Assembly: GCF_001999725.1 (NCBI RefSeq)
Contig: NZ_MDDP01000043.1
Span: forward strand, 62,001-126,000
DNA from: Cellulophaga omnivescoria
GTDB lineage: Bacteria; Bacteroidota; Bacteroidia; Flavobacteriales; Flavobacteriaceae
DNA length: 64,000 nucleotides
Reading direction: 5' to 3'
Positions 1-64,000 of the stretch are shown here, piece by piece (the first letter of the stretch is position 1; every line of letters starts with the position of its first letter). Below the pieces are notes generated by a model. That model made no database searches and was not told the DNA's origin. It saw nothing but the letters and a program-made list of their open reading frames with translations. The position numbers and the translations under genes are program-made.

Positions 1-1209
1 ATGCTTGAACTTGCATTAGCACGTATAAGACAGTTGTCTGCACACGAAATTGGACATACTTTAGGTTTTGCTCATAATTTTGCAGCTAGTACCAACAACA
101 GAGCATCTGTTATGGATTACCCGCATCCACAATTTAAGTTGAAAGGAAAAAATATAGATTTTTCTGGTGCATATGTAGAGGGTATAGGTGAGTGGGATAA
201 ATATACAGTAGCTTATTCTTATTCAGATTTTAAAGAAGACAAAAATGAAGATGAGGAGTTAAAAAAAATAATACAAAAAGCACAAAAGGAAGGCTATAGG
301 TTTGTATCAGACAGAGATGCCAGAGCCAGTGGAGGTGCACATGCATATGCACACCTTTGGGACAATGGAGGTAATGCAACAGAAGAATTAAATAAGGTGT
401 TAAAAATTAGAGCAGTAGGTATTTCTAATTTTTCTATTGATAATATTAAGGAAGGACAACCAAATTCTGTGTTAGAGGATGTTTTTGCGCCGCTTTATTT
501 TTTTCATAGATACCAAACTGAAGCTGTAACAAAATTAATAGGTGGTTTAGATTATAATTATACTGTTAAAGGAGACCAGCAACTTACGGTTAAAGCTGTC
601 TCAAAAAAAGAACAACAAGAAGCACTACAAAGTTTATTACAAACAGTAAACGCAGAGCAAATTGCAATTCCTAAAAATAAATTATCACTTTTTCCACCTA
701 GAGCTTTAGGTTATGGTAGTACAAGAGAATCTTTTAACGGAAAAACAGGAATTTCTTTTGATGCGCTTTCTGCTGCAGAAACTGCAGCAGATATGACTCT
801 TTCCTTTTTATTGCATCCGCAAAGAGCATCTAGATTAGTACAACAAAAAAGCTTAGATTCAAAACAAATTGGTTTGCATGATGTGCTAGATCAGTTAATA
901 AATAACACATTTAAAAAGAGTTATAAAGATACTTATTTAGATGAAGCGCAACAGAATATTAATTTTAGAGTCTTGTATTATATTAAAAATTTAGCAGCAA
1001 GCAAAAGTGTGCACCCAAAAGTAAATGCAATAGCTAATTTTAAATTACAAGAATTAAAAGATAGATTTTTAGATAGAAACAAACCTTATGCATTAGAGGT
1101 TGTAAATAGAATAGAACATTTTCAAAAACACCCAGAACTTTTTAAGCCAATAGTTTCTCCTAAAATACCAGATGGTTCACCAATAGGAATGGAATGTATG
1201 ACTAACTAA
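1..1209 (+). CDS. Zinc-dependent metalloprotease, C-terminal part (DUF4953/DUF5117 type), cut by window edge
   Basis: This is a secreted or periplasmic metzincin-like peptidase, of which only the C-terminal 402 codons are visible. The zinc site HExxHxxGxxH is at fragment residues 15-25 (HEIGHTLGFAH). It is followed by a Met-turn-like SVMDYP at about 37-42, which is diagnostic of metzincins. The remaining roughly 350 residues match the general character of the DUF4953 C-terminal region of large Bacteroidota zinc-dependent metalloproteases. Family members are about 800 residues or more and carry an N-terminal signal peptide and DUF5117. The catalytic motif lies right at the left edge, so the ATG at position 1 is almost certainly an internal Met and the true start is outside the window. 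The gene is followed after 16 bp by the threonine aldolase gene, so the two may be co-transcribed. The substrate is unknown. Confidence 0.85.
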   Translation: MLELALARIRQLSAHEIGHTLGFAHNFAASTNNRASVMDYPHPQFKLKGKNIDFSGAYVEGIGEWDKYTVAYSYSDFKEDKNEDEELKKIIQKAQKEGYRFVSDRDARASGGAHAYAHLWDNGGNATEELNKVLKIRAVGISNFSIDNIKEGQPNSVLEDVFAPLYFFHRYQTEAVTKLIGGLDYNYTVKGDQQLTVKAVSKKEQQEALQSLLQTVNAEQIAIPKNKLSLFPPRALGYGSTRESFNGKTGISFDALSAAETAADMTLSFLLHPQRASRLVQQKSLDSKQIGLHDVLDQLINNTFKKSYKDTYLDEAQQNINFRVLYYIKNLAASKSVHPKVNAIANFKLQELKDRFLDRNKPYALEVVNRIEHFQKHPELFKPIVSPKIPDGSPIGMECMTN

Positions 1210-1225
1210 AAACACAATATTTAAA

Positions 1226-2248
1226 ATGAAAATAAATCTTATAAGTGACACCGTAACAAAGCCAACATCAGAAATGCTTAGTGCAATGTTTGCATCTGAT
1301 GTAGGAGATGATGTTTTTAAGCACGATCCTACAATTAATGCTTTAGAAGAAAAAGTGGCGGCAATGTTTGGTAAAGAAGCAGCATTATTTTTTCCTAGCG
1401 GTACAATGGCAAACCAAACGGCAATAAAGTTGCATACACAGCCTGGTGATCAATTAATTTGCGACAAATATGCTCATATTTTTAATTATGAAGGTGGTGG
1501 AGTAAGTTTTAACAGTGGTGTGTCATGCAGGTTGGTTGATGGCCACAGAGGTATGATGACAGCAAAACAGGTAGAAGAGGCTATAAACCCTCCAGATTTT
1601 TATCATAGCCCACTTACTACCTTGGTTTGTATAGAAAACACAACTAATAAAGGTGGTGGCGCTTGCTGGGATTTTGAAGAGCTAAAAAAAATTAAGATGG
1701 TTTGTGAAAAACACAACTTAAAATACCATTTAGATGGGGCTCGTTTATGGAATGCATTGGTAGCTAAAAATGAAACTCCAAAACAATATGGAGATTTGTT
1801 TGATACTATAAGTGTTTGTTTGAGTAAAGGTTTGGGCTGCCCAGTGGGTTCTGTTTTAGTTGGCTCTAAAAAAGACATACAAAAAGCCATAAGAATACGT
1901 AAAATATTTGGGGGTGGTATGAGGCAAGCAGGTTACTTGGCCGGTGCAGCTATTTATGCACTAGATAATAATATAAATAGATTAAAAGAAGACCATACTA
2001 AAGCTAAAGAAATAGGTGATGTGTTACAAAAACTAAGCTACATAAAGAGTGTAGAGCCTATAGAAACAAATATTGTTATTTTCTCTATTGATGAAGATAG
2101 ATTGACACAAAAAGATTTTTTAGACAAACTATTAAAAAACGGAATAGAAATAATTGGTATGGGACAAGGAAAATTGCGCATTGTTACCCATTTAGATTAT
2201 ACTAATGCTATGCACAGTAATTTTTTAACTATATTAAAGAGTTTGTAA
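1226..2248 (+). CDS. ltaE: Low-specificity L-threonine aldolase (PLP, beta-eliminating lyase family)
   Basis: This enzyme cleaves L-threonine or L-allo-threonine to glycine and acetaldehyde in the cytoplasm, using pyridoxal phosphate. The 340-residue length is typical. Visible features are the N-terminal DTVTKPT segment, the PSGTMANQ phosphate-binding loop at about 57-64, the HLDGAR motif at 168-173 with the PLP-contacting Asp170, and the Schiff-base lysine in CLSKGLGCPVGS (Lys201). It lies 16 bp after the metalloprotease gene. Its 3' end overlaps the convergent YegP-like gene by 15 bp, so the two genes share their stop regions. Confidence 0.92.
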   Translation: MKINLISDTVTKPTSEMLSAMFASDVGDDVFKHDPTINALEEKVAAMFGKEAALFFPSGTMANQTAIKLHTQPGDQLICDKYAHIFNYEGGGVSFNSGVSCRLVDGHRGMMTAKQVEEAINPPDFYHSPLTTLVCIENTTNKGGGACWDFEELKKIKMVCEKHNLKYHLDGARLWNALVAKNETPKQYGDLFDTISVCLSKGLGCPVGSVLVGSKKDIQKAIRIRKIFGGGMRQAGYLAGAAIYALDNNINRLKEDHTKAKEIGDVLQKLSYIKSVEPIETNIVIFSIDEDRLTQKDFLDKLLKNGIEIIGMGQGKLRIVTHLDYTNAMHSNFLTILKSL

Positions 2249-2557
2249 ATTGTTAATAGATAAAAAACTATTTTTTAAATTTTTAATACCATTCTCCATA
2301 CCTGCTTCAGATGAGTAAAACTGGCTTTTACCTATAACTTTGCCGTTTAAGGTTTTTAAATTAAATAAAAATTTGCCATTGTAGGCAGTTTTACGTTCAA
2401 AAACGTTTAAACTGTTTATAGATGGCATTATTTCTTTTATAGCACTATTTAGTTCTTCTTTTGTATTAAAACTATTGCCATGCAATAACACAACATTGTT
2501 TTTAGTTTTTAAACTAAAAGTGAACGTATTATCCTCTTTTTTTACAATATCTATCAT
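2234..2557 (-). CDS. YegP-like DUF1508 protein with two tandem units
   Basis: This is a 107-residue protein made of two roughly 48-residue repeats. Each repeat has the DUF1508/YegP pattern of a short beta hairpin, a KT/GKSQFY-type segment, then a helix containing a run such as GMENGIKNLKNS. Unit 1 spans about residues 8-55 and unit 2 about 56-104. The family is widespread but its cellular role is not established. There is no signal peptide, so it is probably cytoplasmic. The gene is convergent with threonine aldolase and overlaps its last codons by 15 bp. Confidence 0.8.
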   Translation of the reverse strand: MIDIVKKEDNTFTFSLKTKNNVVLLHGNSFNTKEELNSAIKEIMPSINSLNVFERKTAYNGKFLFNLKTLNGKVIGKSQFYSSEAGMENGIKNLKNSFLSINNLQTL

Positions 2558-2738
2558 AACTACACATTTTTCTTAAAGATAACATTTTTTTTAAAGTTAC
2601 AGTTAATTTAAATTTAAGACTTTGTTAAGAGTAGTAGTTTATTTTAAAATTAACGCTTGTTAAGCTCTAAAACACTAGTAAAATAGGGTTTTTTTATAAA
2701 ATAATACAGTTTTTCTATGATTAGTTGAACATAAAAAT

Positions 2739-2746
2739 TATATTTG
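2739..2746 (+). promoter_or_regulatory. Candidate -7 box (TATATTTG) of the OmpA-family gene
   Basis: TATATTTG matches the Bacteroidota housekeeping -7 consensus TAnnTTTG and lies 51 bp before the OmpA-family start codon. No TTG element lies at the usual 17-23 bp upstream; the nearest, at 2725, is only 11 bp away. The call therefore rests on the -7 box alone. The rest of the 2558-2797 gap is AT-rich with no gene visible. Confidence 0.4.
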
Positions 2747-2797
2747 CACTATAATTATTTAACATATTTTAACATTAATTAAACACATTAACCAAAA

Positions 2798-3898
2798 ATG
2801 AAAAAATTATTATTCTTATTTGCAGTTATGACTGCATCTGTTACTATGGCTCAAGATTTGCCTACAAATCCAGAACCAGGTAAATGTTATGTACGTTGTA
2901 CAACTCCTGACGTATATGTAAATGAATCTATTACAATTACAACTAAGCCTGCATATTCTGTATTAAAAACAGTACCTGCAACTTTTAAAACAGTTACTGA
3001 GCGTGTTTTAGTAAAAGACGAGAGCAAAAGTTTAAAAATAGTACCAGCTAAATGGGGAACAGAGACTGTTACTTATGTAGCAAAAGAAGGTGGTAACACA
3101 TTAAGTATTACTCCTGCTAGTTTTACACCTAGCTCACAAACTATAGAAGTTAAGCCTGCTTACGCAGTATGGGAATTAGGTGCGCCAGCTCCTGATTGTG
3201 CTTCTAGCAACCCAGATGATTGTAGATACTGGTGTTATAAAGGTTACCCAGCAGAGTTTACTACAATACAAACACAAGAGTTAGCTTCAGATGCTACTGT
3301 ATCTAAAACCCCAATTGGTTCTAGAAATGCTACATATAAAAAGACTGTTTTAGTTTCTGGTCCTTCTGTAGTAGAAACTATAATTCCTGCTGAATACAAA
3401 GAAATTACAAAAACTGTATTAGATAAGGATGCTTATACTACAAGTGTTTCTGTACCTGCTGTAACTAAAACAATTACTAAAGAGGTATTAAAGCAAAAAG
3501 GTGGCCTTACTACTTGGAGTGAAGTTGAGTGCTCATTAGTACAATACCAAGCTTTACCAATAAACTGGAATACTGGTAGCTCTACTTTAACTGCTGAAGC
3601 AAAAAGAATTATTGATTCTAGATTAATGCCAGTTTTAAATCAAAACCCAGGAGTTAAATTAGAAATTGCTTCTCATACAGATTCTAGAGGTAACAGTGTA
3701 TCTAACCAAAGCTTATCTGAAAGAAGAGCTAAATCTGTAGCAGATTACTTAATCTCTAAAGGTGTTAACTCTAGCTTATTAGTAGCTAATGGTTACGGTG
3801 AAAACAAATTGAAAAACAGATGTAAAGATGGTGTTTCTTGTACAGAAAGAGAGCACGCTGCTAACAGAAGAACTGAATTTAGATTAATTAACAACTAG
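2798..3898 (+). CDS. OmpA-family outer-membrane/peptidoglycan-binding protein
   Basis: This is an envelope protein of 366 residues with a cleavable signal peptide (MKKLLFLFAVMTASVTMAQ). Residues about 20-240 contain degenerate repeats of the form PA-aromatic-x-TVT-x-x-VL-x-K (for example around 55-70, 85-100, 190-210 and 215-235). The C-terminal OmpA domain (about 250-366) carries the peptidoglycan-binding signature LEIASHTDSRGN followed by LSERRAKSVADYL. It probably links the outer membrane to the cell wall. The middle is Cys-containing (CASSNPDDCRYWC), which suggests a disulfide-stabilised loop. The gene stands alone between its own promoter region and a strong terminator. The function of the repeat region is not known. 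Confidence 0.88.
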   Translation: MKKLLFLFAVMTASVTMAQDLPTNPEPGKCYVRCTTPDVYVNESITITTKPAYSVLKTVPATFKTVTERVLVKDESKSLKIVPAKWGTETVTYVAKEGGNTLSITPASFTPSSQTIEVKPAYAVWELGAPAPDCASSNPDDCRYWCYKGYPAEFTTIQTQELASDATVSKTPIGSRNATYKKTVLVSGPSVVETIIPAEYKEITKTVLDKDAYTTSVSVPAVTKTITKEVLKQKGGLTTWSEVECSLVQYQALPINWNTGSSTLTAEAKRIIDSRLMPVLNQNPGVKLEIASHTDSRGNSVSNQSLSERRAKSVADYLISKGVNSSLLVANGYGENKLKNRCKDGVSCTEREHAANRRTEFRLINN

Positions 3899-3933
3899 TA
3901 GTAAAATCTATTATAGTTAATCACTAACCAATA

Positions 3934-3967
3934 AAAAGGGCTTTCAATTAATTTTGAAAGCCCTTTT
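3934..3967 (+). terminator. Intrinsic terminator after the OmpA-family gene
   Basis: A 14-bp perfect stem (3934-3947 with 3954-3967) surrounds the loop TTAATT and is followed by a T-rich tract. It begins 36 bp after the stop codon. Its core TCAATTAATTTTGA recurs in two other terminators of this window. Confidence 0.85.
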
Positions 3968-4106
3968 ACTTTTTTGTTATTGTAACCAGGGTAATATATA
4001 AACCAATTTTAATGGTTAGCCAGTTTACATTTTAAAACTAAAATATAGTGTAAGAGTTTCTAAGTCTTGGGTTAGTAATAAACGTAACAGAGCTATTTGT
4101 TTTATA

Positions 4107-4140
4107 AAAAAAATAAGCCTTCAAAATTAATTGAAGGCTT
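4107..4140 (-). terminator. Intrinsic terminator of the thioredoxin-family gene
   Basis: On the minus strand a 10-bp stem (4131-4140 with 4115-4124) has the loop TTAATT and is followed by a long T tract. It lies about 30 bp downstream of the thioredoxin stop codon. The 3968-4106 stretch between the two terminators holds nothing I can identify. Confidence 0.8.
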
Positions 4141-4169
4141 TAAATAAATTTTATTCTATTTAAGATTTT

Positions 4170-4625
4170 TTAATCTATATATTTTTTTAAAAATTTTATA
4201 TGGTGTTGTACTTCGCCGTTCATACTATAACCGTGTAATGCACCTTTTTCTCTTCCTTTATTGTCTAGTATTTTTAAGTTAGGAAACACACCTTTCTTGT
4301 TGTACTTAGCCATTAAGTCCATATTGTGCTTTAACTGCTTTTCGGTTAATAAATCATTGTTTCTTGGAATATCAATATACAATAACTCATAATTTTTAGA
4401 AATTTCTCTAAATTCGTCGGTATCAAACAAATCTTTTTTTAACATTTTGCAAGGTCCGCACCAATCACTACCAGTAAAATAGACTAAAATATTTTTGTCT
4501 TCTTTTTTGGCTTTTTTCAATACAGTCTCATAATCTGTGTTCCATTCTACATCTCCAATAACTTTATTAGTTGGTGTAAAACCAAATAATAAAGGAAAAA
4601 TTAAGGCAATTAATAAGTGTTTCAT
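4170..4625 (-). CDS. Secreted thioredoxin-family protein
   Basis: This is a 151-residue thioredoxin-fold protein with an N-terminal signal peptide (MKHLLIALIFPLLFGFT), so it acts in the periplasm or at the envelope. The redox motif is WCGPC with the active cysteines at 56 and 59, preceded by ILVYFTGSDW. The region MAKYNKKGVFPNLKILDNKG supplies the cis-Pro equivalent and beta 3/4. It resembles the thioredoxin_7/DUF255-like secreted thioredoxins of Bacteroidota, which are presumed to reduce or protect periplasmic thiols. It lies 41 bp downstream of ybaB on the same strand and could share its transcript. Confidence 0.87.
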   Translation of the reverse strand: MKHLLIALIFPLLFGFTPTNKVIGDVEWNTDYETVLKKAKKEDKNILVYFTGSDWCGPCKMLKKDLFDTDEFREISKNYELLYIDIPRNNDLLTEKQLKHNMDLMAKYNKKGVFPNLKILDNKGREKGALHGYSMNGEVQHHIKFLKKYID

Positions 4626-4666
4626 CTTTATATTTTTTATTATTGATACAAAAAACTTGCCAGTTT

Positions 4667-4993
4667 TTATTTAAATAACGAATCCATTCCAGGAATATTG
4701 GGTAAACCATCTTTTGCAGCTGCGGCTAATTCAGTTTCATTTACCTGTGTTGCTCTTTCAATAGCCTTATTTAAAGTTACTATTAAATAATCTTCAAGCT
4801 GTTCTTTATCTTGTAAAAGACTTTCGTCAATATCAATACTTTTAATAGTTCTATTAGCAGTTATAGTAACCTTAATTGCGTTATCAGTAGATTTTTCATC
4901 AATTAAAACAGTATGTAATCGTTGTTTTGTTTCTTCAACTTTTTGTTGGGTTTCTTTAAGTTTTCCCATCATACCCATCATATCTCCAAACAT
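4667..4993 (-). CDS. ybaB: YbaB/EbfC-family nucleoid-associated protein
   Basis: This small cytoplasmic DNA-binding protein (108 residues, the normal family length) forms tweezer-like dimers. The N-terminus is Met/Gly-rich ([26 protein letters not shown]), followed by a helix, three beta strands ([15 protein letters not shown]) and the C-terminal helix with [10 protein letters not shown]. In many bacteria ybaB follows dnaX and precedes recR. Here it does not; its neighbours are a thioredoxin gene and a divergent peptidase gene. Confidence 0.9.
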
Positions 4994-5020
4994 AATTTTT
5001 TAGTTATAGTTAATATGTTT

Positions 5021-5048
5021 CAAAATTACTAAATTGTTGGTCAATCAA
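5021..5048 (-). promoter_or_regulatory. Candidate promoter of ybaB (TTG-17-TAATTTTG)
   Basis: On the minus strand the -33 element TTG (5048-5046) is separated by 17 bp from TAATTTTG (5028-5021), a full match to the Bacteroidota TTG/TAnnTTTG promoter pattern. It lies about 28 bp before the ybaB start codon, in the divergent gap shared with the peptidase gene. Confidence 0.55.
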
Positions 5049-5060
5049 CCTTAAAAAGAA

Positions 5061-7199
5061 ATGAAAGTCATAAAAAAATGTATTGTTCTGTTAGTTAGTA
5101 TTATTTTTGTTGCTTCATGTAAAAATATAAATAAGCCTATGGCTACTATTAAAACTCCTGTTGCTAAAAAAGTACCAAAAGAATTAATTAAACATAATGA
5201 TGTTAGAATAGATGATTATTATTGGTTAAATAATAGGGAGGATAAAGAAGTAATTGCATATTTAGAACAGGAAAATACGTATTACAATACCTTAACTGCC
5301 CATACTAAAGATTTTCAGAAAACACTTTTTAATGAGATGAAGGAGCGTATTAAGGAAGACGACTCTTCTGTTCCTTATAAGTTAAATGGTTATTGGTATG
5401 AAACTAGGTATGAGTTAGGAAAAGAATATCCTATTTACTCTAGAAAGAAAGGGGAAGAAACGGCAGCAGAAGAAATTATTTTTAATTGTAATGATTTAGC
5501 TATAGGTCATGATTATTTTAATTTAAGTGGTATTGCAATTAGTCCTAATAACAAGTTAGCAGCTTTTGGTGTAGATATTGTTTCTAGAAGAGAATATACA
5601 ATTAGAATTAAAAACTTAGAAACAGGGGAAGTTTATAAAGATGTTATAGAGAAAACCACAGGTAGTAGCGTATGGGCTGCAGATAACCAAACTTTGTTTT
5701 ACACTAAAAAGGACCCTGTAACGCTAAGATCAGACAAAATTTACAAACATAAACTGGGTACGCCAACTTCTGAAGATGTTTTAGTGTATCATGAACAAGA
5801 CGAAACTTTTAATACTTACATATATAAAACCAAGTCAAAAAAATACATAGTAATAGGGTCTTCTAGTACGTTAACATCTGAGTATAGATTTATTAAAACA
5901 GAAGAACCCGATTCAGATTTTGAAATATTTTCTCCAAGAGAAAGGGGACTAGAGTATTCTATAGCACATTACGGAGATAAGTTTTATATTTTAACTAATA
6001 AAGATGGTGCTTATAACTTTAAATTAATGACTTGTAGTGAGTCTGCAACGCCAGCTACAAATTGGAAAGAATTTATACCTCATAGAGAAAATGTATTGCT
6101 AGAGGATTTAGATATTTTTAAAGATTACTATGTATTATCTGAAAGGGAAAATGGTTTAAATAAATTGAAAATTGTTCGTTGGGATACCAACAAAGGATAT
6201 TATTTGCCTTTTGAGAGCGAAACCTATACGGCATATGTTGGCATTAACCCAGATTTTAATACATCCATCCTAAGGTATGGTTACAACTCATTAACAACGC
6301 CTAGTTCTGTAATAGATTTTAATATGGATACCCATACCAAAGAAGTTAAAAAAGAACAGGAGGTACTGGGGGATAAATTTAATAAAGAGAATTATAAGTC
6401 TGAACGAGTTTGGGCAACAGCCAGAGATGGTGTAAAAATACCTATGTCCGTAGTATACCATAAAAACACTAAGTTAGATGGTACAAGCCCTTTATTGCAA
6501 TACGCCTACGGATCTTATGGATATACAATTGACCCTTATTTTTCAACAGTACGTTTAAGTTTGTTAGATAGAGGTTTTATTTATGTAATTGCGCACGTTA
6601 GAGGAGGTGAATATTTAGGTAGAAAATGGTATGAAGATGGTAAACTTTTAAAAAAGAGAAACACCTTTACAGATTTTATAGATTGCTCTAAATATTTAAT
6701 AGATAATAAATATACTAGCAGTAAACATTTATATGCATCTGGTGGTTCTGCCGGAGGTTTACTTATGGGAGGTATACTTAATATGGCACCAGAATTATAT
6801 AATGGCGTAATTGCAAGTGTGCCATTTGTGGATGTTGTAACAACAATGTTAGACGATTCTATACCGCTAACCACTGGCGAGTATGATGAGTGGGGCAACC
6901 CTAATGATAAAGAGTATTATGATTATATGAAGTCTTACTCTCCTTATGACAATGTAACAGCACAACAATACCCAACAATTTTGGTAACCACTGGTTTACA
7001 TGATTCTCAGGTACAATATTGGGAACCTGCTAAATGGGTAGCAAAGTTAAGAGAACTTAAAACAGATAGTAACTTACTATTTTTAGATACAAATATGGAT
7101 GCAGGTCATGGCGGTGCATCAGGTAGGTTTGAAGCTTTAAAGGAAGTAGCAAAAGACTACGCGTTTTTAATAGATTTAGAGGGAAAAATCGATAAGTAA
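5061..7199 (+). CDS. ptrB: S9A prolyl oligopeptidase-family peptidase (oligopeptidase B type), lipoprotein
   Basis: This serine peptidase of 712 residues cleaves oligopeptides, classically after basic residues in the oligopeptidase B family. An N-terminal propeller (about 30-430) precedes the alpha/beta-hydrolase domain (about 440-705). The catalytic triad is visible: Ser563 in GGSAGG, Asp648 in GLHDSQV and His683 in DAGHGG. The conserved HVRGGEYLGRKWYEDG segment lies upstream of the nucleophile. Unlike cytosolic OpdB, it begins with a lipoprotein signal ending in FVASC (lipid Cys20), so it is probably anchored in the envelope. It is divergent from ybaB. Substrate preference cannot be read from the sequence. 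Confidence 0.9.
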   Translation: MKVIKKCIVLLVSIIFVASCKNINKPMATIKTPVAKKVPKELIKHNDVRIDDYYWLNNREDKEVIAYLEQENTYYNTLTAHTKDFQKTLFNEMKERIKEDDSSVPYKLNGYWYETRYELGKEYPIYSRKKGEETAAEEIIFNCNDLAIGHDYFNLSGIAISPNNKLAAFGVDIVSRREYTIRIKNLETGEVYKDVIEKTTGSSVWAADNQTLFYTKKDPVTLRSDKIYKHKLGTPTSEDVLVYHEQDETFNTYIYKTKSKKYIVIGSSSTLTSEYRFIKTEEPDSDFEIFSPRERGLEYSIAHYGDKFYILTNKDGAYNFKLMTCSESATPATNWKEFIPHRENVLLEDLDIFKDYYVLSERENGLNKLKIVRWDTNKGYYLPFESETYTAYVGINPDFNTSILRYGYNSLTTPSSVIDFNMDTHTKEVKKEQEVLGDKFNKENYKSERVWATARDGVKIPMSVVYHKNTKLDGTSPLLQYAYGSYGYTIDPYFSTVRLSLLDRGFIYVIAHVRGGEYLGRKWYEDGKLLKKRNTFTDFIDCSKYLIDNKYTSSKHLYASGGSAGGLLMGGILNMAPELYNGVIASVPFVDVVTTMLDDSIPLTTGEYDEWGNPNDKEYYDYMKSYSPYDNVTAQQYPTILVTTGLHDSQVQYWEPAKWVAKLRELKTDSNLLFLDTNMDAGHGGASGRFEALKEVAKDYAFLIDLEGKIDK

Positions 7200-7210
7200 A
7201 AAAAAAAACC

Positions 7211-7218
7211 TAAATTTG
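7211..7218 (+). promoter_or_regulatory. Candidate -7 box (TAAATTTG) of the cysteine-synthase-like gene
   Basis: TAAATTTG fits TAnnTTTG and lies 55 bp before the ATG, directly after an A-tract following the peptidase stop codon. I see no TTG at the normal spacing, so this is a weak motif-only call. Confidence 0.3.
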
Positions 7219-7273
7219 TCACGTAATTGATAAGCTAACCAACAAAGTCTTATCATTTTATAACCAAATACGC

Positions 7274-8314
7274 ATGGAAAATAAAATTAATGCCTATAAC
7301 AATGTTTTAGAGTTAATAGGTAACACTCCGTTAATTAAAATTAATAATGTTACTAATTCCTTTAAAGGAGAATATTACGCTAAAGTAGAGGCTTTTAATC
7401 CAGGACATTCTGCAAAAGACAGAATAGCAATTCATATAATTGAAGAAGCAGAACGTAAAGGATTATTACACGAAGACAGTACAATTATTGAAACAACATC
7501 TGGTAATACAGGTTTTAGTATTGCAATGGCAAGTATTGTTAAAGGATACAAATGTATATTAGCAGTAAGTTCTAAATCATCTCCAGATAAAATAGATATG
7601 TTGCGCTCTATGGGAGCACAAGTATATGTTTGTCCTGCACATGTAAGTGCAGATGATCCTCGCTCATATTATGAGGTAGCTAAAAGGTTACACAGAGAAA
7701 CAGAAGGTTCTATATACATTAATCAATATTTTAATGAACTTAATAGAGCTGCGCATTACGCTTCTACAGGTCCAGAAATTTGGAAACAAACAAATGGTAA
7801 TATTACCCATTTAGTTGCCTGTAGTGGTACAGGTGGTACTATTTCCGGTACAGCAAAGTATTTAAAAGAGCAAAACCCAAATGTAAAAGTTATTGGAGTA
7901 GATGCTTTTGGTTCTGTATTAAAAAAATATCATGAAACACGTGAGTTTGATGCTAATGAAATTTACCCATACCGTATAGAAGGTTTAGGCAAAAATTTAA
8001 TACCAGGAGCAACAGATTTTGACGTTATAGACAAGTTTGTAAAAGTTACAGATGAAGAAAGCGCACATACTGCAAGACAAATTTCTGGTACAGAAGGTTT
8101 GTTTGTGGGTTATACTAGTGGTGCTGCAATGCAGGCTGTAAAACAATTACACGCAGATGATGAATTTGATGCTAATAGTAAAGTAGTTGTTATATTTCCA
8201 GACCACGGTTCTAGATATATGAGTAAAATATATAGTGATGAATGGATGGAGGCTCAAGGTTTTTTACATACAGAAGTAGAACAGGAAAAGCCAGAAATTC
8301 AATTTGTTAAGTAA
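7274..8314 (+). CDS. PLP-dependent cysteine synthase-family enzyme (possible cysteate synthase)
   Basis: This fold-type II PLP enzyme of 346 residues belongs to the CysK/cystathionine beta-synthase family. It shows the PLP lysine in NPGHSAKDR (Lys48), the substrate loop TTSGNTG (about 76-82), the phosphate-binding GTGGT and the GLGKNLIPG segment. Family members replace the beta substituent of serine derivatives with a nucleophile. The substrate loop reads ETTSGNTG instead of the usual EPTSGNTG, and the protein lacks the CBS regulatory domain. The next gene, 123 bp downstream on the same strand, is an alpha-oxoamine synthase. In sulfonolipid-making flavobacteria, cysteate (phosphoserine plus sulfite) is the precursor condensed by such an enzyme. 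Cysteate synthase is therefore an inference from context; plain cysteine synthase remains possible. Confidence 0.85.
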
Positions 8315-8334
8315 TAAACTTAGAAATTAAAAAA

Positions 8335-8370
8335 TAAAAAGACAATGAATTTTACTTCATTGTTTTTTTT
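8335..8370 (+). terminator. Intrinsic terminator after the cysteine-synthase-like gene
   Basis: The ACAATGAA / TTCATTGT stem (8342-8349 with 8356-8363), extended by flanking A/T pairing, has the loop TTTTAC and is followed by a long T run. It separates this gene from the alpha-oxoamine-synthase gene, which has its own promoter candidate. Confidence 0.75.
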
Positions 8371-8381
8371 TGTTCATAAAA

Positions 8382-8416
8382 TTGTTATGAAACCTTGCTG
8401 AAATTCTGTACTTTTG
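8382..8416 (+). promoter_or_regulatory. Candidate promoter of the alpha-oxoamine-synthase-like gene
   Basis: TACTTTTG (8409-8416) matches TAnnTTTG. A TTG at 8382-8384 gives a 24-bp spacer, one base beyond the usual 17-23. It lies 21 bp before the ATG and just after a terminator, consistent with independent transcription. Confidence 0.45.
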
Positions 8417-8437
8417 CAGACAGCCAAAATAGCTTAG

Positions 8438-9697
8438 ATGAGAGATTTATTTGATAGAATACTAGCGAACAAAGGACCATTAGGAAAATGGGCATCGCAA
8501 GCAGAGGGATATTTTGTTTTCCCTAAATTAGAAGGAACTATTTCTAATAGAATGAAATTCCAAGGGAAAGAAGTAATTACTTGGAGTGTTAACGATTATT
8601 TAGGTTTAGCAAACCACCCAGAAGTGCGTAAAGTAGATGCACAAGCAGCAGCAGATTATGGTTCTGCTTACCCAATGGGAGCACGTATGATGTCTGGACA
8701 CACAGACTTACACGAACAATTACAAAATGAGTTGGCTGAATTTGTTAAAAAGGATGCAGCTTATTTATTAAACTTTGGTTACCAAGGTATGGTATCTACT
8801 ATAGATGCTTTGGTTTCTAAAGATGATATTATTGTTTACGATGTAGACTCACACGCATGTATTATTGATGGTGTACGTTTGCATATGGGTAAACGTTTTA
8901 CTTATAAGCATAATGACGTTGAGAGTTTAGAAAAAAACTTAGAACGTGCTACTAAAATGGCAGAACAAACTGGTGGAGGTATATTAGTTATCTCTGAAGG
9001 TGTTTTTGGTATGCGTGGTGAGCAAGGTAAATTAAAAGAGATTGTTGCTTTAAAAAAGAAATTTAACTTTAGATTTTTAGTAGATGATGCTCACGGTTTT
9101 GGTACATTAGGAAAAACTGGTGCTGGAGCAGGTGAGGAGCAAGGAGTGCAAGATGAAATAGACGTGTACTTTGCTACTTTTGCAAAATCTTTAGCTAGTA
9201 CTGGTGCATTTATTGCAGCAGATCAAGAAATTATAGATTACTTAAAATACAACTTGCGTTCGCAAATGTTTGCAAAGTCATTGCAAATGCAATTAGTAGT
9301 AGGAGCGTTAAAGCGTTTAGATATGCTTAGAACAATGCCAGAGTTAAAAAATAAACTTTGGGAGAATGTAAATGCATTACAAAGCGGATTAAAAGAGCGT
9401 GGTTTTGATATAGGAACAACTACTAGTTGTGTTACACCTGTGTTTTTAAATGGTAGTATACCAGAAGCTATGGCATTGGTTAGAGATTTAAGAGAGAACT
9501 ATGGTATTTTTTGTTCTATAGTTGTTTATCCTGTAATTCCTAAAGGACTTATTTTATTAAGAATGATTCCTACAACGTCTCATACTTTAGAAGATGTAAA
9601 CGAAACACTTAATGCTTTTGATGCAATACGTGAGCGTTTAACAAATGGTACATATAAAAGATTATCTGCCGCTGTTGCAGCTGCAATGGGAGAGTAA
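8438..9697 (+). CDS. Alpha-oxoamine synthase family acyltransferase (serine palmitoyltransferase / cysteate fatty-acyltransferase type)
   Basis: This PLP enzyme of 419 residues condenses an amino acid with an acyl thioester and releases CO2. Features are the WSVNDYLGLANHP N-terminal motif, the GARMMSGHTDLHEQLQ segment, DVDSHACIIDG with the PLP-stacking His, DDAHGFGTLG, and the Schiff-base lysine in TFAKSLASTGAF (Lys250). The lack of a biotin-operon context argues against BioF, and the long N-terminal segment (MRDLFDRILANKGPLGKWA) resembles Bacteroidota sphingolipid/sulfonolipid synthases. In Flavobacterium johnsoniae, enzymes of this type make the capnine backbone from cysteate. With the upstream cysteine-synthase-like gene, this suggests a sulfonolipid role. 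Serine palmitoyltransferase or 2-amino-3-ketobutyrate CoA ligase are alternatives. Confidence 0.82.
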   Translation: MRDLFDRILANKGPLGKWASQAEGYFVFPKLEGTISNRMKFQGKEVITWSVNDYLGLANHPEVRKVDAQAAADYGSAYPMGARMMSGHTDLHEQLQNELAEFVKKDAAYLLNFGYQGMVSTIDALVSKDDIIVYDVDSHACIIDGVRLHMGKRFTYKHNDVESLEKNLERATKMAEQTGGGILVISEGVFGMRGEQGKLKEIVALKKKFNFRFLVDDAHGFGTLGKTGAGAGEEQGVQDEIDVYFATFAKSLASTGAFIAADQEIIDYLKYNLRSQMFAKSLQMQLVVGALKRLDMLRTMPELKNKLWENVNALQSGLKERGFDIGTTTSCVTPVFLNGSIPEAMALVRDLRENYGIFCSIVVYPVIPKGLILLRMIPTTSHTLEDVNETLNAFDAIRERLTNGTYKRLSAAVAAAMGE

Positions 9698-9720
9698 AAA
9701 ATCTTTTTATTTTATATTAA

Positions 9721-9749
9721 AAAACCCAAGTATATTATGCTTGGGTTTT
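9721..9749 (+). terminator. Bidirectional terminator between convergent genes
   Basis: The AAAACCCAAG / CTTGGGTTTT stem (9721-9730 with 9740-9749) has a 9-nt loop, with T runs on both strands. It serves the plus-strand synthase and the minus-strand GNAT-like gene, whose stop codon is 6 bp away. Confidence 0.85.
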
Positions 9750-9754
9750 TTAGT

Positions 9755-10873
9755 TTATAAATTTTTTCTGTAAGTTCTTCTTCTTCTAAATATTTTAGGG
9801 TCAAAATTTTTCCAAATCTGTCTTATAGCCGTATTTTCTTCTAATTCTGGTGTTCGTATACAGTTTTCTATACCCTTATCTTTAAATGTTTTGTAATATT
9901 CATTAAAAATAATTGCTGTTACGCCTTTGTTTTGGTATTCTGGATGTACGCCAATTAAGTAAAAAATAACATCTTTACTCTGCTTTTTAGCTTTAAGTAA
10001 ATGGTAAGCGCCAAAAGGAAATAGCTTCCCTTTAGATTTTTGTAAAGCTTTAGAAAAAGAAGGCATTACTATAGAGAAAGCAACAAGATTATCATCCTTA
10101 TCTACAATAAATTTTATGTACTCTGGATTAATAAAACTTATATATTTTTTCTTAAAATGTTCTTTTTGTATGTCGTTTATTGGGACAAAGGAAGATAAAG
10201 ATGCGTAAGACTCATTAAACAAATCAAACATTTTGTCTGCTAAAGGCATTACGTCTTTAGTTTTTGTAAAATTTATTTCTCTTAAATTATATCTCTTTTT
10301 TATTAAACCCTGTATTCTTTCAAAAAACTCTGGCTTGGCATTGGCAAAAGGAAACTTGTTTTCCAAGTATTCTTTTTCCTTTACAAAACCTAAACGCTCG
10401 TAATGGTTAACGTAGTATGGGTGGTTGTACCAAGTTATCATACTACCAATATGGTCATAACCTTCTGTAACAACACCCACTTTATCTAAATTAGAAAATC
10501 CTACAGGACCTTCCATATATTCCAAATTATGTTTTTTTCCTATTTCTTCAACCTTTTGTAGTAATGCTTCAGATACGTTTATATCATCAATAAAATCAAA
10601 CCAACCAAAGCGCATTTTTTTTACTTTTTGGTTGTTAATTTCAATCCAGTTAATTATTGCAGCAACTCTACCTACAATTTTAGGTCCGTTGTAAGCTAAA
10701 AGAAACCAGGCCTCTGCATCTTTAAAAACGGGGTTTTTTTCTTTATTAAAAGTATCTAATTCATCGTTAATTATTGGAGGTACCCAATATGGTGAATTTT
10801 TATATATACTAAACGGAAATTTTACAAACTGTTTAAGTTCAGCCTTAGTTTTAGCCTCTACAATGGTAATCAT
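9755..10873 (-). CDS. GNAT-fold N-acyltransferase-like protein, conserved in Bacteroidota
   Basis: This 372-residue cytoplasmic protein has no signal peptide. The C-terminal part (about 215-330) has the GNAT acyl-CoA-binding pattern FYLIGVHPEYQNKGVTAIIFNEYYKTF. The N-terminal half contains another GNAT-like region (WFLLAYNGPKIVGRVAAIIN, about 57-76), so a double-GNAT architecture is likely. Homologues are often annotated vaguely, and as I recall some are mislabelled GTP cyclohydrolase. It is convergent with the oxoamine-synthase gene. Bacterial ceramide synthases of the Caulobacter type are large GNAT acyltransferases found near serine palmitoyltransferase, so an N-acylation role in the same lipid pathway is attractive but unproven. 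Confidence 0.7.
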   Translation of the reverse strand: MITIVEAKTKAELKQFVKFPFSIYKNSPYWVPPIINDELDTFNKEKNPVFKDAEAWFLLAYNGPKIVGRVAAIINWIEINNQKVKKMRFGWFDFIDDINVSEALLQKVEEIGKKHNLEYMEGPVGFSNLDKVGVVTEGYDHIGSMITWYNHPYYVNHYERLGFVKEKEYLENKFPFANAKPEFFERIQGLIKKRYNLREINFTKTKDVMPLADKMFDLFNESYASLSSFVPINDIQKEHFKKKYISFINPEYIKFIVDKDDNLVAFSIVMPSFSKALQKSKGKLFPFGAYHLLKAKKQSKDVIFYLIGVHPEYQNKGVTAIIFNEYYKTFKDKGIENCIRTPELEENTAIRQIWKNFDPKIFRRRRTYRKNL

Positions 10874-10957
10874 ATTCTAATATCTTTATCTATATCAATA
10901 TTAGGAATATTAATTAATAAGAGAAAGTTTTAGGCTTATTAAAATTAAAAGATGTTT

Positions 10958-11980
10958 TTAAAAATCTATTGGTTCATCATCTTTAGATTTCTTTTTCTTA
11001 CTATTTTTATTTTTGGCATCTCTTTTAGCTTGTTTTCTTTTCTTTTTTAAGTCCTTTTTTCTGATTTTTCCGTCTTTGGTTGTTGCATTCTGATCTTCAA
11101 TAGCAATTACTTTATCTTTATGCATGTCTAACCTATATGAAAAACCGGCAGCAAAAAATAGGCGGGTAGGAGTATCTTTTATATTGGCACCCAAATGTAA
11201 ATCTACTTGCATATTTTCATCAATTAAATAAGCAGTACCACCTCTAAAAATTACATCAGAATATCTGTCGCTTTTAATGCCTTGGTTTTCTGCAAAAACA
11301 CTCCATTTTGGGTTTCTAAATGCGTGAGATAAAGATACAATGTAGCTCCATTCAGGAAAATCTGTTCCTATGCGGTCATACGCTACATTGGTTATAAGTA
11401 CAAATTTAGGAGAAAGCCTACTTTGTGTAGCAATCATACCTCTAGGCGAAATTGTTGCTTCACCAGGGTAGTATGGATTGTCTCCCAAAACAAAGTTGGC
11501 ACCTGCATAAACAGATATTGCAGGTATTAAATTTTTTAGCTGAAATGTGTTATTAGCTTTCCAGCTATATAAATTTGGCTTGTTTGCTTCTTCACTCTTG
11601 TAAGGGTCAAAAATTAAATATTTTAATCCAATTCTATTTCTTTTAAAATCTGTATACTTTTGATCAGGAAAACCAATGGTAGAATATGTTCTGTTTTCAT
11701 TAGTATATGTTCCTTCATATATAATTTCTAACTCTTCAAAAAACAAACCATACCTTAAAGCTAAATCTACTCCCAATAATTTAGAATCCGTTTTTAGTGT
11801 GTTATGACTTTGTTTTTCGTAAGACATTCCGGCTTCGGCCTGTAAAACTCCTGTGCCAATTGCATATGCACTTACAGATTGTCCTGGTCTGTTAGAGTTT
11901 ATTACGTCTGTGTATTGTGAGAGTCCTAAAAATGGAAGTGCAAAAAGAAATAAAGAGAATATATTTTTTAATTTTTTCAT
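10958..11980 (-). CDS. Outer-membrane beta-barrel 'transporter'-type protein with lysine-rich tail
   Basis: This 340-residue protein is taken from the Met at 11980 because MKKLKNIFSLFLFALPFLGLSQ is a clean signal peptide; a longer frame adds 21 non-secretory residues upstream. The mature part opens with VINSNRPGQSVSAYAIGTGVLQAEAG, the start of the MetA-like/'transporter' outer-membrane barrel family. It then has many alternating aromatic beta strands (for example LALRYGLFFEELEIIYEG). The last roughly 40 residues are extremely Lys-rich (KKDLKKKRKQAKRDAKNK) and end in DDEPIDF, which is unusual after a barrel and probably periplasmic or nucleic-acid/LPS-contacting. The function is unknown. Confidence 0.75.
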   Translation of the reverse strand: MKKLKNIFSLFLFALPFLGLSQYTDVINSNRPGQSVSAYAIGTGVLQAEAGMSYEKQSHNTLKTDSKLLGVDLALRYGLFFEELEIIYEGTYTNENRTYSTIGFPDQKYTDFKRNRIGLKYLIFDPYKSEEANKPNLYSWKANNTFQLKNLIPAISVYAGANFVLGDNPYYPGEATISPRGMIATQSRLSPKFVLITNVAYDRIGTDFPEWSYIVSLSHAFRNPKWSVFAENQGIKSDRYSDVIFRGGTAYLIDENMQVDLHLGANIKDTPTRLFFAAGFSYRLDMHKDKVIAIEDQNATTKDGKIRKKDLKKKRKQAKRDAKNKNSKKKKSKDDEPIDF

Positions 11981-12054
11981 ACCTGTAAGCTTACCTAAAT
12001 ATACTTTTATTATTATTTTAAGAGATATAATCTTTATATACAACGGTAGAATTG

Positions 12055-12062
12055 TATTTTTG
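12055..12062 (+). promoter_or_regulatory. Candidate -7 box (TATTTTTG) of the DUF4834 / YfhO unit
   Basis: TATTTTTG is an exact TAnnTTTG match 22 bp before the DUF4834 start codon. No TTG lies at canonical distance. It is probably the start of the transcription unit running through YfhO, the glycosyltransferase and the flippase. Confidence 0.4.
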
Positions 12063-12083
12063 ATATAAATTTTTAGAACAAAT

Positions 12084-12353
12084 ATGGATTTTTTAATAGC
12101 TATTCTTGTAATTATTGCGGTTTATTACCTGCTTAAGTTTTTGATACGCTTATATGCGCCAAAAATGATGAATTATGCAGCTAAAAAAACGGAAGAACAT
12201 TTAAAGAAAAAATTTGAAGAGTTTAGTCAAAACCCTAATCAGGGATATACAAATACAACCGAAAATTCTTCTACCAAGGTTAATAAAACTAAATTTAAAT
12301 CTAACCCTTCTAAAAAAGTTGGTGAGTATATAGATTTTGAAGAAGTTGAATAA
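12084..12353 (+). CDS. DUF4834 small membrane protein
   Basis: This 89-residue protein has one N-terminal membrane helix (MDFLIAILVIIAVYYLLKFL), an amphipathic Lys/Glu-rich helix (about 30-48), a polar linker, and the conserved C-terminal stretch VGEYIDFEEVE typical of DUF4834. The family is restricted to Bacteroidota and its function is unknown. It is commonly found, as here, just before a large polytopic membrane protein gene. The 107-bp gap to YfhO has no terminator, so co-transcription is plausible. Confidence 0.8.
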   Translation: MDFLIAILVIIAVYYLLKFLIRLYAPKMMNYAAKKTEEHLKKKFEEFSQNPNQGYTNTTENSSTKVNKTKFKSNPSKKVGEYIDFEEVE

Positions 12354-12460
12354 CTAATTGTAAATAACAACCAACCTTTACTAGGTTTAGACTTTAAGCA
12401 ACTAAAAAATGCTTATTTTGCTAAACTTATGTGTGATATTAATACAACACCAACAACATA

Positions 12461-14896
12461 ATGAAAATTAATTTTAAATCTGTTTTAACAAACTTTTTTG
12501 TTCTTGTTTTATTTGTAGTGGCTTCTTTGGCTTACTTTACTCCTGTTTTGCAGGGTAAAAAAATATTTCAGTCAGATATTGCCCAATATACAGGAATGGC
12601 AAAGGAGCAAAATAATTTTAGAGAAAAAACAAATACAGAGCCTTATTGGACAAATAGTGCTTTTGGAGGTATGCCAACATATCAGTTAGGAGCTAATTAC
12701 CCTCATAATTACATAAAAAAATTAGACAAATTAATACGGTTTTTACCTAGACCAGCTGATTACTTATTTTTATACTTTTTAGGATTTTATATTTTATTAT
12801 GCTGTTTAAAGGTAGATTATAGGTTAGCTGTTGTTGGTGCTTTAGCTTTTGGCTTTAGTACATATTTAATAATAATTTTAGGTGTTGGCCACAATGCAAA
12901 AGCGCACGCTCTAGGTTATATACCAATGTTATTAGGAGGTATAGTTTTAATGTTTAGAAAAAAATACATTTTAGGATTTATACTCACAGCATTTGCAATG
13001 GCTTTAGAGGTTAATGCCAACCATTACCAAATGACCTATTATTTTATGTTGCTAATTTTAATATTGGGTGTAATTTATTTAGTATACGCATTTAAAGAAA
13101 AGCAACTAAAGCATTATTTTATTTCTGTAGGATTACTTTTTGCTGCTGTGTTAATTGGTATTGCAACAAACGCAACTAATTTAATGGCAACAAAAGAATA
13201 TTCTGATTGGAGTACCAGAGGTACATCTAAATTAACCATAAATAATGATGGATCTGATAGAGAGAATACTGGAGGACTAGATAAAGAATATATTACACAA
13301 TACAGTTATGGAATAACGGAGTCTTTAAACATATTTGTGCCAAGACTATTTGGAGGGTCTAACTCTGAAAATTTAGGAGAAGAATCCAAAACTTATGAGT
13401 TTTTAGTGCGTAAAGGTTTATCTAGAAAACAAGCATTAGATTTTGCAGAAGGTTTGCCGTTATATTGGGGAGACCAACCGGGTGTTTCTGGAGCAGCTTA
13501 TGTAGGTGCAGTATTATTTTTTCTATTTGTTTTAGGTTTGTTAATTGTAAAAGGTAAATTAAAATGGTGGCTTTTAGGTGGTACTATTATGTCATTAGTG
13601 CTTTCATGGGGAAAAAACTTTAGTGGTTTAACCAATTTTATGATAGATAATTTTCCTTTATATGATAAGTTTAGAGCAGTTTCATCTATCCAAGTAGTAT
13701 TGGAGTTGTGTATTCCTTTGCTTGGTATTTTAGCTTTAATGACCTTATTTAAAGAGAAAGAAAATAGAGCTAAATACAATAAATCATTACTAATAAGTGC
13801 AGGGTTAGTTTTAGGAACATTAATACTATTATTTTTAGCTAAAGGAACTTTTACTTTTGATGGGTTAAGTGATGATAATTATAGAAAATATTTTGGAGAT
13901 GAAGTATTAGCTATGATAAAACTAGACCGACAAGAGGTGTATACTAATGATGTTTTACGTTCTTTAATATATGTATTACTATCAGCAGCTACATTGTCAT
14001 TATTTATACATAAAAGGTTAAAAAACAACGTTTTTGTAGCGGTAATGGGTGTATTAATTTTAGCAGATTTAGTACCTGTTGCTAAAAGGTATGTTACAGA
14101 AAATGACTTTGTACATGCAAGACAAATGGAGCAACCTTTTCCTATAACAAATACAGATAAACAAATAAACCAAGATACTTCTGTATTCCGTGTTTATAAC
14201 CCAAGAGAAGGGTTAAACGGAGCAAGTACATCTTATTATCATAATTCTATTGGTGGTTACCACGGAGCAAAACCAGCTGCAATGCAGGACTTGTTTGATT
14301 TTCATATTTACAAAAACAATGTAAGGGTTTTAAGTATGCTTAACGTAAAATATGTAATTCAGGAAGATGAAGAAGGACGTACTTATCCAGCAGTAAACCC
14401 TAATGCAATGGGTAATGCCTGGTTTGTACAAAACCTAAAAAAAGTATCTTCTGCCAATGAAGAGATTATGGCATTGGATAGTTTAAATATTAAAACAGAA
14501 GCTGTAGTTAATATAACCGAGTTTCCAAAATTATCTAAATTTAGTTTTGCAAAAGACTCTACAGCCACAATTATTTTAGATAAGTATGAGCCAAACCACT
14601 TAACATATACATCTATTACTACAACAGATGCCTTAGCGGTATTCTCTGAAATGTATTATAAAAATGGATGGAATGCTTATATTGATGGAAAAAGTTCGCC
14701 ATACTTTAAAGTAAATTATACGCTTAGAGCTTTAGAAGTGCCTGCTGGTAAACATAAGATAGAATTTAAATTTGAGCCAGAAGTAGTTGTAAAAGGCAGT
14801 AAAATAGCTTTAGCAAGTAACATACTTTTAGCTATAATTGTTATTGGAGGTATTATTTTTAGTTTTAAAAAAACAACTAAACGGGAAGATGCATAA
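12461..14896 (+). CDS. YfhO-family integral membrane protein
   Basis: This 811-residue polytopic membrane protein has an N-terminal helix (about 11-30), a loop (about 33-95, including FQSDIAQY and WTNSAFGGMPTYQL), roughly a dozen helices (about 97-550), an extracytoplasmic domain (about 555-770) and a terminal helix (about 782-800). This is the YfhO (PF09586) layout. YfhO proteins are GT-C-like; Gram-positive relatives glycosylate lipoteichoic acid. The lumenal loop motif is consistent with use of a polyprenyl-phosphate sugar donor. The stop codon overlaps the start of the next gene by one base (TAATG), so a role in surface polysaccharide or lipid glycosylation together with the next two genes is likely. 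Confidence 0.88.
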   Translation: MKINFKSVLTNFFVLVLFVVASLAYFTPVLQGKKIFQSDIAQYTGMAKEQNNFREKTNTEPYWTNSAFGGMPTYQLGANYPHNYIKKLDKLIRFLPRPADYLFLYFLGFYILLCCLKVDYRLAVVGALAFGFSTYLIIILGVGHNAKAHALGYIPMLLGGIVLMFRKKYILGFILTAFAMALEVNANHYQMTYYFMLLILILGVIYLVYAFKEKQLKHYFISVGLLFAAVLIGIATNATNLMATKEYSDWSTRGTSKLTINNDGSDRENTGGLDKEYITQYSYGITESLNIFVPRLFGGSNSENLGEESKTYEFLVRKGLSRKQALDFAEGLPLYWGDQPGVSGAAYVGAVLFFLFVLGLLIVKGKLKWWLLGGTIMSLVLSWGKNFSGLTNFMIDNFPLYDKFRAVSSIQVVLELCIPLLGILALMTLFKEKENRAKYNKSLLISAGLVLGTLILLFLAKGTFTFDGLSDDNYRKYFGDEVLAMIKLDRQEVYTNDVLRSLIYVLLSAATLSLFIHKRLKNNVFVAVMGVLILADLVPVAKRYVTENDFVHARQMEQPFPITNTDKQINQDTSVFRVYNPREGLNGASTSYYHNSIGGYHGAKPAAMQDLFDFHIYKNNVRVLSMLNVKYVIQEDEEGRTYPAVNPNAMGNAWFVQNLKKVSSANEEIMALDSLNIKTEAVVNITEFPKLSKFSFAKDSTATIILDKYEPNHLTYTSITTTDALAVFSEMYYKNGWNAYIDGKSSPYFKVNYTLRALEVPAGKHKIEFKFEPEVVVKGSKIALASNILLAIIVIGGIIFSFKKTTKREDA

Positions 14897-16182
14897 TGCA
14901 AAAGGTGCTAATTATTGCCTATTATTGGCCACCAGCTGGTGGCCCTGGAGTACAGAGGTGGCTTAAATTTGTGAAATATTTAAAAGATTATAATATTGAG
15001 CCTGTAGTATATGTGCCAGAAAATCCTAATTATCCTATAGAAGATGCATCCTTTGTAAATGAAATTCCCAAAGGTGTAAAAATTTACAAACAGAAAATTA
15101 ATGAACCTTATGGTTGGGCTAATTTTTTATCAAAAAACAAAACAAAAAAAATTAGTTCTGGTTTAATACAAAGTAAAAATCAATCTATAATAGAAAAATT
15201 TTTGCTGTGGGTACGTGGTAATTTTTTTATACCTGATGCTCGTAAAAATTGGGTGAAACCTTCTGTTAATTATTTAACTAAGGTTGTAGAAGAGGAAAAT
15301 ATAAATACAATAATAACAACTGGCCCCCCACACAGTATGCATTTAATAGGCCTTAAGCTTAAGGAAAAGTTAGGTGTTAATTGGGTGGCAGATTTTAGAG
15401 ATCCTTGGACTTCTATTGGGTACCATAAAAAGTTAAGATTAAGTAAGTCATCAGCTAAAAAACACAAAAATTTAGAACATTTGGTTTTAAATTCTGCAGA
15501 TAGTATTTTAGTAACTAGTAAAACCACTAAAAAAGAATTTTTAAATATTACTAGCAAACCTATTGAGGTGATAACAAATGGTTTTGATGGTGATATCGCC
15601 AGTAAAAAAACTTTAGATAAAAAGTTTACAATATCGCACATAGGATCTTTACTTACAGGTAGAAATCCAGAAAATTTATGGAAAGCATTGTCTGAGTTGT
15701 GTGAGGAAAATAAAGACTTTAAAAGAAGTTTATGCCTTCAGTTTATTGGTGTTGTAAGTGAAGATGTTTTAGAAACAATTTATAAATACAACTTAAAATC
15801 TTGCGTAAATTTATTAGGATATGTCTCACATAAAGAGGCATTAGTGTATCAAGAAAAATCTCAGGTATTATTACTCTCAGAAATAGATTCTCCAGATACA
15901 ATAGGTATTATTGCAGGTAAGCTGTTTGAGTATATGCGAGCTAAGAGACCAATTTTAGCTATTGGACCAAAAGGATGGGAGGTAAGTAGTATAATAAAAG
16001 AGACAAATACAGGCGTGGCTTTTAATTATAGCGATACATATAAATTAAAAAGTTTACTTTTAGATTGGTTTGGTACATACCAAACAGAAAAATTAAATGT
16101 AAATTCTACTAACATTAACACATATAGTAGAAAAGAGCTTACAGCTAAACTAGCTAATCATTTATATGGGTATTGTATTTAA
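14896..16182 (+). CDS. Glycosyltransferase family 4-like protein
   Basis: This 428-residue GT-B glycosyltransferase has an N-terminal Rossmann half beginning VLIIAYYWPPAGGPGVQRWLK, the usual GT4 acceptor-domain glycine loop. The middle contains DFRDPWTS, and the C-terminal donor half (about 245-400) includes the HIGSLLTGRNPENLW strand and GIIAGKLFEYMRAKRPILAIG, where the nucleotide-sugar-binding Glu is expected. It has no membrane helices. It is translationally coupled to both neighbours: a 1-bp overlap with YfhO and a 17-bp overlap with the flippase. It probably adds a sugar to a lipid-linked oligosaccharide; donor and acceptor are unknown. Confidence 0.87.
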   Translation: MQKVLIIAYYWPPAGGPGVQRWLKFVKYLKDYNIEPVVYVPENPNYPIEDASFVNEIPKGVKIYKQKINEPYGWANFLSKNKTKKISSGLIQSKNQSIIEKFLLWVRGNFFIPDARKNWVKPSVNYLTKVVEEENINTIITTGPPHSMHLIGLKLKEKLGVNWVADFRDPWTSIGYHKKLRLSKSSAKKHKNLEHLVLNSADSILVTSKTTKKEFLNITSKPIEVITNGFDGDIASKKTLDKKFTISHIGSLLTGRNPENLWKALSELCEENKDFKRSLCLQFIGVVSEDVLETIYKYNLKSCVNLLGYVSHKEALVYQEKSQVLLLSEIDSPDTIGIIAGKLFEYMRAKRPILAIGPKGWEVSSIIKETNTGVAFNYSDTYKLKSLLLDWFGTYQTEKLNVNSTNINTYSRKELTAKLANHLYGYCI

Positions 16183-17635
16183 ACAAACTTTTAGTAATAC
16201 CATTGTAACTTTTTTAGGCTTTGGTATTGGTGCTATTAATACACTTTTTTTGTACACTAATTTTTTATCTAAAGAAAATTATGGTTTAGTTACAGTAATA
16301 CTTGCTACAGCAGCATTATTAATGCCTTTGCTAACTTTTGGAGTACAGAATACATTAGTAAAGTTTTATAGTAGTTATAAAGATGGTAATGAAGCAAAGT
16401 CTTTTTTAAGCCTTATGCTGTACTTACCAATGCTTATAATTATACCATTTACACTTATTACTTTTTTTGCTACTGATTTTATAGGTGATTTTTTAGCAGA
16501 AAAAAACCAAGAAGTTAAAGGATATGTATGGTATATTTTTTTTGTAGGACTAGCAATGTCTTATTTTGAAATATTTTACTCTTGGGTAAAGGTGCATATG
16601 AAATCTGTTTTTGGAAACTTTATGAAAGAAGTTTTTGGTAGACTATGTATTGCTATTTTACTGGTATTGGTTTATTACAAGCTTATCTCTGTAGACTTTT
16701 TTTTAAAAGCTTTAGTAGGAGTTTATGTTTTGCGCTTGTTAGTGATGAAATGGTATGCTTTTAGCTTAGAAATGCCTGGTTTTAATTTTAAACTTCCAAA
16801 TAATTATATTTCAATTATAAAGTATAGTGCACTTATTATTTTGGGCGGTTCTGCAGCCGTAATTTTACTAGAGATAGATAAGTTTATGCTTAACCAATAT
16901 GTAGCTATAGAAAATGTAGCATTTTACGGCGTTTCTGTTTTTATAGCAACAGTAATAACGGTACCCTCTAGAGCTATGCACCAAATAACTCATCCTTTAA
17001 CTGCTAAGTTATTAAATAGCAAAGACAAGCCAGAATTACTTAAGCTATATAAAAAATCATCATTAACCTTATTTATAATATCAGGAATTATTTTTCTATT
17101 AATTGTACTTAACTTGAATGAACTGTATAAATTAATGCCCGTTGCATATAGAGGAGGAATGCTTGTTGTTTTTTTAATTGGTTTAACAAAAGTGTTAGAT
17201 GCTCTTTTGGGTAATAGTAACTCCATTCTTTTTAATTCTGATTATTATAGAGCAATATTAGTTATGGGAGTTTTGCTTGCTATTTTGGTAGTTGCTTTAA
17301 ACTATGTATTAATTCCTGCTTACGGTTTAGAAGGAGCAGCTTGGGCATCATTTATTGCTATAGCAGGCTTTAATGCTGTAAAAATAGGCTACGTATATGC
17401 CAAGTTTAAAATGCATCCTTTTAGTTTAGATACATTAAAAGTTTTATTGGTTTTATGTGTGTTAGGTGGTTTGTTTTTCTTTGTAAATTTTAAATTTTAT
17501 CCGGTAATAAATATTGCTTTAAAAAGTATTATAATTAGTGTTGTTTATATTTTTGTGCTTTATAAGCTTGGAGTTTCCAAAGATGTTTACGGTATAGTAT
17601 CACCTTATTTAAAGAAAAAAAGAAAGCAAAAGTAA
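16166..17635 (+). CDS. Wzx-type oligosaccharide flippase / polysaccharide biosynthesis membrane protein
   Basis: This 489-residue MOP-superfamily protein has 12-14 predicted hydrophobic helices (first at about 9-30, last at about 455-475) and a basic C-terminus (KKKRKQK). The N-terminus GIVFKQTFSNTIVTFLGFGIGAINTLF is typical of the Polysacc_synt family, and RAMHQITHPLTAKLL lies in the conserved cytoplasmic region. It would flip lipid-linked saccharide across the inner membrane. Its start lies 17 bp inside the upstream glycosyltransferase gene. Confidence 0.87.
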   Translation: MGIVFKQTFSNTIVTFLGFGIGAINTLFLYTNFLSKENYGLVTVILATAALLMPLLTFGVQNTLVKFYSSYKDGNEAKSFLSLMLYLPMLIIIPFTLITFFATDFIGDFLAEKNQEVKGYVWYIFFVGLAMSYFEIFYSWVKVHMKSVFGNFMKEVFGRLCIAILLVLVYYKLISVDFFLKALVGVYVLRLLVMKWYAFSLEMPGFNFKLPNNYISIIKYSALIILGGSAAVILLEIDKFMLNQYVAIENVAFYGVSVFIATVITVPSRAMHQITHPLTAKLLNSKDKPELLKLYKKSSLTLFIISGIIFLLIVLNLNELYKLMPVAYRGGMLVVFLIGLTKVLDALLGNSNSILFNSDYYRAILVMGVLLAILVVALNYVLIPAYGLEGAAWASFIAIAGFNAVKIGYVYAKFKMHPFSLDTLKVLLVLCVLGGLFFFVNFKFYPVINIALKSIIISVVYIFVLYKLGVSKDVYGIVSPYLKKKRKQK

Positions 17636-17667
17636 AGCCCCAGAAGAATAAATTCTCCTAGGGCTTT
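17634..17667. terminator. Hairpin between the convergent flippase and RS-rich protein genes
   Basis: AAAGCCC (17634-17640) pairs with GGGCTTT (17661-17667), with an inner AGAA/TTCT pairing. The T runs are poor on both sides, so termination efficiency is uncertain. Confidence 0.5.
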
Positions 17668-17697
17668 AACAACTAACAACCTAAAAAACTGTCTTTA

Positions 17698-18894
17698 TTA
17701 TCTTCTGCTTCTTGTACTAGAACTAGTTCTACTAGATCTAGATGGAGCTTTTGTGCTACTTGATGTTCTAGAACTGCTTCTTGTTGATGCAGCTCTACTT
17801 TTAGATGAACTACTTCTACTAGGAGTTTTTGTTACTCTTATAGTTGTTCTGGTAGTGCTTCTTGTAGCTCTACTATTAGTACTTTGTGGTTTTCTATTAA
17901 CCGTTGTAGTTCTTTTAGTAGTGATTCTAGCTGGTGTTTTAGCAGTACTTCTTGTATTACCAACTCTGCTATTTGTTCTGCTTTTTGCAGGAGTTTTATA
18001 TGTTGTAGATCTCGTAACAGATCTAGATGTGTTAGGGTTTCTACTAGTTGTTCTAGTTACAGTAGTAGATCTAGTATTAGCTCTGTTATTTCTATCTATA
18101 ACAGTTTTATTACTTTTTCTTGAGTTTTGTACAACAGCTCTAGAGTTTGTTCTAGCAATGCCAACTGTTCTGTTACTTCTTGTAGTTACTCTGTTATCAT
18201 TTCTGTACACTTTAGAAGATCTGTAATTGTCTCTATTGTTGTATTTATATGATTTACCAACTCTTACATAAGATTTTCTATAATTGTTTGTATAAGGTCT
18301 ATAATACGTATATCTAACAGGAGCATAATACCTTCTGTATGGTCTTGGTTGTACTAAACAAAAGTTAACTGCTGGTCTATGAAAATAACTATTGTATCTG
18401 TTAAATGTAAAATTTCTGTTATACCTGTTAATATATCCTCTGTGATAATCATAAAATCCTCTACTATTATAGTAAACATACATACCTCCAAGCCTGTGAA
18501 CTCTATTGTTTCTGTAATTAATGTTTACATCACCAATTTGTTCTACTCTTCCGTAATAGTCATAATAAATAGGAACATTTTCTACTTGTATTACAGCTCC
18601 GTAATCATCATACTGTACATATGCATTATAATTGTAACCTGTATTAAAGGTGATATTTGCGTTTCTGCCTAAATTTATATTAGCATTTACATTTACTCTA
18701 TTATCAATAAAGAAATCAAACTCACCATCTGGGAAAACTGAAAATGTTACGCCGTTCTCTACAAAAGTAAAAGAGTTGTTTTGTAATAAAGTATTGCTGC
18801 TTGCAACCTTATTCTCTGTGTTTTCTGTAGTTACAGCCATTGTACTAAATGTACCAACTAAAAGTGCTGTAAAAAGTAATACTGATTTTTTCAT
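17698..18894 (-). CDS. Secreted protein with Tyr/Arg/Asn-rich middle and Ser/Arg/Thr-rich basic tail
   Basis: The start at 18894 is chosen because MKKSVLLFTALLVGTFSTMAV is a signal peptide; ten further codons upstream are poor. The 398-residue product has three parts. First is an acidic/Asn beta-rich domain (about 30-140, with FVENGVTFSVFPDGEFDFFID). Next is a Tyr/Arg/Asn-rich segment (about 140-240). Last is a strongly basic low-complexity tail (about 240-398) built from S/T-R dipeptides such as SRTSSSTRSRR. The N-terminal domain resembles secreted Bacteroidota proteins of unknown function. The tail could bind polyanions such as LPS, DNA or exopolysaccharide. On the opposite strand the tail gives long Leu/Val-rich open frames that are artefacts. 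Confidence 0.75.
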   Translation of the reverse strand: MKKSVLLFTALLVGTFSTMAVTTENTENKVASSNTLLQNNSFTFVENGVTFSVFPDGEFDFFIDNRVNVNANINLGRNANITFNTGYNYNAYVQYDDYGAVIQVENVPIYYDYYGRVEQIGDVNINYRNNRVHRLGGMYVYYNSRGFYDYHRGYINRYNRNFTFNRYNSYFHRPAVNFCLVQPRPYRRYYAPVRYTYYRPYTNNYRKSYVRVGKSYKYNNRDNYRSSKVYRNDNRVTTRSNRTVGIARTNSRAVVQNSRKSNKTVIDRNNRANTRSTTVTRTTSRNPNTSRSVTRSTTYKTPAKSRTNSRVGNTRSTAKTPARITTKRTTTVNRKPQSTNSRATRSTTRTTIRVTKTPSRSSSSKSRAASTRSSSRTSSSTKAPSRSSRTSSSTRSRR

Positions 18895-19009
18895 ACTATA
18901 AGGTTTTATAAATTCAGAATGCAACTATTTACATTCTGATATTTATATTACAAACAGCGTGCCAAAAAACAGTTTTTGTATTTAACTATTTGATTATTAG
19001 TAAATTAAT

Positions 19010-21790
19010 TTAGTTTAATTTTTCCTTAAGATATTTAGCTGTAAACGATTTTTTACTTTTTGCAATTTGCTCTGGAGTACCAGTAGCTATTAATTGTCCT
19101 CCTTTTGTACCACCTTCTTGCCCTAAGTCAATTATAAAATCTGCACATTTAATTAAATCTATATTGTGTTCTATTACAACAACAGAGTGTCCTTTATCTA
19201 AAAGAGCATTAAAAGATTTTAGTAATTTTTTTATATCATGAAAATGTAAACCAGTTGTTGGTTCATCAAAAATAAATAAAGATTTGTTGGTTGTTTTACC
19301 TTTTACTAAAAATGAAGCTAATTTAATACGTTGAGCCTCACCACCAGATAGGGTAGAAGAAGACTGCCCAAGTGTAACGTAACCTAAACCAACATCTTGT
19401 AAAGGTTTTAGTTTGTTCATTATTTTTAATTGTTGATGCTCTTCAAAAAAGGCAATGGCATCATCAATAGTCATAGTTAAAACATCATCTATATTTGCGT
19501 CCTGAAATTTTACCTCAAGTACTTCTTTCTTAAAACGTTTACCATTACAAGCATCACAAAGTAAATGTACATCTGCCATAAACTGCATTTCTACAGTTAT
19601 TTCACCTTCTCCTTTACATTTTTCACAACGGCCGCCATCTACATTAAAAGAAAAGTGCTTTGCTTGGTATGCTCTAAGTTTGCTTAATTTTTGTGAAGCA
19701 AATAACGCTCTAATATCATCATAAGCCTTAATATAAGTTACAGGATTAGATCTAGAAGACCTACCAATAGGGTTTTGGTCTACAAACTCTACATTTTTTA
19801 TATCCTTATATTCTCCTTCTACAGAAGTAAATTGTCCGGCTTTTTCTCCGTAGCCTCCAATTTCTTTTAATACTATAGGGTAAAGTAATTTTTTAACCAA
19901 TGTACTTTTTCCGCTACCAGATACCCCTGTTACCACAGTTAGTATGCCTAAAGGAAAAGTAACATCTATATTTTTAAGGTTATTTTCTCTTGCGCCATTT
20001 ATTCTAATAAAATTGGTAAAGTTTTTTCTTTTTTTAGGTACTTCAATTTTTTTAGTGCCATTTAGGTAACTAGCAGTTAAAGAGGTAGATTTTAAAATAT
20101 CTTCCATAGTACCATTTGCTACAACCTCTCCACCATGTGTACCCGCCTCAGGACCTATATCTATAACCTGGTCTGCGGCATTCATTATATCCTCATCATG
20201 TTCTACAACAATAACAGTGTTACCTAGGTCTCGTAAAGATTTTAAAACATCTATTAAATTTTCTGTGTCCTTTGGGTGTAAACCAATACTTGGCTCATCT
20301 AATATATACATAGACCCAACCAAGCTACTGCCTAAAGATGTTGCTAAGTTTATACGTTGACTTTCACCACCAGATAATGTATTAGATTTTCGGTTTAGTG
20401 TTAAATATGTTAATCCTACTTTATTTAAAAAACTAAGTCTTGTAGTTATTTCCACCAACAAGCGTTTTGCAATTTGTGCATCATGTTTATTTAGCTTAAC
20501 CGAGTCAAAAAAATCTGTTAGCGTATCTATAGGTAGTTCTACTAGTTCTGATATGCATTTATCATTAATCTTAACATAGTCTGTCTCTGGACGTAAACGT
20601 TTTCCTTTACATGTAGCACACTTAGTTTTGCCTCTGTACCTAGAGAGCATAACACGGTTTTGTATTTTGTAACTCTTTTCTTCTAACATTGCAAAAAAGT
20701 TATTTAGGCCTGTAAAATATTTATTACCGTCCCAAACTAATTGTTTTTGCTCTTCTGTAAGTTCAAACCAAGGTTTGTGTATAGGAAAATCAAACTTATA
20801 TGCAGCAGCTATAAATTCATCCTTATATTTGCCCATACTTTCTCCTTTCCAAGGAAAAATTGCACCCTCATAAACAGACAACGCAGTATTTGGAACAACT
20901 AAATCTTGGTCTATACCAATAACATCACCATAGCCTTCACAAGTTGGGCAAGCACCAAAAGGATTGTTAAAACTAAATAAGTGTACGTTTGGCTCTATAA
21001 ATTTAATGCCATCTAACTCAAACTTATTGCTAAAAGTAGTTTGTTTACCTGTTTCTAATTCTTCAATAATACAATTGCCTTCACCTTCAAAAAAAGCAGT
21101 ATCAACAGCATTTGCTAATCTATTATAAAAATCTTCATCATCTTTAGTTATAATTCTATCTACCACCAAATAAAACTCTCTATCCATTTGTGTAATAGAA
21201 TCGTCTATACGTAAAACTTTACCTTTGTGTTTTATTCTGGCATACCCTTGTTTAGAAAACATTTCTAAAGCTTTTAAAGGCTCTCTATCTTCTTTAACCT
21301 TAATAGGAGCAAGGAGTAATAGTTTTGTATTTACACTATACTCTTTAATAAAGTTAACAACATCTGTAACAGTGTGTTTTTTTACTTGCTTACCAGAAAC
21401 GGGAGATATTGTTTTACCAACCCTAGCATACAATAGTTTTAAGTAATCATAAATTTCTGTTGTAGTACCTACAGTAGAACGTGGGTTTGTAGAGTTTACT
21501 TTTTGCTCTATAGCAATTGCAGGAGCTATACCTTTTATATAGTCTACTTTAGGTTTGTCCAATTTACCTAAAAATTGGCGTGCATATGAAGATAAACTTT
21601 CTACATACCTACGTTGGCCCTCTGCATAAAGTGTATCAAAAGCAAGGCTAGATTTACCAGAACCAGATAAACCAGTAATAACAACAAGTTTATTTCTGGG
21701 AATTACAACATCTATATTTTTGAGGTTGTGCAGTTTAGCACCTTTAATAATAATATTATGTTTTGGGTCGACGTCTAAAAGTGTATTCAT
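19010..21790 (-). CDS. uvrA: Excinuclease ABC subunit A (UvrA)
   Basis: This is the DNA-damage recognition ATPase of nucleotide excision repair. It is full length at 926 residues (E. coli 940). Visible features are the first Walker [10 protein letters not shown] (40-48), the zinc module CPTC...CATC, and the first ABC signature [12 protein letters not shown] with the [11 protein letters not shown] Walker B. The second half has [11 protein letters not shown], the zinc hairpin CEKCKGEG...[19 protein letters not shown] and [11 protein letters not shown]. It is transcribed alone, divergent from the sigma-factor gene across a 254-bp gap. Confidence 0.97.
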
Positions 21791-21887
21791 ATCCGTAATT
21801 AATACTGTAAAGATACAATTTGTACCTTTTAATAACCATAAAAGACGCTTTTACATCAAAAATAGGGGTAATCACAACATAGATTTT

Positions 21888-21916
21888 TTGCGAACCTCTT
21901 ATTTTATATATATTTG
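21888..21916 (+). promoter_or_regulatory. Consensus promoter of the ECF-like sigma factor gene (TTG-18-TATATTTG)
   Basis: TTG at 21888-21890, an 18-bp spacer and TATATTTG at 21909-21916 match the Bacteroidota sigma-A promoter consensus exactly in sequence and spacing. This predicts a 5' leader of roughly 120 nt before the ATG at 22045. Confidence 0.65.
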
Positions 21917-21931
21917 AAGTGTAATTAAACT

Positions 21932-21943
21932 TATAGGCCTATA
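21932..21943. promoter_or_regulatory. Perfect 12-bp palindrome just downstream of the sigma-factor promoter
   Basis: TATAGGCCTATA is a perfect dyad centred about 21 bp past the -7 box, inside the predicted initial transcribed region. That is the position of a repressor operator. No cognate regulator can be named. Confidence 0.35.
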
Positions 21944-22044
21944 TAGCGAACATTACTTTTTTAAAATTATTAAACACTATTAAATGAACTTATTCCCATA
22001 TAGGGAGGCGGTACGCATTAAATAACCAAAAAAAGTAACTCGAA

Positions 22045-22626
22045 ATGGATCTACAAATTGAAGACTCAGTATTAGTAAAAAAGTATATTACAGGAGATGA
22101 AAAATCTCTAGAAATATTAATTAATAGACACAACCAAAGAATTAGTAGTTTTATTTACTCTAAAGTATTAGATAGAGACATTACTGAGGATATATTTCAA
22201 GATACTTTTATTAAAGTGATAAAAACTTTAAAAAAGGGTTCTTATAGTGAAGAAGGTAAATTTTTACCGTGGGTAATGAGAATTGCACACAATTTAATTA
22301 TAGATCACTTTAGAAAAAATAAGCGTATGCCTATGTTTGAAGGTAGCGATGATTTTAATATTTTTTCTGTAATAAGTGATGATAAGTTAAATGCAGAAAA
22401 ACAATTAATAAAAAACCAAATTGATTCTGATTTAAAAGTTCTTATTGAAGAATTACCAGAAGATCAAAAAGAAGTTTTATTAATGCGTATCTACAAGGAT
22501 ATGAGTTTTAAAGAAATCTCTGAAAATACAGGAGTTAGCATAAACACTGCATTAGGAAGAATGAGATATGCTTTAATTAATATGAGAAAAATAATAGAAA
22601 AGCACAACATCGTTTTAACGAATTAA
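22045..22626 (+). CDS. RNA polymerase sigma factor, ECF/sigma-70 family
   Basis: This 193-residue sigma factor has region 2 at about 20-90, with SKVLDRDITEDIFQDTFIKVIK and the -10-recognition FLPWVMRIAHNLIIDHFRK. Region 4 is at about 130-185, with the helix-turn-helix LPEDQKEVLLMRIYKDMSFK then EISENTGVSINTALGRMRYA. It has no C-terminal extension and no adjacent membrane anti-sigma gene, so it differs from the FecI/FecR-type systems. The next item on the strand is a 48-codon small ORF followed by a terminator. It has a consensus housekeeping promoter and a long leader, suggesting regulation at expression level. The regulon is unknown. Confidence 0.92.
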   Translation: MDLQIEDSVLVKKYITGDEKSLEILINRHNQRISSFIYSKVLDRDITEDIFQDTFIKVIKTLKKGSYSEEGKFLPWVMRIAHNLIIDHFRKNKRMPMFEGSDDFNIFSVISDDKLNAEKQLIKNQIDSDLKVLIEELPEDQKEVLLMRIYKDMSFKEISENTGVSINTALGRMRYALINMRKIIEKHNIVLTN

Positions 22627-22697
22627 TAGGTTTTTAACCTAAGAGTATAATATTTCTAAAATAGTAGCGTTATCTTACTATAACAATACTATTTTAT

Positions 22698-22844
22698 ATG
22701 GAAAAAATTTACTCTAAACAACAAAACAACTCTTGTGCAATAATGGCAACATCTAAAAGTACAGTTCAGTTTTTACTGAATTATTCTAAATCGATGAATG
22801 TAATTACATACAATGAGATGCAATTTGAAAACATTTTGAACTAA
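22698..22844 (+). CDS. Small 48-residue protein downstream of the sigma factor
   Basis: The ORF runs ATG (22698) to TAA (22842-22844) and encodes 48 residues. It begins MEKIYSKQQNNSCAIMATSK and ends YNEMQFENILN. It sits 71 bp after the sigma-factor stop, on the same strand, with the bidirectional terminator starting immediately after it, so it is the natural last gene of the transcript. The composition is protein-like (mixed polar/hydrophobic, a predicted helix STVQFLLNYSKSMNV) rather than random AT-rich read-out. From memory, similar tiny ORFs follow this sigma factor in other flavobacteria, which I cannot verify here. An anti-sigma or sigma-modulating role is speculation. Confidence 0.6.
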   Translation: MEKIYSKQQNNSCAIMATSKSTVQFLLNYSKSMNVITYNEMQFENILN

Positions 22845-22872
22845 AAAAAGAGCCTTAACGGCTCTTTTTGGT
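22843..22872. terminator. Bidirectional terminator; nth stop codon lies in the loop
   Basis: AAAGAGCC (22847-22854) pairs with GGCTCTTT (22860-22867) around a 5-nt loop, with A/T runs on both sides. The minus-strand stop codon of nth (22857-22855) lies in the loop, so the last codons of nth form the stem. Confidence 0.8.
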
Positions 22873-23517
22873 TTTATAATATTCTTCAATCACTGTTTTT
22901 CTCCCTATTGTTTTTGTAATTATATCTTTATCTAAATCCCAACCTCTGGCTGGAGAATACTCTCTACCGTACCAAATAATTTGCAAATGTAGATCGTTCC
23001 ATAATTCTTTAGGAAACAATCTTTTTGCATCTTTTTCTGTTTGTATAACATTTTTTCCATTTGTAAATCCCCATCTGTACATTAGTCTGTGTATGTGGGT
23101 GTCTACAGGAAATGCAGGTATTCCAAAGGCTTGTGATACTACCACTCCTGCTGTTTTATGTCCAACAGCTGGAAATTTCTCTAACTCATCCATATCTTTA
23201 GGAACAATGCCATTGTGTTTTTCTATTAACATTTGTGATAAACCGTGTATTCCTTTGGCTTTCATAGGAGATAAACCAACAGGTTTAATTATGTCTCTAA
23301 TTTCATCTACAGTTAATTTAACCATATCATAAGGGTTGTCTGCCTTTGCAAATAGTAATGGCGTAATTTTATTTACACGTACATCTGTGCTTTGTGCAGA
23401 CATTAAAACTGCAATTAATAAAGTATATGGATCTTTATGGTCTAAAGGAACTGGTATTGTAGGGTATAGTTCTTTAAGTTTGTTTATTGTAAAAGTAACT
23501 TTTTCTGCCTTGGTCAT
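22855..23517 (-). CDS. nth: Endonuclease III-family DNA glycosylase lacking the Fe-S cluster cysteines
   Basis: This base-excision repair glycosylase/AP lyase has 220 residues. The helix-hairpin-helix ELEKFPAVGHKTAGVVV contains the catalytic lysine (Lys121), and the catalytic aspartate is in FPVDTHIHRL (Asp139), equivalent to E. coli Lys120 and Asp138. The C-terminal C-x6-C-x2-C-x5-C motif that normally binds [4Fe-4S] is absent. The region reads HLQIIWYGREYSPARGWDLD then KDIITKTIG, with no cysteine. Activity is expected from the intact catalytic pair. The gene is divergent from bcp and convergent with the small ORF. Confidence 0.92.
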   Translation of the reverse strand: MTKAEKVTFTINKLKELYPTIPVPLDHKDPYTLLIAVLMSAQSTDVRVNKITPLLFAKADNPYDMVKLTVDEIRDIIKPVGLSPMKAKGIHGLSQMLIEKHNGIVPKDMDELEKFPAVGHKTAGVVVSQAFGIPAFPVDTHIHRLMYRWGFTNGKNVIQTEKDAKRLFPKELWNDLHLQIIWYGREYSPARGWDLDKDIITKTIGRKTVIEEYYKTKKSR

Positions 23518-23569
23518 TTTTGATTAGCTTTACTAAAAATTAGAAAAAACGAATTTAAATAATTTACTT

Positions 23570-24022
23570 ATGAATACTTTAAAAGTAGGTGATAAAGTAG
23601 CAGATTTTACATCTAAAGATCAAGATGGTAATGCTGTAAGCTTATCTGATTATAAAGGAAAGAAATTAATTGTATTTTTTTATCCAAAAGCAAGTACTCC
23701 TGGTTGTACTGCAGAAGCTTGTAATTTAAGAGATAATTATAAAGAATTGCAAGCGCAAGGGTATGAGCTTTTAGGTGTTAGTGCAGATTCTGCTAAAAGA
23801 CAATCTAATTTTAAAACAAAGTATGAGTTTCCTTTTCCGCTATTGGCAGATGAAGACCATACGGTGTTAAATATTTTTGGTGTTTGGGGTACAAAAAAGT
23901 TTATGGGTAAGGTTTACGATGGTATTCATAGAAAAACATTTATTATTGATGAAGATGGTGTAGTAACTAAAGTTATAGACAAGGTTAAAACCAAAGACCA
24001 TGCAGCACAAATATTAGAATAA
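23570..24022 (+). CDS. bcp: Thioredoxin-dependent peroxiredoxin (BCP/PrxQ type)
   Basis: This 150-residue peroxiredoxin reduces hydroperoxides using thioredoxin. It has FFYPKASTPGCTAEACNLRD with peroxidatic Cys46 and resolving Cys51 five residues on, the atypical 2-Cys BCP layout. The LLGVSADSAKRQSNF and FPFPLLADEDHTV segments are also typical. It is cytoplasmic. It is divergent from nth, so repair of oxidised DNA and peroxide removal genes share an intergenic control region. Confidence 0.95.
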   Translation: MNTLKVGDKVADFTSKDQDGNAVSLSDYKGKKLIVFFYPKASTPGCTAEACNLRDNYKELQAQGYELLGVSADSAKRQSNFKTKYEFPFPLLADEDHTVLNIFGVWGTKKFMGKVYDGIHRKTFIIDEDGVVTKVIDKVKTKDHAAQILE

Positions 24023-24030
24023 AAACATTA

Positions 24031-24060
24031 AAAAAAGCCACATTTAAAATGTGGCTTTTT
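24031..24060. terminator. Bidirectional terminator between bcp and the 481-residue protein gene
   Basis: A near-perfect hairpin of AAAAAGCCACATTT and AAATGTGGCTTTTT has a 1-2 nt centre and T runs in both directions. The minus-strand gene stops 4 bp beyond. Confidence 0.85.
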
Positions 24061-24063
24061 CAA

Positions 24064-25509
24064 TTATTTTTTATCTGCCTTACGTACAAATAACTCTTTT
24101 CGTTTTATAATTTCGGCAATACCTTCTGGTAACATTTTTTCCCAGTCTTTATCTCCGTTGGTAATTTTCTTTAATACATCTCTAGAGAAGATATGTAATA
24201 TCTCTGGGTCATAATCAAAGATATCCATTACCTTGCCGTTATACTTAAAGAATTTGTAAAGCTCTTTCATTCTTGGGTGTACTTTAACGTTGTTACTTGT
24301 CATAATCTGACCAGTTTCTTCGTTTTTCATTGGGTATAAGTATACCTTTAAATCTTTAAAGAATAATTTGCCAAATGCTTCAAGTATACCGCCACTTAAA
24401 TGTCTATAATACTTTTCATCAAAAACCTCTACAAGGTTATTAACACCCATAGTTAAACCAATTTTAGCTTTTGTATAATTATTAAAGTATTCTACAAGTC
24501 TAAAATATTCCTGAAATTTAGATATCATTACTGTATGGCCAAGAGAACATAATAGTTCTGCTCTATCCATAAAATCTTGCTCATCTATTTCTCCACTAGC
24601 TTTTAAATTGGCAAGTGTAATTTCAAAAATTACAATAGTTTTGTCAGGGTTTACTGTTTGTTCACTCATAAAAATATTATGAGATTTTTCAAACATATCC
24701 ATATTTACTTTGGTTACTGGTCTGTAACTACCACGTAACGCTAGTATATTTTTTTTGTAAAGTACAGCAGCTGGTAAAAGGTTATTACCATCAGGGCCAA
24801 ACATAACGGCATCCGTCATATCATTCTTAATTAGCTGTAAGCTAATTAGTCTATTGTCTACTTTTTCAAAATTTGGACCAGAGAAATTAATCATATCAAT
24901 TTCTACAGTATCCTTATCTATATGGTCATAAAGGTATTTAAGTAGTTTACGTGGTTTGTGATATTTGTAAAACGCTCCATAAATAAGGTTAACACCTAAA
25001 ATTCCTAAAGTTTCTTGTTGCAACCTAGCTTCGTTTTGCTTAAAACGAACGTGCATAATAATCTCGTCAAACTCTTTCTGGTCTGGATCTAACTGAAAAC
25101 GGATACCAACCCAACCGTGACCTTTGTATTTTTTGGCAAAATCTATAGTAGCAACAGTGTTTGCGTAAGAGAAAAATAAACGTTCTGGGTGCTTTTCTCT
25201 ACTAATACGTTCTTCCATTAATCCCATTTCATGAGAAAGCATTGTTTTTAAACGTGCTTGGGTAACATATCTACCATCGTTTTCTACGCCATAAATAGCG
25301 TCACTAAAATCTTTATCATACGCACTCATTGCTTTGGCAATGGTTCCAGATGCGCCACCAGATCTAAAAAAGTGTCTGGCAGTCTCTTGTCCGGCACCAA
25401 TTTCTGCAAAAGTACCGTAGATATCAGGATTTAAATTTATTCTTAGGGTTTTGGCTTTAGTAGAAGGAATATTCTCAAAAGCAAAATCTTTTTTTAAGAC
25501 TGATGACAT
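24064..25509 (-). CDS. Conserved protein of unknown function (about 480 residues)
   Basis: I do not recognise an established function. The 481-residue product has no signal peptide or membrane helix. It has an N-terminal glycine-rich region (GTFAEIGAGQETARHFFRSG, about 32-51, followed by GASGTIAKAMSAYDKDFSDA) reminiscent of a nucleotide-binding loop. A later acidic cluster follows a long alpha/beta body (VGIRFQLDPDQKEFDEIIMH; TVEIDMINFSGPNF). The sequence looks well conserved, compact and globular. As I recall, very similar long proteins occur in cyanobacteria and other phyla, sometimes with unreliable labels such as nicotinate-nucleotide adenylyltransferase. It is monocistronic, divergent from the MBL hydrolase gene and convergent with bcp. 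Confidence 0.75.
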   Translation of the reverse strand: MSSVLKKDFAFENIPSTKAKTLRINLNPDIYGTFAEIGAGQETARHFFRSGGASGTIAKAMSAYDKDFSDAIYGVENDGRYVTQARLKTMLSHEMGLMEERISREKHPERLFFSYANTVATIDFAKKYKGHGWVGIRFQLDPDQKEFDEIIMHVRFKQNEARLQQETLGILGVNLIYGAFYKYHKPRKLLKYLYDHIDKDTVEIDMINFSGPNFEKVDNRLISLQLIKNDMTDAVMFGPDGNNLLPAAVLYKKNILALRGSYRPVTKVNMDMFEKSHNIFMSEQTVNPDKTIVIFEITLANLKASGEIDEQDFMDRAELLCSLGHTVMISKFQEYFRLVEYFNNYTKAKIGLTMGVNNLVEVFDEKYYRHLSGGILEAFGKLFFKDLKVYLYPMKNEETGQIMTSNNVKVHPRMKELYKFFKYNGKVMDIFDYDPEILHIFSRDVLKKITNGDKDWEKMLPEGIAEIIKRKELFVRKADKK

Positions 25510-25574
25510 TCTTTGTTGTTTTTTACGGTATACAAAGTTAACAAGATAGATTTATCTATTAAATAAATATGTTA

Positions 25575-25582
25575 TAAATTTG
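25575..25582 (+). promoter_or_regulatory. Candidate -7 box (TAAATTTG) that decides the MBL hydrolase start
   Basis: TAAATTTG matches TAnnTTTG and overlaps the first in-frame TTG (25580-25582). Transcription from it would begin about 5-8 bp later, so that TTG would not be in the mRNA and the TTG at 25598 becomes the better start. No -33 TTG is visible at normal distance. Confidence 0.4.
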
Positions 25583-25597
25583 ATAAAAAAGGCCGAA

Positions 25598-26365
25598 TTG
25601 TTAAAAATCACATTTTTGGGTACAGGAACATCTCAAGGAATACCAGTTATTGGTAGTAAACATCCTGTATGTTTAAGTAAAAATCCAAAGGATAAAAGAT
25701 TAAGAGTATCTGTTTTAATTTCATGGGAAGAGTACAATTATGTAATAGATTGTGGTCCAGATTTTAGACAGCAAATGTTGCAAAACCCTATACCTAGTTT
25801 AGATGGTATTTTGTTTACTCATGAGCACTCAGACCATACTGCAGGTATAGATGATATAAGACCATTTTTCTTTAGACAAGGGGATATACCTATATATGCA
25901 GATAGACAAGTAATTGAAGCTCTTAAAAAGCGTTTTGCTTATATTTTTGCAGATATTGACAGGTATCCTGGGGCTCCTGCTGTTGCTATACATGAAATTA
26001 AAGAAAATACTCCTTTTAAGTTAGGAAATAAAGTAGCTATACCTATAAAGGCATTACACAATAGGTTAGAAGTATTTGGTTTTAGAATAGATGATTTTGT
26101 TTATTTAACAGATGTAAAAAGTATTTCTAAAAAAGAGATTGCAAAATTAAAAGATGTAAAAGTATTGGTGGTAAATGCATTACGTATAGAGGCGCATCAT
26201 TCTCATTTTAATTTAAAAGAAGCATTAGAGTTTATAAATACAGTAAAACCTAAAACAGCTTACTTAACACATATAAGTCATTTATTAGGTTTTCATGCAG
26301 AAGTAGAAAAATCTTTGCCAAATAATGTACATTTGGCCTATGATAATTTAACCATAAACATTTAG
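25598..26365 (+). CDS. MBL-fold metallo-hydrolase (PhnP-like)
   Basis: This metallo-beta-lactamase-fold phosphodiesterase-like hydrolase has 255 residues from the chosen TTG at 25598. That start gives MLKITFLGTGTSQGIPVIGS, the normal N-terminus of the family. A TTG at 25580 would add six residues; there is no usable ATG. The metal motif is FTHEHSDHTAGIDD (HxHxDH), followed by an ALHNR His and the DVKS and THISH ligands downstream. The family acts on phosphodiesters such as cyclic nucleotides (PhnP on cyclic ribosyl phosphate). It lacks a phn context here, so the substrate is open. It is 11 bp upstream of the coiled-coil membrane protein gene and likely forms an operon with it. Confidence 0.88.
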   Translation: MLKITFLGTGTSQGIPVIGSKHPVCLSKNPKDKRLRVSVLISWEEYNYVIDCGPDFRQQMLQNPIPSLDGILFTHEHSDHTAGIDDIRPFFFRQGDIPIYADRQVIEALKKRFAYIFADIDRYPGAPAVAIHEIKENTPFKLGNKVAIPIKALHNRLEVFGFRIDDFVYLTDVKSISKKEIAKLKDVKVLVVNALRIEAHHSHFNLKEALEFINTVKPKTAYLTHISHLLGFHAEVEKSLPNNVHLAYDNLTINI

Positions 26366-26376
26366 AATAATACCAA

Positions 26377-26889
26377 ATGAAAAAGTATTTATATTTATAC
26401 CTATTTATTTTTGCAGCTTTAATTGCATTATATCAGTTTGTAAGTGCTAATAAAATGATTGATGCTACTAATACGAAGTTTGCTCAGTTACAAGATAAAA
26501 TTGAGAGTCTTGAAACTAAAAATACTAGACTTGAAGATTCCATACAGCAGTCTACTATTAATATGTTAGATCTTAAATACTTTTTATTAGAAAATAATGA
26601 TGATGCGTTAACAAGTTTTGATCATTTAAGGTTAGAAAACCCTGCAAGATATATTGAAGATAAACTAATAGAAACCAATGAGTCTAAAGGAGATAATCCG
26701 TTAGTGCCTTACGCTGGTATGGAAGGTAATTTTAAAATTAACAAGATAAAAGTTTTAAACCACAAATGGATTATTGCGGATTTTTCTGATGGTAAATATT
26801 GGGGTGAATTGTTAATTAAGTATAATCTTAAAGATGATTTAGGAGTGGATTTTACAATGATGGATCATTTATTATACAGAAGAGATTAG
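26377..26889 (+). CDS. Membrane-anchored coiled-coil protein of unknown function
   Basis: This 170-residue protein has an N-terminal membrane anchor (YLYLYLFIFAALIALYQFV, about 4-22), a coiled coil (about 30-62, FAQLQDKIESLETKNTRLED) and a small C-terminal globular domain (about 85-170) with NHKWIIADFSDGKYWGELL. It is probably a bitopic inner-membrane protein with the globular part in the periplasm. I do not recognise a named family, although the layout is common in flavobacteria. It is 11 bp after the MBL hydrolase gene and ends in a strong terminator. Confidence 0.75.
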   Translation: MKKYLYLYLFIFAALIALYQFVSANKMIDATNTKFAQLQDKIESLETKNTRLEDSIQQSTINMLDLKYFLLENNDDALTSFDHLRLENPARYIEDKLIETNESKGDNPLVPYAGMEGNFKINKIKVLNHKWIIADFSDGKYWGELLIKYNLKDDLGVDFTMMDHLLYRRD

Positions 26890-26900
26890 TCTTTTTTACA

Positions 26901-26948
26901 AAAAAAAAATAACCCCCTGAATAAAATATTCAGGGGGTTATTTTTTTG
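26901..26948. terminator. Very strong bidirectional terminator
   Basis: A stem of about 20 bp (arms 26902-26923 and 26927-26948; core AACCCCCTGAATA / TATTCAGGGGGTT) has a 3-nt loop and A/T tracts on both sides. It separates the coiled-coil gene from the convergent esterase gene. Confidence 0.93.
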
Positions 26949-26959
26949 TAATATTATTT

Positions 26960-27619
26960 TTAAATTTTATCAGATAACCATTCTTTAAAAGAATAAAAAC
27001 CTTGTGGAGAAACACCATGACCAACAGGGTATTCTTCATAAGTACACGCTATACCTAAACCTTTTAAATAATTAGGTGTTTTTTGTGCCCAGCTAATTGG
27101 TATTACTTGGTCTACAGTACCGTGAGAAGCATAGATATTTAGTTTGCTAGGGTCTTTATCTGTCCTTAATTTGGCTATTAAATTCTCATTAATATATCCA
27201 CTAAGTGCAATTACATTTTTTACTTTTTCAGGATAACAAATTGCTGTAGCGTAGCTTAAAATTGCACCTTGACTAAAACCTAAAAGTGTAACATTACTTT
27301 CATCTAAATTATAGGCTTTACAGGCCTCATCTATAAAAACAAGTATTTTTTCTATAGATTCTGCGGCTTGCTCGTCATCACTCCATTTTCCTTTTTCCGC
27401 ATCAAAATTTATGGCATACCAAGCATTACCATATGGTTGCATAGGGTAGGGAGCACGTACAGATATAATGCAAAGCTCTTTTTGTAATTCTGTAGCAAAA
27501 GAAAAAAGATCTTCTTCATTACTGCCGTACCCGTGTAGCATAAATAAAACGGGTGTTTTTTCTTGTTCTACAGTTGCTGGTTGTATAATGTGTTCTAAAG
27601 ATAAAGGTGCTGTAGTCAT
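26960..27619 (-). CDS. Carboxylesterase/phospholipase-family alpha/beta hydrolase
   Basis: This cytoplasmic serine esterase has 219 residues, the size of the Abhydrolase_2 (YpfH-like) family. The oxyanion-hole region is LFMLHGYGSNEEDL, the nucleophile elbow is LLGFSQGAILS (GxSxG), the acid is in ASHGTVDQVIP and the catalytic His is in YPVGHGVSPQ. The family hydrolyses short acyl esters and lysophospholipids. Its start lies 1 bp after the stop of the DUF4870 gene, so the two are translationally coupled. Confidence 0.9.
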   Translation of the reverse strand: MTTAPLSLEHIIQPATVEQEKTPVLFMLHGYGSNEEDLFSFATELQKELCIISVRAPYPMQPYGNAWYAINFDAEKGKWSDDEQAAESIEKILVFIDEACKAYNLDESNVTLLGFSQGAILSYATAICYPEKVKNVIALSGYINENLIAKLRTDKDPSKLNIYASHGTVDQVIPISWAQKTPNYLKGLGIACTYEEYPVGHGVSPQGFYSFKEWLSDKI

Positions 27620-27620
27620 A

Positions 27621-27944
27621 CTAATTTATAAAAGTGAACCATTTTTGAGAAGCTTTTCCTATAAGCGGAATTGCTTGTTTTTTGTTATTTAACATACCAA
27701 TAAAACCATAGGTCCATAATACTATGTAAGAGATGTACAAACCAGCCGAAGCATATAAGTTTAACCATTGGCTTATAAATAGCGCAAAACCTAAAAAAAA
27801 TAAATTTAAACCAAAGTTTTGTCTAATATGAAAACGAGCAAAATCGTGCTTATCATCCATATTCATAGTAATTGCAATTAAGGTGCCTACACCAGTTAGG
27901 TAAGCTACTATTGCTGTAGTTTTTCCTTTAGGATTTGTACTCAT
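27621..27944 (-). CDS. DUF4870-like small integral membrane protein
   Basis: This 107-residue protein has three hydrophobic segments (about 9-26, 44-62, 64-85). It carries the family-like motif HDFARFHIRQNFGLNLFFLG, in which the charged H-x-x-x-R-F-H-x-R-Q element follows the first helix, as in DUF4870/Tic20-like proteins. Its function is unknown. It is coupled to the downstream esterase gene by a 1-bp gap. Confidence 0.75.
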   Translation of the reverse strand: MSTNPKGKTTAIVAYLTGVGTLIAITMNMDDKHDFARFHIRQNFGLNLFFLGFALFISQWLNLYASAGLYISYIVLWTYGFIGMLNNKKQAIPLIGKASQKWFTFIN

Positions 27945-27975
27945 TATATTTTTTTGTGCAAGGTAAAAATTTTGT

Positions 27976-28010
27976 AAAAAAAAAGAGGTCTAATTAAGAC
28001 CTCTTTTTAT
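27976..28010 (-). terminator. Intrinsic terminator of the duplicated-motif membrane protein gene
   Basis: AAAAAGAGGTCT and AGACCTCTTTTT pair around TAATTA, flanked by T tracts on both strands. It lies 26 bp after the stop codon of the gene ending at 28036. Confidence 0.85.
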
Positions 28011-28035
28011 TTTTTATTATTTGTATTGTAACTTT

Positions 28036-28455
28036 TTAAAAAAACAATATGCTTGTAACTATTTGCCAAATACCTAATGCAATAGCTGCCATACCTAATT
28101 TCCCTTGTAAAGGTCTTAGTTTAGCTAATAAAACTTCTCCTTTTGCTTTTGCTTCTTCATTTTTAGCTAATAAATGTTTGTTTATCATTCCATAACCTAA
28201 AATAAATCCTAAAGCAGCCAAAAGTACGTTTACAGCTAGCCAAGTTATCCAGTATATTGGACTGGTAGTTAATATACCTAATCTTAATATACAAGAAATA
28301 ATCCCCCAGACTCCCCAAATACAAAATGCCAAACCTATCCAACCTTGGTAAGGTGTAATTTTGTCTAATAGTTCTTGGGCATTTGGCTTTTTAGATAATA
28401 GTAAAGATGGTGCGGCTAAAATACCTAGTAGTATTAAGGTAATTCCAAAAATCAT
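28036..28455 (-). CDS. Integral membrane protein with an internal sequence duplication
   Basis: This 139-residue protein has four hydrophobic helices. Two parts align with each other: [20 protein letters not shown] (about 28-47) and [20 protein letters not shown] (about 107-126). Each is a pattern LL-x-K-(I/L)-x-P-x-Q-G followed by a glycine-rich helix ending GxW. It is therefore a two-unit duplicated membrane module. The family is not recognised and there are no catalytic residues. Confidence 0.72.
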
Positions 28456-28524
28456 AATTTATTAATTAGTTGGTTAAAAAAAGTTGACTATCTTTTAGTC
28501 TATTTAATAACGCAACTAAATACC

Positions 28525-29781
28525 TTAAAGTATTGCCAGGCTATCACAATTTAAAATTCCAAAAACTTGACCTTTTAATTTTTCTTTAAAAAACATACAG
28601 TTTTTAGCAGTGCTAATAGATGTGTTTTTATCAAAAAAATGCAATGTATCTTCATCAAACAAAGTAAAACAAGCCTTAGCTCCTTCCTTTATTTCTGGCT
28701 TTTGTAAGCCGTAACGTTCTCTTCCTTTTGTTAAAATTTGTACAGTAGTTTCTGTGTTAAAAATAGTATTTAACATACCAAATGATGATTCTAGACCAAT
28801 GGTACCATAAGCTGCATTATCAAATTCAACTTTTTTCTGTTCTATATCTAACGGTGTGTGGTCTGTGGTTACAAAATCTATTGTACCATCTGTTACACCA
28901 CTAATAAGGGCTTCAATATCTTTATTAGTTCTTAAAGGAGGTAGTACTTTATAAGTGGTATCAAATTCAGTTAATTTTTCATCGGTAAAAAGTAAATTGT
29001 GTAATGCTACGCTACAGCTTATATCTAATCCTTTTTTCTTAGCTTCGGCTATTAGTTTAACAGATCCTGCAGTAGAAATTGTAGGTATGTGTAATTTACC
29101 ACCGGTATATTCTAAAATAAATAAATCTCTGGCTACTTGTAACTCTTCTGCTAATGCCGGAATACCTTTTAACCCTAAACTTGTAGATACTTCACCTTCG
29201 TTCACAATTCCTTTTCCTGCAATTTTTGTGTCTAACGGAAAAGAATAAATTAACCCGTTAAAATTTTGTGCATATTGTAGTGCTATTTTTAAAAGGTTAG
29301 AGTTGGTTGTAGCTTTTTTATAATCAGAAAACCCAACAGCGCCAGCGTTTTTCATATCATACAATTCCGCTAAATCTACAGTTTCACTATTTACAGTTAA
29401 TGCACCTAGCGGATGTAAATTTGTTACTTCTTCTTTGGCTTTATCTTTAATATAAGCAAGCGTAGAGCTAGTGTACGGAATTGGATTGGTATTTGTGTTT
29501 AAAATAATATCTGTAAAGCCACCTTTAGCAGCAGTTTTTAATCCGTTTGCTATTGTTTCTCTTTCTTCAAAACCTGGTTCTCCAAAACACACACTAGTGT
29601 CTAGCCAACCAATAGATATACATAAGTTTTTTTTAGATATAACCTTTGTTTCTTGCTCTGGAGTTATTGCATCTGCAATTTTACTTATAACACCATTTTT
29701 AACTAAAATATCTTTAGTTTTTAGGTGAATATCCTTGTTTGAGTTATCAAAAATTTTGGCAGATTTTATTAATATATTCAT
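28525..29781 (-). CDS. Dihydroorotase-like protein lacking metal ligands (probable pseudoenzyme)
   Basis: This 418-residue amidohydrolase-fold protein of the dihydroorotase (PyrC, class I) family has the family landmarks FGEPGFEERETI, TNTNPIPYT, STAGSVKLI and TTDHTPLD. Catalytic dihydroorotases have D-x-H-x-H before the GEPG motif. Here the residues are Asp61-Thr-Ser63-Val-Cys65, so both histidines are lost. The later metal histidines are also replaced: LHIPTISTAGS instead of H-x-x-H-x-ST, and DHTPL instead of DHAPH. It is most likely non-catalytic; such forms in other bacteria associate with aspartate transcarbamoylase. Its start overlaps the stop of the BatA-like gene by 4 bp (ATGA). Confidence 0.85.
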   Translation of the reverse strand: MNILIKSAKIFDNSNKDIHLKTKDILVKNGVISKIADAITPEQETKVISKKNLCISIGWLDTSVCFGEPGFEERETIANGLKTAAKGGFTDIILNTNTNPIPYTSSTLAYIKDKAKEEVTNLHPLGALTVNSETVDLAELYDMKNAGAVGFSDYKKATTNSNLLKIALQYAQNFNGLIYSFPLDTKIAGKGIVNEGEVSTSLGLKGIPALAEELQVARDLFILEYTGGKLHIPTISTAGSVKLIAEAKKKGLDISCSVALHNLLFTDEKLTEFDTTYKVLPPLRTNKDIEALISGVTDGTIDFVTTDHTPLDIEQKKVEFDNAAYGTIGLESSFGMLNTIFNTETTVQILTKGRERYGLQKPEIKEGAKACFTLFDEDTLHFFDKNTSISTAKNCMFFKEKLKGQVFGILNCDSLAIL

Positions 29782-31700
29782 TTAAAATATTTTTGAATAA
29801 GAACTTCTAGTATTACAAAAAACAAAGCAAAAATAACAAACCATTTCCAAAGCTCATGTACCTTTTGGTTATTTTCTAAATTGGTTAATAATTGACTAAT
29901 ACTATTGCTTTCTGTACTATTAATTATAGTGTTAGTGTTTATGTATTGTAGTTTACTTTCTTCCCTGTTGTAATTAAAACTTATAGTACCTAAATCTATA
30001 TTTCCTTTTTTAATAGTGTATATACCCGCATTTTTTGGGGCGTTTGTAAACGTTAATGTAGTTTTGTTGGTAAACGCTTGTTGTTGTGGAATAATTTCAG
30101 ACTTATCTTTTACAATTTTTAAAACTACATCTTTATCTAATGTTGTTTCTATATCTAAATTAGTAGGTTTATTAATTGTGGAATACAGCTTAGGAATATT
30201 AAAACTATTGTAGCCAATGTTGTATATTGTTGGTACTATTAGTGGAGACCCTTTAAAGTTAGAGTTTTCTGTAGATAAACTACTAGTAAAAAAATAAAAG
30301 CCATTTGCGCCTAATAAAAAAGGTGATCCGTCTTGATAATTTAAAATTGATGGGGAAGTAGTTGATACAATAAATGAGCTATTAACAGTTGGATACTGAA
30401 AGTTTGTAACTCTTTTTTGAAACACATTTTTATATAAATTATGAGAAAAATTAATACCAGTAATTTTACGCTCTATTTTGGTAATTCCTTTAATATTTGT
30501 GTTAAAATAATTAAATAGTAATGCATTGTAGTTTTTAGGTTCTACCTGTAAAGAAGGTATTACTAATAAACTACCTCCATTTTTGGTAAATGCAATTAAA
30601 GCATTTTTTAATGATTCTGGTATGGAGTTAATCTCATTTAAAACAATTAAGTTTTGACTAGTAATTTTACTGTAGTTTAATTGATTTAGTGTTGTTACAG
30701 AAGTCGTAAACTCATCATTAGACAATATTTTATTTAAAAAATTAGTTTCTGTGTTTGAAATTATTAATGCTTTTATTTTTTCTTTTTTATTAATGGTAAA
30801 ATAAAAGTTGTTGTCGTATAATAAGCCGGCATCAGTAAGCTCTATTCTGCCATTTATTTTTACATTTTTTGGTAACGTAAATTTTACTTTTGCTTTTTTT
30901 GTTTTATTAAATGCAGCAGATGTTTTTGCTATTAAAGTATCATTATTATATAATGCCACAGCAGTATTATTGGCGTTTTTATTAGCAGTTAAATTAGCGC
31001 TAAGTTCTATGTTTGTTGCATCTGTATTAGAAACGTATACACTATCTATACTAATATTTGTAAAAGTGTTAGGTTGTTGTTTAACTGTATAAACGTTTAT
31101 ATTTGCTATACTGTCTATTACGGCAGAATTATTTTTTTTCTGAAAATCTGATATAATTATAAAGTCTTTAATACTACTGCCATTACTGCTAAAAAGTGTA
31201 TTTGCTTTTAATATAATATCTTTTAATTGTAGTTGGTTGCTACTAAACTCTAACGACAACAAATTGTTTTGTATTTCCTTTAAAACAACATTTTTATAAG
31301 TATCAGTATTGGTAAAAAGACTAAATTCTTTTTCTTTAGGAGTATTTTTTATGAGCTCTTGTATGGTATTTTGTAAAATACTTGTACCATTATTTGGTGC
31401 TTGCATACTAAAAGAATTGTCTATATAAATAATAGTTTCTCTTTTTTTAAATACATCTTTTTTGGCGAAATACGGCTGGGCAAAAGCAATTATTAAAGAA
31501 GTAAATAATAAAAGTCTGGTACATAAAAGTAACAACTTTTTTAAGTTTTTAGCTTTTTTAGACTGTGTTTTTACCTTTTGCAAGAGTGCAACATTGGTAA
31601 AAGGAGTTTTTTTAAATCTTCGGAGTTGAAAAAGATGAATAAATATAGGAACTAATAGTAAAAATAAAGCCCAAAGAAGATCCGGATATTTAAACTGCAT
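29778..31700 (-). CDS. BatA/aerotolerance N-terminal domain membrane protein with vWA-like domain
   Basis: This 640-residue protein has an N-terminal BatA module (about 1-85). It contains the first helix FKYPDLLWALFLLLVPIFIH, the LRRFKKTPFTNVALL linker and a second helix (CTRLLLFTSLIIAFAQPYF). A vWA-like domain follows, with IIYIDNSFSMQAPN (a MIDAS-like DxSxS) at about 91-105. Next come long periplasmic beta-rich regions and a final helix (about 615-637). This architecture is common in Bacteroidota but is distinct from classical BatA/BatB. It may act in envelope homeostasis. It is coupled to the dihydroorotase-like gene by a 4-bp overlap. Confidence 0.85.
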   Translation of the reverse strand: MQFKYPDLLWALFLLLVPIFIHLFQLRRFKKTPFTNVALLQKVKTQSKKAKNLKKLLLLCTRLLLFTSLIIAFAQPYFAKKDVFKKRETIIYIDNSFSMQAPNNGTSILQNTIQELIKNTPKEKEFSLFTNTDTYKNVVLKEIQNNLLSLEFSSNQLQLKDIILKANTLFSSNGSSIKDFIIISDFQKKNNSAVIDSIANINVYTVKQQPNTFTNISIDSVYVSNTDATNIELSANLTANKNANNTAVALYNNDTLIAKTSAAFNKTKKAKVKFTLPKNVKINGRIELTDAGLLYDNNFYFTINKKEKIKALIISNTETNFLNKILSNDEFTTSVTTLNQLNYSKITSQNLIVLNEINSIPESLKNALIAFTKNGGSLLVIPSLQVEPKNYNALLFNYFNTNIKGITKIERKITGINFSHNLYKNVFQKRVTNFQYPTVNSSFIVSTTSPSILNYQDGSPFLLGANGFYFFTSSLSTENSNFKGSPLIVPTIYNIGYNSFNIPKLYSTINKPTNLDIETTLDKDVVLKIVKDKSEIIPQQQAFTNKTTLTFTNAPKNAGIYTIKKGNIDLGTISFNYNREESKLQYINTNTIINSTESNSISQLLTNLENNQKVHELWKWFVIFALFFVILEVLIQKYFK

Positions 31701-31753
31701 TCCTTAATTTGATTTGTCAAATATAATGAAATTGATGCAAAGCAAATAATACT

Positions 31754-32761
31754 TTAGCAAAAGAAAAAATAATCTTTTACTGTGTTTAATTTAAGGGTAT
31801 TAAGGTAAGCCCTTATGCTTGTTTGTTCTTTATGGTTAGCAACAGTAATAATAATTTGCAAATCTTTTACTTCTTTAACTGTTGTAAAGTGTTGTAGTTT
31901 TATATTATAAATGTTTTTACCTATTTTTTGTTGGTTGTTACAAACCCAGGTAAAGTTTATATTTTTAGTTTGTAGTTTTTTAGCAATTTCTTTCCCTTTT
32001 TTACCAGCACCCCAAACAATTAGATTTTTAGTTGCTTTGTACTCTAGCTCTAAAAAATAATCAAGTTTTATGTCTAAAAAGTAATTTTGAGCGTAATGAT
32101 CACTAGTTCTAGAGGTTCTTTTACTGTAATCTCTCCATTTATGTAAAATAATATTACAAGGTATACATTTAATATTGTGTTTGTAAAATCTAAATGCTAA
32201 ATCATAATCTTCAGGATAAGTAGTAGGGTTAAAAGCATCCACCAAATCAAAGTCAGTTTTATGTACCATCCAACACGGAGAAGGTATTACGCATTCTTTA
32301 TATATTTCAGAATAGTTATTACCTGTTTCGGTTAGCTTGTTTAACCATTCCTCGTACTTTTTATAACCATCATTTACCCCATTTTTAGCAAAATATTTTA
32401 CTTTACCAATAGCTATATGTTTTGGGCCATTTGTTAATAGTGTAGAGAGCATAACTTCAATCTTATTAGGTAGCATTATATCATCAGAATCCATTCTAGT
32501 AATATACGTGCCGCTACTTAACTTATAGGCATATTGTAAGGCACTAATAATACCCTTGCCTGTATTTAATGCAGATTTTATTCTTTTGTCTTTTACAGCG
32601 TATTTTTCTAATATAATAGCACTTTTATCTGTAGAGTGATCATTAATTGCAATAATTTCCCAGTTAGTGTATGTTTGAGAAATGATTGAAGAAATACACT
32701 CATCTAAAAATTTCTCAACATTTTTAAAAGGAATTAAAATACTTACTAGAGCGTTATGCAT
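31754..32761 (-). CDS. Glycosyltransferase family 2
   Basis: This 335-residue inverting GT-A glycosyltransferase begins VSILIPFKNVEKFLDECISS with the NDHSTDKS nucleotide loop. The DxD-type metal motif is TRMDSDDIMLP at about 91-101. ENYDLAFRF-like YPEDYDLAFRFY (about 183-194) is the family's ED motif. The C-terminal roughly 100 residues (about 240-335) form a separate Rossmann-like piece (NLIVWGAGKKGKEIAKKLQ), reminiscent of the nucleotide-sugar-binding modules found fused to some GT2 enzymes. It is cytosolic. It probably acts in surface glycan synthesis; the substrate is unknown. It lies 4 bp after the SGNH hydrolase gene. Confidence 0.87.
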   Translation of the reverse strand: MHNALVSILIPFKNVEKFLDECISSIISQTYTNWEIIAINDHSTDKSAIILEKYAVKDKRIKSALNTGKGIISALQYAYKLSSGTYITRMDSDDIMLPNKIEVMLSTLLTNGPKHIAIGKVKYFAKNGVNDGYKKYEEWLNKLTETGNNYSEIYKECVIPSPCWMVHKTDFDLVDAFNPTTYPEDYDLAFRFYKHNIKCIPCNIILHKWRDYSKRTSRTSDHYAQNYFLDIKLDYFLELEYKATKNLIVWGAGKKGKEIAKKLQTKNINFTWVCNNQQKIGKNIYNIKLQHFTTVKEVKDLQIIITVANHKEQTSIRAYLNTLKLNTVKDYFFFC

Positions 32762-32765
32762 AGCA

Positions 32766-33452
32766 CTATTGTTTTAGTGCTTTGGCTATAGCTTCTTCTG
32801 CTAAAGGAGCCATAACTTGATATCCTTTTTTATTTGGATGTACGCCATCACCAGAGTGTTCTTTTTTTAGCCCATAGTCTTTGGTAGCCATAGCAGAAAA
32901 ATAATCTAAATAAATTAAATTATTATCTGCAGCATAAGCTTTTAGTTTTTTATTTAAGGCTGGTATTTTTATATTAGGTTCTTTGTTAGGAGACCAAGGA
33001 TAATCAAAAGCGGGTAGCGTAGAACAAATAATTACTTTTATATTATTTGTAGTGGCAAGTTCTGCCATACTTTTTATATTATTTGTAATTTCCTCTAGAG
33101 TAGTAGGACCAGTATTTCCAGCAATATCATTTGTGCCAGCTAATATTACAACAACTTTGGGTTTTAGGTTTATAACATCTTGCCTAAAACGTATAAGCAT
33201 TTGAGGTGTAGTTTGTCCGCTTATTCCTCTATTAATAAAATTTTTATTTTCAAAAAAGCTAGGCATCGCATTACTCCAACCTTCGGTTATAGAATTGCCC
33301 ATAAAAACAACTCTGTTATCACTTTCTGTTGGAGCTTTAAGTTCTTTATTTGCCTGTTTATATTTATTTAAATTAGCCCAATCTTGAGCTTTAGAATTAC
33401 ACGACATAAAAAAACATAAAATTAAAATATAAACAGTATGTACTATTTTCAT
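32766..33452 (-). CDS. SGNH/GDSL-family hydrolase, lipoprotein
   Basis: The start at 33452 is chosen because MKIVHTVYILILCFFMSCNS is a lipoprotein signal (lipid Cys at about 18); nine upstream codons would precede it otherwise. The mature protein has the four SGNH blocks: VVFMGNSITEG (catalytic Ser), GISGQT (Gly), LAGTNDIAG (Asn) and DGVHPNKKGY (Asp-x-x-His). Such envelope esterases deacylate glycans or lipids. The gene is directly followed, with a 4-bp gap, by the GT2 gene, which hints at acyl editing of a surface glycan. Confidence 0.9.
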   Translation of the reverse strand: MKIVHTVYILILCFFMSCNSKAQDWANLNKYKQANKELKAPTESDNRVVFMGNSITEGWSNAMPSFFENKNFINRGISGQTTPQMLIRFRQDVINLKPKVVVILAGTNDIAGNTGPTTLEEITNNIKSMAELATTNNIKVIICSTLPAFDYPWSPNKEPNIKIPALNKKLKAYAADNNLIYLDYFSAMATKDYGLKKEHSGDGVHPNKKGYQVMAPLAEEAIAKALKQ

Positions 33453-33561
33453 TTCTTTTTTGCTTGATGAAAACACCAAGGTACTAAAAATAAAAATATA
33501 GTTAACAAAATTAAATATTAGGGGTAGGTAATCCTTAATATATAATTAAATTTATGCTGTT

Positions 33562-34005
33562 TTATATTTTTTTAATGTTTGCGTTTAAGCCTTCTACAAT
33601 ACCAAGAATATTATTAATTGTTTCTGTAAAATGATGCTTTATTAAATCATTGGGGATACGAATAGTTGTAAAGCCATTTTTAAAAGAATGCATTGCTTCT
33701 TCTAAATCGTTTATTGCTTGTTCATGTGTTAACATATGGTACTCGGTATCAATTTCTATATTTAGTTTAACTCTAGAAATAGCTATATCTATAGATTTTT
33801 TACCGTCCCACCATTCTAGCATTGGTGTTAAGCCTCTTTCTTTAAGACCATAATATAACTGTATAGCTTCTTTAGGCGTATTGTTTTTTATAATAAGCCT
33901 GTTTAATCTCACTTGATGCTTTGCACATAACTCAACTCCAAATGCATCAATAGCATTTTTATGGTCAATATAGCTTAGCTCTTTCTTACATTCTAAACAT
34001 GTCAT
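33562..34005 (-). CDS. Zinc-ribbon plus PD-(D/E)xK-like nuclease-fold protein (DUF559-like)
   Basis: This 147-residue protein has an N-terminal CxxC...C zinc-binding piece (MTCLECKKEL, then LCAKHQ at about 26-31). It is joined to a small endonuclease-like core (about 60-140). The core has GKKSIDIAISRVKLNIEIDT, with the D...ExD pattern of PD-(D/E)xK/Vsr-like folds, then HMLTHEQAINDLEEAMHSFK and FTTIRIPNDLI. I infer a DUF559-like nuclease fold but cannot confirm activity. It has no restriction or CRISPR partner. The neighbouring SGNH gene is 82 bp away on the same strand. Confidence 0.6.
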   Translation of the reverse strand: MTCLECKKELSYIDHKNAIDAFGVELCAKHQVRLNRLIIKNNTPKEAIQLYYGLKERGLTPMLEWWDGKKSIDIAISRVKLNIEIDTEYHMLTHEQAINDLEEAMHSFKNGFTTIRIPNDLIKHHFTETINNILGIVEGLNANIKKI

Positions 34006-34073
34006 TAATAGTAGGTTTAATAAGGTTTGGGATTATTATAACCGTGCTTTTTTAGGTTTATTATTTACGTTTC

Positions 34074-34123
34074 GATGAAATACACACAAGTTTTTGATTT
34101 TTAGATGAAATGCACACTTTTTA
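34074..34123. repeat. Imperfect 30-bp tandem repeat in the intergenic gap
   Basis: GATGAAATACACACAAGTTT (with downstream T-rich bases) begins at 34074. It recurs at 34104 as GATGAAATGCACAC plus a T run, giving a 30-bp period with a 2-bp indel. It lies between the nuclease-like gene and the promoter of the TonB operon. No other feature is visible in 34006-34230. Confidence 0.6.
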
Positions 34124-34231
34124 GACATTAACATGTGGTTTATGCCTGATTCTAATGAAATATAAAATAGTGATGTTTGTTAAATTATTATGAATATTTG
34201 TTAAAAATAAGCTAAATTATTGTTGAAAATT

Positions 34232-34239
34232 TATATTTG
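34232..34239 (+). promoter_or_regulatory. Candidate -7 box (TATATTTG) of the TonB/DUF4249 operon
   Basis: TATATTTG is an exact TAnnTTTG match 29 bp before the first ATG of the four-gene operon. The surrounding 14 bp TTATATTTGAATAG is also found, identically, upstream of ilvD at 41159. No TTG lies at canonical spacing. Confidence 0.45.
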
Positions 34240-34268
34240 AATAGCCAACCAAAGTTATTAGTATACAA

Positions 34269-35033
34269 ATGAATTATAAAATCACACTATACATAGTGTT
34301 TATTACTATGTTTACTGTTCCACTTCACTTATGCAGTCAGTCATCAAGTAGTAAACTTACAAAGCACGATGAGGCTATTTATCGATGGTTTGATAAACAA
34401 ATTGGGTTAGAAAATACATTATTATATAATGGATATTTAGATGATGGAGATGCTTATTTTGAAAAAGAAAATGCTTACAAGGATAGTCATAGGTACTATA
34501 ATCAGTTTGATTTTTATGAAGGATCATTAATTTATGATAATCAGTTCTTTAATAACATTAATATTAAATACGATTTATTTGAAGAAAGTTTACTACTTAC
34601 TTTAAAAAACAGTGATAATAATTTAAGAACTATAAGGCCATTAAATAATAAGGTAAAAAGCTTTTCTATTGATGATAAATATTTTGTAAATATTGATTTT
34701 TTGGAAAACAATGGTGAGGTATTAAAAGGTTATGCAGAATTATTACTAAATACAGCAAATTTTAATTTTTACAGAAAGCATTTTAAACAAAAAAATGAAG
34801 TTTGGTCTACAGGTAAGCTACAATATAAATTTTCTTATAAGTCTCAAGATTTTTTATACTACAAAAATGAGTTTATAAGAATAAATAAAAGCCGGCAATT
34901 ATTTAAAATTTTTCCTGAATATAAAAAGGTAATTAAGGAATACTCAAACGGAAAAATGAACAATGACAAAAATACTATTGTTCTTTTGAAAAGGTTAAAC
35001 ATGTTAATGAGTAAAAAAGCTAATTCTTTATAG
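34269..35033 (+). CDS. Secreted protein of unknown function, first gene of the TonB/DUF4249 operon
   Basis: This 254-residue protein has a signal peptide (MNYKITLYIVFITMFTVPLHLCSQ). The mature part is Asp/Asn/Tyr-rich and beta-rich (for example DDGDAYFEKENAYKDSHRYY, then YDNQFFNNINIKYDLFEES) and has no recognised domain. The end is Lys-rich and helical. The next gene, the TonB receptor, starts on the base after its stop (TAGATG). This indicates translational coupling and a joint function. Similar small secreted proteins precede STN-TonB receptors in other Bacteroidota, but I know of no assigned function. Confidence 0.75.
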   Translation: MNYKITLYIVFITMFTVPLHLCSQSSSSKLTKHDEAIYRWFDKQIGLENTLLYNGYLDDGDAYFEKENAYKDSHRYYNQFDFYEGSLIYDNQFFNNINIKYDLFEESLLLTLKNSDNNLRTIRPLNNKVKSFSIDDKYFVNIDFLENNGEVLKGYAELLLNTANFNFYRKHFKQKNEVWSTGKLQYKFSYKSQDFLYYKNEFIRINKSRQLFKIFPEYKKVIKEYSNGKMNNDKNTIVLLKRLNMLMSKKANSL

Positions 35034-37802
35034 ATGAAAAAATTTACTATAATAGTTTTAATACTAATTTTTTGCAATAAAGCATCTTCTCAAGAAAAAG
35101 AAAACTTAATTTCTTTAGATTTTAATAGTTCTTCAATAGAAGAGGTTTTAAATAAAATAGAGAGTGTTTCTGAGTATAATTTCTATTTTTCTAATAAATG
35201 GTTTCTCAATTTAAAAATATCAGGTAAGTTTAGTGATGCCAACTTAACCACAGTTTTAGATAAAATTTTTGAAAATACAGATTTAAACTATTTTATAATT
35301 AATAAAAATGTTTACGTTTTACAAAACAGAGTAATTTATAATAAACTACCTAGTAGCTTTGATGAGCCAATTTATGATAGTATTAGCAAATTAAAACCAA
35401 AAGTTAATTTGCAAAATCCTGTTTTTATAAGTAAAAAAAATAAAGATATTGAAAATGATTTTGTAGAAACGATTAGGATTGGAAAGTCCAACTTAAATGA
35501 TTTAAGGGATAAATTTATTTTAACGGGTTATGTTAAACAACATTCAAGTAAATTACCCTTAGCCGATGTAACTATTTATGTTAAAAATAAAAATATTGGA
35601 GTTTCAACAAATAGTAAGGGGTATTATAAATTAGAATTACCTAAAGGAATAAACCTAATAGAAGTTAGCTCTATAGGAGTTAAAAAACAAGTAAAAAGAG
35701 TTTTACTGTTTAATGATGGGAATTTAAATTTTAATTTACTTGAAGATGTTGAAGAGTTAGATGAAATTGTTTTAGATGGTGAGCAAGATCAAAATCTAGA
35801 AGAGACTTTAATGGGTACATCTGAGGTAGATTCCGAAGAGTCTAAAAATATACCTTTAGTATTAGGGGAAAGAAATATCCTAAAAGTTGCAACAACATTA
35901 CCAGGTATAACAACAGCAGGAGAAGGAGCTACTGGCTTTAATGTTAGAGGAGGAAAAACAGATCAAAATTTAATACTTTTAGATAACGCTGTTATCTACA
36001 ATCCATCTCATTTTTTTGGTATTTTTCAGGCTTTAAATCCATTTACTACAAAAAGTCTAAAAGTTTATAAAGGGAGTATCCCTTCAGAATTTGGAGGACG
36101 ATTGTCTTCTGTTTTTGATATCAAATCCAAAGAAAGTAATGTAAATGATTTTAAAGGAGAGGCATCTATAGGTCCTATCACTAATAATATTGCAGTAGAG
36201 ATTCCGGTTATAAAAGATAAATCATCATTAATGTTAGGTGGCAGATCTACTTATTCAGATTGGGTTTTAAAATCATTAAATGATGATAATTTAAGTAAAA
36301 GTAAAGCAAATTTTTATGATTTAATTGGAAAATATAATTATAAAATTAATGATAATAATGATCTTAAAGCCACTGCATATTACAGTAAAGATGTTTTCAG
36401 TATCACTTCAGATTCTTTATATAGTTATAATAATACTTTGTTTTCTTTAAGTTGGGATAATAAGATAAATAGTAAAAATTTAGGAAGTTTATCATTATTC
36501 AACACTAACTATGGCTTTAATATAGATTATGAAGGAGAAACAAATAACGATTTTACTTTTGATTATGGAATTAGAGAAACAGGATTTAAATATAAAATAA
36601 TTTATTTGTACAATAACAAGCACAAATTTAACTACGGTATAACAAGCAAATTATACAATGTAACTCCTGGTAATAAACAACCAATTGGTGAAGATTCTGA
36701 TGTAGAAACAGTTAGTTTGGATAAAGAAAAAGGGGTAGAATCAGCCATTTTTTTAGCAGATGATTTTGAGGTTAACAATAAATTAATGTTTAATTTGGGG
36801 GTTAGATATTCAACTTTTACAGCCTTAGGGAGAAACACTACAAGAGTTTACAGAGAAGGAGAACCTAAAAGTGATGAAACAGTTGAGGAGGAAATAAACT
36901 TTGGCAATAATGAAAAAGTTAAAACTTATGGAGGTATTGAAACTAGAATTGCAGCTAGGTATTTGCTAAAAAATAATTTATCTATTAAAGGTAGTTATAA
37001 TAAAATGTATCAATACATACATACTTTATCAAATAATACAACAGGATCTCCAATTGATACCTGGAAATTATCTGACTATAATATAAAACCACAAAAAGCA
37101 GAACAATTTACTTTGGGCCTATATAAAAATATAGATGGAAATGATTACGAAATTAGTTTAGAGGGTTATTATAAATTATCTAAAAATGTACCCGATTTTA
37201 AAACAGGAGCCCAACTAAATTTAAATGAAAATATTGAAACTGAAATTTTACAAGGAAAAGGAAAGGCCTATGGTGTAGAATTTTTAGTGCGTAAGAATTC
37301 AGGAGATGTTAATGGCTGGTTAAGTTATACGTATTCTAAATCTTTAATACAGTTAAACAGTAAATATCCCGAAGAACAAGTAAATGGCGGAGATTATTTT
37401 CCTGCTAATTATGATAAACCTAACAATTTTAATTTAGTTTCCAATTACAAAGTAACAAGGCGATTTAGCTTTTCTGGAAATTTTACTTATCAAACTGGTA
37501 GACCTGTAACATATCCAACAGGTAATTTTACATATCAAGGATCTAACTATACAACCTATAGTGAACGTAATAAATTTAGAATACCAGATTATTACAGACT
37601 AGATTTAAGTTTTAATGTAGAGGGAAATCACAAACTTAAAAAAATAGGTCATAGTTTTTGGAATATTTCAATCTATAATGTTTTAGGAAGAAATAACCCA
37701 TATTCTGTTTATTTTGTTACAGATAATGGAGAGGTAAAAGCTTATAAAAGTTCAATTTTTTCTATTCCAATACCAACAATAACGTATAATATAAAATTTT
37801 AA
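35034..37802 (+). CDS. STN-domain TonB-dependent outer-membrane receptor
   Basis: This 922-residue receptor has a signal peptide (about 1-19, KFTIIVLILIFCNKASSQ). An STN/secretin-TonB domain follows (about 25-85, LDFNSSSIEEVLNKIESVSE), then a linker. A carboxypeptidase-regulatory-like domain (about 155-240) has the motif GVSTNSKGYYKLELPKGINL. The plug (about 270-390) has GERNILKVATTLPGITTAGE and GFNVRGGKTDQNLILLDNA. The beta barrel runs to a terminal Phe (NIKF). The STN domain normally serves transduction to a FecR-type anti-sigma factor, yet no fecI/fecR pair is adjacent. It abuts the upstream gene and lies 5 bp before the DUF4249 gene. The substrate is unknown. Confidence 0.92.
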   Translation: MKKFTIIVLILIFCNKASSQEKENLISLDFNSSSIEEVLNKIESVSEYNFYFSNKWFLNLKISGKFSDANLTTVLDKIFENTDLNYFIINKNVYVLQNRVIYNKLPSSFDEPIYDSISKLKPKVNLQNPVFISKKNKDIENDFVETIRIGKSNLNDLRDKFILTGYVKQHSSKLPLADVTIYVKNKNIGVSTNSKGYYKLELPKGINLIEVSSIGVKKQVKRVLLFNDGNLNFNLLEDVEELDEIVLDGEQDQNLEETLMGTSEVDSEESKNIPLVLGERNILKVATTLPGITTAGEGATGFNVRGGKTDQNLILLDNAVIYNPSHFFGIFQALNPFTTKSLKVYKGSIPSEFGGRLSSVFDIKSKESNVNDFKGEASIGPITNNIAVEIPVIKDKSSLMLGGRSTYSDWVLKSLNDDNLSKSKANFYDLIGKYNYKINDNNDLKATAYYSKDVFSITSDSLYSYNNTLFSLSWDNKINSKNLGSLSLFNTNYGFNIDYEGETNNDFTFDYGIRETGFKYKIIYLYNNKHKFNYGITSKLYNVTPGNKQPIGEDSDVETVSLDKEKGVESAIFLADDFEVNNKLMFNLGVRYSTFTALGRNTTRVYREGEPKSDETVEEEINFGNNEKVKTYGGIETRIAARYLLKNNLSIKGSYNKMYQYIHTLSNNTTGSPIDTWKLSDYNIKPQKAEQFTLGLYKNIDGNDYEISLEGYYKLSKNVPDFKTGAQLNLNENIETEILQGKGKAYGVEFLVRKNSGDVNGWLSYTYSKSLIQLNSKYPEEQVNGGDYFPANYDKPNNFNLVSNYKVTRRFSFSGNFTYQTGRPVTYPTGNFTYQGSNYTTYSERNKFRIPDYYRLDLSFNVEGNHKLKKIGHSFWNISIYNVLGRNNPYSVYFVTDNGEVKAYKSSIFSIPIPTITYNIKF

Positions 37803-37807
37803 ACTTT

Positions 37808-39031
37808 ATGAAAAATTATATAATAAAACAATACAGAGTTGTACACACACTTTTAGTTTTATGTATTTTATTAATTGGTTGTATAGAAGAGTTTACACCA
37901 GAAACAAAGGACTACGAGAGTCTTTTGGTAGTTGAAGCAGTATTGACAGATGAATATAAGTATCAAAAGGTAAAATTAAGTAGAACCTTTAAGTTTGAAG
38001 AGGAAGGAGCTAAAAAAGAAGAAGGTGCTGAAATTTTTATTTTAGATAACTTAAATAATAAGTATAATTTTAGTGAATTAGAGCCAGGTGAGTATGTGTC
38101 TGATGTAGCTTTTAAAGCAGAAAAAGAAGAATATCAATTGTTTATTAAGACAGCAAATGGTAAAGAATATGTATCATCGCCAAATACATTAAGTGAGGGG
38201 AGTGGTATTACTAACTTATTTGGCAAAATAACTACAAACTCAGACAAAGTAGAGGGTGTTTCTTTTGTTGTTAATGTTCAGGAAGCTTCTGGTGATGCAA
38301 AATACTATAGATACGAGTACGAAGAGACACATAAAATAATTGCCCCGTGGTATAGAAATAGAAGGGCTGTGATAGTTTCTGAAAATCCGCCTCAAATAGA
38401 AATAGAATACAAATCTGATCAAATTGGAAAAATTTGCTATAGTACAGCCATATCCTCATCTATGATTATAGCTTCAACAGAAGGTTTAAATAATGGTCAA
38501 TTAGTGGATTTTCCAATAAGATTTCTAGAAAGAGATGATTATAAGATTTCCAACCGTTATTCAATCTTGGCAAAACAATATGTTATATCTAGAGAAGCTC
38601 ATACTTTCTATAAAACTTTAAATGACTTATCTAGTTCAGAGAGTTTATTTTCTCAAATACAACCCGGATTTTTAAAAGGAAATATAGAGAATATTAATGA
38701 TGAAAGTGAAAAGGTAATAGGATTTTTTGAGGTTTCATCTGTATCCTCCAAAAGGATATTTTTTGAGTATAATGATATTTTTACAGATGAGGTTTCAAGG
38801 GCTAAATATCCTTTTAGTTGTTCTTTTATTGCACCTGAAGAAATTAACAGGGTAATTAATATTATTAAAAATAAGTCACACACATGGGTAACTGATGAAC
38901 CAGAACTTTGTTCAATAGAATTTTGTCCTTACGGTAATATTGAATCCGGACCTAATGTATATGTTTCAATTGCTTGTGGAGATTGTACCGTTTTTAGTAG
39001 TAGTATTGTCCCAGATTTTTGGGAAGATTAA
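37808..39031 (+). CDS. DUF4249 outer-membrane lipoprotein
   Basis: This 407-residue lipoprotein has lipobox LLIGC (Cys25). It has the DUF4249 layout: an N-terminal YESLLVVEAVLTDEYKYQKV strand pair; the family-typical KVKLSRTFKF and ISNRYSILAKQYVISREAHT; and Cys residues near the C-terminus (CSIEFCPYGN and VSIACGDC). DUF4249 proteins sit next to TonB receptors and take the place SusD holds in SusCD pairs, so a substrate-capture lid is a reasonable inference. The function is unproven. Confidence 0.88.
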   Translation: MKNYIIKQYRVVHTLLVLCILLIGCIEEFTPETKDYESLLVVEAVLTDEYKYQKVKLSRTFKFEEEGAKKEEGAEIFILDNLNNKYNFSELEPGEYVSDVAFKAEKEEYQLFIKTANGKEYVSSPNTLSEGSGITNLFGKITTNSDKVEGVSFVVNVQEASGDAKYYRYEYEETHKIIAPWYRNRRAVIVSENPPQIEIEYKSDQIGKICYSTAISSSMIIASTEGLNNGQLVDFPIRFLERDDYKISNRYSILAKQYVISREAHTFYKTLNDLSSSESLFSQIQPGFLKGNIENINDESEKVIGFFEVSSVSSKRIFFEYNDIFTDEVSRAKYPFSCSFIAPEEINRVINIIKNKSHTWVTDEPELCSIEFCPYGNIESGPNVYVSIACGDCTVFSSSIVPDFWED

Positions 39032-39043
39032 AAAAAAAGAATA

Positions 39044-40807
39044 ATGAAAAAATTATACAAAGTTTTTATTTTTTGCCTTTTAGTTCATTTATCTAATAAT
39101 CTACTTGGTCAACAAAATTACAAAACCAAAAGTGTTTCAAATGCTTTAAAAGAACAAGTCTATATTCATTACAATTCTAATTTACTGTTTGTTGGTGAGT
39201 ATGCACATTATACAATGTATTGTACATATTTAAAAAATCAAAAACCTAGTGAAATCAGCAAAATTGGTTATGTTGATTTAATAGGGGAAGGTAATAAAGT
39301 TGTTGTTACTCAAAAAGTTTTTTTAAAAAATGGTATTGGTAGAGGAGATTTTTTTATACCAACTTCTGTTGCTAGTGGAAACTATAAAATTATTGGTTAC
39401 ACAAGTTGGATGAAAAATAACAAAGTGTCAGCATTTTTTTCAGGAGACATAATTATTATTAATCCTTATCAGGAAAACCAAAATATAAACTTTGTTTCAA
39501 AAACAAATATGCCTTCTAATACAGTAAAGTTTATTGGTGAAAATTTAAATAAAGGAGATTTAAATATAGAGTTTTCTAAAAATGCATACAACAAAAGGGC
39601 AAAAGTAACACTGCAACTATTTCCAGAACAAAAACATATAAACGGTACTTATTCTTTATCTGTTCATAAAACTAATGCAATTGTTTTAAATTCTCAGGAA
39701 TATTCTAATAATTACAATTCCTTTAAGGATGAGATTAATCCATACGTACTGCTAAAAGAAGAAAAAGATATTACTTTACCAGAATTACGTGGAGAAATTA
39801 TAGAGGGCAATATACAATCAATTAGTGATTCTATACCAATTAATAATATTTCGGTTTGTATCTCTATACCAAGCAAAAAAGGATATTTTTTTAAAAATTC
39901 TAAAACTAATAATTTGGGTGAATTTAAATTTATTATAGATAAAGAATACGATACCTCAAAAGCAATTATACAAGTATTTAATAAAAATAAAGAAAATTAC
40001 ACCATAAATATTAACAATCCTAAACCTGTAAATTTATCATCTCTAACCTATAAAAATCCGTCAATTCCTTTTTCCGCAAATAAAGAAATTAAAAAAAGAA
40101 GTATTCACAATCAAATAGAGAATGCATATTTTGAGCTTAAACCGGATTCTATTTTGGTAAAAGATAAAATTTTGCAATTTACTACAGAAAATAAACTTAC
40201 TTACCAGTTAGATGATTATACTCGTTTTAAAACAGTAAAAGAAACATTGGTAGAAATAGTAAATAATGTCTGGTCTAAAAAAATTGGCGATGATAAATAT
40301 ATTTTCCAAGTTAGAATGGTAAATAGTAATAATGATTATTTTGATTATTCTAATATTAAAGCACTTGTAATTGTTGATGGTATTATGGTTCAGGATCATA
40401 CAATACTAATGAATTATGATGCTAGAAATATAGATACTATTAGTATAGTAAGGAATAAGTATGTATATGGTGAGGAAATTTATGAAGGAATAATAGAAAT
40501 TAATACAAAAAAAGGAGATTTTAAATTGCCTTACTCTAGTTTAGGTATTTTAAATTATAGCTTATCTCCTCCAACAAAACATTTAATCTATTATAAACCT
40601 GATTATGATAATTTAGAAAATAAAAAAAATATTCCAGATTTAAGATATCAATTACTTTGGCAACCATATATTAGTTTTGATACTAAAAACATTAAGAAGA
40701 TAGAGTTTTACACATCAGATATTACAGGAGAATTTAAAGCAACTCTAAGAGGATTTACCAATGAGGGCGAAGACGTTTTTTTTGAAAAATATTTTACGGT
40801 AAATTAA
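39044..40807 (+). CDS. Secreted MG2/carboxypeptidase-like domain protein
   Basis: This 587-residue protein has a signal peptide (MKKLYKVFIFCLLVHLSNNLLGQ). It contains a macroglobulin MG2-like domain (about 35-145), seen in LLFVGEYAHYTMYCTYLKNQ and IGRGDFFIPTSVASGNYKII. A further immunoglobulin-like or carboxypeptidase-regulatory domain (about 245-325) has the segment NNLGEFKFIIDKEYDTSKAI. The C-terminal third (about 390-500) resembles the plug-like piece of TonB-associated proteins (VIVDGIMVQDHT). It lacks a beta barrel. It is the last gene of the operon, 12 bp after DUF4249. It may be a soluble or surface partner of the receptor. No terminator is evident after it. Confidence 0.78.
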   Translation: MKKLYKVFIFCLLVHLSNNLLGQQNYKTKSVSNALKEQVYIHYNSNLLFVGEYAHYTMYCTYLKNQKPSEISKIGYVDLIGEGNKVVVTQKVFLKNGIGRGDFFIPTSVASGNYKIIGYTSWMKNNKVSAFFSGDIIIINPYQENQNINFVSKTNMPSNTVKFIGENLNKGDLNIEFSKNAYNKRAKVTLQLFPEQKHINGTYSLSVHKTNAIVLNSQEYSNNYNSFKDEINPYVLLKEEKDITLPELRGEIIEGNIQSISDSIPINNISVCISIPSKKGYFFKNSKTNNLGEFKFIIDKEYDTSKAIIQVFNKNKENYTININNPKPVNLSSLTYKNPSIPFSANKEIKKRSIHNQIENAYFELKPDSILVKDKILQFTTENKLTYQLDDYTRFKTVKETLVEIVNNVWSKKIGDDKYIFQVRMVNSNNDYFDYSNIKALVIVDGIMVQDHTILMNYDARNIDTISIVRNKYVYGEEIYEGIIEINTKKGDFKLPYSSLGILNYSLSPPTKHLIYYKPDYDNLENKKNIPDLRYQLLWQPYISFDTKNIKKIEFYTSDITGEFKATLRGFTNEGEDVFFEKYFTVN

Positions 40808-40823
40808 TTTCTCAAAAAAATTA

Positions 40824-40853
40824 TTGTCAATAAATAAAATTTTTTTAATATTG
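40824..40853 (+). promoter_or_regulatory. Candidate promoter of the ilv leader transcript
   Basis: TTG (40824-40826), a 19-bp spacer and TAATATTG (40846-40853) fit the Bacteroidota promoter with a single mismatch in the -7 box (ATTG for TTTG). The predicted start (about 40857-40861) is almost at the leader ATG (40862), implying a nearly leaderless leader-peptide mRNA. Confidence 0.45.
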
Positions 40854-40861
40854 CTATAACA

Positions 40862-40921
40862 ATGAAAGCAAACAATATAATTATTATCGTATTAGTCATT
40901 ATTATCTCTCTCGGGGGATGA
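40862..40921 (+). CDS. ilvL: ilv operon leader peptide (Ile/Val/Leu-rich, 19 residues)
   Basis: The 19-codon ORF encodes MKANNIIIIVLVIIISLGG and stops at TGA (40919-40921). Seven of its codons are Ile, two Val and two Leu, the hallmark of a regulatory leader peptide for branched-chain amino acid operons. It lies 295 bp before ilvD, on the same strand, immediately upstream of a terminator and an alternative antiterminator. When charged Ile/Val/Leu tRNA is scarce, a ribosome stalling on the Ile run would leave the bases from 40918 onward free to form the antiterminator. When supply is ample, a ribosome reaching the stop codon would cover them. It is far too short for normal gene finders. The symbol follows the E. 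coli convention only. Confidence 0.85.
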   Translation: MKANNIIIIVLVIIISLGG

Positions 40922-40959
40922 TGCGGTCTTATATTGATTTTAAGAAAAGCCTGTGTCAT
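40918..40959 (+). promoter_or_regulatory. Candidate antiterminator hairpin of the ilv attenuator
   Basis: ATGATGCGG (40918-40926) pairs with CCTGTGTCAT (40950-40959), including wobble pairs and one bulged T. TCTTA (40927-40931) pairs with TAAGA (40941-40945). The 5' arm contains the leader peptide stop codon. The 3' arm uses the same bases as the 5' arm of the terminator, so the two structures cannot coexist. Confidence 0.65.
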
Positions 40960-40985
40960 ACTAAAATTGACACAGGCTTTTTTTT
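40945..40985 (+). terminator. Attenuator terminator of the ilv operon
   Basis: A 14-bp perfect stem, AAAAGCCTGTGTCA (40945-40958) with TGACACAGGCTTTT (40968-40981), has a 9-nt loop and an eight-T run. It lies 23 bp after the leader peptide stop and well before ilvD. It ends no full gene and is therefore a regulatory terminator. Confidence 0.88.
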
Positions 40986-41216
40986 GTTTTTAACGTAACT
41001 AAAACCATAATACATTTAAACTATTAAAGTAAATAAAATAGCTGAATGTGATACATTTTAAGGTTTTAAAACACTGAATATCAGATTTTTAAATAAATAT
41101 ATGGTGAGTTGAATTTATACTAAAAAACATTGTTAAAAAAATGAAGAAAGTGAAAGAATTATATTTGAATAGTAAATTATATTCAATAAACAATAAGAAT
41201 TACAAGATATAGCCAA
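40986..41216 (+). promoter_or_regulatory. Gap between attenuator and ilvD, with a possible internal promoter at 41160-41167
   Basis: This AT-rich stretch holds no ORF. TATATTTG at 41160-41167 is an exact TAnnTTTG match 50 bp before ilvD; a TTG at 41130 gives a long 27-bp spacer. If used, this promoter would bypass the attenuator and give basal ilv expression. The 14-bp TTATATTTGAATAG here (41159-41172) is identical to the one before the TonB operon. Confidence 0.35.
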
Positions 41217-42893
41217 ATGGAGTTAAATAAGTACAGTAAAAATGTAACACAAGATCCAACACAACCTGCAGCACAAGCAATGTTGTACGGTATAGGTTTT
41301 AAAGATGAAGATTTTAATAAACCTATTGTGGGTATTGCAAGTACTGGTTACGAGGGTAATCCGTGTAATATGCATTTAAATGACTTGGCTAAAGAAGTTA
41401 AAGAAGGTGTAAATACAAACGAGTCTGTTGGTTTAATATTTAATACTATTGGCGTAAGTGATGGTATTTCTATGGGTACACCAGGAATGCGCTTTTCATT
41501 ACCTTCAAGAGACATTATTGCAGATTCTATGGAAACTGTGGTACAAGGTATGTCTTATGATGGTTTGGTAACCGTTGTAGGTTGTGATAAAAATATGCCA
41601 GGTGCTCTAATGGCAATGATTCGTTTAAATAGACCATCTATTTTAGTTTATGGGGGTACAATTGCTTCCGGTTGCCATAATGATAGAAAACTAGATATTG
41701 TTTCTGCGTTTGAAGCTTGGGGAGAAAAGGTAGCTGGCACAATGCAGCAAGAGGAGTTTGGTTGTATCATTAAAAAAGCAATACCTGGTGCAGGTGCTTG
41801 TGGTGGTATGTACACAGCAAATACAATGGCTTCTGCTATAGAGGCGTTGGGTATGTCTTTACCATACAATTCTTCTAATCCTGCAATTGGTAAAGAAAAA
41901 AAACAAGAGTGTGTAGAGGCTGGTAAGCAAATGTATCATCTACTTAAAAATGATATTAAACCTTTAGACATTGTTACCAGAAAATCATTAGAAAATGCTA
42001 TTCGCCTAGTTACAATTATGGGTGGTTCTACTAATGCAGTATTACACTTTTTAGCTATCGCAAGAGCAGCAGATATAGATTTTACGCTTCAGGATTTTCA
42101 AAAAATTAGTGATACCACACCTTTTATTGCAGACCTAAAACCTAGTGGTAAATATTTAATGGAAGATGTACACCGTATTGGTGGTATTCCGGCTGTGTTA
42201 AAATATTTATTAAAAAACGGATTATTACACGGTGACTGTTTAACTGTTACTGGTAAAACATTGGCAGAGAATTTAGAAAATGTGCCAGATTTAATAGAGG
42301 GACAAGATGTTATTCGTCCTCTAGAAAATCCAATAAAAGCAACAGGCCACTTACGTATGCTGTACGGTAATTTGGCAGAAAATGGTTCTGTAGCAAAAAT
42401 TACAGGTAAAGAAGGATTATTATTTAAAGGTACAGCTAAAGTTTTTAATAGTGAGTATGATGCTAATGATGGTATTAGAGATGGTAAAGTTAAAAAGGGA
42501 GATGTAGTCGTCATTAGGTACGAGGGACCAAAAGGCGGACCAGGAATGCCAGAAATGCTTAAGCCAACAGCTGCAATTATGGGTGCTGGTTTGGGTAAAG
42601 ATGTAGCCTTAATTACAGACGGTCGTTTCTCTGGAGGTACGCACGGTTTTGTTGTAGGTCATATTGCGCCAGAAGCCCAAGACGGTGGTACTATTGCTCT
42701 TGTAAAAGACGGTGATATTATTACAATAGATGCAGAAACTAATGCTATTAATGTAGATGTTACACCAGAAGAATTGGCTAAACGTAAAGCTAATTGGGTG
42801 GCTCCAGAATTAAAATTTAAAAAAGGTGTATTGTACAAGTACGCTCGTTCAGTATCATCTGCAGCCCAAGGTTGTGTTACAGATGAGTTTTAA
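41217..42893 (+). CDS. ilvD: Dihydroxy-acid dehydratase
   Basis: This Fe-S enzyme of 558 residues dehydrates 2,3-dihydroxy-3-methylbutanoate and the methylpentanoate analogue to the 2-oxo acids of valine and isoleucine. Visible are the N-terminal AMLYGIGF and GNPCNMHL with the first cluster cysteine, [14 protein letters not shown] with the second, [15 protein letters not shown] with the third, and the C-terminal [19 protein letters not shown]. It is full length. It is the first structural gene of the ilvDBNCA operon, downstream of the attenuator. Confidence 0.97.
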
Positions 42894-42968
42894 TAAAAAA
42901 TAAAAAATTGAAAAAGTACTATTGTTTAAGCTCTAAAACAGGACAATAACACTTTTTACTTTAACTCT

Positions 42969-44708
42969 TTGAAAATGGAAACAGTAAAAGAACAAAAGAC
43001 AACATCAAAAAATAATAAAACCATAAAAATTAGTGGAGCAGAAGCTATTATACATTGTTTATTAGCAGAGGGTGTAGATTTAATTTATGGTTATCCGGGT
43101 GGAGCAATTATGCCTGTTTATGACGAATTATACAAGTTTCAAGATAAACTAACACACATTCTTACTCGTCATGAGCAAGGAGCAACACACGCTGCACAAG
43201 GTTACGCAAGAGTTTCTGGTAAAGTAGGTGTTGCTATGGCAACTTCTGGTCCGGGAGCAACAAATTTGGTTACAGGATTGGCAGATGCCCAAATAGATTC
43301 TACTCCTATGGTATGTATTACAGGCCAAGTTCCAAGACATTTATTAGGTACAGATGCTTTTCAGGAGACTGATATTATAGGAATTTCTACTCCTGTAACC
43401 AAATGGAATTACCAAGTTACCAGAGCAGAAGAAATCCCAGAGATATTAGCAAAAGCCTTTTACATTGCCAGGTCGGGTAGACCAGGACCAGTACTTGTAG
43501 ATATTACCAAAAATGCACAGTTTGATGAGTTAGATTTTACTTATGAGGCTTGTACAGGTGTACGAAGTTATAATCCGTATCCTAAAGTAGATGTTAACCA
43601 ACTTAAAGCTGCTGCAGATTTAATAAATTCAGCAAAAAAACCATTTATAGTATTTGGTCAAGGTGTAATTTTAGGAGAAGCAGAAGAGCAATTAAAGAAG
43701 GTTATAGAAAAAACCGGTATTCCGGCTGCTTGGACAATTTTAGGTGTTGCAGCTTTAGATAGTGAACACCCTTTAAATGTTGGTATGGTTGGTATGCACG
43801 GTAATTATGCGCCTAATGTTTTAACTAATGAGTGCGATGTTCTAATTGCTATTGGTATGCGTTTTGATGATCGAGTAACAGGTAATTTAGATAGCTATGC
43901 TAAACAGGCTAAAATTATACATTTTGATATAGATCCGGCAGAAATAAACAAAAATGTTCCTACGGATGTTGCTGTACTGGGTAATGCTAAAGAAAGTTTA
44001 GAGGCTCTAATTCCGCTATTAAATAATAATAAGCATACAGATTGGCACAATGTCTTCAAAGAAAAATATCAATTAGAGTATAGCACAGTTATAGAAAAAG
44101 ATATTCATCCTACTAAAGAAAAATTAACAATGGGTGAGGTTATAGAGCAAATAAATGTTGCCTCTAATAACAGTGCCGTTATTGTTAGTGATGTTGGTCA
44201 GCACCAAATGATAGCTTGTAGATATGCTAAATTTAACCAGACAAAAAGTAATATTACTTCTGGTGGTTTGGGTACTATGGGCTTTGCTTTACCTGCGGCT
44301 ATAGGTGCAAAAATGGGAGCAATGAATAGAGAAGTTGTTGCAATAATAGGAGATGGAGGTTACCAAATGACAATACAAGAGTTGGGCGTAATTTTTCAGC
44401 ATAACGTACCTGTAAAAATTATTGTTTTAAATAATGATCATTTAGGTATGGTACGCCAGTGGCAAGAGTTATTTTTTGATAAAAGATATGCGTCTACAGT
44501 AATGGTAAACCCAGATTTTGTAAAAATAGCAGAAGGGTACCATATAAAATCTAAACGAGTAAGTGAGCGTAGTGAGTTAAAATCTACTATAGAAGAAATG
44601 TTAGCTTCTAAAGATCCTTATTTTTTAGAGGTTAAAGTAGAAAAAGAAGATAACGTTTTTCCTATGATTCCTTCGGGTGCTTCAGTATCAGAAGTTAGGT
44701 TAAAATAA
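42969..44708 (+). CDS. ilvB: Acetolactate synthase large (catalytic) subunit
   Basis: This ThDP- and FAD-dependent enzyme condenses pyruvate with pyruvate or 2-oxobutyrate, the committed step to Val/Leu and Ile. The 579 residues show GAEAIIHCLLAEGVDLIYGY, the catalytic Glu in LTRHEQGATHAAQGYAR, the central FAD domain (about 200-340) and the ThDP motif GDGGYQMTIQELG...NNDHLGM (about 460-495). It needs the IlvN subunit encoded 59 bp downstream for feedback control. Confidence 0.96.
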   Translation: MKMETVKEQKTTSKNNKTIKISGAEAIIHCLLAEGVDLIYGYPGGAIMPVYDELYKFQDKLTHILTRHEQGATHAAQGYARVSGKVGVAMATSGPGATNLVTGLADAQIDSTPMVCITGQVPRHLLGTDAFQETDIIGISTPVTKWNYQVTRAEEIPEILAKAFYIARSGRPGPVLVDITKNAQFDELDFTYEACTGVRSYNPYPKVDVNQLKAAADLINSAKKPFIVFGQGVILGEAEEQLKKVIEKTGIPAAWTILGVAALDSEHPLNVGMVGMHGNYAPNVLTNECDVLIAIGMRFDDRVTGNLDSYAKQAKIIHFDIDPAEINKNVPTDVAVLGNAKESLEALIPLLNNNKHTDWHNVFKEKYQLEYSTVIEKDIHPTKEKLTMGEVIEQINVASNNSAVIVSDVGQHQMIACRYAKFNQTKSNITSGGLGTMGFALPAAIGAKMGAMNREVVAIIGDGGYQMTIQELGVIFQHNVPVKIIVLNNDHLGMVRQWQELFFDKRYASTVMVNPDFVKIAEGYHIKSKRVSERSELKSTIEEMLASKDPYFLEVKVEKEDNVFPMIPSGASVSEVRLK

Positions 44709-44767
44709 GTTTAATTAAAAAATTCCAAAATAGCTTTTGTGTAAAGTAATATTGGGGCAATAAAAAA

Positions 44768-45295
44768 ATGGAAAATAATTGGTATACCATATCGGTTTAT
44801 TCAGAAAACAACGTAGGGTTGTTAAACAGAATATCGGGCATATTTTTAAAACGACATATTAATATTGAGGCTTTAAATGTTTCTAAATCAGAAATTAACA
44901 GTGTTTCTAAATTCACTATTGTTGTAAACACAACAGAAAAATGGGTGCAGAACATTGTTGGTCAAATTGAAAAACAAGTAGAAGTAATTAAGGCTTTTTA
45001 TCATAACGATGAAGAAATTATTTATCAAGAATCTGCTTTATTTAAAATTAAGTCAGATTTATTATTTGATGAACGTAATATTCAAAACATAATTAAAGAA
45101 AACAACTCGCAAATTGTAACGGTGGCCAGAGATTTTTTTGTGATTTCTAAATCAGGAAAAAGAGAAGAAATAAATAAAATGCATGACCAGCTAGAACCTT
45201 ACGGTATTATGCAATTTGTACGTTCTGGTAGAATTGCAGTGAGTAAAGCAGAAATGCGTATTAGTAGCTTATTAGAAGAATTTCAACATAATTAA
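44768..45295 (+). CDS. ilvN: Acetolactate synthase small (regulatory) subunit
   Basis: This 175-residue subunit activates IlvB and confers valine feedback inhibition. The N-terminal ACT domain (about 5-80) starts YTISVYSENNVGLLNRISGI, with the glycine-turn and the RHINIEALNVS strand. The C-terminal half (about 85-165) is the ALS small-subunit domain (LFKIKSDLLFDERNIQNIIK, then EINKMHDQLEPYGIMQFVRS). It lies between ilvB and ilvC on the same transcript. Confidence 0.95.
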   Translation: MENNWYTISVYSENNVGLLNRISGIFLKRHINIEALNVSKSEINSVSKFTIVVNTTEKWVQNIVGQIEKQVEVIKAFYHNDEEIIYQESALFKIKSDLLFDERNIQNIIKENNSQIVTVARDFFVISKSGKREEINKMHDQLEPYGIMQFVRSGRIAVSKAEMRISSLLEEFQHN

Positions 45296-45341
45296 TTAAT
45301 CATTCTCAGTTTAGATATTGAGAGAAAAAAGAGTACAGAAA

Positions 45342-46817
45342 ATGTCAAATTATTTTAACACCTTATCATTAAGAGACAAATTAACCCAATTGGGTAAATG
45401 TAGATTTATGGATACTACAGAATTCTCTGATGGGGTAACAGCATTAAAAGGCAAAAAAATAGTAATTGTTGGCTGTGGAGCACAAGGTTTAAATCAGGGT
45501 TTAAATATGAGAGACTCTGGATTAGACATTTCTTATGCTTTGCGTGATGCTGCTATAAATGAAAAAAGAGCATCGTACAAAAACGCAACAGAAAATGGTT
45601 TTACTGTTGGTAATTATGAAGAATTAATACCAACGGCAGATTTAGTAATCAATCTTACACCAGACAAACAGCATACAAATGTTGTAAATACGGTAATGCC
45701 GTTAATGAAAAATGGTGCTACACTTTCATATTCTCACGGTTTTAATATTGTTGAAGAAGGCACCCAAGTGCGTAAAGATTTAACCGTAATAATGGTAGCT
45801 CCTAAGTCTCCAGGATCTGAGGTTCGTGAGGAGTATAAAAGAGGTTTTGGTGTGCCAACACTTATTGCTGTGCACCCAGAAAATGACCCAGAAGGTAAAG
45901 GTTTAGCACAAGCAAAAGCATATGCTGCTGCAACTGGAGGTCATAAGGCGGGTGTTTTAGAATCTTCTTTTGTAGCAGAAGTAAAGTCAGACCTTATGGG
46001 AGAACAAACTATTTTATGTGGTTTATTGCAAACAGGATCTATTCTTTGTTTTGATAAAATGGTTGAAGAAGGTATTGATGCTGGCTACGCATCTAAATTA
46101 ATACAATACGGATGGGAAACTGTTACAGAAGGTCTTAAATATGGTGGAATTACTAATATGATGGATCGTTTGTCTAACCCAGCTAAAATAAAGGCTTTTG
46201 AATTGGCTGAAGAGCTAAAAGATATTATGCGTCCGTTATTCCAGAAACATATGGATGATATTATGGAAGGTGAGTTCTCTAAAACTATGATGGAAGACTG
46301 GGCTAACGGAGATAAAAACTTGCTAGATTGGCGCGCTGCTACAGGAGAAACTAATTTTGAAAAAACTCCTGCTGGTGATGTAGAAATTTCTGAGCAAGAA
46401 TTTTATGATAATGGTGTGTTAATGGTTGCTATGGTTAGAGCAGGTGTAGAGCTTGCTTTTGAAGCAATGACAGAATCTGGTATTATTGCAGAATCTGCAT
46501 ATTACGAGTCGTTACATGAAACACCACTTATTGCCAATACAATTGCCCGTAAAAAGTTATTTGAAATGAACAGAGTAATTTCGGATACTGCAGAATATGG
46601 TTGTTATTTATTTGATCATGCTTGTAAGCCTTTATTAAAAGATTTTATGGCTAAAGTAGATACCTCTATTATTGGCAAACCATATGCTGCAAACGCAGGT
46701 AATGGTGTAGATAATGCTAAATTAATTGCTGTAAATAAAGCATTAAGAGAGCATCCGGTAGAAATTGTTGGAGCAAGATTAAGAGCATCTATGACTGCAA
46801 TGAAACCTATAGTGTAA
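45342..46817 (+). CDS. ilvC: Ketol-acid reductoisomerase, class II (long form)
   Basis: This enzyme isomerises and reduces acetolactate and acetohydroxybutyrate with NADPH and Mg2+. The start at ATG 45342 is preferred: it gives [20 protein letters not shown] and 491 residues, the E. coli class II length. The upstream TTG at 45318 adds eight unlikely residues. The Rossmann motif is [18 protein letters not shown]. Two tandem knotted C-terminal domains follow, with metal-ligating acidic residues in [14 protein letters not shown] (about 207-220) and further Glu/Asp later. A terminator lies between it and ilvA. Confidence 0.96.
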
Positions 46818-46839
46818 ACCCAACTAAACTATTCTATAG

Positions 46840-46880
46840 CCTGTCTGGTTTTTTAGAAACTGGGCAGGTTTTTTTATTTT
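46840..46880 (+). terminator. Terminator between ilvC and ilvA
   Basis: A 13-bp stem with several G-U pairs (46840-46852 with 46856-46868) has a 3-nt loop and is followed by a T-rich run. It lies within the 70-bp ilvC-ilvA gap, so it would separate or attenuate ilvA expression from the rest. Confidence 0.75.
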
Positions 46881-46887
46881 AACTAAA

Positions 46888-48138
46888 ATGAATTATTTCC
46901 CAAATATAGAAGATATAAAAAATGCTGCACAAACCATAAGTGCAGTGGCAGATGTAACCCCTTTGTTAGAGAGTATCCGTTACTCTAAATTATTTAATAC
47001 AAATATCCTTTTAAAAAGAGAAGATTTACACCGTGTTAGATCTTATAAAATTAGGGGAGCATTTAATAAAATTAGCTCTTTAAGTAATAAAGAAAGACAA
47101 AAAGGTGTTGTTTGTGCTAGTGCAGGCAATCACGCTCAAGGTGTAGCATTTGCGTGTAACCATTTAGGAATTAAAGGCACAATTTATATGCCATCGGTTA
47201 CGCCAAAACAAAAGGTAGAGCAAACAGAAATGTTTGGTGGAGATTGGGTTACTATTGTTTTAGAAGGTGATACTTTTGACGATTCTTCTAAAGCTGCTCT
47301 TCAATTTTGTGAAGAACACCAAAAAGTTTTTGTACACCCTTTTAACGATCCAAAAACTATAGAGGGGCAAGCTACTGTTGGTTTAGAAGCCATTCATCAA
47401 TCTAAAAAACCAATAGATTATATTTTTGTGGCTATTGGCGGTGGTGGTTTAGCTGCTGGTTTATGTGGTGTTTTTAAAGCGTTATCTCCTACTACTAAAA
47501 TTATAGGAGTAGAGCCTGCTGGTGCACCATCTATGAAAACTAGTATAAAAAACGGAGTAAATACAGAACTAAAAGATATAGATAAATTTGTTGATGGTGC
47601 TGCAGTACAGCGCGTGGGCGATTTAACTTTTAATATTTGCAAGCAGTATTTAGACGATGTTATTACTGTGCCCGAAGGTAAAGTATGTCAAACTATTTTA
47701 GACTTGTACAACAGAGATGCTATTGTTGTAGAACCTGCGGGAGCTTTAACTATTGCAGCATTAGACCAATATGCAAAACAAATAGAAGGCAAAAATGTGG
47801 TTTGTGTTGTAAGCGGTAGTAATAATGATATTACAAGAACTGCAGAAATTAAAGAACGTGCTTTGTTATTTGCCAATTTAAAGCATTACTTTATAGTGCG
47901 TTTTCCGCAACGTCCTGGTGCTTTAAAAGAGTTTGTTGCAGAAATTTTAGGACCAACAGATGATATTACTCATTTTGAATATTCTAAAAAATCTAGTAAA
48001 GAAAATGCTCCTGCTGTAGTTGGTATAGAGTTAAAAAAACCTGAGGATTTAAAGCCATTAATTGCTAGAATGAAAGAAAATAATTTCTTTGGCGACTACT
48101 TAAATAATAAACCAGACCTGTTTCAATATTTAGTATAA
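46888..48138 (+). CDS. ilvA: Threonine ammonia-lyase (biosynthetic threonine dehydratase)
   Basis: This PLP enzyme of 416 residues converts threonine to 2-oxobutyrate and ammonia, the first committed step to isoleucine. The PLP lysine is in VRSYKIRGAFNK (about Lys54), the glycine loop is in GGGGLAAGLCG, and the serine in SGSNNDI is near the cofactor. The C-terminal region (about 325-416) is one ACT-like regulatory domain (HYFIVRFPQRPGALKEFVAE), shorter than in the 514-residue E. coli IlvA. It follows the ilvC terminator with an ATG 7 bp beyond the T tract. Confidence 0.93.
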   Translation: MNYFPNIEDIKNAAQTISAVADVTPLLESIRYSKLFNTNILLKREDLHRVRSYKIRGAFNKISSLSNKERQKGVVCASAGNHAQGVAFACNHLGIKGTIYMPSVTPKQKVEQTEMFGGDWVTIVLEGDTFDDSSKAALQFCEEHQKVFVHPFNDPKTIEGQATVGLEAIHQSKKPIDYIFVAIGGGGLAAGLCGVFKALSPTTKIIGVEPAGAPSMKTSIKNGVNTELKDIDKFVDGAAVQRVGDLTFNICKQYLDDVITVPEGKVCQTILDLYNRDAIVVEPAGALTIAALDQYAKQIEGKNVVCVVSGSNNDITRTAEIKERALLFANLKHYFIVRFPQRPGALKEFVAEILGPTDDITHFEYSKKSSKENAPAVVGIELKKPEDLKPLIARMKENNFFGDYLNNKPDLFQYLV

Positions 48139-48178
48139 AAAGACACATTTTACTAAATTTTTATTAAAAAATGAAATT

Positions 48179-48190
48179 GAAAACGTTTTC
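48179..48190. promoter_or_regulatory. LacI-type palindrome upstream of gapN
   Basis: GAAAACGTTTTC is a perfect 12-bp palindrome with a central CG, typical of LacI-family operators such as those for sugar-metabolism regulators. It lies 106 bp before the gapN ATG. Nothing else was recognised in the 48139-48295 gap. Confidence 0.5.
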
Positions 48191-48295
48191 GTATTAAAAG
48201 CAATAAATATAATGGTTTATAACCTCTGTTTTAAGCGTAAGATTTAGTAAATTCACTATTCAAGATACTAGTAATAGTCTTTAAATTGATAAAAA

Positions 48296-49882
48296 ATGAG
48301 TACAACAGTTATTCCTGAAGAATATAAAATAACCGAGTTAATAGAACAAAAAGAATACTTGGTTGGTGGTGATCTTAAAAAATGGAGCGGACCAACTACA
48401 GAAGTATTTTCTACAATATCATCTACAGAAGAATACAAACCTACATTATTAGGTAGTATTCCAGATATGGGAGAAGAAGAAGCTTTAGATGCATTAAATG
48501 CTGCTTTAAAGGCGTATGATCAAGGTCAAGGTGCTTGGCCAACTATGCGTGTTAAAGAGCGTATAGATTGTATGGAGAAGTTTGTAGAAAAAATGATTAC
48601 TAAGCGTGATGAAGTTGTAAAACTTTTAATGTGGGAAATTGGTAAGTCTTTACCAGATTCTGAAAAGGAATTTGACCGTACAGTAATATATATTAAAGAC
48701 ACTATTGAAGACTATAAACAGTTAGATAGGGATGCGGCTAAGTTTCAAAAACACGATGGTGTTTATGCCCATATACGTAGAGGTCCTTTAGGTGTTGTAC
48801 TTTGTTTAGGGCCTTACAATTACCCGTTAAACGAAACTTTTGCATTACTTATTCCTGCAATAATAATGGGGAATACTACAATATTTAAACCTGCTAAACA
48901 CGGTGTTTTATTAATTACTCCTTTGTTAGAGGCTTTTCAATCATCTTTCCCAAATGGTGTTGTAAATATTATTTTTGGTAGAGGTAGAGCTGTAGCTAGT
49001 CCTATTATGAAAACAGGTAAAGTAGATGTACTTGCTTTAATTGGTAATAGTAAATCTGCAAATGCTTTACAAGACCAACACCCAAAAAGTAACAGATTGC
49101 GTTTGGTTTTAGGTTTAGAAGCTAAAAATCCTGCAATTATTTTACCAGATGCAGATTTAGATTTAACTATAGATGAATGTATTGCTGGTACATTATCTTT
49201 TAACGGTCAGCGTTGTACAGCTCTTAAAGTTGTATATGTACATGAAAGTATTGCAGATGAGTTTAACAAACGTTTTGCTAAACGTGTAGACGAACTTAAA
49301 TTTGGTAACCCTTGGGATAACGGAGCAAAACTTACACCATTACCAGAGCCTAATAAACCTGCATATATACAAGAACTTATAGATGATGCTAAAGCAAAAG
49401 GGGCATCAATTTTAAATAAAAAAGGAGGCGAAACTACAGATAATTACATATGGCCAGCAGTTTTATACCCTGTTTCTAAAGATATGCGTGTGTACCAAGA
49501 GGAGCAATTTGGACCAGTAGTGCCTGTTGTTTCTTTTAGTAATATTGAAGAACCTTTAGATGATATGGCTGCGTCTAATTACGGACAGCAAGTAAGTTTA
49601 TTTGGTAAAGATGTATACACATTAGCTCCGTTAATAGATACTTTGGTAAACTTGGTATGTAGGGTTAACTTAAATAGCTCTTGCCAAAGAGGTCCAGATG
49701 TTTACCCTTTTACCGGCCGTAAAGACTCTGCACAAGCAACTTTAAGTGTACATGATGCTTTACGTTCTTTCTCTGTACGTACGTTTGTAGCGTCTAAAGA
49801 CAATGATATTAATAATGAAATTATAGAACAATTGTTAGAGACTAGATTGTCTAACTTTATTAGCACAGATTATATTTTATAA
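48296..49882 (+). CDS. gapN: NADP-dependent non-phosphorylating glyceraldehyde-3-phosphate dehydrogenase
   Basis: This ALDH-superfamily enzyme of 528 residues oxidises glyceraldehyde-3-phosphate directly to 3-phosphoglycerate and makes NADPH without ATP. Features are the [18 protein letters not shown] cofactor-binding segment, the general base Glu275 in LGLEAKNP, the nucleophile Cys307 in [10 protein letters not shown], and the late [10 protein letters not shown] motif. N-terminal alignment and the C-terminal [16 protein letters not shown] fit GapN rather than general ALDHs. It is preceded by a LacI-type operator and ends in a strong bidirectional terminator. It probably supplies NADPH in a carbohydrate-regulated way. 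Confidence 0.9.
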
Positions 49883-49904
49883 TACCTATAGTTTTAAGTT
49901 ATAT

Positions 49905-49938
49905 AAAAATCCTCTCAATTAATTTTGAGAGGATTTTT
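49905..49938. terminator. Bidirectional terminator; minus-strand stop codon in the loop
   Basis: A 14-bp perfect stem (49905-49918 with 49925-49938) has the loop TTAATT. The TAA of the TPR gene (minus strand) lies in the loop. The core TCAATTAATTTTGA is identical to that of the terminators at 3934 and 4107. Confidence 0.9.
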
Positions 49939-50557
49939 TTTCACAGTTTTCTAATATTTCTTTAGCTCTTTCTAAACCACTATACGGGTAAAATTTAATG
50001 GTTTGTTCTTCTTTTTTAAATAATTCTATAGCTTTTTTTACATCTTTACAAAACGGTTCTAGTGGTTGTCCAAAGAACTTTGCTGCTCCCATATCCCATT
50101 CTGCTTTACCTAAAACTACTCTTGGGTTATTTGGTGCAATTGCTAATGCTTTGTTATAAATAGCTACGTTTTTACCAGATAATGTCATTCCGTATTTTTG
50201 TCCATCAAAAGCAATATATGCTGTGTTTAGTAACGCATATGACATTAATATTTCTGGGTTATTTTCAGATAATTTGTCAGCAGCATCTAATAACGTTTTT
50301 GCTTTGTTTAGTTTAGCAGTTAGTTCTGCTTCATCTTTTATGTCAAAAGCACTTATAATTTCTACGGTAGCTGCATAATATGGCGGTAACCAATTGTCTT
50401 TTTCTACACTAGAAATACGCTCAAACATTTGCACTGCTTTTGCACTCTCGTTATTTTTCCATAGCTCAAAAGCTTTGGTCATTCCTTTTTCATACTGTGT
50501 TTGTGCACTTAAACTTGTTACACATATAAAGGCTAATAATATGGCAATCTTTTTCAT
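49919..50557 (-). CDS. Secreted TPR-like protein
   Basis: This 212-residue protein has a signal peptide (MKKIAILLAFICVTSLSAQ) and an all-helical repeat body with TPR-like pairs (for example ALNTAYIAFDGQ, then YNKALAIAPNNPRVVLGKAE at about 130-155). It is likely a periplasmic scaffold for protein-protein contacts. It stands alone in front of the TonB receptor gene on the same strand and ends inside a terminator hairpin. The partner is unknown. Confidence 0.8.
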   Translation of the reverse strand: MKKIAILLAFICVTSLSAQTQYEKGMTKAFELWKNNESAKAVQMFERISSVEKDNWLPPYYAATVEIISAFDIKDEAELTAKLNKAKTLLDAADKLSENNPEILMSYALLNTAYIAFDGQKYGMTLSGKNVAIYNKALAIAPNNPRVVLGKAEWDMGAAKFFGQPLEPFCKDVKKAIELFKKEEQTIKFYPYSGLERAKEILENCEKKSSQN

Positions 50558-50669
50558 TTTTTTAAGGTTTTATATTGTTATTTATTTCTTTGTTCAAATA
50601 TCATAACCTTTGGCTAGTTATGCATTTTTATGTTACTCAGCTGTAGTTTTAAGTAGCTGAAATGTATAT

Positions 50670-52826
50670 TTATAAATTGTCTAACTGGTTATCTTTTTTA
50701 TTATCACTAATGGTCCAAAAGAAACCAACAAAAAAGAAACGGTCAGCAGCTGGTTTAATAGTTCTGCTTTCAAAAATGCCGTTGGTATTTGCTTGGTTTT
50801 TAAATTGATAGCCGTTTACATTTTGAGTACCAAATACATTGCTAACAGAAAAATAAAGTATTTTTTGTGGACTAATTAAGTATGCCCAATTGGCATTTAC
50901 AGCATTGTAATTTTTTGCTTTACTATTTAAAAAACCACTTTTATTTGGGTCTGTATAGTTACGCCCAGAAGCAAAATTATAGCTTAATCCAACCTGACTT
51001 TTTAAATCGCTAATAAAATGTTTTAGAACTACTGAAGCGTTGTGTTGCGATGCAAAACTAGGTGTAGCTCTGGTCGGATAATTTTTATAGTCTCGTTCCG
51101 TATCTAAATACGAATAAGACACCCAGTATTCTGTATTTTTAATAGTTTTATTATCTCTCCAAAATATATCTAAACCCTTAGCAAAACCACCACCATTATT
51201 GCTATAGTTTGCTGTTGGTAGTGGTTGCTCTGTGTTGTATTTAACAAGCTTGTTATAATCTTTGTAATAAGCTTCAGCCCTAAATATTTGCTTGTTTTTT
51301 ACATATTGATAATTGGCAATTAAATGTGATGTATTTTCTGCAGAAAAATTGGTGTTAAATTTTAAATATTCATTTTTAGGGTTTTGGTAAAATTGCCCAT
51401 ATGCTAATGATACCTGAGAATTAGCACCAGATTTATATGCTACAGAAGCTCTAGGTGAGGCGGTAAATTCATTTAATAAACTAGAATACTCGCCGCGTAA
51501 ACCTATGTTCGCTGCCAGTTTTTTAGAGAAGAAAATATTTGCTTCTGCAAAAGATGCAGTTATATTGTTATTAAACGTATAATTATAAGTATCCTCATTT
51601 AATGCAGTATAGTCTTCATTAAAACTTGTAATAAAATATTCTGCTCCAAAATTTAAACGAAATCTGCTGTTGTAAAATTTACTTAACTTTAATTTTAAAT
51701 GAGCAGCGTTTTCTGTGTCTTGTACACTATCGTCTATAATATCTAAATCAGAATAATCATTGGCATAAGACAAGCCAGTTTGTATGCTCCAATCATTTTT
51801 TAAAAAGTCTTTATAGGATGCATTAAAATATAAATTTCTATTTTTCATACCAAAACGTATACCTTCTTGCATGTTTATATCTTGTTGTGTTACATCAAAA
51901 TTTACAGTGCTAAATGCTCCATATAGCTTAAGTAAACCATTAGTATTAATTTTATGTCTGTATACAGCTTCACCACCAAAAGACTGTACCGGTTTATGCC
52001 ATTCATTATTGTCTGGGTAAAGCTCTTGGTACGGTTGTAAGTTTATGTATGATGCATTTATACTAAGTGAATTTTTTTTCCACTTTTGTGTATTTCCTAT
52101 ACCTAAACCAACAGTCATTAAAGATATGTCTGTACGTTCTTCCTCTGGCTCATCAATACTATTTAAAAGTAAAACACTAGATAATGCTTGTCCGTATTCT
52201 GCCGAATAACCACCAGTAGAAAAAGTAATACCTTTAAATAAAAAAGTAGATAGTCTACCTCTTGTAGGTATACTATTTGCTGTAGGTGAGTATGGACTAA
52301 ATACGCGCATGCCATCTACAAAAATTTGTGTCTCTTCGGCATCACCACCGCGTACAAACAAGCGTCCATCTTCTGCAACGTTAGAGGTGCCTGGTAAGGT
52401 TTGTAAAGCTCCAACAAAATCACCCATAGCGCCAGCTGTAGTAACAACATCTAACGGTTTTAATGCTGTAACTTTTGCATTTTCACCTGCTTTAAAAGCG
52501 CCTGCGTTAACAATTACAGCATCTAAAGTATTTACATCTTCTTTAAGTTTTATTGTTAAATTTTGTAAATTTTTAACCAAGTTAGTTGTACTATAAGTTT
52601 CAAAAGAAATAAAGGATACTATTAAAGTTTGTTCTCCTGTTTCTTCAGTGGTAAATGTAAATGTTCCATTGTCTATAGTTGCAGTACCATCATAAGTACC
52701 ATCTAAATACACATTGGCACCACTAATAGGCGCTCCTTTTTTATCTGTTACAATACCACTTATGGTTGTTTGTGCAAATAAAGAACAAGTTGTAAGCACA
52801 AAGAGTAAAAAAAATAGTTGTTTCAT
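50670..52826 (-). CDS. TonB-dependent receptor with carboxypeptidase-like N-domain
   Basis: This 718-residue outer-membrane receptor has a signal peptide (MKQLFFLLFVLTTCSLFAQ). A carboxypeptidase-regulatory-like domain (about 20-100) starts TTISGIVTDKKGAPISGANV. The plug (about 110-215) has GDFVGALQTLPGTSNVAEDG and LFVRGGDAEETQIFVDGMRV. A 22-strand-type barrel ends in DNL. It lacks the STN domain of the receptor at 35-38 kb and has no SusD-type or DUF4249 partner. The substrate is unknown. It is divergent from the MFS transporter gene. Confidence 0.9.
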   Translation of the reverse strand: MKQLFFLLFVLTTCSLFAQTTISGIVTDKKGAPISGANVYLDGTYDGTATIDNGTFTFTTEETGEQTLIVSFISFETYSTTNLVKNLQNLTIKLKEDVNTLDAVIVNAGAFKAGENAKVTALKPLDVVTTAGAMGDFVGALQTLPGTSNVAEDGRLFVRGGDAEETQIFVDGMRVFSPYSPTANSIPTRGRLSTFLFKGITFSTGGYSAEYGQALSSVLLLNSIDEPEEERTDISLMTVGLGIGNTQKWKKNSLSINASYINLQPYQELYPDNNEWHKPVQSFGGEAVYRHKINTNGLLKLYGAFSTVNFDVTQQDINMQEGIRFGMKNRNLYFNASYKDFLKNDWSIQTGLSYANDYSDLDIIDDSVQDTENAAHLKLKLSKFYNSRFRLNFGAEYFITSFNEDYTALNEDTYNYTFNNNITASFAEANIFFSKKLAANIGLRGEYSSLLNEFTASPRASVAYKSGANSQVSLAYGQFYQNPKNEYLKFNTNFSAENTSHLIANYQYVKNKQIFRAEAYYKDYNKLVKYNTEQPLPTANYSNNGGGFAKGLDIFWRDNKTIKNTEYWVSYSYLDTERDYKNYPTRATPSFASQHNASVVLKHFISDLKSQVGLSYNFASGRNYTDPNKSGFLNSKAKNYNAVNANWAYLISPQKILYFSVSNVFGTQNVNGYQFKNQANTNGIFESRTIKPAADRFFFVGFFWTISDNKKDNQLDNL

Positions 52827-53064
52827 TTTAAAAAAAGTTTAAATGTTTTTTGTTGATTGATGAAGCAAATGTCTATTAGTGAGAGTTATTCTGACAAAAA
52901 GAAATACCCAATTGTAGAATTTTACAGACCAGTTGTTTTTTATATATTAATTAACATAAATGTGTTAATACTGCATACAAGATTGGGTAGTATTCTAGTT
53001 ACCTTTGTTTGCTTATTTCATCTAAAAAGAGCTATCTAGCTACTATAGAAAGACCTAGAAAAAA

Positions 53065-54240
53065 ATGAGCACGAAAAAAATGAACAAAAAGGCGTTAATA
53101 GCTTTAGCAATAGGCGGTTTTGGCATAGGAATGACGGAGTTTGTTATTATGGGAATTTTGCCAGATGTAGCAAATGCACTACACATAACAATACCAGAGG
53201 CTGGTCATTTTATTGCTATTTATGCATTAGGTGTTGTTGTTGGCGCACCAATACTCTCTAGTCTTGGCAGTAAGTGGCCGTCTCATAAAATGTTATTAGG
53301 TTTAATGCTGTGGTTTACAGTTTTTAATACACTGTCTGCTTTTGCAGATAATTATACGTCGTTACTAATTTTTAGGTTTTTATCTGGCTTACCACACGGT
53401 GCTTTTTTTGGCATAGGGGCTGTTGTAGCAGGTAAATTGGCTGCCCCTGGTAAAGAACCTCAAGCAATGGCAATTATGTTTGCGGGGCTAACTATAGCTA
53501 ATGTTATTGGTGTACCAATAGGTACATATTTTGGACATCATTTTAGTTGGAATGTAGCTTTTATGATGGTAGGTGTTGTAGGTATATTGGCAATGGTAAC
53601 CGTTTATTTTTGGATGCCCACGCTACAACCTGCTTCTAAGGTAAGCATTAAAGAAGATTTTAAGATTTTTAAAAGAGTAGAACTTTGGGTTTTAATACTA
53701 CTTACGACCATAGGTACAGGTGGCTTTTTTGCTTGGTACAGTTATATAGCACCGTTAATAACTGATGTTACTAAATACCCAGAGTATATGATTGGCTATG
53801 CTATGATTTTAGCTGGTTTAGGTATGGTAGCTGGTAATTTTTTGGGAGCAAAACTAACAGAAAAGCTATCCCCAATGCGAGCTGTAATTACAAGCTTAGG
53901 CTTAATGGCAACTGTTTTAATAATTAATGCATTAGTGGCTGCTAGTCCGGTTTTAGTTTTAATACTTACATTTATTATTGGCGCAATTTCTTTTAGTGTG
54001 GTAACACCTTTACAAATGGCAATTATTAATGCCTCTAAAGGATCAGAAATGTTAGGTTCGTCTATGAACCAAAGTGCATTTAATATGGGTAACGCTTCTG
54101 GTGCGTTTTTAGCAGGCTTACCTATTGCAATGGGATATAGTGTGGTATCTTCTAGTTATTTAGGGGCTGTGTTAGCTAGTACAGGAGTATTAATGGCTGT
54201 AGGAATTGTAATTAGTAGAAGACAAAAAAGAAAATCATAG
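53065..54240 (+). CDS. MFS transporter, DHA1/arabinose-efflux-like
   Basis: This 391-residue inner-membrane protein has 12 helices in the major facilitator fold. It starts with GGFGIGMTEFVIMGILPDVA, the hallmark of the AraJ/YdhP-like DHA1 exporters, then GVVVGAPILSSLGSKWPSHK (the motif A region) and SGLPHGAFFGIGAVVAGKLA. It is probably a proton-driven efflux pump for sugars or small drugs. It is divergent from the TonB receptor; in the 238-bp gap only a doubtful 60-codon ORF is seen. Confidence 0.9.
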   Translation: MSTKKMNKKALIALAIGGFGIGMTEFVIMGILPDVANALHITIPEAGHFIAIYALGVVVGAPILSSLGSKWPSHKMLLGLMLWFTVFNTLSAFADNYTSLLIFRFLSGLPHGAFFGIGAVVAGKLAAPGKEPQAMAIMFAGLTIANVIGVPIGTYFGHHFSWNVAFMMVGVVGILAMVTVYFWMPTLQPASKVSIKEDFKIFKRVELWVLILLTTIGTGGFFAWYSYIAPLITDVTKYPEYMIGYAMILAGLGMVAGNFLGAKLTEKLSPMRAVITSLGLMATVLIINALVAASPVLVLILTFIIGAISFSVVTPLQMAIINASKGSEMLGSSMNQSAFNMGNASGAFLAGLPIAMGYSVVSSSYLGAVLASTGVLMAVGIVISRRQKRKS

Positions 54241-54323
54241 ATCAGTAATGATCAACACCTAAATAATTTTAGTTTGCTTGCCTTACTTTTTATTTCTAGT
54301 TTAGTTTGATATAATACTAACTT

Positions 54324-55904
54324 ATGATATTCAAACACTATTGCTATTTCTTTTTGTTTCTTTTATTAGTTACATCTTGTAAAGACCAAAACAAAGAGGA
54401 AATAGATTATTCTGCAATTGAAGAAGCAGTAATTTATGATGATTCAATTGATGAAATAGTTATAGAGTTAAACACAATTGAAGAAAAGGAAGAAGGGAAA
54501 GTTGAAGTTGCTGAAAATGAAGATTATATAACAAATGTAGAAATACCTGAAGAAATAGTTGAGAATGTAGCTTCTGATGAAGCAACACTAACTAAACAAA
54601 CTAACGGGCCTTACAAATATCCTGTTTTTACGGCGCCAACATATTCAAATAGGGAAATAGATTATTACTCTATATTAGAAATTCCTAAACCTAGAGGAGA
54701 GGGTGTTTTAGGCTACGTATCTGATCCTGATGGTTATATTTCTGCTATTTACGAAGAAGAAATTAATAAAGTATTATTTGAGTTAGAAAGGAATACATCT
54801 GCAGAAGTTGCCATTGTTGTTGTTAAAAGTATAGGTGATGAAATACCTAAAAAATTTGCGACAAAACTTTTTAATAAATGGGGAATTGGCAAAGCTGATA
54901 AAGACAACGGCTTGCTAATTTTAACGGTAATAGACCAGCGTAGAACCGAGTTTGAGACGGGTTATGGCTTAGAGGCTGTATTAACAGATAATATTTGTTA
55001 CAGAATTGGTACAGATGAAATTGTTCCGTTTTTTAAAGAAGGTAATTATGGAGAGGGACTTTTAAAGGCGGTAGACAGGGTTAAAGAATTTTTAGAAAAT
55101 CCAGATGCTATAGATTACATATATTCTAATGATATTACCTATGAAGTAGATAATGGCGATTCTGCATTTTTATTATTTATAGACGACATACTAGCAATAA
55201 ACAAATGGGTTCTTTTTTCAGTACTATATGTATTTTTCTTAATTTTTCTTACCATTTATTATTCTCTTAAAATTAAATTTATAGATGCATCTAAAGAAGA
55301 TTATTATGATAAATATAATAGTCTTAAAAAAGTTGAAATAGGATGTTTTGCGTTCTTATTTCCTTTTCCGTTATGGGGAATAAACGAAACTATAAAGACA
55401 AGGTTAAAGCAGTATAGGTACGACCCAAGATTTAGTAAGGTAAATGGTAAACCTTTAATTTTATTAGATTCTAAGAAAGAAAGAGATTTTTTAAAAGAAG
55501 GTGAAATAGTAGAAGAAAATATAAATTCTGTAGATTATGATGTTTGGGTAACAGAAGATAAAAGTGATATTTTAATATTGAAATATGATGGTAATTCTAG
55601 TAGAAAATACTCAAAATGTTACCAATGTAATTATAAGACTAAAGGAAAAACAAGGTCTGTAGTTACTAAAAGGCCAACTTATGATAGAGAAGGAGAGCGT
55701 GTAGACTATTACGAATGTAAAAATTGTAATGATAAAACATCTAACATAGCTATTTTAGCTAAATTGGTAAGAGAAAGCTCTAGTTCATCAAGCAGTTCTA
55801 GTTCCTCAAGTAGTAGTTATTCTTCATCATCTTCTTCCTCTTCATCATCTTCAAGCTTTGGCGGTGGTAGATCTGGTGGTGGTGGTAGCGGAGTTAGCTG
55901 GTAA
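54324..55904 (+). CDS. TPM/YgcG-like lipoprotein with zinc ribbon and poly-serine tail
   Basis: This 526-residue protein has a lipoprotein signal (lipobox VTSC), an acidic Glu-rich linker (about 25-95) and a TPM domain (about 130-260) with GYVSDPDGYISAIYEEEINK and KWGIGKADKDNGLLILTVID. A membrane helix (about 290-315) follows. A cytoplasmic or soluble part has four cysteines in two CxxC pairs (CYQCNYKT; CKNCNDK), a likely zinc ribbon. The C-terminus has 14 Ser, Tyr, 12 Ser, then FGGGRSGGGGSGVSW. The Ser tract uses mixed codons. TPM proteins are linked to membrane protein turnover and photosystem repair in plants; the bacterial role is unknown. Confidence 0.85.
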   Translation: MIFKHYCYFFLFLLLVTSCKDQNKEEIDYSAIEEAVIYDDSIDEIVIELNTIEEKEEGKVEVAENEDYITNVEIPEEIVENVASDEATLTKQTNGPYKYPVFTAPTYSNREIDYYSILEIPKPRGEGVLGYVSDPDGYISAIYEEEINKVLFELERNTSAEVAIVVVKSIGDEIPKKFATKLFNKWGIGKADKDNGLLILTVIDQRRTEFETGYGLEAVLTDNICYRIGTDEIVPFFKEGNYGEGLLKAVDRVKEFLENPDAIDYIYSNDITYEVDNGDSAFLLFIDDILAINKWVLFSVLYVFFLIFLTIYYSLKIKFIDASKEDYYDKYNSLKKVEIGCFAFLFPFPLWGINETIKTRLKQYRYDPRFSKVNGKPLILLDSKKERDFLKEGEIVEENINSVDYDVWVTEDKSDILILKYDGNSSRKYSKCYQCNYKTKGKTRSVVTKRPTYDREGERVDYYECKNCNDKTSNIAILAKLVRESSSSSSSSSSSSSSYSSSSSSSSSSSSFGGGRSGGGGSGVSW

Positions 55905-55914
55905 TAAATAAAAT

Positions 55915-55946
55915 AAAAGCCTCTAATAATACATTTAGAGGCTTTT
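55915..55946. terminator. Bidirectional terminator between TPM gene and leuB
   Basis: AAAAGCCTCTAA pairs with TTAGAGGCTTTT around an 8-nt loop, with T-rich flanks. It lies between the convergent TPM-domain gene and leuB, 25 bp from the leuB stop. Confidence 0.8.
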
Positions 55947-55971
55947 AAACTACTATATAATTGTACTAAGA

Positions 55972-57027
55972 TTATACGTTTTTAGCTAACCAATCTCCAA
56001 CTTCACTGGTTTTGTATGCTTTTGCTCCTTCAGATAAATCTTCAGTAACAATACCTTCGGCTAAAGATTTGTTTACAACATCTCTTATAGCTTGTGCTTC
56101 TTCAACCAATTTAAAATCTTCAAATAACATTGCGGCAGATAAAACTGTTGCTAAAGGGTTTGCAATATCTTTACCAGCTGCTTGCGGATATGATCCGTGT
56201 ATAGGTTCATATAACTTTGCTTTTTCACCTACAGATGCAGATGGCATTAATCCCATAGAGCCAGATATAACAGAAGCTTCATCAGTTAAAATATCACCAA
56301 AAAGATTTTCAGTAATCATAACATCATAAGAGTTTGGCCATTGTACCAAACGCATTGCCACAGCATCTACAAACTCATAAGAAACTTCTACCTCTGGGTA
56401 TTCTTTTTCCATTGCTTGTACAGTTTCTCTCCATAATCTAGAAGATTCTAAAACATTTGCTTTATCTACGCAACAAAGCTTTTTAGAACGCGTCATAGCC
56501 AATTCAAATCCTTTTTTAGCCAAACGTTGTACTTCTGCTCTTGTGTATGTACAAGTATCAAAAGCAGTATCGCCATTGTCTTTACGTCCGCGTTCTCCAA
56601 AATAAATTCCGCCCGTAAGTTCTCTTAAAATAATAAGATCTGTACCTTCTATACGCTCTCTTTTTAAGGGAGATTTATCTATTAAAGAAGGAAATGTAAA
56701 TGTTGGTCTAACATTAGCAAACAAACCTAATTTTTGTCTCATTTTAAGCAAACCTTGTTCTGGTCTTACTTTGGCAGATGGGTCATTGTCAAACCTAGGA
56801 TGACCAATAGCACCAAACAAGACAGCATCTGCAGCTTCGCAAATAGCATGTGTTTCATCTGGGTAAGGTTCTCCAACTGCGTCAATGGCTGCAGCACCCG
56901 TTAATGCTGGTGTCCAATTAATTTCATGATTAAACTTCTTTGCAATAGCATTAGATACTTTTACTGCTTGGTCTATTACTTCTGGACCAATACCGTCTCC
57001 TGCTAATAGTGCTATATTTAATTTCAT
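55972..57027 (-). CDS. leuB: 3-isopropylmalate dehydrogenase
   Basis: This NAD-dependent oxidative decarboxylase of 351 residues acts in leucine synthesis, or on methylmalate in the citramalate route. Visible are ALLAGDGIGPEVIDQAV, the IILRELTGGIYFG region, DKANVLESSRLWRE, the metal site EFVDAVAMRLVQWPNSYDVM followed by ENLFGDILTDEAS, and GSMGLMPSAS. It is the last gene of the four-gene minus-strand unit. Confidence 0.95.
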   Translation of the reverse strand: MKLNIALLAGDGIGPEVIDQAVKVSNAIAKKFNHEINWTPALTGAAAIDAVGEPYPDETHAICEAADAVLFGAIGHPRFDNDPSAKVRPEQGLLKMRQKLGLFANVRPTFTFPSLIDKSPLKRERIEGTDLIILRELTGGIYFGERGRKDNGDTAFDTCTYTRAEVQRLAKKGFELAMTRSKKLCCVDKANVLESSRLWRETVQAMEKEYPEVEVSYEFVDAVAMRLVQWPNSYDVMITENLFGDILTDEASVISGSMGLMPSASVGEKAKLYEPIHGSYPQAAGKDIANPLATVLSAAMLFEDFKLVEEAQAIRDVVNKSLAEGIVTEDLSEGAKAYKTSEVGDWLAKNV

Positions 57028-57065
57028 AAGTATATTTTTCTCTTTAATTTATTATTTTAATTCTG

Positions 57066-58580
57066 CTAAATAATGTTCAACATTTTTTCTGTTGCTTTTA
57101 TTGCCGATACAGTTTGGTCTGAATCTAAACCTCGTGTTTTAAATTCATTTTCTCCATTTTGCCATGTAATAATGGTTTCACAAAGTGCGTCAGAATTACT
57201 GCCAGGTGGTATACGCACAGCATAATCTATTAATTTAGGAAGCTGAATTTTTTTAGTTTTAAAAATTTTGGTAACTGCATTCATAAAAGCATCAAATTGT
57301 CCGTCTCCCTGCGCATTTTCTTCAAACAATTCATTTTCTATTTCTACGGCAACCGTTGTGCTTGGTTTTAAGCCCTTAGAATGGGTAAGCACATAGCTTT
57401 TTACAATAACTTTATCTTGGTAACTATCACTATCAAGAACATCAGAAATTATATAAGGTAAATCCTCTTTAGTTACTTTTTCCTTTTTATCACCCAACTC
57501 AATAATTCGTTGTGTAACTTTTCCTAAATCATCATCATTTAGTGTAAGACCTAGCTCTTGTAAGTTTTTTAAAATATTAGCCTTGCCAGATGTTTTTCCT
57601 AAGGCATATTGTCTTTTTCTACCAAAACGCTCAGGAAGCAAATCATTAAAATAAAGATTCTTTTTGCTATCGCCATCTGCATGAATACCTGCGGTTTGTG
57701 TAAACACATTTTCGCCAACAATAGGTTTGTTTGCAGGAATACCAAAACCAGTAAATGTAGATACTAGTCTGCTTACCTTGTATAAAGATGTTTCTTTTAA
57801 ATCAATTTCTACATCAGGTAAAAAATCATTAATTACCGCAACAACACTTGCCATTGGTGCGTTACCGGCACGTTCTCCCATACCGTTAATGGTTAGGTGT
57901 AAACCGTGACAACCAGCTTTAATAGCCTCCATTACGTTAGCAACACTTAAATCATAATCGTTATGACCGTGAAAATCAAAATGAAGGTTTGGGTATTTTT
58001 TTACCAGTTCTGAGATGTACGTAAATGTTTCAGTGTGTGTTAGTACACCTAATGTGTCTGGTAATAAAACTCTTTTTATAGGTTGATGAGATAAAAAATC
58101 TAAAAACTGATACACATATGCTTTAGAATTTCGCATACCGTTGCTCCAATCTTCTAAATATACATTTGTTTCTATTTGATGATTTTGAGCAAGAAGAATA
58201 GTTTCTTTAATTTCTTTAAAGTGCTGTTCTGGTGTTTTTTTTAACTGATGAGTTAAATGATTTAAAGATCCTTTGGTTAATAAGTTTTGCACTTTAGCAC
58301 CAGCATCTTGCATCCATTTAATAGATACACCTTTATCTACAAAAGTTAAAACCTCTACATTGTTAATGTAGTTGTGTACAGTTGCCCAACTTGTAATTTG
58401 TTGTACAGCTTGCAGTTCACCATCAGACACACGTGCAGATGCAACTTCAATCCTATCAACCTTTAACTCTTCTAATAATAATTTAGCAAGAGTTAATTTT
58501 TCAGAAACAGAAAAGGACACTCCAGAGGTTTGTTCACCATCACGGAGTGTGGTATCCATTATTTCAATCTTTCTTTTCAT
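57066..58580 (-). CDS. LeuA/CimA-family synthase, probably (R)-citramalate synthase type
   Basis: This 504-residue HMGL-like TIM barrel with a C-terminal regulatory domain condenses acetyl-CoA with a 2-oxo acid. Motifs are DTTLRDGEQTSGVSFS and HGHNDYDLSVAN (metal His pair), with regulatory domain from about 400. It is strikingly like Leptospira citramalate synthase: Arg13 and Asp14, Leu78, Leu101, Tyr141 and Glu143 correspond to the residues that make that enzyme's small pyruvate pocket. Isopropylmalate synthases have His and Ser/Asn in place of the second Leu and the Tyr. Genome annotation may call it 2-isopropylmalate synthase. It sits between leuD and leuB. Confidence 0.88.
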   Translation of the reverse strand: MKRKIEIMDTTLRDGEQTSGVSFSVSEKLTLAKLLLEELKVDRIEVASARVSDGELQAVQQITSWATVHNYINNVEVLTFVDKGVSIKWMQDAGAKVQNLLTKGSLNHLTHQLKKTPEQHFKEIKETILLAQNHQIETNVYLEDWSNGMRNSKAYVYQFLDFLSHQPIKRVLLPDTLGVLTHTETFTYISELVKKYPNLHFDFHGHNDYDLSVANVMEAIKAGCHGLHLTINGMGERAGNAPMASVVAVINDFLPDVEIDLKETSLYKVSRLVSTFTGFGIPANKPIVGENVFTQTAGIHADGDSKKNLYFNDLLPERFGRKRQYALGKTSGKANILKNLQELGLTLNDDDLGKVTQRIIELGDKKEKVTKEDLPYIISDVLDSDSYQDKVIVKSYVLTHSKGLKPSTTVAVEIENELFEENAQGDGQFDAFMNAVTKIFKTKKIQLPKLIDYAVRIPPGSNSDALCETIITWQNGENEFKTRGLDSDQTVSAIKATEKMLNII

Positions 58581-58615
58581 TATAGTATTGGCGGGTTATT
58601 CTGGTACGTATTAAA

Positions 58616-59212
58616 TTACAAAGGAGTATTTTCAGCAAAAGCTGTAATTTCTTCTTTCATATTTAACAGGTAGTCAATATCATCAAAACCATTAAGCATA
58701 TTTTCTTTTTTATACGCATTAATGTCAAAAGATTCTTTGTCGCCAGTATTAACAATAGTAATTGTTTGTTCTTGTAAATTTACCTCTACTTGTGAGTCAG
58801 CGTCTTTTTCTGTCTCTGCAAATATTTTTTCTAAAAATTCAGGAGAAACCTGTACAGGTAATACACCAACGTTTAAACAGTTGTTTCTAAAAATATCTGC
58901 AAAAAAACTAGATACTACACATCTAAAACCATAGTCATATACAGCCCAAGCTGCGTGCTCACGAGAAGAACCAGAACCAAAGTTTTTACCACCAACTAGT
59001 ATTTTACCAGAGTATTTATCTTGGTTTAAAACAAAATCTTTTTTAGGAGAATTGTCCGCATTGTAGCGCCAATCTCTAAATAAATTATCTCCAAAATCTT
59101 TACGTTCTGTAGCTTTTAAAAATCTTGCTGGTATAATTTGGTCGGTATCAACGTTTTCTATTGGTAGCGGAACAACACTACTTTTTAGGATATTAAATTT
59201 ATCGTATGCCAT
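58616..59212 (-). CDS. leuD: 3-isopropylmalate dehydratase small subunit
   Basis: This is the 198-residue swivel-domain subunit of isopropylmalate isomerase. The start at 59212 (MAYDKFNILKSSVVPLPIEN) fits the family; the longer frame adds seven residues. It contains NVDTDQIIPARFLK and the catalytic-loop GGKNFGSGSSREHAAWA (about 75-91). With LeuC it can isomerise isopropylmalate or citramalate. It lies between leuC and the LeuA/CimA gene. Confidence 0.95.
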   Translation of the reverse strand: MAYDKFNILKSSVVPLPIENVDTDQIIPARFLKATERKDFGDNLFRDWRYNADNSPKKDFVLNQDKYSGKILVGGKNFGSGSSREHAAWAVYDYGFRCVVSSFFADIFRNNCLNVGVLPVQVSPEFLEKIFAETEKDADSQVEVNLQEQTITIVNTGDKESFDINAYKKENMLNGFDDIDYLLNMKEEITAFAENTPL

Positions 59213-59312
59213 TTTAAATTTAGTTTTTATCAATAGCTATTGGCCATTGTAATATTTTAAATATTGTTTTTAAGCTTTAAATTGAGAGTTAAACTATATA
59301 ATCTCATACGGT

Positions 59313-60704
59313 TTATAGCAATTCTCTAGGGTCTGTAACCTTACCTGTTACTGCAGCAGCGGCAGCTACTAAAGGGGAAGCTAACAATGTTCTAGATCCA
59401 GGACCTTGCCTACCTTCAAAATTTCTGTTAGATGTACTTACGGCATATTTACCAGCTGGTACTTTATCATCATTCATAGCTAAACACGCAGAACAACCAG
59501 GTTCTCTTAACTCAAAACCAGCAGCTGTTAAAATATCTAATAAACCTTCTTCTTTAATAGCTGCTTCTACTTTATGCGAGCCCGGCACCAACCACGCAGT
59601 TACATTTGGCGCTTTTTGCTTGCCTTTTACAATTTCTGTAAAAGCTCTAAAATCTTCAATTCTTCCGTTAGTACAGCTTCCTAAAAACACAAAGTCAATT
59701 GGCTTACCAATCATAGAATCTCCTTCATTAAAAGCCATATATTGTAAAGACTTTTTATAGGTAGATACACCACCCTCTAAACTCTCTGCAGTTGGTATAT
59801 CTTTGCCAATACCCATTCCCATACCAGGATTAGTACCATAGGTAATCATAGGTTCTATATCTGCTCCTTTAAAAGTAAGTTCTTTATCAAATGTAGCGTC
59901 TTCTTCTGTGTATAAAGTATCCCAGTATGCTTTTGCTTTATCCCAAGCAGCACCAGTTGGTGTAAACTCTCTTCCTTTAACGTATTCTAATGTTTTTTCG
60001 TCAGGAGCAATCATACCTCCACGGGCACCCATTTCTATACTAAGGTTACAAACCGTCATACGGCCTTCCATAGTCATATTTTTAAATACATCACCTGCGT
60101 ATTCTACAAAGTAGCCTGTAGCACCAGATGTGGTAAGTTGAGATATAATGTATAAAGCAACGTCTTTAGGTGTTACCCCTTTATTTAGGTTACCCACAAC
60201 GTTAATACGCATACTTTTTGGTTTAGGTTGCATAATACATTGTGTAGCTAAAACCATTTCTACCTCAGATGTTCCAATACCAAATGCAATAGCGCCAAAG
60301 GCACCGTGTGTAGACGTGTGTGAGTCTCCACAAACAATAGTGGCTCCTGGTTGTGTAATACCATATTCTGGACCAACAACGTGTACAATACCGTTTTTTT
60401 CATGACCTAATCCCCAATAACTAATACCGTGAGCTTTAGAGTTTTCTTCTAATGCTTTTAATTGGTTAGCAGATAAAGGATCTTTAACGGGTAAGTGCTG
60501 ATTAATAGTTGGTGTGTTATGATCCGCAGTAGCAAATGTTTTTTCTGGGTGTTTTACGCCAATATTTCTACTTTTTAATCCTAAAAAAGCAACCGGACTA
60601 GTAACTTCATGTACCATATGGCGATCTATAAAAAGAACATCTGGTCCGTTTTCTATTTTTCTTACTACGTGGGAATCCCACACCTTGTCAAACAGTGTTT
60701 TCAT
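59313..60704 (-). CDS. leuC: 3-isopropylmalate dehydratase large subunit
   Basis: This 463-residue aconitase-family [4Fe-4S] subunit shows [35 protein letters not shown], and cluster cysteines in [13 protein letters not shown] and GCSACLAMN. It is the first gene of the leuC-leuD-synthase-leuB unit on the minus strand, downstream of recG by 145 bp. A 21-bp inverted repeat lies in that gap. Confidence 0.96.
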
Positions 60705-60762
60705 GTATTATTTATTTTCATCTTAGTTTAGCAAAAGAATAGGGTAGTTTTACTCTAATCTT

Positions 60763-60783
60763 GTTTTACAAACCGTGTAAAAC
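60763..60783. promoter_or_regulatory. Inverted repeat upstream of leuC
   Basis: GTTTTAC and GTAAAAC arms (7 bp perfect) are separated by 7 bp at 60763-60783. They lie downstream of a TATTTTTG -7-like box on the minus strand (60801-60794). There is no T tract, so a terminator is unlikely; an operator or leader hairpin is possible. No Leu-rich leader ORF was found in this gap. Confidence 0.35.
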
Positions 60784-60849
60784 CTCTAACTCTCAAAAAT
60801 AAAGAATACCATAAATTAATTGTTAAAAGATGATTTTAAATTACGATGT

Positions 60850-62955
60850 TCAACTTATGTAGGTCCATATGTTTTTATGCTTTACAAGTTGCGCGTAAGC
60901 TTGTGAAACCACGTTATTATTGGGGTGGCTAAGGCTAGGGTCTTCTTTTAAAATTTTAATAGCATAATGCCTAGCTGTTTGTAAAATGTCATTATCTTTT
61001 ACAATATCTGCTATTTTAAGATTTAAAACTCCACTTTGTTGTGTACCCATAATGTCTCCTGGACCGCGTAGTTTTAAATCTACCTCTGCAATTTCAAAAC
61101 CATCATTGGTGCGTACCATAGTTTCTAGTCTTGTTTTTGCGTCTTCAGATAGTTTATGACCAGTCATTAAAATGCAATAACTTTGGTCTGCACCTCTACC
61201 AACTCTGCCACGCAATTGGTGTAATTGAGATAGGCCAAAACGTTCTGCACTTTCTATAATCATTACAGATGCATTGGGTACGTTTACACCAACCTCTATA
61301 ACAGTTGTGGCAACCATAATTTGAGTTTCTCCTTTAATAAAGCGTTGCATTTCAAACTCTTTATCATCTGGTTTCATTTGCCCGTGTACAATAGATATTT
61401 GGTATTTTGGAGCCGGAAAATCTCTAGCAATACTCTCATAACCATCCATTAAATCTTTATAATCTAAAGCTTCAGATTCTTTTATTAATGGATATACTAC
61501 ATACACTTGTCTTCCTATATTTATTTCATCTTTTAAAAATCTAAAAACTTTTAAACGGTTTGCATCAAACCTATGCACAGTTTTTATTGGTTTACGTCCT
61601 GGTGGTAGTTCATCTATTACAGAAATGTCTAAATCACCATACAAACTCATAGCTAATGTTCTAGGGATTGGTGTGGCCGTCATTACCAAAATATGAGGAG
61701 GCATTGTGTTTTTACGCCATAATTTTGCGCGTTGCGCTACTCCAAATCTATGTTGCTCATCTATAATTGCTAGTCCTAAATTTTTATACTGTACTTTGTC
61801 TTCTAAAAGTGCGTGAGTGCCAATTAAAATGTGTAAGTCGCCACTCTCTAGTTCTTCATGTATAATTCTTCGGGCCGATTTTTTTACAGAACCTGTTAGT
61901 AAAGATACTTTAATATTTAAACCTTGTAACAACTCCGTTATTCCGTTGTAATGTTGCGTGGCTAAAATTTCTGTAGGTGCCATTAAACACGCCTGAAAAC
62001 CATTGTCTAAAGCCAATAACATTGTCATTAATGCCACAATGGTTTTACCAGAGCCAACGTCTCCTTGTAAAAGTCTATTCATTTGTGCGTTACTACCCAA
62101 ATCTGCCCTAATTTCTTTTACAACACGTTTTTGAGCATTGGTAAGCTCAAAAGGTAAATAATTATTATAAAAGTCACTAAAATAGGTGCCAACAGCGTTA
62201 AAAGGAAAGCCTTTAATTTTATTTTTACGCACCATTTTTTTAGCAATAAGTTGTAATTGTATATAAAACAACTCTTCAAACTTTAGCCTAAATTGTGCTT
62301 TTGCTAAATCTTGCTGACTTTTAGGGAAGTGTATATTCAGTAACGCATCACTTTTACTTATTAATTTTAAATCTTTTAATACACTAGCAGGTAAAGTTTC
62401 TACAAACTGTACTTTTGTATCTATAAATAACTGCTGTAAAAGTTTGCTTGTTACTTTATTTGTAATGCCTTTGTTAGTTAGTTTTTCTGATGAAGGGTAT
62501 ATAGGCTGCATGCTAACTTTAAGCCCCTTTTTGTGGTCTTCTAATAATTCCATTTCTGGGTGAGGCATAGAAAATGTACCATTAAACCAATTTGTTTTGC
62601 CATAAATTACATAAGGCACATTTAGTTTAATATTTTCTTTAATCCATTTTTGGCCTCTAAACCAAACTAGTTCCATTTTACCTGTATCATCTACAAAAGT
62701 GGCAACTAGCCTTTTTCCTCTTTTTTGTTCTACAGCTTTTAAATGTATAATTTTACCAATTACTTGTACCTCTGCACTGTTGCGCTGTAACTGACTAATT
62801 TTATAGTATTGGGTTTTATCCAGATACCTGTTAGGAAAAAGATTAAGTAAATCCTGATAGGTATATACACCCAACTCACTCTGTAGGGTTTGGGCTCTAC
62901 TTGGCCCAACACCTTTTAGGTATGCAATAGGAGTTTGTAAATAATTAGGATTCAT
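60850..62955 (-). CDS. recG: ATP-dependent DNA helicase RecG
   Basis: This branch-migration helicase of 701 residues remodels stalled forks. The N-terminal wedge/OB region (about 50-140) precedes the helicase core, with Walker A in LLQGDVGSGKTIVALM (about 300-315), the DEQH box in AIIDEQHRFGVAQR (about 400-412), motif III VMTATPIPRTLAMS, and motifs V-VI in VATTVIEVGVNVPNA and QLRGRVGRGADQS. It is full length, preceding the leu genes on the same strand, and divergent from the M1 peptidase gene. Confidence 0.96.
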   Translation of the reverse strand: MNPNYLQTPIAYLKGVGPSRAQTLQSELGVYTYQDLLNLFPNRYLDKTQYYKISQLQRNSAEVQVIGKIIHLKAVEQKRGKRLVATFVDDTGKMELVWFRGQKWIKENIKLNVPYVIYGKTNWFNGTFSMPHPEMELLEDHKKGLKVSMQPIYPSSEKLTNKGITNKVTSKLLQQLFIDTKVQFVETLPASVLKDLKLISKSDALLNIHFPKSQQDLAKAQFRLKFEELFYIQLQLIAKKMVRKNKIKGFPFNAVGTYFSDFYNNYLPFELTNAQKRVVKEIRADLGSNAQMNRLLQGDVGSGKTIVALMTMLLALDNGFQACLMAPTEILATQHYNGITELLQGLNIKVSLLTGSVKKSARRIIHEELESGDLHILIGTHALLEDKVQYKNLGLAIIDEQHRFGVAQRAKLWRKNTMPPHILVMTATPIPRTLAMSLYGDLDISVIDELPPGRKPIKTVHRFDANRLKVFRFLKDEINIGRQVYVVYPLIKESEALDYKDLMDGYESIARDFPAPKYQISIVHGQMKPDDKEFEMQRFIKGETQIMVATTVIEVGVNVPNASVMIIESAERFGLSQLHQLRGRVGRGADQSYCILMTGHKLSEDAKTRLETMVRTNDGFEIAEVDLKLRGPGDIMGTQQSGVLNLKIADIVKDNDILQTARHYAIKILKEDPSLSHPNNNVVSQAYAQLVKHKNIWTYIS

Positions 62956-63026
62956 AGGACTAAAATAAACCGAATCTGAACAACCACAAAAGATGAAAAT
63001 GCTTATTTTGGTTGAAAATTAAAAAG

Positions 63027-64000
63027 ATGATTTTTTTTAGATACTTTATACTGTTTTTAATTTGTATGCAATGCTTTGTTTTACAGGCACAAGAACAACA
63101 AAATGTAGATTTTTTAACTGCAAATATAGATGTACAACCAAATGAGCAATCTAAAAAAATTAGCGGTACTGTAACATATACTTTTAATGTGTTAGCTACT
63201 ATAGATTCTGTTTTTTTAGATGCCAAAAAAATGGACTTTACAACAGTGTTACTTAACAATAAGCGTGTAAAATATAAGGTAGATGAAAATAGAATTACCA
63301 TTTATAAAAAGCTAAAAAAGGGTAAAAAATATAATTTAAAACTTACTTATCAAGCACAACCAAAACAGACACTGTATTTTGTAGGTTGGAATAAAAAAGA
63401 TGATAAAAACAATCAAATTTGGACACAAGGTCAAGGGAAATATACAAGCCATTGGCTACCAAGTTTTGATGATATGAATGAGAAAGTTATTTTTAACTTA
63501 ACTATTACTTTTAATAAAAATTACCAAGTTATAGCTAACGGTAAGTTAAAAACAACTAGTGTAAAGGATAACTTAAAGGAATGGGAATTTAGGATGAAAA
63601 ATCCAATGTCTAGTTATTTGTTAGCCTTTGCAATTGGTAATTACAGCGTACATAAAGAAGTCTCTGCTTCTGGTGTGCCTTTAGAGTTGTATTACTACCC
63701 AAAAGATTCAGCAAAAGTAGAAACCACTTATAAATACAGTAAAGCTATTTTTAATTTTTTAGAGGCAGAAATTGGTGTTGCTTATCCTTGGCAAGTGTAC
63801 AAACAAATACCTGTGCGCGATTTTTTATATGCTGGTATGGAAAACACAACAACTACTATTTTTTCTGATGCTTATGTGGTAGATTCTCTGGCGTATAATG
63901 ATACCAACTATGTAAATGTAAATGCCCATGAATTAGCCCATCAATGGTTTGGAGATTTAGTTACTGAGGTTAGTAGTAATCATCATTGGTTACATGAAGG
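63027..64000 (+). CDS. M1-family aminopeptidase, N-terminal part (cut by window edge)
   Basis: An open frame from ATG 63027 to the window end encodes 324 codons of a gluzincin aminopeptidase. The signal peptide is FRYFILFLICMQCFVLQAQ. The N-terminal beta domain is followed by the exopeptidase-type GMEN motif (about 270-273, AGMENTTTT) and the zinc site HELAHQWFGD (His301, Glu302, His305), with the third ligand Glu324 in LHEG at the very edge. It is exported, so it probably trims peptides in the periplasm or at the surface. The gene continues beyond the window. A minus-strand frame at 62960-63301 is its shadow. Confidence 0.92.
   Translation, partial: MIFFRYFILFLICMQCFVLQAQEQQNVDFLTANIDVQPNEQSKKISGTVTYTFNVLATIDSVFLDAKKMDFTTVLLNNKRVKYKVDENRITIYKKLKKGKKYNLKLTYQAQPKQTLYFVGWNKKDDKNNQIWTQGQGKYTSHWLPSFDDMNEKVIFNLTITFNKNYQVIANGKLKTTSVKDNLKEWEFRMKNPMSSYLLAFAIGNYSVHKEVSASGVPLELYYYPKDSAKVETTYKYSKAIFNFLEAEIGVAYPWQVYKQIPVRDFLYAGMENTTTTIFSDAYVVDSLAYNDTNYVNVNAHELAHQWFGDLVTEVSSNHHWLHE

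Follow-up and report, generated by a model that had tools for sequence, protein, structure and literature searches.

The ilvDBNCA Locus and Its Leader Region

The window analyzed in this study, that is, the whole stretch of 64,000 nucleotides from Cellulophaga omnivescoria, harbors the genes ilvD, ilvB, ilvN, ilvC, and ilvA on its forward strand, preceded by a short leader region (Table 1). The nearest named relative of the ilvD gene was found in Cellulophaga fucicola. Upstream of the leader, a gene on the same strand (39044–40807) ends 55 nt before a 19-codon ORF, whose product MKANNIIIIVLVIIISLGG comprises 7 Ile, 2 Val, and 2 Leu residues; on re-reading, the coordinates and counts were the same as those given by the original prediction. 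The operon ilvDBNCA is, hence, preceded by a short ORF with many codons for the amino acids that it produces.

Between the leader ORF and ilvD, an intrinsic terminator was identified from sequence and fold, and termination is predicted at this site. Its stem extends from approximately 40942 to 40984, comprises 17 positions including the A-U ends, and encloses a loop of 9 nt; the core GCCTGTGTCA/TGACACAGGC (40949–40958/40968–40977) is followed by the previously described run of eight T residues (40978–40985). A terminator scan with a prediction tool found none, probably because it allows loops of 3–8 nt only. The alternative hairpin that had been claimed to overlap the stop codon and the terminator arm was also recovered (2:3 in Table 1), with additional pairs possible, as read from the sequence, between 40927–40931 and 40941–40945, matching the longer arms originally proposed. 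The leader stop codon is located inside strand 2 of this antiterminator. In the predicted fold, antiterminator and terminator are mutually exclusive, and a ribosome residing at the stop codon would mask an antiterminator arm. A third helix, 1:2, had not been part of the original prediction; its 5′ arm falls within the last Ile codons of the leader ORF.

Table 1. Features of the ilvDBNCA leader region and operon in the window (all on the forward strand).
Feature	Position	Strand	Basis or remark
TTG, possible −33 element of P1, 19 nt before the −7 box	40824–40826	+	weak element, predicted from sequence
TAATATTG, −7 box of P1	40846–40853	+	predicted transcription start about 40857–40858
Leader peptide ORF MKANNIIIIVLVIIISLGG	40862–40921	+	ATG start, stop TGA 40919–40921; translated ORF
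Regulatory codons Ile ×4, Val, Leu, Val, Ile ×3	40877–40906	+	sequence
1:2 (pause/protector) hairpin	arms 40900–40909 and 40914–40923	+	masked folding and comparison of relatives
2:3 antiterminator	arms 40919–40926 and 40951–40958	+	folding, comparison of modules
3:4 intrinsic terminator	40942–40985	+	sequence, fold, scan, relatives
Conserved DNA box GCTGAATGTGATA	41042–41054	+	possible regulator site
Conserved DNA box CTGAATATCAG	41074–41084	+	possible regulator site
Conserved DNA box GTTGAATTTATA	41108–41119	+	possible regulator site
TATATTTG, −7 box of putative P2	41160–41167	+	start about 41171–41172, predicted from box position
ilvD, dihydroxy-acid dehydratase	41217–42893	+	
ilvB, acetolactate synthase large subunit	42975–44708	+	
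ilvN, acetolactate synthase small subunit	44768–45295	+	
ilvC, ketol-acid reductoisomerase	45318–46817	+	
ilvA, threonine ammonia-lyase	46888–48138	+	

Folding of the leader together with the terminator yielded a z value of −5.6, none of 200 shuffles being equally good. With both strands of the window searched, the scanner, which reports Ile/Leu/Val-rich ORFs combined with a terminator, detected a single ilv module and no tandem, versus two modules in 40 dinucleotide-shuffled windows. The terminator scored 35.8, and terminators scoring ≥30 numbered five in the real window and one in all shuffles. This comparison flatters the result, since the shuffled windows hold far fewer terminators (1.5 per strand versus 13 in the real window), and the comparative evidence is the stronger part of the support for the module.

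The folding of both states that had been suggested earlier was carried out with masked ribosome footprints, the footprints being estimates made in the present analysis, and the expected switch was obtained. In naked RNA up to position 40960, the 1:2 hairpin formed (0.91), whereas with a ribosome on Ile13 or Ile15 the 2:3 antiterminator formed (0.95), and with a ribosome at the stop codon neither of the two was present. For the full-length RNA, the terminator won in every masked state (P = 0.99), and the switch must therefore be kinetic; dominance of the terminator after synthesis of strand 4 is what kinetic attenuation would lead one to expect.

Occurrence of Leader Modules at Related Loci

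To evaluate the prevalence of the leader, 101 distinct ilvD upstream regions were compiled from 30 loci of relatives' genomes and the best 80 loci from named genomes, with L024 (its match stops short of the gene start) and eight duplicates removed before the scan. A leader module was present at 68 of these loci, namely the 67 scan loci minus the spurious L066, plus L007 and L011, which were added by eye and whose leaders appeared poor in Ile/Val codons. Single modules were assigned to type A (39 loci; terminator GCCTGTATC), type B (15 loci; GCCTTCC), and type C (one locus), while ten loci featured a B-then-A tandem and three a C-C tandem. The original prediction expected the leader to be conserved upstream of ilvD and named homologous leaders lacking the ORF or the terminator as evidence against it. 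Conservation with Ile/Val runs held for the 68 loci, but the remaining 33, some of them close relatives and two with <300 nt upstream, carried no module in the DNA examined; we read these as losses.

On an IlvD tree computed by a quick method, with 34 of 98 inner branches open, the attenuator was found at 15 of 17 same-genus loci and at all three Zobellia loci. Module types clustered on this tree, with the B-A tandems distributed over several separate lineages (at least five changes, three of them forced by starred branches). This scatter is compatible with an old tandem that was followed by losses, without proving it. Upstream of the ilvD gene of L018, where the scan reported no module, a 1:2-like stretch and strand 2 were seen by eye, giving the appearance of a decayed attenuator.

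Leader peptide sequences varied widely between loci apart from their Ile/Val content. In 79 modules, Ile and Val accounted for 30.5% and 13.5% of the residues, respectively, compared to 7.5% and 7.2% in seven window genes, and Leu was not enriched (7.1% versus 8.3%). Moreover, Ile/Leu/Val modules were detected at none of 30 leuA-family loci of relatives, just four of which (L137–L140) are of the 500-residue type found in the window, and the scanner reported no such module at the leuCDAB-like operon of the window (60704–55972, minus strand; leuA named by search, the other genes by eye). A general leucine leader was therefore rejected, and the signal is taken to be Ile/Val. Among the Val codons, GTC had a share of 48% in the ilv leaders versus 9% in the corresponding ilvD genes; at 58 of 64 loci, the leader had the greater share. 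The only Val tRNA anticodon seen in the draft genome was UAC (30 of 33 Rfam tRNA matches examined). Slow reading of GUC in the leaders is possible; nothing was built on it, because GTCAT is also able to pair in an alternative 1:2 register.

To determine how far the element extends beyond the genus, a covariance model was built from 28 type A sequences, with the ORF start and the promoter lying outside the model. In the own genome, it gave a single strong match of 83.6 bits, the next scoring 42.4 bits. A search of 199 family genomes, each representing another genus and the window's own being included, was followed by examination of the best 29 other loci. Of these matches, 25 were located before ilvD, three before ilvE-ilvD (the naming of ilvE rests on L097 and on tblastn with L097), and one (L300) before neither, so that the model marks ilvD operons at high score. 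An Ile/Val/Leu-rich ORF (≥5 of 10 residues) ended in place at all 28 ilvD or ilvE-ilvD matches, at least two of which (G018, a Zobellia, and G028) overlap with the training set. At E ≤ 0.01, 98 of the 199 genomes had a match, the weak matches including ordinary terminators and opposite strands; only one of the six matches in the own genome is the ilv element. In the wider class, a candidate was printed for 17 of 34 ilvD regions, about ten of them being leader-like by eye.

Covariation Analysis of the Three Helices

Covariation was analyzed in an alignment of 38 type A sequences. Identical rows were left out of it, as were L051 and L055, whose terminator arm was not parsed, and L057, which lacked an anchor. 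In helices 1:2 and 3:4, 96.4% of the cells were paired, compared to 33–43% in slid controls, and 50 double-change cells were counted versus 15.3 in shuffles. Two stricter measures were weaker than these cell counts: seven pairs showed two-sided change (four in 1:2 and three in 3:4) versus 4.8 in shuffles, with 27 of 500 shuffles as high, and 19 further pair types were observed versus 18.3, with 226 of 500 shuffles as high. The own pairs of 1:2 amounted to −11.4 kcal/mol versus −8.6 (sd 0.3) for re-dealt strands (n = 46), re-dealing ignoring relatedness.

The antiterminator 2:3 was paired at 96.1% in type A (slid partners 19–57%), its variation being by wobble only; no two-sided change was found within this type, and shuffles were uninformative. 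Over 79 modules, the own pairs of 2:3 scored −10.1 versus −7.5 (sd 0.28) when re-dealt, a procedure that again ignores relatedness, and −5.2 when strand 2 was shuffled. Outlying scores were those of L056 (−3.3) and L096 (−2.7), as cut by the script. When strands were re-dealt inside one type, the own-partner advantage held for type B, and the difference was not significant inside type A or type C (p = 0.14 and 0.22, respectively). Support for 2:3 consequently comes from the across-type comparison, which may reflect few events, and from type B. The expectation of covarying pairs in both hairpins was, thus, borne out by compensatory changes in the terminator, and in 1:2 in addition; for the antiterminator it did not hold within type A, and the co-variation of the antiterminator and terminator arms became apparent across types and within type B.

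Putative Promoter P1 and the Predicted Start of the Leader RNA

In Flavobacterium psychrophilum, the −7 box is described to occupy positions −12 to −5 (PMC9723704), and a spacing of 4–5 nt from the box has been described for F. johnsoniae (PMC6847099). Judged from the position of the −7 box of P1, the leader ATG of the window is predicted to be preceded by a 5′ UTR of only 4 nt. Among the ilv modules that do not immediately follow another module, 60 of 68 had an [ACT]AnnHTTR box ending 3–12 nt before the ATG, as did 20 of 23 his leaders and 10 of 11 trp leaders (L173 being excluded); the controls were 1 of 11 tandem second modules, 8 of 43 long window ORFs, 388 of 3000 random positions, and 513 of 3639 ATGs present in these regions. 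The misses include L021, whose start was set at an inner ATG, as well as the second modules of L026 and L100, which begin >60 nt past the first terminator and are counted within the 68. When the box was forced to end in G, the values were 50 of 68 for ilv, 0 of 11 for second modules, 3 of 23 for his (his boxes mostly end in A), and 10 of 11 for trp, with 0 of 43 window ORFs and 158 of 3000 random positions as controls. In the new genera, the box was found at 16 of 28 loci, or at 15 of the 22 without a terminator just upstream.

Of the 60 first leaders with a box, 57 had a predicted 5′ UTR of 0–6 nt; where several boxes were present within 3–12 nt, the one nearest to 6 nt was taken, which favors short predicted leaders. 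Start codons were mostly situated 4–10 nt behind a TAnnTTTG-like box, and the leaders are therefore predicted to be near-leaderless. Just 5.5% of the mRNAs examined were leaderless in F. psychrophilum (PMC9723704), and 87% of the predicted leaders exceeded 10 nt in F. johnsoniae (PMC6847099), which would set the attenuators apart. The near-leaderless start is, as predicted from the box positions, the most unusual feature of the ilv attenuator.

Sister leaders with the same predicted arrangement were identified in this genome. Before hisG (L156), a His-run leader MRNKNTHHHHFTPCYQAS has a −7-like box 7 nt before its ATG, and before trpE (L167), a WWW leader MKITTNIWWWNNLRQTS has one at 5 nt. The trp leader matched the Rfam family Bacteroid-trp (RF01692) with 65.8 bits; for the his leader, no Rfam family reached the gathering score. 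All 23 hisG loci (own included) had a His leader, and of the 30 trpE-family loci, several of them weak matches, 12 had a Trp leader. In the wider class, where hisG was present in 66 of 149 genomes, a His-run leader with terminator was found at 29 of 40 hisG upstream regions examined, covering 16 families.

Tandem Modules

Two complete Ile/Val-rich leader/terminator modules in series were carried by 13 relatives before ilvD or ilvE-ilvD (L070, L072, L082, L088, L089, L097, L102, L104, L105, L106, L108, L026, and L100). In 11 of them, the ATG of the second module lies 15–24 nt past the first terminator and 75–84 nt past the first stop codon. A promoter-like box was, as a rule, located only before the first module, 10 of these 11 second modules having no −7 box of their own. 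A terminator just upstream was also found at 6 of the 28 new-genus model hits. Upstream of a trpE relative (L173), two WWW leader ORFs near terminators, with starts 133 nt apart, form a possible tandem trp attenuator.

A Putative Second Promoter Upstream of ilvD

Between the attenuator and ilvD, the block at 41042–41167 looks like a second promoter (P2) with sites for a DNA-binding regulator. From 5′ to 3′, it is composed of three boxes spaced at steps of approximately 33 nt, namely TGAATATGRTA, TTGATNATCA in flanking TTAA, and TTGAATTTA, followed by TTAAAA and TAnnTTTG. Over the 101 loci, 48 copies of the exact TAnnTTTG motif were counted between −60 and −51 relative to ilvD, compared to 0–2 copies in each of the other 10-nt bins within 250 nt of the gene. 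A looser motif was present at −64 to −50 in 55 of 101 loci, compared to 3.8% of background windows; the 46 loci without it belong largely to the Winogradskyella, Tenacibaculum, and Aquimarina side. Five loci (L016, L018, L036, L044, and L045) keep a P2-type box without an attenuator. RNAalifold found no RNA structure in the conserved block of 50 sequences, which is a weak test, as column-shuffled controls also gave 0; we treat the block as DNA sites. Since a second TAnnTTTG box occupies a constant position in about half of the loci, attenuator-free ones among them, only one of two promoters is probably gated by the attenuator, which is probably not the sole gate of the operon, but likely one of two inputs.

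Proposed Mechanism and Alternative Explanations

The anatomy of the leader, its position before the operon, its occurrence at related loci, the covariation, and the computed switch all support the ilv-type attenuation control of ilvDBNCA that the original prediction had proposed. The element is very probably a ribosome-mediated attenuator that senses charged Ile- and Val-tRNA and gates readthrough from P1 into the operon. The RNA would start about 4 nt before the leader AUG, and a ribosome could load immediately at its 5′ end, no Shine-Dalgarno sequence being needed. If Ile- or Val-tRNA is short, this ribosome would be expected to stall on the regulatory codons and cover strand 1, leaving strand 2 free to pair with strand 3, so that the terminator is blocked. 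If tRNA is plentiful, the ribosome would reach the stop codon inside strand 2 and block this strand, and the terminator 3:4 would form. In an untranslated leader, 1:2 would form, and the terminator would follow.

The simplest alternative is that the hairpin and its T-run merely terminate transcription of the upstream gene, which lies on the same strand and ends shortly before the ORF, and that the Ile-rich ORF arose by chance, Ile codons being favored in A+T-rich DNA. This is scarcely credible, given that 28 of the best 29 matches from other genera are followed by ilvD or ilvE-ilvD and have the ORF, although ORF start and promoter are both outside the model, that the compensatory changes in 1:2 would be needless for a plain terminator, and that a −7 box is placed between the upstream gene and the ORF. 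The leader peptide is very hydrophobic, and the ORF might, hence, encode a functional small (membrane) peptide, with the RNA being its own short mRNA; terminated leader RNAs can indeed act in trans, as described for rnTrpL/peTrpL of Sinorhizobium meliloti (PMC7298713). We consider this very improbable, as the peptides diverge save for their Ile/Val content, in contrast to the RNA helices around the stop codon, which co-vary, and as His and Trp runs take the place of the Ile/Val codons in the hisG and trpE leaders of this genome.

Terminator/antiterminator logic is also common to ligand riboswitches, T-boxes, and protein-binding leaders. The conserved parts are, however, the Ile/Val codons, the strands around the stop codon, and the terminator, with no other conserved core seen, and no family of Rfam release 15 matched the window at its gathering score, the best sub-threshold match by bits being Thr_leader (28.8 bits versus a cut-off of 55); control of such a type in place of the ribosome is, therefore, highly improbable. 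Of greater weight, though still rather unlikely, is a role of the attenuator that is real but minor, with most transcription coming from P2, perhaps under a DNA-binding regulator acting at 41042–41119. The TAnnTTTG peak at −60 to −51, the lack of a consensus RNA structure in the upstream conserved boxes, weak as that test is, and the five attenuator-free loci with a box would agree with such a presumed share of P2. Against this, P2 is predicted only, the looser motif is missing from this position at 46 of 101 loci, and the presence of the attenuator at most same-genus loci and in Zobellia implies that it should matter in some condition.

Ribosome-mediated attenuation provides a conserved, testable switch in Bacteroidota, where initiation proceeds without Shine-Dalgarno pairing. 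As the switch needs a ribosome close behind RNA polymerase, it could serve as a natural reporter of transcription-translation coupling in this phylum, and the double Ile/Val modules of relatives would allow testing whether serial gates sharpen the response. Our confidence is evenly balanced on a wider reading, according to which the ilv, his, and trp leaders of Flavobacteriaceae start at or near the 5′ end and load the ribosome at once without a Shine-Dalgarno sequence, and an old ilv double gate of two serial Ile/Val-sensing attenuators stood behind one promoter, lineages such as Cellulophaga having kept the second module alone, with the promoter directly before it.

Comparison with Known Attenuation Systems

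The ilvGMEDA, ilvBN, leu, and thr attenuators of enterobacteria encode a leader peptide with a codon run, have the stop codon in an antiterminator arm, and form three mutually exclusive helices with an intrinsic terminator. The Cellulophaga leader has the codon run, the stop codon position, the three helices, and the terminator in common with them, but no sequence kinship was seen apart from the sub-threshold Thr_leader match, in agreement with the original statement that it is unrelated to the E. coli leader. It also differs in that its AUG is predicted 4 nt from the 5′ end, that a promoter-like box follows the attenuator ahead of the first gene, and that this first gene is ilvD. Furthermore, Shine-Dalgarno use is not expected in Bacteroidia (PMC9976891), and hence not for this leader.

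An AUG at the very 5′ end of an attenuator RNA is likewise known from S. meliloti trpL (PMC7298713); that case concerns an alphaproteobacterial trp leader, whereas in Cellulophaga this layout is predicted for three operons (ilv, his, and trp) within a single genome. A leader with two consecutive leader ORFs has likewise been described for the tandem attenuators of Salmonella mgtCBR, termed a singular example by the authors (PMC3641672). The mgtCBR signals differ from each other (ATP and proline), while the Flavobacteriaceae tandems are Ile/Val-rich in both modules. No case of tandem attenuators sensing the same amino acid twice was found in the open-access text searched, the matches pointing to Mg2+ transporters.

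Within the phylum, Bacteroid-trp (RF01692) is also a leader-peptide RNA (Weinberg et al. 2010, PMC2864571); it belongs to the tryptophan operon and is not matched by the ilv element. For F. psychrophilum, a member of the same family as Cellulophaga, strong indications were presented that amino-acid operons are controlled by leader-peptide attenuation, with structured 5′ regions that include hisG and pheA (PMC9723704); the relevant text of that article makes no mention of ilv, near-leaderless leaders, or tandem modules. Long 5′ UTRs with leader-peptide-like ORFs were described for Bacteroides thetaiotaomicron (PMC7366714). The main text of Naville and Gautheret 2010 (PMC2965389) contains no word beginning with Bacteroid or Flavobacter. 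Among open-access texts on leader-peptide attenuators naming Flavobacterium, the sole match concerns Staphylococcus. Attenuator candidates from Bacteroidetes/Chlorobi are reportedly listed by Vitreschak et al. 2004. Given the Bacteroid-trp match and the clues from F. psychrophilum, leader-peptide attenuation is not new to the phylum, and the ilv leader very likely represents a conserved example of a known mechanism, little described in Bacteroidota and featuring unusual details.
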